From a bacterium (lineage in GTDB: Bacteria; Blakebacterota; Blakebacteria; Blakebacterales; Blakebacteraceae), in assembly GCA_025774615.1 (NCBI GenBank), contig JALGVQ010000063.1:1-27229 (forward strand): a stretch of DNA of 27,229 bases. The letters run 5' to 3'. The notes under the pieces are model-generated. The model was not told where the DNA came from and ran no database searches. It saw only the letters and a list, made by a program, of their open reading frames with translations. The position numbers were made by a program, and so were the translations under genes. Positions 1-27,229 of the stretch are shown here, piece by piece (position 1 is the stretch's first letter; every line of letters begins with the position of its first letter).

Positions 1-843
1 ATATGGGCGGGCCCGGAGTACTTCCAGACGATGGGGATCCCCCTGCTCGAGGGCCGGTATTTCGAGGAAGCCGATACCGAAGGGACCGAGCAGGTACTCA
101 TCATCGATGCCTGGCTCGCCCATCGTTACTGGCCCGATTCGAGTCCGGTCGGACAACGCATGTTCACAGGTGTCCCCGGCATGGAATCTGATGAGAGCCT
201 CTTCTGGCGGATCATCGGTGTAGTCGGGGAGGTAAAGCAGAACGAGCTGACAGCCGATGAGACTGCCGGCGCCTACTACTTCTCTTACCGACAGGCCCCG
301 AGAGGTTTTTTCAGCCTCGTGACCAGGACCGGGGTCGAACCCGCCTCCCTGACCGGCGCGATCCGACAGACGGTCACCGACCTCGATGTCGAACTTCCCA
401 TTTTCGGTATCGAGACCATGGAGGATATGATCAGCGATTCACTGCAGGCACGCCGAACTCCCATGCTTCTGCTGGTGATCTTCGCCGGTGTCGCTCTCTT
501 CCTTGCGGCCGTCGGTATCTACGGCATCCTCGCCTACTCGGTGAACCAGCGGACCCGTGAACTAGGGATCATGCTTGCGCTCGGCAGCAGCTCGCAGAGA
601 GTCTTCCGGAACGTCATCCTGCAGGGACTCGGCATGATCGGTATCGGACTGGTATTCGGAGTCGGCGGAACCTTCATCTCGGTTCAGTTCATCCGTTCCC
701 AGCTATTCGGAATCTCATCGGTCTATCCGGCAGCATATATCTCCGTCTGCGCGATGCTCCTGGCCGTTGCGTTCCTGGCCTGTTCCGTGCCTGCCCGCCG
801 GGCGACCCGGATCGATCCGGTCAAAACGCTCTACTATAAATAG
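1..843 (+). CDS. ABC transporter permease, MacB/FtsX (ADOP-like), C-terminal part
   Basis: The reading frame is open from the first base of the window, so the true start lies upstream; 280 residues are visible. It begins inside the periplasmic MacB-type domain (AGPEYFQTMGIPLLEGR, then VGEVKQNEL) and ends with an FtsX block of three membrane segments: about residues 155-180, 202-222 and 240-260. The tail PARRATRIDPVKTLY is the usual C-terminal signature of duplicated orphan permeases common in Acidobacteria and related phyla. Such proteins move lipids, peptides or drugs together with an ATPase; no ATPase is visible here and the substrate is unknown. It is followed after 18 bases by a second permease, so the two are probably co-transcribed. 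Confidence 0.88.
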   Translation: MWAGPEYFQTMGIPLLEGRYFEEADTEGTEQVLIIDAWLAHRYWPDSSPVGQRMFTGVPGMESDESLFWRIIGVVGEVKQNELTADETAGAYYFSYRQAPRGFFSLVTRTGVEPASLTGAIRQTVTDLDVELPIFGIETMEDMISDSLQARRTPMLLLVIFAGVALFLAAVGIYGILAYSVNQRTRELGIMLALGSSSQRVFRNVILQGLGMIGIGLVFGVGGTFISVQFIRSQLFGISSVYPAAYISVCAMLLAVAFLACSVPARRATRIDPVKTLYYK

Positions 844-861
844 AAGAGGGACTGAAATATC

Positions 862-3204
862 ATGCGCCATATCAGGCACAGTCTGAGGGTTATCAGAAAG
901 AATCCGGGGGTCTCCTTTCTCTGGCTCAGTCCCTCCCCTTACGAATCTCCCCGTGATGTGGTGCGGGTGTTCGCGAGCAGTGACCGGAACTCGATGGGCA
1001 GCTTCTCGTGGCCCGACTATGAAGATATCCGTGACGGAGCGCAGACGGTCTCCGGGCTGGCAGCTGTTCAGCACCGGGGCGCCAGCCTCCGGGGTGATGA
1101 ATATTCGGTCGAGTTGCTGGCTGATGTGGTGTCGAGGAACTTTTTCGACGTTCTCGGTGTACAGGCACATCTGGGGACAATGTTCAGCGAAGGGGACCCG
1201 CTCAACATTCAGGCCCAGCCGATGGTGGTGATCAGCCACAGCCTGTGGCAGCGGCACTATGGTGGTGATCCCGATATCATCGGAAAAACGATCGAGGTGA
1301 CCGGCCGGAACAGAATCGTGGCCGGTATCGCAAATCCATCGTTTTACGGCTTAAATCGCCTGATCCCGATCGATGTCTGGTTCCCCGTCGAGACCTGGGG
1401 CAATCCCGAGGAACGTGTCTCACGGGAGTTTCGCGATTTCTACCTGATCGGTCGTCTGCAACCCGGTATCGAAGCTTCGGTGGCAGAACAGGAATTCGAG
1501 ACATATGTACGCCAGCTCGAGCTGAAAGATCTCTCAACACAGGCCGATCAGAGGGCACTCGTACTGACCGAAGTCGAGCACCAGAACGGCCAGTCTTCAT
1601 CCATCGGTATACTGCTCTTTGCCATCGTGGGAGCAGTGCTGCTGATAGCGTGCGCGAATGTATCCGGTCTGATGCTGGCCAGATCTATCACCCGTCAGCG
1701 CGAAATGGCTGTACGACTGGCGACCGGCGCCAACAGGGGCCACCTTATCCGGCAATTGGTGACCGAAGGCATGCTGCTCTCCCTGATCGCGGTCGGGATC
1801 AGTCTCCTTCTCGCGAACTGGGTCCTGCATATCCTTCCATCACTCATGCCGTCTGCCCCCTTCCATATCGAGCTCGGGTTCGCCCTGGACGAACGCACGA
1901 TTCTCTTCGCGCTCTTCCTCGGTCTCTTCACTACCGTACTGACCGGCCTCCTTCCCGCACTGAATGCGTCCAGGCCCGATCTGGTCACCCTCCTCAAAGG
2001 AGGGGTCACTTCGAACGACCGGAGAGGGAAACGCATCGGCAGTCTCAATCTGCTCGTGATCGGGCAATTCGCGCTCTCATTTGTGCTCATCACCTCCACC
2101 GGGCTGCTCATGAGGAGTTTCAATCAGGTCTATGAGGTGGATCCCGGATTCAGCCGGAAAGATATTCTCATCGCCCAGATCTATCCGCCGGGTGGTCGCA
2201 ATGAGGCCGGGTCGTTCTGTATCGATCTTCTGGAGAGGGTCAGGACTCTCCCTGGAGTCATGAACGCGACCATTTCCCGGCATGTGCCATTCTTCCCCTC
2301 CGGCGGCGGAGCGACCCGGAGAGTCTATGTACCCGACAGCGGCGAGGGATGGAGTGAATCGGGGAAGGCGGTTAAGTTCAACATCGTAGAACACGAATAC
2401 TTCGAGACGCTCGACATGCCGATTCTCCAGGGCCGGGCTTTTACCGAAACAGACAACGCGAACAGCGAACCGGTGATCGTGGTGAATCAGACCATGGCCG
2501 AGCTTTGGTGGCCCGGAGAGAACCCGATCGGCAAGACAGTGGTCCTGAACAGCCCCGGTGATGAGGTCGTACAGATCGTCGGTCTCGTGCCTGACGGGAA
2601 ATACAACTACCTGGAGGAACCGCCCGAACCGTACTTCTACATGCCCATCGGACAGCAGCCATGGTGGGACTTCCTGCTGCTGGTCTACACCGGTGGTGAT
2701 CTGGCGCCTGTTGTCGAGCCGATCCGCCGGGAGATCCGCGCAATGGACAGCGAGATCTCCATCTTCCCGATGACGACCCTCTATCAGATCATGCGTGACA
2801 AGACCTATGAACAGGAATTGATCATGTGGCTGGCCCTCTTCTTCACCGGCCTCGGCGTGCTTCTCTCGGCGACAGGATTATTCGGCGTGATCAATTATAC
2901 AGTGACCAGACGCACACACGAATTCGGTATTCGTGTAGCTCTGGGAGCCCAGAAGAATGATGTGTTGCGGCTCGTCCTGAACCTCGGGGGGCGCCTCGGT
3001 CTCCTGGGTCTGGCGATCGGACTTCCACTGGCCCTGGTAATGGGTCAACTGATGCGCAGCATGCTCTTCGGCGTGACACCCATCGATCCTGTCAGTCTGT
3101 CGATCGCTCTGGTCGTCGTTGTCGGTATCTCCATGCTTGCGACCGTGATACCGGGACTCAAAGCAACCGATGTCGACCCGCTGGTGGTGATCCGATCCGA
3201 GTAG
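862..3204 (+). CDS. ABC transporter permease, MacB/FtsX (ADOP-like), first membrane segment missing
   Basis: This 780-residue protein has the duplicated layout of ADOP/MacB permeases. A periplasmic domain (about residues 30-230) is followed by an FtsX block (about 250-375), a further membrane helix (about 395-415), a second periplasmic domain (about 420-630) and a second FtsX block (about 655-775) ending in a short basic tail. A GAGGG ribosome-binding site lies 11 bases before the ATG. Family members normally have, just after the N-terminal RKNPG motif, a long hydrophobic stretch of the type LTLALGIGANTAIFSVVN. Here RKNPGVS runs straight into FLWLSPSPYESP, so about 30 residues including that helix are absent, in frame. 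It may be a variant or a decaying copy. The substrate is unknown. Confidence 0.85.
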   Translation: MRHIRHSLRVIRKNPGVSFLWLSPSPYESPRDVVRVFASSDRNSMGSFSWPDYEDIRDGAQTVSGLAAVQHRGASLRGDEYSVELLADVVSRNFFDVLGVQAHLGTMFSEGDPLNIQAQPMVVISHSLWQRHYGGDPDIIGKTIEVTGRNRIVAGIANPSFYGLNRLIPIDVWFPVETWGNPEERVSREFRDFYLIGRLQPGIEASVAEQEFETYVRQLELKDLSTQADQRALVLTEVEHQNGQSSSIGILLFAIVGAVLLIACANVSGLMLARSITRQREMAVRLATGANRGHLIRQLVTEGMLLSLIAVGISLLLANWVLHILPSLMPSAPFHIELGFALDERTILFALFLGLFTTVLTGLLPALNASRPDLVTLLKGGVTSNDRRGKRIGSLNLLVIGQFALSFVLITSTGLLMRSFNQVYEVDPGFSRKDILIAQIYPPGGRNEAGSFCIDLLERVRTLPGVMNATISRHVPFFPSGGGATRRVYVPDSGEGWSESGKAVKFNIVEHEYFETLDMPILQGRAFTETDNANSEPVIVVNQTMAELWWPGENPIGKTVVLNSPGDEVVQIVGLVPDGKYNYLEEPPEPYFYMPIGQQPWWDFLLLVYTGGDLAPVVEPIRREIRAMDSEISIFPMTTLYQIMRDKTYEQELIMWLALFFTGLGVLLSATGLFGVINYTVTRRTHEFGIRVALGAQKNDVLRLVLNLGGRLGLLGLAIGLPLALVMGQLMRSMLFGVTPIDPVSLSIALVVVVGISMLATVIPGLKATDVDPLVVIRSE

Positions 3205-3286
3205 AGAACATCCGACAGCTTCAACAGGAAGGGATCATCGAGAGCAACCATTGCAGTGGAAACGACATGGTAACTCTCCTGAATGA

Positions 3287-3889
3287 TCAGAATTTCATGT
3301 AGACCGAGATACCGGGGCCGATCACCAGTCCGGCTGTCGCACCGAAAAATCCACCGAACGCTGCCCCCCCCAGCGTGGCGGTTCCCAGAACCTCCAGCAG
3401 ATTCAGATCCCTGTTGAAATCGATCGAGCCGGTGAGACATCCGATACCAAGAATCGGCACCATGGTGGCAATACCGGTGACCGCACCATCGAGAAATCCG
3501 TACACAACCCCCCTCAGTGCTGATCCCCCCGGGCCTCTTCGGGCTGCCAGGATCTTCCCGGTCAACCACTCCGTGCCTCTGGAGCCCGCATATGCCCCGA
3601 GGATCATCCCCGGAATACCCATTGCCATCGCCTTCCAGTAGGGCCCATCGATCTCACCCTGCGTTCCCAGATAGAGGATGTTGAGCCCCATGGCACCACC
3701 GGCGAGCGTTCCAATCAACCGACCGGTCCGCAGGCACCGCTCCTCCCTTGTAATCTCAATCCTGGAGATGGGATCTGATCGCATCAACGGATTCGACATG
3801 GTGTTCAGCTCCAACAGGGTGTTGTGCTGAGCCTGTATCGCATCAGGTGTCAGAACGAGAAACAGCAGTGGAAGAATGAGAACTTTCAT
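3287..3889 (-). CDS. Exported glycine-rich protein of unknown function
   Basis: I do not recognise a family. The start was set at the ATG ending at 3889, because it follows a GAGGTGA ribosome-binding site and opens a clear signal peptide (MKVLILPLLFLVLTPDAIQA, cut before Q). The frame extends upstream but without a good start. The mature part of the 200-residue protein has a short polar stretch with a basic segment (ISRIEITREERCLRTGR). It then has repeated glycine- and alanine-rich hydrophobic segments (GTLAGGAMGLNIL, GIPGMILGAYAGS, GTATLGGAAFGGFFGATAG) resembling glycine-zipper membrane helices. It is divergent from the flavoprotein gene at 3982 and convergent with the permease gene ending at 3204. 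An envelope location is likely; no function is proposed. Confidence 0.6.
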   Translation of the reverse strand: MKVLILPLLFLVLTPDAIQAQHNTLLELNTMSNPLMRSDPISRIEITREERCLRTGRLIGTLAGGAMGLNILYLGTQGEIDGPYWKAMAMGIPGMILGAYAGSRGTEWLTGKILAARRGPGGSALRGVVYGFLDGAVTGIATMVPILGIGCLTGSIDFNRDLNLLEVLGTATLGGAAFGGFFGATAGLVIGPGISVYMKF

Positions 3890-3981
3890 CTTCACCTCGC
3901 TGATGATGGCATCACATTCACAGACTATGGGGGACAGGGAGATCCGTGTAGCATGGTACGGAGAATCCGAGTGTAAAGGCA

Positions 3982-5145
3982 ATGGTCATGGAACTGCCCC
4001 GCACAGCAGATGTCGTCATCGTCGGAGGGGGAGTGATGGGGGTGAGTACCGCCTGTCACCTTGCCGACCAGGGATGTGAGAACGTAGTGCTTCTGGAGCG
4101 CCAGCCCTTCTTCGGAACTGAAGCAACCGGCAAGTGCGCCGGTGGAATCCGCTACCAGTTCAGCACCGGGATCAATATCGCTCTCTCACAGATGAGTCTC
4201 CCGATGCTCGACCGGTTCGAGGAGGAAATCGGCCAACCGATCGATCTGCGCCGGTGCGGATATCTCTTTCTCCTGACTGATGAAAAAGATGTGACGGCGT
4301 TCCAGGGAAGTATGGCTCTGCAGCACCGGATGGGTGTCGAGACGGAATGGCTTGACCCGGATGAGATCGCGGGAATGGTTCCGCTCCTGAATCTTGAGGG
4401 AGTAGTGGCCGGCACCTTCCACTCTGCTGATGGTCTGGCTGATCCCGCCGGAGTCGTTCTGGGATACGTATCAGCGGCGAGACGATCGGGTGCCCTCCTT
4501 TTCAACGGGATTGAAGTGACCGGGATCACGGTTGCCGGCGACCGGATCACAGGAGTGGTCACGGAACAGGGAGAGATCTCGTCACCGATCGTCGTGAATG
4601 CTGCCGGCCCCTGGGCAGCCGCAGTCGGAATGATGGCGCATATCGACCTCCCGGTCGTACCCGTCCGTCGACAGATCGCCGTGACCACACCGATCCCTCA
4701 GATCCCAGCTGATCTTCCCTTCATCATAGATTTCGCGAAGTCTCTCTACTTTCACCGGGAAGGACCGGGTGTGCTCACCGGCATGTCGAATCCAGATGAA
4801 CCGGCAGGATTCGATCAGTCTGTCGATGAGACATGGGAGTCGATGCATCTGGAGTCAGCCATGCACCGTATGCCGGTGCTTGCCGAGGCAGGGATCACCA
4901 GCCGGTGGGCGGGCCTGTACGAGGTCACTCCTGACGCGCATCCGATCATCGGCAGGGTCTCGGAAGTCGAAGGATTCCTGGTGATCTGCGGTTTCAGCGG
5001 GCATGGCTTCCAGCATGGTCCAGCCTGTGGAATGCTGATGGCTGAGGAGATTCTGGACGGACGCGCGCACTCGCTCGATATTGCTTCCCTCGATCTGGCC
5101 AGATTCAAAGAAGGGCGCTCGATCGACGAATACCACGTTGTGTGA
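3982..5145 (+). CDS. FAD-dependent oxidoreductase, DAO/sarcosine oxidase beta type
   Basis: The 387-residue protein has an N-terminal Rossmann FAD-binding motif (VVIVGGGVMG, residues 11-20) and the ATGKCAGGIRYQF segment typical of the glycine/D-amino-acid oxidase superfamily. It also has an internal NAAGPWA motif, and a C-terminal GRV...GFLVICGFSGHGFQHGP motif that contacts flavin in this family. Members oxidise secondary or primary amines such as sarcosine, glycine, proline or D-amino acids; the electron acceptor here is unknown. Two in-frame ATGs exist. An AAAGG site lies only 2 bases before the first and about 8 before the second (3988), so the real start may be 3988. No partner subunit genes are adjacent, so a multisubunit sarcosine oxidase is unlikely. 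Confidence 0.85.
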   Translation: MVMELPRTADVVIVGGGVMGVSTACHLADQGCENVVLLERQPFFGTEATGKCAGGIRYQFSTGINIALSQMSLPMLDRFEEEIGQPIDLRRCGYLFLLTDEKDVTAFQGSMALQHRMGVETEWLDPDEIAGMVPLLNLEGVVAGTFHSADGLADPAGVVLGYVSAARRSGALLFNGIEVTGITVAGDRITGVVTEQGEISSPIVVNAAGPWAAAVGMMAHIDLPVVPVRRQIAVTTPIPQIPADLPFIIDFAKSLYFHREGPGVLTGMSNPDEPAGFDQSVDETWESMHLESAMHRMPVLAEAGITSRWAGLYEVTPDAHPIIGRVSEVEGFLVICGFSGHGFQHGPACGMLMAEEILDGRAHSLDIASLDLARFKEGRSIDEYHVV

Positions 5146-5206
5146 CTGGAGATCACTGTGAAACCAGTCCAAGAACCACTCCGGATCGCAGAATAGGAGT
5201 TTGATC

Positions 5207-6622
5207 ATGCGGACCATGCTCGCCCTGCTCTTTCCACTCCTGCTTGTTCCTCAATCCATGGCATCTCCACAGCCGGAGGCTGATGTCCGGATCGCGGTCC
5301 AGTCCACCGACCGTCACGACCTCGCGCTTGAACGGACACTGGCTGGTATGATCTCCGAGGAACGCATGCAGGAGACGGTCAGGAATTACTGCTCCTTCGG
5401 TCCCCGTATGGGAGGTACCCGCTCAGGTGATGCAGCGGCATCCTGGCTGGCGAACGAGTTCAGAGAGGCGGGCCTCGAGGTGGAGATCCGCGAGGACGCA
5501 GAGATCTCATTCCATGAGGAGGATGAGTGGGAGGTCACAGTGATCGGAGGAGCGACCCTTGCTATGGCCTGGCCGAATGGAGGATCGCCGTCGGTGGATG
5601 GAGCCGGCCCCCTCTCCCTCACACCTGGGGAGGGAGTGGTATGGCTGACCTCCGGCAATCCGAGCTCAGAAGATGCCGCAGGCTGCCTCGCGGTCCTTCA
5701 CGAGACACGCACTTCACCATCCGGCTGGCCGACTCCGGGGAGAGCGCGTGGAGAATGGAGTACCCCTGTATTCAGGATCGCGCCTCAGGAGGCAGAGGCG
5801 CTTCGCGGCAGTCTGGCAGCGGACCCCGGCACACGGGTCAGAGTGAGACTCATTGCCCGTACCGGGCGAGGGAACCCGAAGACCGTGGTTGCCACCCTCC
5901 CCGGTCGGGACAGTTCCCGGTACTTCATAATCTGCGGCCATGGAGATTCCGATTCCGGTGGCCCGGGCGCAGATGACAACGCTTCAGGGGTGGCCGTGAC
6001 TCTGGAGATCGGACGCGTTCTGAGTGAAGCGGTCCGCTCGGGTCTCATCGAGCCTCCCGCCTGGGACATCAGGTTCATCTCCTGGGGTACCGAGATCGGA
6101 TCCACGCGCCAGTACATCCAGAATGTCTCAGGTGAAGAGCCCCGTCTCGAGGGTGTGATCAATTACGACCAGGCCGGTTTCGGTTCCTGGCGTGACGCGC
6201 TCTATTTCGAACCTGATGACATACCTGTCAACCGGGAGATCATCACCATCATCCGCACGGTGGCAGGCGACCATCTCGGTCAGGCGGGATTTCCCGAGCA
6301 TTTCGCCAGTACGAAGAGTCAGGGAGGAACCGACTCGTACGTCTTCCAGTCGGAACGGGTTGTCGGTGAGGACATCGTACCATCCATAACGGTCTATACA
6401 TCAGCCTGGAACCGTCTCAATCCTCTTCCGGTGACACCCGGATTTTCTCCGGTGAACTGGTTCGAGGATGAGGAGGAGGGAAAAGTGACCGTTGACGGCG
6501 ATGCCTTCTACCACTCCGCCGGCGACACCCCTGAGAACACAACCGACCGGGAGCCGTGGAATATGGGATGGTGCGCGCGGCTCGGACTCCTCACCGCGCG
6601 TCGCTTTATCGATGGTGGATAG
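5207..6622 (+). CDS. Secreted M28-family zinc aminopeptidase-like protein
   Basis: This 471-residue protein starts at the ATG at 5207, placed by AGGAGT six bases upstream; a TTG two codons earlier is less likely. It opens with a signal peptide (MRTMLALLFPLLLVPQSMAS). The catalytic domain shows the M28 metal and catalytic residues in order: H245 (ICGHGD), D256 (GADDNASG), the Glu pair position at E296 (SWGTEIGSTRQY), D321 (INYDQAG) and H436 (YHSAGDTPEN). The canonical EE pair at the third position is TE here, so the general base is probably E296. M28 enzymes remove N-terminal residues from peptides or deamidate peptides; export suggests extracellular or periplasmic peptide turnover. The gene ends 10 bases from the convergent rex gene, leaving no room for a separate terminator. 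Confidence 0.85.
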   Translation: MRTMLALLFPLLLVPQSMASPQPEADVRIAVQSTDRHDLALERTLAGMISEERMQETVRNYCSFGPRMGGTRSGDAAASWLANEFREAGLEVEIREDAEISFHEEDEWEVTVIGGATLAMAWPNGGSPSVDGAGPLSLTPGEGVVWLTSGNPSSEDAAGCLAVLHETRTSPSGWPTPGRARGEWSTPVFRIAPQEAEALRGSLAADPGTRVRVRLIARTGRGNPKTVVATLPGRDSSRYFIICGHGDSDSGGPGADDNASGVAVTLEIGRVLSEAVRSGLIEPPAWDIRFISWGTEIGSTRQYIQNVSGEEPRLEGVINYDQAGFGSWRDALYFEPDDIPVNREIITIIRTVAGDHLGQAGFPEHFASTKSQGGTDSYVFQSERVVGEDIVPSITVYTSAWNRLNPLPVTPGFSPVNWFEDEEEGKVTVDGDAFYHSAGDTPENTTDREPWNMGWCARLGLLTARRFIDGG

Positions 6623-6632
6623 AGTACGTTTC

Positions 6633-7253
6633 TCAGAGTTTCTTCAGATGGTAGGCGATCTCAGAGAGCCCGAGCGAGATGTGTTCATCCCGGACCAGCA
6701 CATCGGGCGGTACTGCCAGATCGGTCGGTGTGAAGTTCCAGATGGCTTTGATACCGACTGAAACAAGCCGGTCGGCAATAGTCTGGGATACCTCGACAGG
6801 CGTGCAGAGAATGGCGAGCATGATGCCATGCTTCCTGATATACGGTTTCAGGGATCTGATCGACCTGATGGTGTGGCCGGCTTTACTGCGACCTGTCTTG
6901 GCAGGATCGCTGTCGAAGACGGCGGTGATGCTGAGACCATATTTCTCGAAACCGGGATAGGTGAGCAACGCCCCTCCCAGCTGTCCCACACCAATGAGCA
7001 CAGCTGGATTCTCCTTATCGAATCCCATGACCGTTCGCACGGCACAGCAGACATCCTCGACCTGATACCCGACACGACCGATACCCACGAGTCCGATCGC
7101 GCCAAAGTCTTTCCGGACCTGCGTAGGATCGATATCGAGGGCTTCGGCTATCTGGGCACTCGTGATCGTCTGGATCGGCTTCGAGGCCGTTGTCTGAGAC
7201 AGAAACCGGTGGTACCGCATCAGACGTTCAAGCACCACCCTTTTGAGACGCAC
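6633..7253 (-). CDS. rex: Redox-sensing transcriptional repressor Rex
   Basis: This 206-residue protein matches Rex along its length. An N-terminal winged helix (about 1-75) contains TSAQIAEALDIDPTQVRKDF, the recognition region of this family. A Rossmann domain with VLIGVGQLGGAL (GxGxxG at 88-93) binds NAD(H), and the C-terminal swap helix ends SEIAYHLKK. Rex represses genes of fermentation and anaerobic respiration when NADH is low and leaves DNA when NADH rises. In Desulfovibrio vulgaris it represses sat. The start is GTG at 7253, set by GGGAGG about 9 bases upstream. A Rex-type palindrome sits about 50 bases upstream (7301-7316), which predicts autoregulation. It is transcribed in the same direction as the response regulator and kinase upstream but probably has its own promoter. 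Confidence 0.94.
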   Translation of the reverse strand: MRLKRVVLERLMRYHRFLSQTTASKPIQTITSAQIAEALDIDPTQVRKDFGAIGLVGIGRVGYQVEDVCCAVRTVMGFDKENPAVLIGVGQLGGALLTYPGFEKYGLSITAVFDSDPAKTGRSKAGHTIRSIRSLKPYIRKHGIMLAILCTPVEVSQTIADRLVSVGIKAIWNFTPTDLAVPPDVLVRDEHISLGLSEIAYHLKKL

Positions 7254-7300
7254 CTGGAACTACCTCCCTGCAACATCTGGATATCTCGAGGGACTGAATA

Positions 7301-7316
7301 TGTGAAATATATCACG
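7301..7316 (-). promoter_or_regulatory. Rex-type operator overlapping the probable rex promoter
   Basis: Read toward rex, the sequence is CGTGATATATTTCACA. It is a near-palindrome (GTGA-N6-TCAC core, one mismatch in the outer bases) matching the Rex consensus TTGTGA-N6-TCACAA. A -10-like TATATT (plus-strand 7306-7311) lies inside it, with a weak -35-like TGGCAA (7329-7334) 17 bases upstream. A repressor bound here would block rex transcription. The same 16 bases plus five flanking bases recur exactly at 12686-12706 before the rightward NarI/HdrD operon. Identification of the motif is from known Rex sites; binding is inferred. Confidence 0.75.
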
Positions 7317-7413
7317 ATTGGTCACACATTGCCATATCAGGTGAATGGTACTGCAGATAAATACGTGTCGATTTCCCCCAGAAAACAGGTCTGCCGAAGG
7401 AGATCGAAAAACG

Positions 7414-7797
7414 CTACCCGATCAAATCATTCACCATTTTCATCAGAAGCGGGGGATCGAGGGGCTTGTGGATAAAGCCTTCTGGTGGTGGAACCTGACG
7501 ACGGGTGGAGATGAATCTTTCGAAATCATCTGACACACCGGTAATGATGATCACCGGAATTGTCTGCAGTTGCTCGTCCTCTTTCAGTTTTCGATATACG
7601 GCAACACCTGATTTTTCAGGCATGGTGATATCGAGGGTGACAAGATCCGGTGGGTTCTGTTCCAACATCACCAGTGCCTCGGAACCATCTTTTGCCGACA
7701 CCGTTGCGTACCCGTTATCCTCCAGGACCGTGATAAGAAAATCACGCGCATCGGGATCATCGTCTACTACAAGCACGAGTTTGCCAGTGTCAGTCAT
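7414..7797 (-). CDS. Stand-alone response regulator receiver (CheY-like)
   Basis: This single receiver domain of 127 residues has no output domain. It shows the acidic pocket (VVDDDPD, residues 10-16), the phospho-acceptor Asp56 (VTLDITMP), a conserved Thr (IIITG) and the Lys in FIHKPLD. It overlaps the end of the histidine kinase gene by 8 bases, so the two are translationally coupled and almost certainly cognate. Its sequence is close to the receiver fused to the HdrD-like protein at 9322-11103: both share TLD..MP, an ITG motif and an unusual PEG(F/Y)(I/L)xKP(L/V)D block. That suggests gene duplication and a possible shared kinase. With no DNA-binding domain it must act by protein contact or as a phosphate sink. 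Confidence 0.9.
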   Translation of the reverse strand: MTDTGKLVLVVDDDPDARDFLITVLEDNGYATVSAKDGSEALVMLEQNPPDLVTLDITMPEKSGVAVYRKLKEDEQLQTIPVIIITGVSDDFERFISTRRQVPPPEGFIHKPLDPPLLMKMVNDLIG

Positions 7798-9271
7798 CAG
7801 ATATTTCCTTTTCAGTCAGGAGCGCGATGTCTGTTTCCGAATCATCTTCTGATTCAATGTCGACCGGAGCCTCACGAGGTAATTGTACCACAAATCGGGT
7901 TCCAGAATCAGGCCTTGATTCAAGTTTGACTGATCCACCGTGAGCAGTCGCGATCTTGTCGGAAATGAACAGTCCGAGTCCCGTTCCGGTACCTTTCGAT
8001 GAAAAGAAGAGGGTAAAGGCCTTCTCCCGGGTCTCCTGGTCCATCCCGATACCATTATCCTCAACTTCAAATTCGATGTGATCACGAAATCCACGCAGGC
8101 AGAATGTCACCTTGTGTTCGCTCTGCTTCTCATCCATACGGCAGGCATCGAATGAATTCTCCAGAAGATTCATAAGAAGGGCCCGGATCGCCTGACCATC
8201 AGCCTGGAAAGTACCCGCGTCAGGATCGAAACTGGTCGCGAATTCCACCTGCTGTTCCCTTGCCCGGTTCTCCATCGCAGCGAGTACTTCCTCGGCGATG
8301 TTCAATGAGGACAGGATCTCCCAGTTGGGGACACGGTCCTTGGCGTAATACAGGATATCCGAGACCATACTGCTGATGCGGCTGACATTCCGCTGAACGG
8401 TCGCCCACCCCTTTTCTACCCGCTCCTCAATGCCTTTCGACATACCGGTATCGACCAGATACATCCCTCCCGCAAGTCCGTTCAGCAATCCTTTCAATCC
8501 ATGGGATACCGAACCGATCAGAAGCCCGAGAGAGGTCAATCTATCTTCAAGATCGCGGATATGGGTAATGTCGGCACTCATCTCCATCACCCCGGTGATG
8601 TTCCCCGTCTCATCCTTCAGGGGGGCGGTTGTAACCAGGGTATTTATTCGACGGCCGTCCCGTGATGTTACGCATTCCTCGCGTGAATGGGACTGACCAT
8701 CATCAAGTGTTTCCTGCACTGGACAGGGAGCGCACGGTTCACTTCGATGCTTGTAAGCTTCATAACACTTCATCCCAAGACTGTTCCCGAATGCCTCCTG
8801 GAACGCCCGGTTTGCCTCGATGATGTTCAGGTCGCGATCCTGGATGGAGATATAGCAGGGGACTTCGTCGAAGAGCAGACGGTAACGCTGCTGGCTTCGG
8901 CTCAGGAGCTCGTGGAGGTTCTGGATGTGGGTGATATCGGTCGAAACCTCCATGACGGCGGTTATGGTTCCATCGTCATCATGGATCGGTTTCGTATAGA
9001 CTATCGTCCTGACCTCGCTGCCATTGAGTATCTGTACCCGCTCCTGGCTCTCGTGCCGCTGTCCATCGCGGAACGTCCGGGCGACCGGGCAGACCTCGCA
9101 ACGATCGGGGCGGCGTTTATAGACCTGATAGCAGTGACGGCCTTCGTAGTCACCAAAATCTTCTCTGAAACGCTTGTTGGCGTCGATTATCCGGAAATCC
9201 CGGTCCTGGACCGTCACATACCCGGGCATTTCAGCAAAATACTTGAAGTACTGTTTATACTGCGTATCCAT
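7790..9271 (-). CDS. Double-PAS sensor histidine kinase with Cys motifs in each PAS
   Basis: This 493-residue kinase has no membrane segment and is probably cytoplasmic. Two PAS domains (about 8-118 and 128-242) each contain the same motif, C-x10-C-x2-C-P: C47, C58, C61 and C169, C180, C183, in the contexts HCYQVYKRR..CEVCPV and KCYEAYKHR..CAPCPV. A dimerisation and phospho-acceptor helix follows, with H257 (SVSHGLKGLLNGL). The ATP-binding domain has an N-box (NLLENSFDA, N372), G1 (VEDNGIGM) and G2 (GTGTGLGLFI). The Cys clusters suggest bound metal, an Fe-S cluster or thiol redox chemistry, fitting the surrounding electron-transfer genes. The start has GGAGG six bases before the ATG. The gene lies 50 bases after the HdrD-receiver fusion and overlaps the receiver gene. 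Confidence 0.93.
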   Translation of the reverse strand: MDTQYKQYFKYFAEMPGYVTVQDRDFRIIDANKRFREDFGDYEGRHCYQVYKRRPDRCEVCPVARTFRDGQRHESQERVQILNGSEVRTIVYTKPIHDDDGTITAVMEVSTDITHIQNLHELLSRSQQRYRLLFDEVPCYISIQDRDLNIIEANRAFQEAFGNSLGMKCYEAYKHRSEPCAPCPVQETLDDGQSHSREECVTSRDGRRINTLVTTAPLKDETGNITGVMEMSADITHIRDLEDRLTSLGLLIGSVSHGLKGLLNGLAGGMYLVDTGMSKGIEERVEKGWATVQRNVSRISSMVSDILYYAKDRVPNWEILSSLNIAEEVLAAMENRAREQQVEFATSFDPDAGTFQADGQAIRALLMNLLENSFDACRMDEKQSEHKVTFCLRGFRDHIEFEVEDNGIGMDQETREKAFTLFFSSKGTGTGLGLFISDKIATAHGGSVKLESRPDSGTRFVVQLPREAPVDIESEDDSETDIALLTEKEISDD

Positions 9272-9277
9272 CTCTTA

Positions 9278-9291
9278 CCTCCGGAAGGAGG
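9278..9291 (-). promoter_or_regulatory. Small hairpin covering the kinase ribosome-binding site
   Basis: In the mRNA the sequence is CCTCC-TTCC-GGAGG, a 5-bp stem with a 4-base loop. Its 3' arm is the GGAGG that serves as the Shine-Dalgarno of the histidine kinase gene. Pairing would hide the ribosome-binding site and could make kinase translation depend on passage of ribosomes from the upstream HdrD-receiver gene. The stem is short and could be coincidence. Confidence 0.3.
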
Positions 9292-9321
9292 CCGGATATG
9301 CCTCAGATCTGATTGTGAACG

Positions 9322-11103
9322 CTATCCCTCTTCGTGTGCCAGTTCAAGGATCTTGCGAACATTCAGCATCAGATTCGCTTCGTCTACCGGCTTGTCAAGG
9401 TATCCCTCGGGACGCCTGACAGATCGATCGTAGATGAGTCTTCTCAGCTCCGGCCGACCCGTGATGACACAGATCTTCAGATCCTCGAGTTCCGGATCCT
9501 CCCGGAGCATTTCGAAGACCTCACCCACATCGCGACCCGGCATATGCAGGTCGAGGGTGAGCAGATCCGGTTTCTCCCTGCGAGCCAGCTCAAGCGCTTC
9601 GTCCCCGGTTCCAGCTCTGTGGACCGTGGCACCATTGTCCTCGAGAACGGTCGCCAGGAACTCGACCTGGTCCGGCTCATCGTCGGCGACGACTATCACC
9701 CGGCCTGAAAGCGGCAGGGCTTCCAAAGCAGCTGCAACCGGAACCTCATCCGCGGTGACCGCGACCGGGACTTCTTCGACCGGAACGACCACCTTCTCCT
9801 CGATCACCAGGGCGTTGGCCACCAGGTTCACCAGCTGGGTGACTTCCATGTCGATCTCGTAGTGTTTGATCACATCACTCAACCCGTCGACACAGTTATG
9901 GCAACTGGTCACCACCACTTCAGCACCGGTCTCTTTCAGTTGATCGGCCTTGATGACACCCGACTTGAGACGTTGCGGAGTGTATTCAGACATGGACATG
10001 GCCCCACCGCCACCCGTACAGCAGTAATTCTCCGCGCGATTGGGGTACATCTCCTGGAAGTTTTCACAGACCAGGTTCAGCAGCTCACGCGGCTCCTCGA
10101 AGAGTCCGCAGCTCCGGGCGTTGTTGCATGAATCATGGAATGTCACCAGCTGGGTGTTCCGGCTCCTGTCGACCTTGATCCGTCCCTCCTTGATGTATCT
10201 GAGCATCGTCAGGACAGAACTCTCCATCTCGAAGGGCACATCGAACCCGGCCCAGTTCGAGCCTTCACAACGCGTCGAACGATACCCGTGCCCGCATTCA
10301 GATATGACCAGTTTTCCGGCATTCAGCTCGATGACCTTCTCGTAGAGTCGCCGGGCGACTGAACCGCCCAGGGCATCATCCCCTGAAAAGAGTCCGAAGT
10401 TCGTCTGATCCCACCCCTCACTCGGCATCGTCCATTTCTCACCGGCGGCGTGGAATATCTTGGCGGCGTCGGCGATACTCCGCGGATCGTATTTCACCTC
10501 ACGCGGATTGATGGCATAGAGCACATCGCAGTCAGAGGCATCGACGGGGATAGTGACACCCGGATCCTCCAGTTCGTCCTGGAGTTCTTCTTCCATCCAT
10601 TCGAGTGTGTCGAGGTAATCCTCCTTCAGCACACCCATCTGATTCCCGATCTCCCACTGGTCCTTGCTCACCACCGCAACACCCTCAGGCTGGATCCCTA
10701 CAGACACCAGAAGCCCCCTGGTCATCCGGTTGAAAGTGGCAAAGTCGACTCCCATCGGGCAGTTCAGCGTGCATCGTCTGCAGTTGGTGCACTTACCGAA
10801 CACCGTGTCCTTCAGCTCTTCGAGTTCCTCGTCGGTGAACACCGAACCCGCCTTCACCCACCAGGGAAAGACGCGGCCGGTCCAGTCATAGTGACGTTTG
10901 AAAAGCTTACGGACCTTGTCGGCCTTGTAAGCCGGTGCATAGGTCGGGTCACCGGGATTGGCGAGCACATAATGGCACGATTCGGTGCACATTCCACAAT
11001 GAACACAAGCTGCCAGGGATCCGACCACCTGTCGGTTCAGCTTCTGACCGAGCCGTTCAATGACCATCTCCGCCTTATGCGACCGCTGTTTCTTTTCGCT
11101 CAT
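9322..11103 (-). CDS. HdrD/DsrK-like iron-sulfur subunit fused to a C-terminal receiver domain
   Basis: Of 593 residues, about 1-435 are an HdrD/DsrK/TmcB-type electron-transfer protein. It has two 4Fe-4S motifs (C33, C36, C39, C43 and C105, C108, C111, C115) followed by two CCG-type modules: ECGH at C270, HDSC with C326, CC361-362 and SCHNC with C401 and C404. These proteins pass electrons between a NarI-like quinone-reactive subunit and cytoplasmic thiol/disulfide or ferredoxin-type partners. A Val/Glu/Pro-rich linker (about 436-466) leads to a full CheY-like receiver (468-590) with an acidic pocket ADDEPD, phospho-acceptor D518 and K571. The start at 11103 opens the homologous region; the open frame further upstream overlaps the NarI gene. 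The paired membrane subunit precedes it and a kinase plus second receiver follow it. Subfamily (DsrK versus TmcB) cannot be settled by eye. Confidence 0.9.
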   Translation of the reverse strand: MSEKKQRSHKAEMVIERLGQKLNRQVVGSLAACVHCGMCTESCHYVLANPGDPTYAPAYKADKVRKLFKRHYDWTGRVFPWWVKAGSVFTDEELEELKDTVFGKCTNCRRCTLNCPMGVDFATFNRMTRGLLVSVGIQPEGVAVVSKDQWEIGNQMGVLKEDYLDTLEWMEEELQDELEDPGVTIPVDASDCDVLYAINPREVKYDPRSIADAAKIFHAAGEKWTMPSEGWDQTNFGLFSGDDALGGSVARRLYEKVIELNAGKLVISECGHGYRSTRCEGSNWAGFDVPFEMESSVLTMLRYIKEGRIKVDRSRNTQLVTFHDSCNNARSCGLFEEPRELLNLVCENFQEMYPNRAENYCCTGGGGAMSMSEYTPQRLKSGVIKADQLKETGAEVVVTSCHNCVDGLSDVIKHYEIDMEVTQLVNLVANALVIEEKVVVPVEEVPVAVTADEVPVAAALEALPLSGRVIVVADDEPDQVEFLATVLEDNGATVHRAGTGDEALELARREKPDLLTLDLHMPGRDVGEVFEMLREDPELEDLKICVITGRPELRRLIYDRSVRRPEGYLDKPVDEANLMLNVRKILELAHEEG

Positions 11104-11122
11104 GAAATCGTCTCTTTCGTCG

Positions 11123-11146
11123 CTGGCCTGCTGGCCTGCCGGCCTG
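11123..11146. repeat. Three tandem copies of an 8-bp unit between NarI-like and HdrD-like genes
   Basis: CTGGCCTG occurs twice in a row, followed by one copy with a single change (CCGGCCTG). The repeat fills most of the 44-base gap between the NarI-like stop and the HdrD-receiver start. It is outside both coding regions and is probably slippage-prone spacer. Confidence 0.6.
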
Positions 11147-11147
11147 C

Positions 11148-11816
11148 CTATCCGCGCTGCACCGGGAAGACACCCCGGTGACCGAGGGTCTTGCCCAGGT
11201 AGTAGCGGGTGAACGGATAGTAGAGGTAATGGGAGATCTTGCTGAACGGCACATACATCAGGAAGAACGCCGTCAGGATGAAGTAGGTGAGCAGATGCCA
11301 CTCGCCGCTGCCGGTCTGATTCGGTACCGACAGGAAGGCGAAGAAGAACCAGACCGTCAGAAGGATGAGAGAGAAGTAGTCATCAGGTGAGCTGAGTGCC
11401 CGCATGTACACCCCACCTGCGCGCCTGATGATCCTGCCCACACCGATCACGAACGCGGCTCCGATCATGACCTGGAAGAGGGTGACCAGGAGGGTACTCT
11501 CAAGGAGAACAGGGCCGTAGGGGATGATGAATGACAGGGTGATCGCCGCGACAACTCCGAGATGGAACATTACGAAGGTGATATACATCAAGGGACTTCT
11601 TCGCGTGCTCTCCATCGCCCACGGCATGGCAATATTGCCCCAGGAATAGAGGATCCCCTTCTTCGGAGTGGTGTCAGCCGCCCCGGTGGCTGCCTGACGC
11701 TCTCGACCCGCCTTGAAACGCAGGAACCAGGTGATACGTATGATGTACACGATCGCCATGAATCCCAGGGCAACCTCTTGAAGTGTGTGCTCGGAAAAAT
11801 GCAGGAATTCGCTCAT
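11148..11816 (-). CDS. NarI/DsrM/TmcC-like membrane subunit
   Basis: This 222-residue integral membrane protein resembles the cytochrome b-type gamma subunits of nitrate reductase (NarI) and of the DsrM/TmcC family. Hydrophobic segments lie at about 13-31, 73-92, 101-124, 145-163 and 172-192. Histidines that could bind heme b are near membrane ends (FVMFHLG, GEWHLLTYF, KISHYLYY). It should oxidise or reduce menaquinone and exchange electrons with the HdrD-like protein encoded directly downstream. The ATG at 11816 was chosen as giving a normal N-terminus; another ATG lies four codons upstream. It follows the macro-domain gene after 16 bases and is very likely in the same operon. The short length and C-terminal pattern are closer to TmcC-type than to DsrM proper. 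Confidence 0.85.
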   Translation of the reverse strand: MSEFLHFSEHTLQEVALGFMAIVYIIRITWFLRFKAGRERQAATGAADTTPKKGILYSWGNIAMPWAMESTRRSPLMYITFVMFHLGVVAAITLSFIIPYGPVLLESTLLVTLFQVMIGAAFVIGVGRIIRRAGGVYMRALSSPDDYFSLILLTVWFFFAFLSVPNQTGSGEWHLLTYFILTAFFLMYVPFSKISHYLYYPFTRYYLGKTLGHRGVFPVQRG

Positions 11817-11832
11817 GGTATATTCCATCCGG

Positions 11833-12381
11833 CTAGTTCAGATTCGTCATCGTTGACTGGAATGCGTTGAACTGGGGAGTATCAAAGACACAGATGATCA
11901 CTTCACTGATGCCCGTCTCCCCTTCCAGATGCGACTTGATCACATCCAGCATCACTTCGGCCGACACCGCCGGAAGGATCCCGTAGTAACCCGCGCCCAT
12001 GGCAGGAAAGGCGATACGTCTGAATCCCTTCTCTTCTGCGCGCCTGAGAGCATTGATCATCGTAGTGCGAAGCTTTCCCTCGATATCTTCTTCCCGGAAT
12101 CGGGGACCCACGGCATGGATGATGCTGTCAGCCTTGAGATTGCCGGCGCCTGAAACAATCGCGCCACCCGTCTCCAGAGGATCGAATTCATCAAGTTCCT
12201 TCTGCACCGAAGGTCCGCCACGCACCGCGATAGCGCCTCCGAACCCTGAACCGAGGGCCAGATCGTGCTGTGCGTAATAGACGAACGCGTCGACTTCGAT
12301 ATCGGTGATGTCATCCCTGATAAGCCGGACAACACACTGATTGATCTGAATGGAAGTATCTTCCTGGAGAGTCTGGGACAT
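11833..12381 (-). CDS. Macro-domain protein lacking the NAAN asparagine motif
   Basis: This 182-residue protein is a single macro domain, the fold that binds ADP-ribose or related nucleotides. Visible hallmarks are DIEVDAFV near the N-terminus, the glycine loop LALGSGFGGAIAVRGG, VSGAGNLKADSIIHAVGP and IAFPAMGAGYYGI. In ADP-ribosyl hydrolases the first motif is usually VNAAN; here it reads VYYAQ, so the residues needed for hydrolysis in MacroD-type enzymes are missing. It may bind a nucleotide without hydrolysing it, or act on another ligand. It heads the leftward operon with the NarI-like, HdrD-receiver, kinase and receiver genes, suggesting a nucleotide or NAD-linked sensing role, which is inference. 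Only a weak AAGG site about 13 bases upstream supports the start. Confidence 0.85.
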   Translation of the reverse strand: MSQTLQEDTSIQINQCVVRLIRDDITDIEVDAFVYYAQHDLALGSGFGGAIAVRGGPSVQKELDEFDPLETGGAIVSGAGNLKADSIIHAVGPRFREEDIEGKLRTTMINALRRAEEKGFRRIAFPAMGAGYYGILPAVSAEVMLDVIKSHLEGETGISEVIICVFDTPQFNAFQSTMTNLN

Positions 12382-12586
12382 CGCTGGTCGGCCTTGTCAG
12401 AATGTTCACGTATCCCGCTCGGAAAACACGCGGCCGTGGGAATGGACACAGACCACCACAATGTTTCCGGGCAGTTCGATGATTTCGTTCGCATCGGTCC
12501 AGCTGAGATAATGGTAAGAAATGCGAAAGGCGCAGTGCAACCAGTAAATCGGACCGTTTTGTCCTATTTTATTGGTGGCAGATCTC

Positions 12587-12612
12587 CCCGAAGGGCTCTC
12601 AGCCCTTACGGG
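12587..12612. repeat. Strong inverted repeat (hairpin)
   Basis: CCCG-AAGGGCT-CTC-AGCCCTT-A-CGGG forms an 11-bp stem with one bulged A and a 3-base loop. No T-run follows it on either strand, so it is not a standard intrinsic terminator. It sits in the divergent promoter region and could be a transcript-end structure, an attenuator or a protein site. Confidence 0.6.
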
Positions 12613-12690
12613 CAAAGGGTTTCCTGCAATTCGGTCCGGAAAAGAATAACTCGGTATATCTTCATCGGGGTCTGGTCTCGGCATGCCAAT

Positions 12691-12706
12691 CGTGATATAT
12701 TTCACA
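12691..12706 (+). promoter_or_regulatory. Rex-type operator and -10 region before the NarI/HdrD operon
   Basis: CGTGATATATTTCACA is the same 16-base near-palindrome found before rex, and the five bases before it (CCAAT) are also identical, making 21 matching bases. The orientation relative to the downstream gene is the same as at rex. A TATATT inside it is a plausible -10, with a weak TGGTCT 17 bases upstream. It lies about 190 bases before the NarI-like start, so it would control that operon through a long leader. Confidence 0.72.
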
Positions 12707-12896
12707 CAAGGTTACGCATCGACCTTGCGGGATACAGGGAGCGCATGACGACAACACGCAGATTGCCCGTTCGGTGCCTGAGATGTGTGAGGGAAAAGGG
12801 AGTACCTGCCGCCACTACTTTCCCGAAAAATGAGTGCCAACCCGAATACCGATGTGCCGTCAAGGATCTGGTTACCAATAGAGGAGAATACCTGGC

Positions 12897-13820
12897 ATGT
12901 CCGCCTCAGTAGTGATTCTGTTGCTGTATTTCCTGCTGGCGATCATGGTCGTGACATTCACTGTCCGGACCATCAGGATTGCGAAATATCCTGTCCACCT
13001 CCGCTGGGAACTCTCCCCGGTGCCCCATGAAAAGGGCCGGGGCGCGTATGGCGGTTCATACCTCGAGGAGTTCGAGTGGTGGAAAAAACCACGCGAGAAA
13101 TCTCTGGTCAATGAACTGATCTACATGTTCAAGGAGATCGTGTTCCTGAAGGCTCTCTGGGAGCACAACCGAAAGATGTGGTACTTCTCATTCCCCTTCC
13201 ACTTCGGGCTCTACATCCTGTTCGTCATGGCGGTAGTGGTCGTCCTCGGCGGCATCTCCGGACTCCTGAATCTCCCGCAACCGGGTCTCGGGCTGCTGAG
13301 GACGGGGGCCCCGCTCCTGGCCGGGACCGGATATATCCTTGGCGGGATCGGAGCGCTGGGTCTCTTTGTCGGCCGACTCTTCAGCCAGAGGCTGAAACCG
13401 GTCACGACACCGGCATCCTTCATCAATCTCGCGCTGCTGCTCACCTTTTTCATCAGCGGTGTGTACGCTGTTGCAGTGGTATCGGATTTTCCACATGAGA
13501 TGGCTGTGGTCGTGCAGAACCTGATAACGGTGAATCTTTCGGGAGAAATCGCTGCCCCTCTGGCCATCCACCTGATCGTAGCCGGCGTGTTCCTTGCCTA
13601 CCTGCCCTTCACCCAGATGATGCACTTCGTCGCCAAATACTTCACCTATCACGAAGTCCGATGGGACGACGAACCTCTTGAGGTCGGGGGCAAGATGGAG
13701 GCTGAGATCCAGGAACTGCTGCAGCAGACAGTGACATGGGCCGCTCCTCATCTGGGGGCCGATGGCAAGAAGAACTGGGTGGATATCGCCACCGCATCAC
13801 CCTCCGAGGAGATCGAATAA
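12897..13820 (+). CDS. NarI/HdrE-like membrane subunit
   Basis: This 307-residue membrane protein has an N-terminal helix (about 5-24) and a cytoplasmic stretch with HEKGRGAYGGSYLEEFEWWKK. A core of about four further helices follows (about 101-125, 137-160, 175-198 and 218-240). The C-terminal segment LPFTQMMHFVAKYFTYHEVRW carries a histidine of the kind that binds heme b in NarI/DsrM-type proteins. It should form the quinone-reactive membrane anchor for the HdrD-like protein encoded next. The stop and the next start overlap by one base (TAATG), indicating translational coupling. GAGGAG lies about 10 bases before the ATG. It is the probable first gene behind the Rex-type operator. I place it in the NarI/DsrM/HdrE superfamily without assigning a subfamily. 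Confidence 0.82.
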   Translation: MSASVVILLLYFLLAIMVVTFTVRTIRIAKYPVHLRWELSPVPHEKGRGAYGGSYLEEFEWWKKPREKSLVNELIYMFKEIVFLKALWEHNRKMWYFSFPFHFGLYILFVMAVVVVLGGISGLLNLPQPGLGLLRTGAPLLAGTGYILGGIGALGLFVGRLFSQRLKPVTTPASFINLALLLTFFISGVYAVAVVSDFPHEMAVVVQNLITVNLSGEIAAPLAIHLIVAGVFLAYLPFTQMMHFVAKYFTYHEVRWDDEPLEVGGKMEAEIQELLQQTVTWAAPHLGADGKKNWVDIATASPSEEIE

Positions 13821-15404
13821 TGAGTGAGAAGATCCGCGTGAAGGACATCGGGAAAAATCCGGACCAGAACCTTACAACGGTCGATCCTGCAAAGCTCATT
13901 CCTCTCCCGCCGCCTTATGACAAGATCGAGGACCAGCCTGAGTGGAAGAAACTCAGTGAGGGTGCCCTGGAGAGTATGGTCTGCAACCTCGACGGCTTCG
14001 TGGCCCTGAGTCTGCCCAAACCGGAGAACAAGAAAGAGGAGAAGAAATACGTCGACCAGTTCGTCGAAGGGCTCAAAAAGCTCCTCTCAAAGGAGAACAA
14101 CTGGACCTTCCTCCAGCCACTGATGCTCTCTCTTGAATACTGTGTCGGATGCCAGACGTGCAGTGATGCATGTCACATCTACGAGGCAGGCGGTGAGAAT
14201 GAGATCTACCGCCCCACGTATCGATCAGAGGCATTCCGCAGGCTGGTGAACAGGTACGCGAAACCGGGAGGAAAATTCACAGCCGCTCTCAATGGAGCCG
14301 ATGTCGATCTGAACTGGACTACCATCACACGGCTCGCCGAGCTGGCCTATCGATGCAATCTCTGCCGGCGCTGCGCCCAGGTCTGTCCCATCGGAGTGGA
14401 CAACGGGCTGATCACTCATGAGATCCGCAAACTCTTCAGTCAGGAACTGGGAAGGTACCGTCCTCCAGCTCGATGTCGGTTCTTCCACCGGGATGAACGA
14501 TATCGTGGCAAAGGACAACATCGAATTCATCGATGAAGACATGGCCGACCTGACCGGCATCAAGGTGACAACCTGCTGGGACAAGGAAGATGCCGATGTA
14601 CTTCTGCTTCATAACGCCGGCGAGATCCTCGCATGGCCGGAGAATCCGGGGGCCTTCGCGATCATCCTGGACGCCGCCGGTATCGACTGGACACTTTCTT
14701 CCGAGCAGTTGGGGTACGACGGGGTCAACTACGGCCTCTTCTACGATGACTTCCAGCTCGCCCGAATCGCGCTGAAACATGCTGGATCCGCGAAAAAGCT
14801 GAATGTCAACAAGATCGTCATGGGTGAATGCGGCCATGAGCACAAGGCTCTCATGACAATCGCCGACCGTGTCCTTACAGGAGATATGGCGGTGAGACGG
14901 GAGAGTTGCCTGCCTCTTCTTGAGGAGATCGTCTTCAGCGGAAAGATCGAATTCGATCCTTCAAAGAATGACTTTCCGGTGACCCTGCACGACCCCTGCA
15001 ACATCGTGCGCAACCTCGGTATCGTCGAGCCACAAAGAAGGATTCTCAGGTATCTCTGCCCGCAGTTCCGGGAGATGACCCCTCACGGCGTGGATAACTA
15101 CTGCTGCGGAGGCGGGAGCGGTTTTGCGGTCATGTCGGTCAACAACTTCACCGACTGGCGGATACACGTGGCCAGCCGCAGGAAGTTCAGGCAGATACTT
15201 GACGCCTTCGCCGATCAGCCGGGGCCGGAGGTGAAGAAATATCTCTGCGCTCCCTGCTCCAACTGCAAGGGCGAGATCCGTGACATGCTGAATCACTACG
15301 ACGCACTTGAGAGGAGCAGCATCACCTACGGCGGTCTCGTCGAACTGATCGTGAACGCCATGGTAGACGTCAAGGAACCGTTCATCGAATGGGAGATGCA
15401 CTAG
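13820..15404 (+). pseudogene. HdrD/DsrK-like iron-sulfur subunit, frameshifted near 14450
   Basis: Two overlapping frames together make one HdrD-like protein of about 528 residues. The first part (from 13820) has two 4Fe-4S motifs (C108, C111, C114, C118 and C179, C182, C185, C189) and is colinear with the family up to HEIRKLFSQELG (ending 14452). From about 14451 the family sequence continues in the next frame (EGTVLQLDVGSSTGMN) through the CCG modules (GECGHEH, HDPCN, NYCCGGGSG, CAPCSNC) to the stop at 15404. Aligned with the related protein at 9322-11103, about 23 bases are missing at the junction, which accounts for the frame change. As written, translation from 13820 would stop at 14536 without the CCG modules. 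It may be a real deletion or an assembly error. Confidence 0.8.
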
Positions 15405-15447
15405 TCGCAACAACCGTGGCATGGCACCAGCCTGAGGTAGTGAGAAC

Positions 15448-16113
15448 ATGGCCCGAGCCTCACTGAAAAACCAGATCCGGAATCTGCTCGAAGAGGGAGA
15501 CCTGGATCAGGTCGCTGAGGTGGCCACTGCCAGGCGACGTACTCTCGGTCAGCTCGTCTCGCTGACCTTCGACAGCGATCCCACAATCGTGTACCGGGCG
15601 ATAGAAGCCACCGGAGTCTGTGCCGGAAGGCTCGCAAAGATCGACCCGGACAGTGTCTGGGAACACCTGCGCCGCCTGCTCTGGATGATATCGGAGGAAT
15701 CGGGCGGCATCTGCTGGCACGCTCCCGAATTGATGGCCGAGATCGTCCATCGCCTGCCCGACCAGTTCTCCGAGTACCTTGAAGTCACCGCCTCCTTCCT
15801 GCTCACCATGGAGGAGGAGGACCTCGAACACTTCAGGCCTGCCGCGCTCAGAGCTCTGGGACTGCTCGGTGAGATCCCTGGAGATCTGCGCTCCGAGCTG
15901 ATGCCGGCGGTAACGGCCGCGCTCGATTCACCCGATGCACAGGCTCGTGGAATGGCGGTGTGGGCATTGTCGAGGATGGGTGAGACCGATCTCATATCCG
16001 GACGGAAAGAACTTCTCTCTGACGATGGTGAAGTGGATCACTACCACGATGGCCGGCACCATCGAACTACTATCGCGGACCTGACCAGATCGTTACTCGA
16101 CGCTGTCGGTTGA
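15448..16113 (+). CDS. HEAT-repeat protein, DVU0298-like
   Basis: This 221-residue protein is built of alpha-helical repeats typical of HEAT/ARM proteins: DSDPTIVYRAIEATGVCAGRLA, HFRPAALRALGLLGEIPG and SPDAQARGMAVWALSRMGE. An unusual conserved-looking segment, WMISEESGGICWHAPELMAEI, resembles that of the DVU0298 family of sulfate-reducing bacteria; this is my recollection of the family, not a search result. HEAT proteins act as scaffolds, and the close spacing to the HdrD-like gene (43 bases) suggests a role in assembly or regulation of that complex. The N-terminus is basic and helical. The gene ends inside the 3' end of the convergent SUMT gene, overlapping it by 21 bases. Confidence 0.75.
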   Translation: MARASLKNQIRNLLEEGDLDQVAEVATARRRTLGQLVSLTFDSDPTIVYRAIEATGVCAGRLAKIDPDSVWEHLRRLLWMISEESGGICWHAPELMAEIVHRLPDQFSEYLEVTASFLLTMEEEDLEHFRPAALRALGLLGEIPGDLRSELMPAVTAALDSPDAQARGMAVWALSRMGETDLISGRKELLSDDGEVDHYHDGRHHRTTIADLTRSLLDAVG

Positions 16114-16905
16114 GTCTGCCGGGGGATCTATCCCCTGCTCCTTCATGAACCAGGACAGTTCCGGCCCCCGATCGACAACGTCACCGATGATGAACACCGA
16201 AGGGGCCTCGATGCCATGCGCTCTGATATATTCGGAAACCGTTTCAAGTGTACAGCGATGAGATTGCTGTTCACGGTGTGAAACCCGTTGAACGATTCCG
16301 ACGGGGGTATCGGGCGGTTTCCCGCCCTCGATGAGCGCCCTGCTCCACTCCTCTGCCGTACTCACCCCCATATAGAACACCAGCGTCCCCGGAAAGGCCG
16401 CCAGGGCACCATAGTCGAAGGCCGGTCCTTCGCGGTCATGTCTTTCCCTGCCGGTCACCAGGGCAACAGCGGATGACTCGTCGCGGTGGGTGAGCGGTAT
16501 TTCTGCGTAAGCGGCCACAGCCAGGCCGGTGGTGATACCGGGTACGATCTCGTAAGGGATCCCTTCCGCGCGAAGCTCCTCGGCTTCCTCAGCACCCCGT
16601 CCGAAGATCGACGGATCTCCTCCCTTGAGCCGCACAACCGCGAGTCCCCGCTTTGCCCGGTCAAGCATGATCCCGACGATCTCTTCCTGGCTGAAACTGC
16701 GGCCCGAGCCGTGACGTCCGAGCACAATGATCTCGGCATCCTCTCTCGCGTGATCGAGGATCGATTGATTCGCCAGGTAATCACAGAGGATGACGTCGGC
16801 GCTATTCAGACACTCCGCGCCCCGCAACGTGATGAGTCCCGGATCACCGGGACCGGCACCGACAAGGAATACCGTACCAGGTTTGATATCGTCTCTGTTC
16901 ATCAT
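16093..16905 (-). CDS. cobA: Uroporphyrinogen-III C-methyltransferase (SUMT)
   Basis: This 270-residue enzyme methylates uroporphyrinogen III at C2 and C7 using S-adenosylmethionine to give precorrin-2, the first committed step to siroheme and cobalamin. The diagnostic motifs are VGAGPGDPGLIT (15-26), DVILCDYL, VVRLKGGDPSIFGRGAEE (91-107), PGITTGLAVAAYAEIPLTHR and LVFYMGV. Length fits the single-domain SUMT family; there is no fused uroporphyrinogen-III synthase. The start is the first of two adjacent ATGs, preceded by CAGG about 6-9 bases away. It is the last gene of the leftward Dsr/siroheme block, 30 bases after cbiX/sirB. Its 3' end overlaps that of the convergent HEAT-protein gene. Confidence 0.95.
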   Translation of the reverse strand: MMNRDDIKPGTVFLVGAGPGDPGLITLRGAECLNSADVILCDYLANQSILDHAREDAEIIVLGRHGSGRSFSQEEIVGIMLDRAKRGLAVVRLKGGDPSIFGRGAEEAEELRAEGIPYEIVPGITTGLAVAAYAEIPLTHRDESSAVALVTGRERHDREGPAFDYGALAAFPGTLVFYMGVSTAEEWSRALIEGGKPPDTPVGIVQRVSHREQQSHRCTLETVSEYIRAHGIEAPSVFIIGDVVDRGPELSWFMKEQGIDPPADSTDSVE

Positions 16906-16935
16906 CCGTTACCTGATCTTCAGTCTCACGAGATT

Positions 16936-17295
16936 TCACTCACCCGACTGGCTGATGATTTCGAGGAGCAGTTTCCTGAACAGCGGGTGCTGCCCCACTG
17001 CCGGCAGCAACTCCACATCGATATGCCCGAACCGCGTACGGGCTTCCTCCACCATGGGACCGATCTCCCCGGTAACATGGCCCTCTCCGGTCAGAAAGAG
17101 CGGGAGGATACGGAATGTTGTGGTACCGTTCTCAACCGCCTCGGAGAGAACATCCATCAGCGATGGCGGTCCATGGTCCATATACGCCAGTCGTACGGCA
17201 TCTTCTCCGGGAACCTTCTGCACTGAGGCGATGAGGCCTTCAACCGAATCACGCCATTCCGGTTTCGTGCTGCCATGAGCGATCACGATCAGCAT
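16936..17295 (-). CDS. sirB: Sirohydrochlorin chelatase, short CbiX/SirB type
   Basis: This 119-residue protein is a single CbiX domain that inserts Fe(II), or Co(II) in the cobalamin route, into sirohydrochlorin. The two metal-binding histidines are visible: H7 in VIAHGS and H73 in GEGHVTGEI, with the typical PLFL segment before the second. The start was placed at 17295 because AGGGGG lies about 5 bases upstream and the sequence opens directly with the first beta strand. The longer frame adds 12 unlikely residues. It overlaps the stop of the preceding fusion gene by 7 bases. Small CbiX proteins dimerise to form one active site. Given the Dsr context, ferrochelation to siroheme is the likely main job. 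Confidence 0.9.
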   Translation of the reverse strand: MLIVIAHGSTKPEWRDSVEGLIASVQKVPGEDAVRLAYMDHGPPSLMDVLSEAVENGTTTFRILPLFLTGEGHVTGEIGPMVEEARTRFGHIDVELLPAVGQHPLFRKLLLEIISQSGE

Positions 17296-19313
17296 CTGTT
17301 CCCCCTTTCCGGAATTCGGGCCTCTATCCATTCATCCGCTTCCTTCAGCGCCTTCAGGAATCCCTCGCTTGAAGCCATGCCGGCCACCCTGGCCGTCACC
17401 AGGCTATCGATATCTTCCGAAGTCCAGACGGAAACTCCTTCGGGAGTAACCGCATCGGTCATTGATCCGAATGAGTTGAAATCCATGATCATGAGGGGCC
17501 TTTGCCCGAAATCACGCAGTCCCCCGAGAACCGTCATATCGAGCACCGGATCGGGATGATCGATCCCGAAATAGACATGATCGGCGTCCGCGATGGCTCT
17601 GATCACACTTTCTTCGGAATAGGCATGGACCCGCAGACGCTGACCGTCACCCAGGGCAGCCCGAAGAAGTTTCATCTGACCGTGATGACATCGATACACG
17701 ACTGTTTTCCGCTGTCCATGTACGCTGTATTCATCAGCCAGTGTTCTCAGTATCGAGTGTGAGGTCGTCGATCCCCCTATAACCACATGGCGGCCGACAT
17801 CCATCCTGATGCCGGTTTCACGTTCTACACCGGTGAGCGCTGCATGGCAGTAGCTGGTCGCATACCCGCCCCAGGATGTCTCGGCACGCACCGCCCCGGT
17901 GAGACGGGCAGCGCTCTCCATCAACGCCTCCGATCGCGGACCTTTCATCTCCGAATGACCAGCGATCCGGCAAGCAGTCTGCAACTGTGCCAGTACGTCT
18001 GTATCACCCGGCAGATCGCTGTTCAGTCCCGCTGCCGTTCGCATCAGGTGATGCCAGGCCTCCGGCCCCTGGAAGAGGTTCACTTCGACTCCATTACCCT
18101 CAGACCCGAAAAAGATCTGTCGGATCTCATCCACTGCCCGATCCCGTTCGCCCGGATCGTTGAAGCGGGTCAGCCAGCCGTAGAGTTCGACCCGCTGACA
18201 GGTATTCCACACAAAAGCTTCTTCCGCGTACCCGCGCTCACGCACCTGATCAAGGCATTCCAGGATCGCCTTCCTGTGCTTCTTGACCGATCCGAACGCG
18301 TCGGGATCACAGTGATTCAACTGCGGTCCACCAGAAGTGCGGGCATCCCGGGCCGTCGATACACCGATCATCACCAGCGAATCAGTGTCCTCAACTGCCG
18401 ATTCCTTTTCTGATCTCCACACGAGAATCGGCTCCGGCTCAGGTCCGATGACCCTCTGCGGACCCCGAATCACAATATTCCTCAACGCGGTGATGAAGGA
18501 CTCCGAGGCATCCAGATTTTCACACTCGAAGATCTCAATGCCACGTACCTCATCACGTACCGCCCCCCTCACGGTGAGATTGACGACCGGGAGCAGCGGA
18601 GTGACAAGTACACGGCTCTCTCCTGATTCGGCCAGCGTCCGGATCCGGTCGCCTATCCCGGCATTCCGGTCCCCAACCGGCGTGGATCCTCTCTGGTACG
18701 CGACCGATATCCGGTCCAGGGGCCATCCGAGACGTTGTGAGATGAGTCTGATGGTCCACTGCGTCTGTTCTTCAAATGGATCACCGTTACCAGAGCCATT
18801 ACCGGGGACAGGGGAGGCCGTAAAGAGCAGGTGGCAGTTCTCCGGAGCCAGTTCATTGGCTGACGCGAAATCGGCAATAAACCTGGCCTGGGCATTCACA
18901 TACCCGATGTCATCGAACCAGGCGGTCCTGGTCGCAACATTGAGATGAAGTCCCGATTCCGCCATCTGATGATAGATGTACCGGATCACATCACCGGTTG
19001 TGCTGCGGCTGTACTGGGGAGAGAGGGGCACCACAACCAGTTCTTCGAATCCGGATGTAATGATCTCATCGATCAGCTCAGTCAGAGAAGACTGGTCACG
19101 GCTGTATGCGGGATAGACATCCCAACCGGCGGGTAGTGATTCGGAGAGAACCCCGGACAACCTCGACAGAGATTGAGTCTGTCTGCGATCCGATTCCTCA
19201 TCAACAGGTCGTGCTACATCGACAAGAAGCGCACATCGCCGTCTCGCGACCCCGGCACGATCCTGCCTGGACGGCCCATTGTCGATCTGACGATCTGTTG
19301 TGAAAGCAGACAT
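17289..19313 (-). CDS. Fusion: ferrochelatase-like domain plus glutamyl-tRNA reductase-like domain
   Basis: This 674-residue protein joins two tetrapyrrole-enzyme folds. Residues about 25-290 resemble ferrochelatase: the PLSPQYSRSTTG motif (96-107), a LLFTASPVP segment (162-170) where ferrochelatases have FSAHGLP, and VAYQRG (204-209). The catalytic His of SAHG is Ser here, so normal heme chelation is doubtful. Residues about 312-660 resemble glutamyl-tRNA reductase (HemA): NTCQRVELYGW with the catalytic Cys372, MRTAAGLNSDLPGDTDVLAQ, and RLTGAVRAETSWGGYA. The usual NADPH loop (IGAGEMG) is replaced by IGGSTTSHS (512-520). It lies 17 bases after sirC and overlaps sirB, clearly a siroheme operon member. 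It could start 5-aminolevulinate synthesis, or be a non-catalytic scaffold. The start is only weakly supported by GGAG 12 bases upstream. Confidence 0.82.
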   Translation of the reverse strand: MSAFTTDRQIDNGPSRQDRAGVARRRCALLVDVARPVDEESDRRQTQSLSRLSGVLSESLPAGWDVYPAYSRDQSSLTELIDEIITSGFEELVVVPLSPQYSRSTTGDVIRYIYHQMAESGLHLNVATRTAWFDDIGYVNAQARFIADFASANELAPENCHLLFTASPVPGNGSGNGDPFEEQTQWTIRLISQRLGWPLDRISVAYQRGSTPVGDRNAGIGDRIRTLAESGESRVLVTPLLPVVNLTVRGAVRDEVRGIEIFECENLDASESFITALRNIVIRGPQRVIGPEPEPILVWRSEKESAVEDTDSLVMIGVSTARDARTSGGPQLNHCDPDAFGSVKKHRKAILECLDQVRERGYAEEAFVWNTCQRVELYGWLTRFNDPGERDRAVDEIRQIFFGSEGNGVEVNLFQGPEAWHHLMRTAAGLNSDLPGDTDVLAQLQTACRIAGHSEMKGPRSEALMESAARLTGAVRAETSWGGYATSYCHAALTGVERETGIRMDVGRHVVIGGSTTSHSILRTLADEYSVHGQRKTVVYRCHHGQMKLLRAALGDGQRLRVHAYSEESVIRAIADADHVYFGIDHPDPVLDMTVLGGLRDFGQRPLMIMDFNSFGSMTDAVTPEGVSVWTSEDIDSLVTARVAGMASSEGFLKALKEADEWIEARIPERGNRC

Positions 19314-19330
19314 GCGCGGGCTTGCTCCAA

Positions 19331-19792
19331 TCAGGAATCTTTTCCTGAGAGCAGGTCGGAGATCCGGTCTCGCTTACGTCGTGCCAGACCCGGATCGCGA
19401 CCGTCGGAAAAGACCGCCACCGTTACTCCATCATCCTCGAGCAGGGCCCCGAAGATCACCTGTGAACTATCAGAAGATGACGCATCGCAGATGAGTACGC
19501 CAGACTCTCTTGCAGCGCGTACAACCTCCTCGTTCCCCTCCCGGTCATCAGTCGCCGCAACCGCGAGAAACATTCCGGCGAGATGATCCACCCGAAAAGC
19601 CTCTTCCAGCCAGCGCGCCTCTCCTGATTCAACCAGATCGGATAACTCATCCGTGATGGCAGGGGATACCACCGTCACGCGGGCGTCGGCCTTACGGAGG
19701 TTCCGGACTTTCCTGGTTCCCACTTCTCCCCCTCCGACCACCAGACAATCTTTACCCGCGACACTGAGTCCGATCGGCAGAAAACGCATCAT
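19331..19792 (-). CDS. sirC: Precorrin-2 dehydrogenase, short SirC/Met8 N-terminal type
   Basis: This 153-residue protein has the NAD-binding domain that oxidises precorrin-2 to sirohydrochlorin: MRFLPIGLSVAGKDCLVVGGGEVGTRKV, then VTVVSP, AATDDREGNEEVV and AVFSDGRDPGLARRKRD. The start at 19792 overlaps the stop of the preceding gene (TGATG), so it is translationally coupled; the longer open frame upstream is the neighbour's antiparallel shadow. It ends soon after the ARRKRD helix, whereas Met8, CysG-N and most SirC proteins continue with a dimerisation and C-terminal domain (about 200 residues or more). Chelatase function is therefore unlikely and would fall to the CbiX-type protein downstream. 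The catalytic Asp is hard to place because the usual NVxDxP motif reads CDASSSDSS. Confidence 0.85.
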   Translation of the reverse strand: MMRFLPIGLSVAGKDCLVVGGGEVGTRKVRNLRKADARVTVVSPAITDELSDLVESGEARWLEEAFRVDHLAGMFLAVAATDDREGNEEVVRAARESGVLICDASSSDSSQVIFGALLEDDGVTVAVFSDGRDPGLARRKRDRISDLLSGKDS

Positions 19793-20343
19793 CAGTGTCC
19801 CACCGTCAGGACCCCACTCGCTGCCAGAGTCAGGATAAAGACCTCCAGCAGTGCCATGATCGCATACGCCCGGTCTTTTTTCCTGATCAGTACCGGTGTG
19901 ATCCCTGCATAGCAGACGATGGTGATAGCTGACAGGATAGCGATCGGGATGAAGTTGAGATAATCCCCCTTCCCGATCTGGGACAACCACGACCATCCGG
20001 TCAGGAGGTGCTCCTGGTGCAGGAACTGTTCGTTGAGCGCTCCCAGATAATCGTGAACGTTCATCGTCCAGTAGTCGGACAGCTGTTCGATAGGGATCAC
20101 GGGCGGTAATATCCGCAGGACGTACAGGGCGAAGGAAACCAGCAGGAGTCCCAGGCCCAGGAACATGCCGACCTCGAGGATCTTCGCGTAGAGCAGCTGC
20201 TCCTCAAGAGCACCCGGAGAAGCATCGGACGCCACCACGTCAATACTGTCATCTACTCCCGGAGTGCCAGGTTCTTCATCTGTGCTCTCGTTTGTGCTTA
20301 TCTCCCCGTCGGTCATGTCCGGAGCATTCGATTCTTCGTTCAT
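19792..20343 (-). CDS. DUF1634-like small membrane protein
   Basis: This 183-residue protein has an acidic, disordered-looking N-terminus (about 1-48) rich in Glu, Asp, Ser and Thr. Three membrane helices follow (about 56-79, 130-152 and 160-182), with a loop between the first two containing NVHDYLGALNEQFLHQEHLL. The pattern resembles DUF1634 proteins, which are often encoded beside TauE/SafE permeases, as here: the permease stop lies 9 bases upstream. AGGA precedes the ATG by about 9 bases. It probably assists or modulates the permease. The acidic extension is not a usual part of the family as I know it. Function is unknown. Confidence 0.72.
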   Translation of the reverse strand: MNEESNAPDMTDGEISTNESTDEEPGTPGVDDSIDVVASDASPGALEEQLLYAKILEVGMFLGLGLLLVSFALYVLRILPPVIPIEQLSDYWTMNVHDYLGALNEQFLHQEHLLTGWSWLSQIGKGDYLNFIPIAILSAITIVCYAGITPVLIRKKDRAYAIMALLEVFILTLAASGVLTVGH

Positions 20344-20352
20344 TGAGATGTC

Positions 20353-21384
20353 CTAGACGATGAACGGGAGTCCGAGTCCCTTGGTTATGGCCTTCAGACC
20401 GGCGAAGAGAAGAAGGCCGATTACTATCTTGCGAACAACAGTGGGTTTGGCGACCCGGAGGAGCCGGACACCGATCAGAGATCCCAGCATGATCCCGACC
20501 AGGGAGGGCACAACCATCATCGGGATCACCGCGCCCTTGTTGATATAGATCCATGCCGCCGATGTGTCGGTGATGGAGAGCAGAAACTTGCTTGTGGCCA
20601 CACTGATTTTCAGGGGCACACCCATGACGAGATTGAGGACGGGCACGTTCGCCCACCCCGCGCCGAGACCGAACATCCCGGCGGCAAATCCGACTCCGAT
20701 GAAGAGCAGGAGACCGGGAAGTGTCCGGTGGATCTTCCAGTTTATCTCCCGGCCCAGACTGGCTTCGGAATAGACACCATAGATCCCGAGAACGGATGAC
20801 AACCTGTCCGCCTGCTCCACTTCCGGAAACTCGGACTTTTTCGCTGTCATCAACAGAATGACGATTCCCAGGATCGCGATTCCCAGTGAAGTCTGTATAA
20901 CATTGGTGGGAAGAGCCAGTCCCACCATCGCTCCGGCGATAGCGCAGGTCGAAGCGATCAGCGCTACCGGTATTGCCAGCCGGAGACTGGCCAGATTCAT
21001 CTTCAGGAATCCCGGCCCGGCCGCGAGTGCGCCGGCCAGCGCAACCAGGAGCCCGGCCCCCCGGACGAAATCGAGATGGAACGGGAAGAATCCGCTGACG
21101 ATGGGAACATAGAGAACCCCACCTCCAACCCCACCCAGAGCGGCGAGAATACCCATGATGAAGGTGAGCACCAGCAGGACGAGTGGCCAGACCCACCAGG
21201 CGACATCAGGTCCGGTCACCACCTGAGCACCCTCCTGCCCCATCACCACCTCGCCTGGACAGAGGAGCAGTAAAAGCAGAGTGAGGATACAGACCCGACG
21301 CCCGGTGGCCCCGGTGGCCCCGACGCGGTTTAAAAAGTTGTGCCTGAATTTCTGGTTCGTTGCCATTCCTGATGTCATTCGCAA
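20353..21384 (-). CDS. TauE/SafE-family sulfite exporter-like permease
   Basis: This 343-residue membrane protein has the duplicated TauE/SafE layout. After an N-terminal hydrophobic signal or first helix (about 30-50) come segments with the family glycine motifs GILAALGGVGGGVLYVPI and, in the second half, GFAAGMFGLGAGWANVPVLNLVMGVPLKISVATSKFL. About eight or nine helices are visible. Family members export sulfite, sulfoacetate or taurine-derived anions, or import sulfur anions. Position inside a dsr/siroheme operon favours sulfite or another sulfur oxyanion. The start is TTG at 21384, with AGAGG six bases upstream; ATGs at 21378 and 21366 are alternatives. The DUF1634-like gene follows. Confidence 0.88.
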   Translation of the reverse strand: MRMTSGMATNQKFRHNFLNRVGATGATGRRVCILTLLLLLLCPGEVVMGQEGAQVVTGPDVAWWVWPLVLLVLTFIMGILAALGGVGGGVLYVPIVSGFFPFHLDFVRGAGLLVALAGALAAGPGFLKMNLASLRLAIPVALIASTCAIAGAMVGLALPTNVIQTSLGIAILGIVILLMTAKKSEFPEVEQADRLSSVLGIYGVYSEASLGREINWKIHRTLPGLLLFIGVGFAAGMFGLGAGWANVPVLNLVMGVPLKISVATSKFLLSITDTSAAWIYINKGAVIPMMVVPSLVGIMLGSLIGVRLLRVAKPTVVRKIVIGLLLFAGLKAITKGLGLPFIV

Positions 21385-21423
21385 TGCCGACCTCTGCTGT
21401 GCCGTTTGTGGATGCCTGGATGC

Positions 21424-22242
21424 CTAGGGAAGTGGATCGAACCAGTTGATATTGAAGTTCACTTCCTTCACACCATGAACGGATTGAACGATCTCGTGGA
21501 TGGTGTCCCCTGTGCGGCCCGATGGAAGCATCGGCGCGGATCCTGCTACCGATACAATACCTGAGGTCGCCTCGATGTCGAAATCGATGGCCCGTGTTTC
21601 GGTCGCGCTGGCCAGGGCAAGCCTTACATGACATTCGAGCTGGAAGTCCTTCAGGCGGTTGAGGACATCATCCGTGAGATTGAATTCAGTCTGCCTGACG
21701 GTGCTCTCCAGCATACCACAGGCCACGGTGAAATTGACCTGATCGAGATTCAGTACGATGTCATAGAGTGCCGGATCGTTGATATCTTCTCCGTACATCA
21801 TCCTGATCCAGCGGGCACGGGCATCATCCACGTTGTGGAGGTACCGTTCTGCAGCAGCCCTGTCCATGTCATCGGATTCCTGCAGGATCCCCAACCTGGT
21901 CTCCAGCGACGCGATGAGGCGAACGCGTACCACCGCGGGCACCCCGCGCAGCAGGAGCTGTCCGCAGAGACCGTGGTAGACCAGGTTACCCTCGACCGCG
22001 TGATCGGCCAGAACGGATAGAATGGCGGCCTTGTAGAGCCTGGTGGAGGCAGAAAGCTTCTCCCACATCCGCGGCGGGGTTTCCCAGCGGTTGATCAGAT
22101 CCTCTTCGGCAATACCCAGACCAGCGGCTGCTTCCTGAGCCACTTCCCGACCAAGGATGGGATAGCCAAGCTCTTCAGCCAGGCATGCCGCCATCGCCAG
22201 GCCTCCACTTTTCGTACCTCGACTGATCGCGATGATCGCCAC
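21424..22242 (-). CDS. Cytidylate-kinase-like protein with C-terminal BON-like domain
   Basis: Residues 1 to about 190 match the cytidylate-kinase-like family: MAIIAISRGTKSGGLAMAACLAEELGYPILGREV, HGLCGQLLLRGVPAVVRVRL, and RAAAERYLHNVDDARARWIRMMYG. The N-terminal loop lacks the Lys of a standard P-loop (SRGTKSGG rather than GxxGxGK). Residues about 200-268 look like a BON domain (VRLALAS..., SGIVSVAGSAP, VQSVHGVKEVNFNI), a small phospholipid- or ligand-binding fold. The first part is a paralogue of the next gene upstream (22325-22978), which lacks BON. The start is GTG, with AGGGGAAG upstream. True CMP kinase function is doubtful; a regulatory nucleotide-binding role near dsr genes is possible but unproven. 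Confidence 0.78.
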   Translation of the reverse strand: MAIIAISRGTKSGGLAMAACLAEELGYPILGREVAQEAAAGLGIAEEDLINRWETPPRMWEKLSASTRLYKAAILSVLADHAVEGNLVYHGLCGQLLLRGVPAVVRVRLIASLETRLGILQESDDMDRAAAERYLHNVDDARARWIRMMYGEDINDPALYDIVLNLDQVNFTVACGMLESTVRQTEFNLTDDVLNRLKDFQLECHVRLALASATETRAIDFDIEATSGIVSVAGSAPMLPSGRTGDTIHEIVQSVHGVKEVNFNINWFDPLP

Positions 22243-22324
22243 GCTTCACTTCCCCTGTTCTGTATGTATGATCCAATTGGGCGCACCCGGCTGGATCCGA
22301 TCTGCCTGCCAGAGAGATCGTGTC

Positions 22325-22978
22325 TCAGTCACGTTTGGAAAGAGCCTCCTGGAGACGGGCCCGGCATTCAGATTCGCGCGCTTCCAGAGCCGCGACTGTT
22401 TCTGCTGTCCGCTGGTACGCTGGTTCCGCCACAACCTCGGTTATGATCGCACACACCGTGTCGATCGAGATCGCCTCCAGATTCAACGCCAGGTCAAATG
22501 TCGACAGATCATCTGAATCGATGTCATACATGATTTTCACCCATCGAGCGTGGTCCCGGTCCTGGGCTTTCAGAAAATGCTCGGCCGATTGTTGGCTCAT
22601 GTGATGGTGCACTCTACGCAAGGCCTTCACCCGTATCTCCATCGGCGTAGTGAGACGTGTGCGCAGTACTCCCGGTAAACCGCTCAGAAAGTATCTCCCT
22701 GCCAGACCGTGGTAGATGAGGTCATCCTCGATGCAGTACTTCAGGAGCACGGTCTGCACCGCGAGGGTATATATCTCCCGTTCGTGAGTCAGACGTGCCC
22801 ACAATCCAGGTACCGACTCGTATTTCACCGTCAGTAACTCCGGTGATGCCCCAAGACTTCTGGCAGCCTCCCGCAGTACTTCCCTGGCTATTACCCGATA
22901 ACCGAGAACATCGGCGAGACAGCTTGCCAGCTTCTCGCCACCGCTCATTTCCCCCCGTGAGATGGTGATGATCGCCAC
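22325..22978 (-). CDS. Cytidylate-kinase-like protein
   Basis: This 217-residue protein is a paralogue of the gene downstream: MAIITISRGEMSGGEKLASCLADVLGYRVIAREVL, HGLAGRYFLSGLPGVLRTRL, SAEHFLKAQDRDHARWVKIMYD and a DLALNLE segment follow the same order. The family is annotated as cytidylate-kinase-like because of its P-loop-kinase fold, but the loop here (SRGEMSGGEK) is not a normal Walker A. The tail (about 190-217) is helical and charged and replaces the BON domain of its paralogue. The start is GTG, with AAGGGA six bases upstream. It lies 24 bases after dsrN, so it is almost surely in the dsr operon. Substrate and role are unknown. Confidence 0.78.
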   Translation of the reverse strand: MAIITISRGEMSGGEKLASCLADVLGYRVIAREVLREAARSLGASPELLTVKYESVPGLWARLTHEREIYTLAVQTVLLKYCIEDDLIYHGLAGRYFLSGLPGVLRTRLTTPMEIRVKALRRVHHHMSQQSAEHFLKAQDRDHARWVKIMYDIDSDDLSTFDLALNLEAISIDTVCAIITEVVAEPAYQRTAETVAALEARESECRARLQEALSKRD

Positions 22979-23002
22979 GGTTAATCCCTTCCCGGTGGAT
23001 GA

Positions 23003-24409
23003 TTATACGCGTTCGTTCCGGATGGTCCGGTATCGGACCGCCGCTCTGACGAGCGCCGGGGCCCATGTTGTCGAACCTGACGCATGCAGATGCGTGTACA
23101 TTGCCAGAACATTGCCGTAACACAGGCCATCCCGCTCGCCATCAAAGCCGTGACCGCGGTGTACCCGGAACGCAAAAGAGAGTCCATTATAGGGTGTCCC
23201 TTCAACGCCGGTATAGTGGAACTCATGGCCTCTGTGGGTCTCACCCTGCTCAAAGAACGGATTCTCCGACACAGTCTCCAGCTCGACGTATCCATGGCCC
23301 CTGGGGCGGGTCGAGAAAGTGAAATCGAGAGGGAAGATACCGGCCATGGGGAAATCGTTTCCCTGGAAGTGGAGCGTTCTACCGAGGTAAACGGCTCCCC
23401 CGCATTCAGCGTAGACAGGCAATCCCGATTCGACTTTCTGGTGAAGTGATCGTTTGAAGGAGTCGTTGCCTGCCAGTGTCGCTGCGAGTGTCTCGGGAAA
23501 ACCGCCACCGAGATAGAGGGCGTCGACTTCCGGCACATCCTCATCAGTCAGTGGCGAGATATCAACAAGCTCAGCACCCTCATGGAGAAGAGCTTCAAGA
23601 TTCTCCGGATAGTAGAACTGGAAGGCCGCATCCCTGAATACCCCGATCCGGGTGACCTTCGCTGCCGGTTCCCCTCTCTCCACCTCTGCTGCCGGATCTC
23701 CATCAACACCCTCGAGGTGAGGCGCGTCATGGGCAAGGGACCAGATGGTCTCGAGATCGAGATATTCCTCGGCCATCTCAGTCATCTTCCCGAGGGAATT
23801 CTCCCCTTCCAGGTGTTCCGGGGGAGGAACCAGGCCCAGATGACGTTCGGGGAACGATTCCCCGGGTAGACGGGGTACCGCCCCCACAACCGGCAGACCG
23901 CAGATCTCACTGATCGCGTCTTCGAGTACTCCCCTGTGGCGGGGACCGGCGATCCGGTTCAGAACGACACCGCGGATGGCAACTTCACTATCGAGTCGCT
24001 GGCACCCGAGAATCATCGCCGCGACGGTCCGGGTCACCTTGGTGCAGTCGACCACAAGGATGACGGGAACGTTCAGCAGTTTGGCCAGTTCAGCCGTGCT
24101 GCAGGTACCGGCCACATCCATGCCATCGAAGAGGCCGCGGTTCCCTTCGATCACCGAGATATCTGCCGAAACACCTGAGTTGGTGAAGGAATCGATGATG
24201 GTATGGGGGGTATGCATGAAGAGGTCGAGATTACGACACGGCCTCGCTGCCGCTGATGACAGCCAGGCCGCGTCGATATAATCAGGCCCCTTCTTGAACG
24301 GGGCGACGATATGCCCCTGTCTGCGCCAGGCTCCGACGATTCCCAGTGAGATGATCGTCTTGCCGCTGCCTCCGCGGAGACCGGCAACGAGAACCCGTGG
24401 ATGGGCCAT
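23003..24409 (-). CDS. dsrN: DsrN, cobyrinate a,c-diamide synthase-like (siroheme amidation)
   Basis: This 468-residue protein has the CbiA/CobB two-domain layout. An N-terminal ATP-dependent synthetase domain carries the P-loop GLRGGSGKT (10-18) and KKGPDYIDAAWL, then VIEGNRGLFDG and VVDCTKVTRTVA. The C-terminal class-I glutaminase domain has LYLGGGFPE and the nucleophile C336 in YAECGG. In dsr operons this enzyme is DsrN, thought to amidate siroheme to the siroamide of sulfite reductase using glutamine. The start at 24409 lies 5 bases after the dsrL stop; the longer open frame upstream is a shadow of dsrL. A cobalamin role cannot be excluded, but the neighbours (dsrB, dsrD, dsrL) favour DsrN. 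Confidence 0.9.
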   Translation of the reverse strand: MAHPRVLVAGLRGGSGKTIISLGIVGAWRRQGHIVAPFKKGPDYIDAAWLSSAAARPCRNLDLFMHTPHTIIDSFTNSGVSADISVIEGNRGLFDGMDVAGTCSTAELAKLLNVPVILVVDCTKVTRTVAAMILGCQRLDSEVAIRGVVLNRIAGPRHRGVLEDAISEICGLPVVGAVPRLPGESFPERHLGLVPPPEHLEGENSLGKMTEMAEEYLDLETIWSLAHDAPHLEGVDGDPAAEVERGEPAAKVTRIGVFRDAAFQFYYPENLEALLHEGAELVDISPLTDEDVPEVDALYLGGGFPETLAATLAGNDSFKRSLHQKVESGLPVYAECGGAVYLGRTLHFQGNDFPMAGIFPLDFTFSTRPRGHGYVELETVSENPFFEQGETHRGHEFHYTGVEGTPYNGLSFAFRVHRGHGFDGERDGLCYGNVLAMYTHLHASGSTTWAPALVRAAVRYRTIRNERV

Positions 24410-24413
24410 GCTG

Positions 24414-26108
24414 TTACTGCATCTGGATGAAGCCGCACGGACAGATCTCCGCGCACTTGTCGCAGCCGGTGCAGTTCTCCATTTTGAAGAGGAAGAGCTC
24501 GCCTTTTCCCTGCGGTTTGATGATCGCCTGTTCCTGGCAGTAGAGCCAGCAGTTCTCACAGTAGAAGCAGTAGCCGCAGCTCATGCACCGTGCCGATTCC
24601 TGGATCACCTGCTCTGCGTCGAGGCCCAGATTGACCTCTTTATCGACGTCGTCCATCCGGTCCGCAACCTCGAGAAGGTTGGGTTCGACACGCTCCATCG
24701 GGGTCTCCCTGAAATAATCAAGGAACATCTTGTCGCTCCGGATGACCTCTCTCTTGTCGGCCTCCTTCTCCACACCTGTGAACCGTACTACCATCGATTC
24801 AGCCGCCCGGCGGCCGTGTCCGATGGCATCAGTCACAAGCGCCAGATCGATCGTGTCACCACCGGCCCAGACACCTTCGACCTTTGTCTCACCCTTATCA
24901 TCGACCTTGATCCAGTCCCGTCCCTCGATAAGGGATTCGAATCCGGTGAAGTCAGGCTGCTGGCTGATCGAGGAGATGACGGCACTGGCCGGTATCTCGA
25001 ACTCCGATCCTTCGATCGGCACGGGACGGCGACGACCTGAATCATCAGGTTCACCCAGTTCCATCCGGATGGCGACCATAGCCGTCACCAGGCCCTCATC
25101 GTTCTTCTTGAAACCGATCGGCGCGGCCAGGAACTCGATGATGATCCCCTCATTGAGCGCCTCGTCTATCTCTTCCTCGATCGCCGGCATCTCTGCCTTC
25201 GTCCGGCGGTAGAGGATCGTGACGTTCGCGCCGAGTCGCTTGCAGATCCGGGCGGAGTCGATGGCGGTATCACCACCACCGACCACGATGGTGACCACAT
25301 CCTTGCCCAGATCGAGCTGTTCACCATGGTGGAATCGGCTCAGAAAGTCGACGCCGGAGAACACGTTGGGCGCTTCCTCACCGTCGACTCCCAGGGTGAC
25401 ACCCTGCTGTGCTCCGAGGGCCACATAGACAGCGTCGTAGTCCTGCTTCAGCTGATCGAGCGTGATGTCGACACCGATCTTGACGCCGCATTTCAATTCC
25501 ACACCGATATCGAGGATCTTCTGGATCTCCTTCATCAGTGTTTCTTCGGGAAGGCGATAACCGGGGATACCCCAGAACAGCATGCCGCCCGGTTTCTCCA
25601 TCGCTTCGAATACGGTGACCCCATAACCACGCCGCGCCATCTGGTAGGCGCACGAGAGGCCGCTCGGTCCGGCCCCGATCACGGCGACCTTCTCCGGCTT
25701 CTCCTCCCCGGAGATCTTCACCAGCGGCAGATCGTTCTCGAGACCGAAATCACCGATGGCGCGCTCGATCTTGTTGATACCGACCGCCCCCTCGAGGTCC
25801 TTCCGGTTGCATTCGGTCTCGCAGGGAGCGGGACAGACCCGACCGCAAACCGACGGGAACGGACTCGTATCGGTGTAGATCTCCCAGGCCTCACGCATCG
25901 CCTGGTCGTGTGTCTTGCCGAGCTTCTCGGCCTGCGCGATGGTGGTGATGAACGAACGGATCCGGTTGCCGCTGGGACAGGTGACACCGCAGGGCGGTTT
26001 TTTCTCAATATGTACCGGACGTCGCGAAGAAACATCACCTCCCCCACTCCCCGAACCCATGCTTGAGAAACTCTTCTTCCGCTTCTTCACCACCTTCTTT
26101 GCGCACAT
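24414..26108 (-). CDS. dsrL: DsrL, NAD(P)H:acceptor iron-sulfur flavoprotein
   Basis: This 564-residue protein has the glutamate-synthase small-subunit-like layout of DsrL. An N-terminal cysteine region (C40, C44, C88, C92, C96, C100) precedes the FAD motif IGAGPSG (144-150). An NAD(P)H motif VVGGGDTAIDSA (275-286) and a second FAD-contact region (VWAGGDTIDLALVTDAIGHGRRAA) follow. The C-terminal ferredoxin part has C508, C511, C514, C517, C520, C524 (CMSCGYCFYCENCWLYC) and C546, C549, C552, C556. DsrL passes electrons between NAD(P)H and DsrAB. It is essential in oxidisers and, as the DsrL-2 type, occurs in putative reducers. The N-terminal basic and Ser/Gly-rich 30 residues are an extension. 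AGAGGTGA supports the start. A strong hairpin lies upstream, between this gene and dsrD. Confidence 0.9.
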   Translation of the reverse strand: MCAKKVVKKRKKSFSSMGSGSGGGDVSSRRPVHIEKKPPCGVTCPSGNRIRSFITTIAQAEKLGKTHDQAMREAWEIYTDTSPFPSVCGRVCPAPCETECNRKDLEGAVGINKIERAIGDFGLENDLPLVKISGEEKPEKVAVIGAGPSGLSCAYQMARRGYGVTVFEAMEKPGGMLFWGIPGYRLPEETLMKEIQKILDIGVELKCGVKIGVDITLDQLKQDYDAVYVALGAQQGVTLGVDGEEAPNVFSGVDFLSRFHHGEQLDLGKDVVTIVVGGGDTAIDSARICKRLGANVTILYRRTKAEMPAIEEEIDEALNEGIIIEFLAAPIGFKKNDEGLVTAMVAIRMELGEPDDSGRRRPVPIEGSEFEIPASAVISSISQQPDFTGFESLIEGRDWIKVDDKGETKVEGVWAGGDTIDLALVTDAIGHGRRAAESMVVRFTGVEKEADKREVIRSDKMFLDYFRETPMERVEPNLLEVADRMDDVDKEVNLGLDAEQVIQESARCMSCGYCFYCENCWLYCQEQAIIKPQGKGELFLFKMENCTGCDKCAEICPCGFIQMQ

Positions 26109-26161
26109 AGTTCACCTCTTGCGACGTTCGATCGCTCGTTTGACCAGACATGGATCCCCTG

Positions 26162-26192
26162 CCGGGGGCAGGCAGGAGATGCCTGCCCCCGG
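26162..26192. repeat. Perfect 13-bp hairpin between dsrD and dsrL
   Basis: CCGGGGGCAGGCA and its exact reverse complement flank a 5-base loop. The structure lies in the 111-base gap between the dsrD stop and the dsrL start. There is no T-run after it in the direction of transcription, so it is more likely a transcript-stabilising or partial-termination element than a classic terminator. It would separate the abundance of dsr(A)BD mRNA from that of dsrL onward. Confidence 0.8.
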
Positions 26193-26219
26193 GAGAGACA
26201 TTTCAGCAACGCAGAGGAA

Positions 26220-26471
26220 TCAGCCTCCGCCTGCGATGCCCTCTTCATGCGGGACCTCTATGAAACTGCCACCAAAGTAAGTGTAGACGCATCGACCCGA
26301 GTCCATCAGTATCCGGATCGCGCCCTTGCACAGTTTCTTGTCGACCTCATCTTCACCATATTTCTCGATCATGGCCTTGATCAGGTCTCCCGGCTTGAAC
26401 TTCTTCCTGCCCTGGTACTCTGCAACCAGTTCGTACATGGCGTCAGCGACTTCTTCGGTCGTCACAGCCAT
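26220..26471 (-). CDS. dsrD: DsrD, small winged-helix activator of sulfite reductase
   Basis: This 83-residue protein matches DsrD in length and sequence: EEVADAMYELVAEYQGRKKFKPGDL, then CKGAIRILMDSGRCVYTYFGGSFIEV. The family has a winged-helix fold and is encoded next to dsrAB in organisms with reductive Dsr. D. vulgaris or Archaeoglobus DsrD has been reported to stimulate DsrAB activity. The start has an excellent AAGGAGGT site a few bases upstream. The gene lies 30 bases after dsrB. Presence of DsrD is commonly used as a marker for the reductive direction, although it also occurs in disproportionators and a few others. It was recognised by family pattern rather than by search. Confidence 0.93.
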   Translation of the reverse strand: MAVTTEEVADAMYELVAEYQGRKKFKPGDLIKAMIEKYGEDEVDKKLCKGAIRILMDSGRCVYTYFGGSFIEVPHEEGIAGGG

Positions 26472-26501
26472 CGTGTACCTCCTTGTGACCTGACTCAGAC
26501 T

Positions 26502-27229
26502 CTAGTGTCTGAGATGCGCGGACCGCTTGAAGCTGAGGCCCGCGAATCTGAAGTCATCAATGTGTTCTTTCGTGAACTCGATACCGGTCAGCTCGAAGAA
26601 CTTGGGCCAGCCGATACGATTGATGAACTCACCCATTCGCTCGTACTTCCTGGCACCATCCGCCCAGACATCCACGATGTTCCTGACGGCATCGGTCACC
26701 TCAGGCCAGCGTGGCGGATTGTTGGGGATGAATGGAATGGCGAGTTTCGAAAACATCGGCTCGGAACGCGCGTTGGAGACCTTGCCTCCCACCCAGATCG
26801 ATATCCCGTCGTTGAGGGCATCGGCCATCGGCAGCGAGGGACAGACCGAGAAGCAGTTCGCGCAGAACATACACCGGTCCTCTTCGATCTCTACTGACTG
26901 GACTCCTTCGACCGTCGCCGGGCGGATCGCTCCCGTGGGACAGGAGGCGATCACATTTGGAATCTCACACAGTTTCTTGAGCTTCTCATGTTCGATCCTC
27001 GGCGGCAGGCGGTGGATACCCAGGATCGCGATGTCGGAACAGTGCACAGCACCACACATGTTCAGACAGCACGCCAGCGCTACCCGAAGCTTTCCGGGAA
27101 GGTCCCTGTCGGTGAAGTGCTCACGGAGATCGTCCCTCACGGACTTGACCCCCCCGGAAGCATCTGTTGCTGCCGAGTCACAGTGGCCCCATCCCTGGGT
27201 ATGCACGATGTTGGAGATCTTGTTGCCCA
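26502..27229 (-). CDS. dsrB: Dissimilatory sulfite reductase beta subunit, C-terminal part
   Basis: The frame is open through the right edge of the window, so the start is outside; about 242 residues are visible. [24 protein letters not shown] matches the region before the siroheme-binding part of Dsr[15 protein letters not shown] carries the siroheme/4Fe-4S cysteines. A ferredoxin insert follows ([14 protein letters not shown]), preceded by SCPTGAI. The C-terminus ends [13 protein letters not shown]. DsrB pairs with DsrA in the cytoplasm to reduce sulfite with six electrons, passing a trisulfide to DsrC. dsrA would lie just to the right of the window. The CDS is followed after 30 bases by dsrD. 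Confidence 0.95.

Follow-up and report, generated by a model that had tools for sequence, protein, structure and literature searches.

Here, we describe respiratory Fe-S subunits that carry a complete phospho-receiver domain at their C-terminus and that are encoded in a conserved gene cassette together with a membrane cytochrome b subunit, a macro-domain protein, a soluble histidine kinase and a second, free receiver. We suggest that this cassette is probably a two-component system with a respiratory complex as its output, i.e. that phosphorylation directly controls electron flow. In the window analyzed, a stretch of 27,229 nucleotides, the cassette is part of an island of dsr (dissimilatory sulfite reductase) genes, and its setting is dissimilatory sulfur metabolism.

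A receiver domain fused to an Fe-S electron-transfer subunit

The fusion protein (Table 1) has three Pfam domains, i.e. Fer4_8 (residues 30-119, E 4e-11), CCG (320-404, 6e-11) and Response_reg (470-582, 6e-16). Its Fe-S part contains two 4Fe-4S motifs (a 4Fe-4S dicluster) and one CCG domain, while the receiver has the complete set of active-site residues (D474, D475, D518, T548 and K571), that is, the acidic pair, phosphorylatable Asp, Thr/Ser and Lys of a PF00072 receiver with CheY fold. In the AF2 model, the receiver shows the classical beta-alpha order with a pLDDT of ~93, and Foldseek matched it to receivers. The first-pass annotation had claimed a complete CheY-like receiver, with D518 and K571, on an Fe-S electron-transfer protein rather than on a DNA-binding protein. 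Both residues are at these positions, Pfam, AF2 and Foldseek agree on the domain, and neither the fused nor the free receiver has a DNA-binding domain. The linker is disordered in the model (440-460, pLDDT <50) and leaves the receiver undocked from the Fe-S part, which counts against direct control of electron flow.

Among NCBIfam families, the Fe-S part scores best against HmcF (330 bits, cut-off 750), TmcB (321 bits, cut-off 735) and DsrK (249 bits, cut-off 400), i.e. below every equivalog cut-off, and it is therefore a member of the same superfamily but of no named family. The Fe-S and membrane subunits match TmcBC and HmcEF (NF045724, NF045711, NF045723 and NF045716) better than any other family (321-330 and 44-48 bits, respectively), with scores far below the equivalog cut-offs (735-750 and 240-275). 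The cassette further differs from TmcBC/HmcEF in having a fused receiver and a macro-domain gene and in lacking a multihaem cytochrome. No ORF in the window has two or more CXXCH motifs; in the homologue set, for which the best 80 of 123 relatives from one scan of genome contigs with the fusion protein were kept, an ORF with three or more such motifs was present at 4/80 loci, in no case inside the cassette.

With DsrMK (NF045796), the cassette shares one CCG and two 4Fe-4S motifs, a cytochrome b partner, a position near dsr genes and, often, a receiver alongside. However, the fusion forms a clade separate from DsrK in 100% of bootstrap trees, and the window has a separate DsrMK-like pair next door to the cassette. 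As for HdrDE, HdrD has two CCG domains while the fusion has the single CCG stretch, which makes it a DsrK/TmcB/HmcF-like protein; of the initial label “HdrD/DsrK-like”, only the second half was retained. The top PDB match of the Fe-S part, by Foldseek as well as by sequence, is EtfD, an ETF:menaquinone oxidoreductase (PDB 9ojn). By contrast with the cassette, in which two genes encode the Fe-S and membrane subunits and a receiver is added, EtfD is a single large chain (1042 aa deposited).

Conservation and spread of the fusion

Full-length homologues of the fusion (60-89% identity) are present at nearly all of the best 80 of 123 loci, from more than ten phyla, among them Acidobacteriota, Gemmatimonadota, Zixibacteria, Calditrichota, Planctomycetota, Myxococcota, LCP-89 and Elusimicrobiota; thus, the fusion is no chimera. 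In an alignment of 81 sequences, the phosphorylatable Asp is kept in 78/78 (the 78 that reach this position), the Lys in 77/77 and Thr or Ser in 78/78. The fused receiver is under strong purifying selection and constrained like the Fe-S part: in a comparison with the congeneric genome G001, the receiver has a dN/dS of 0.046 and the Fe-S part one of 0.056, while the linker reaches 0.28.

As a single contig from a fragmented MAG, the window could in principle contain an assembly chimera, or the receiver could be a vestigial domain without function. The same fusion in dozens of independent genomes, together with the dN/dS of the receiver, rules out a chimeric assembly, and the intact active site argues with them against a vestige, making either explanation extremely improbable. 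The first-pass annotation had named absence from close relatives as a sign of such an assembly and had left the spread of the fusion unknown. The fusion is in fact present in the congeneric genome and in further genomes, and its wide spread had been missed.

The cassette and its other members

The cassette genes are arranged in the order macro-domain protein, NarI/TmcC-like membrane subunit, fusion, PAS-PAS histidine kinase and free receiver. Among the best 80 of 123 loci, the genes for the NarI-like subunit and the macro-domain protein are each in place at 74, the kinase gene at 69 and the free receiver gene at 53; all five are in order at 47/80, with many of the misses at contig ends. The NarI-like subunit and, directly downstream of the fusion, the soluble kinase and the stand-alone receiver with Asp56 had been recognized previously and were confirmed here, while the macro-domain gene had been overlooked. 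The kinase gene neighbors the fusion at most loci but not in G096, in which it lies away from the cassette.

Table 1. Features of the cassette and its surroundings in the window.
Feature	Position	Strand	Length	Remarks
Rex redox repressor	6633..7253	(-)		Same strand as cassette
Free single-domain receiver, DVU0259/DivK-like	7414..7797	(-)	127 aa	
Soluble PAS-PAS histidine kinase	7790..9271	(-)	493 aa	
DsrK/TmcB/HmcF-like Fe-S subunit + receiver fusion	9322..11103	(-)	593 aa	Fe-S subunit 1-437, flexible linker 438-467, CheY-like receiver 468-590
NarI/HmcE/TmcC-like membrane cytochrome b subunit	11148..11828	(-)	226 aa	
Macro-domain protein	11833..12381	(-)	182 aa	
DsrM-like cytochrome b subunit	12897..13820	(+)		Divergent neighbor
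DsrK-like subunit	13736..15404	(+)		Split over frames 13736-14536 and 14418-15404
DVU0298-family HEAT-repeat protein	15448-16113	(+)		Directly 3' of dsrK
Two adjacent cytidylate-kinase-like ORFs	21424-22242, 22325-22978	(-)		In dsr/siroheme island
DsrN/CobB-type synthase	23003-24559			
DsrL-type protein	24414-26108			Family PRK12771, which we take to be of the DsrL type
DsrB fragment	26502-27206	(-)		Runs to contig end

In the NarI-like subunit, only H89 and H200 are invariant (79 sequences). The macro family has neither the usual NAAN motif nor the catalytic Asp and, given the general role of the NAAN motif in macro domains, its absence suggests that the protein probably binds without catalysis. 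The kinase has the domain order PAS-PAS-DHp-ATPase and no transmembrane segment. Its model contains two PAS folds, a DHp hairpin (236-310) with H257 on the first long helix, and an ATPase domain; thus, the sensor domain, the His-bearing DHp helix and the HATPase_c domain of a sensor histidine kinase are all present. H257 is conserved in 70/70 sequences, and a C-x10-C-x2-C pattern, which could bind a metal center, is invariant in both PAS domains. The free receiver has D12, D13, D56, T86 and K111, a full active site that is kept in 54/54 sequences, and its gene overlaps the stop codon of the kinase gene.

The first-pass annotation had suggested phospho-control without transcription; DNA-binding regulators are found near the cassette in some genomes, i.e. 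Rex in the window, an adjacency present only here and in the congeneric genome, and Rrf2 or MerR-like proteins elsewhere. Specifically, a regulator that belongs to the Rrf2 family (at about 25 loci) or resembles MerR/HspR is often encoded 5' of the cassette, upstream of the macro gene (e.g. L103:4080-4703(+) and L064:4124-4687(+)). At one locus, the cassette is adjoined by a tandem receiver-receiver protein (L102:7901-9742(-)), the first receiver of which groups with the fused type, and both of its receivers have similar blocks (PEGYLDKP and PEEFLEKP).

The fused receiver, the free receiver and the kinase

A PEG(F/Y)(I/L)xKP block, which had been pointed out as common to the fused and free receivers, is borne out by the alignments, in which P105 and K111-P112 (numbered as in the free receiver) do not vary among 77 fused and 54 free sequences. 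In helix 1, the usual kinase-contact helix of receivers, fused and free receivers from the same locus agree more than permuted pairs (0.526 vs 0.479, p<1e-4; none of 10,000 permutations was as high). Outside helix 1, the rest of the domain shows no same-locus excess (0.391 vs 0.387 permuted, not significant), and neither does the alpha4-beta5-alpha5 face. The output faces of the two receivers differ and are conserved within each set, with PELRxLIYDR in the fused and DDFxxFISTR in the free receivers. Judged by their sequences, both receivers appear to be targets of a single kinase.

Receivers commonly dimerize via the alpha4-beta5-alpha5 face. Because the fused receivers have a distinct and conserved version of this face, the receiver might instead serve assembly, dimerization or localization of the complex, in which case phosphorylation would tune the abundance of the complex and not its turnover. 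We consider such a role improbable, although nothing specific speaks against it and sequence cannot separate it from direct control.

In a tree of the Fe-S domain, receiver-less proteins at L126-L128 and, separately, at L112 nest inside the fused clade, arguing that the receiver was lost at least twice. L111 resembles a further receiver loss but is ambiguous because of a frame break in the next gene. A kinase ortholog is absent from the receiver-less genomes, with nothing at E 1e-25 in G253, G277 and G181 and a best match of 178 bits in G104; it is present with >400 bits in 7/9 fused genomes searched, G096 among them, and was not found in the fused genomes G095 and G434, possibly due to MAG gaps. 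Receiver loss thus goes with absence of the orthologous kinase in two clear cases and a third, ambiguous one, in a comparison of small numbers in which the genomes are MAGs. A quick tree had suggested that the receiver arose a second time in Bryobacterales, but a careful tree did not support this.

Linkage of the cassette to dsr genes

The dsr context of the cassette was missed in the first-pass annotation. The window also holds siroheme genes and dsrMK (Table 1), and the break in dsrK is likely a sequencing or assembly error because the gene is one intact ORF in the congeneric genome (L138). DsrB is truncated by the end of the window, and DsrA of the same genome lies terminally on a different short contig (G000:C3); therefore, the dsr operon has been split by assembly. 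In four Acidobacteriota (L110, L115, L117 and L118), the free receiver gene of the cassette overlaps the dsrM ORF, which makes one continuous block of the fusion, kinase and receiver genes with dsrM and dsrK.

dsrA was detected above the cut-off in 47/53 genomes, nearly all of which have the fusion. In an even sample of 199 Acidobacteriota, dsrA is present in 8/8 genomes with the fusion and in 12/191 others (Fisher p 2e-9, kinship ignored). Among 132 Zixibacteria, the numbers are 28/33, including a few partial fusion matches at contig ends, and 19/99 (Fisher p 2e-11, kinship ignored). Thus, the fusion is strongly associated with dsrA in the two phylum samples; however, many dsrA genomes are without it and, consequently, the fusion is not required for the Dsr pathway. 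As for markers of the direction of sulfur flow, DsrD was found in 6/50, AprA above the cut-off in 39/50 and DsrE above the cut-off in 0/50.

Unfused receivers beside tmc and dsr genes

In Thermodesulfobacteriota, DVU0259-family receivers are encoded beside the TmcC/TmcB genes of sulfate reducers (L175, L177, L178 and L179) and beside dsrMK (L180). L179 has the unfused order NarI-TmcB-receiver, with the receiver gene within about 30 bp of tmcB. At 12/22 dsrMK loci examined, a set with near relatives, a receiver gene on the same strand overlaps or is at a distance of <=150 bp. In a tree, the fused, the free and the tmc/dsr receivers form one group, from which three control receivers are separate. 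Because unfused receivers adjoin tmcBC and dsrMK in sulfate reducers, the fusion can be read as a fixed form of a receiver-subunit partnership.

In several Acidobacteriota (L129 and L131-L134), a free receiver gene lies 4-52 bp 3' of dsrK. An apparent second DsrK-receiver fusion family in this phylum (32% matches, 26-586) was rejected; it has an internal stop and consists of dsrK and a separate receiver gene 4-52 bp downstream, across which the search had extended its matches. Next to tmcBC in one Thermodesulfobacteriota locus, the single ORF L175:5281-6285(-) combines a DVU0259-type receiver with an apparent Rrf2-like DNA-binding domain (by eye), which is another fusion partner for this receiver family.

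Discussion

Taken together, the conserved architecture, the selection on the receiver, the linkage to the kinase and to dsr genes, the same-locus agreement of the receivers in helix 1, and the unfused receivers beside tmc and dsr genes are best explained by direct phospho-control. We infer phosphorylation of D518 by the kinase, and its effect on electron flow, from architecture, conservation, selection, linkage and general knowledge of two-component systems. In the model that we suggest, the soluble kinase with its two Cys-bearing PAS domains would respond to a cue from the cytoplasm (probably redox or oxygen) by autophosphorylating on H257, and the phosphoryl group would be transferred to both the tethered receiver, at D518, and the free receiver, at D56. 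Once phosphorylated, the tethered receiver may dock differently on the Fe-S subunit or on partners of this subunit, and this change would set electron exchange between the membrane cytochrome b on the quinone side and an acceptor in the cytoplasm; a plausible acceptor is a disulfide carrier of the Dsr pathway that resembles DsrC. Via the free receiver, the signal would also reach another target, perhaps DsrMK, a frequent neighbor of such receivers.

Alternatively, the signal could run in the reverse direction, with the respiratory complex as the sensor and the free receiver as the output. The redox state of the complex would then change receiver phosphorylation or dephosphorylation, or the complex would hold the soluble kinase at the membrane. 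The long flexible linker of the fusion, the solubility of the kinase and the full active site of the free receiver are all compatible with this direction. However, the kinase has two PAS domains of its own with invariant Cys, and the receivers that adjoin unfused TmcB and DsrK fit effectors at least as well; we therefore regard a reversed signal as rather unlikely and favor direct phospho-control of the complex.

A precedent for this type of control is EpsW, a single-domain response regulator that acts directly on an enzyme target, EpsZ (PMC12802240). Like the fused receiver, EpsW is a phospho-receiver for post-translational regulation without a DNA-binding domain; however, EpsW is free and targets a glycosyl transferase (PMC12802240), while the cassette receiver is fused to an electron-transfer subunit. 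Literature searches, in-text ones included, gave no mention of the fusion; they covered a minority of the subscription journals.

We speculate that the fusion marks a class of respiratory complexes that is widespread among uncultured sulfur-metabolizing bacteria and is switched directly by two-component phosphorylation, in which one kinase would address a receiver in the quinone-linked Fe-S subunit and a free receiver that in turn addresses DsrMK. Classical sulfate reducers, with their DVU0259-type receivers next to tmcBC and dsrMK, would then have this control in an unfused form. As a joint reading, this is tentative and somewhat less likely than not. If true, sulfite/sulfur electron flow would be set within seconds. 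Regulation of bacterial respiratory electron transfer is usually discussed in terms of gene expression or substrate supply; the architecture described here suggests that cells may tune respiration through phosphorylation of the respiratory machinery and not through gene expression alone. With a receiver on a respiratory subunit that is intact across phyla and tied to a kinase, direct phospho-control becomes testable in one purified system. The fusion also offers a reason why sulfate reducers have orphan receivers next to tmcBC and dsrMK, and it provides a marker for a dsrAB-bearing group that is largely uncultured.
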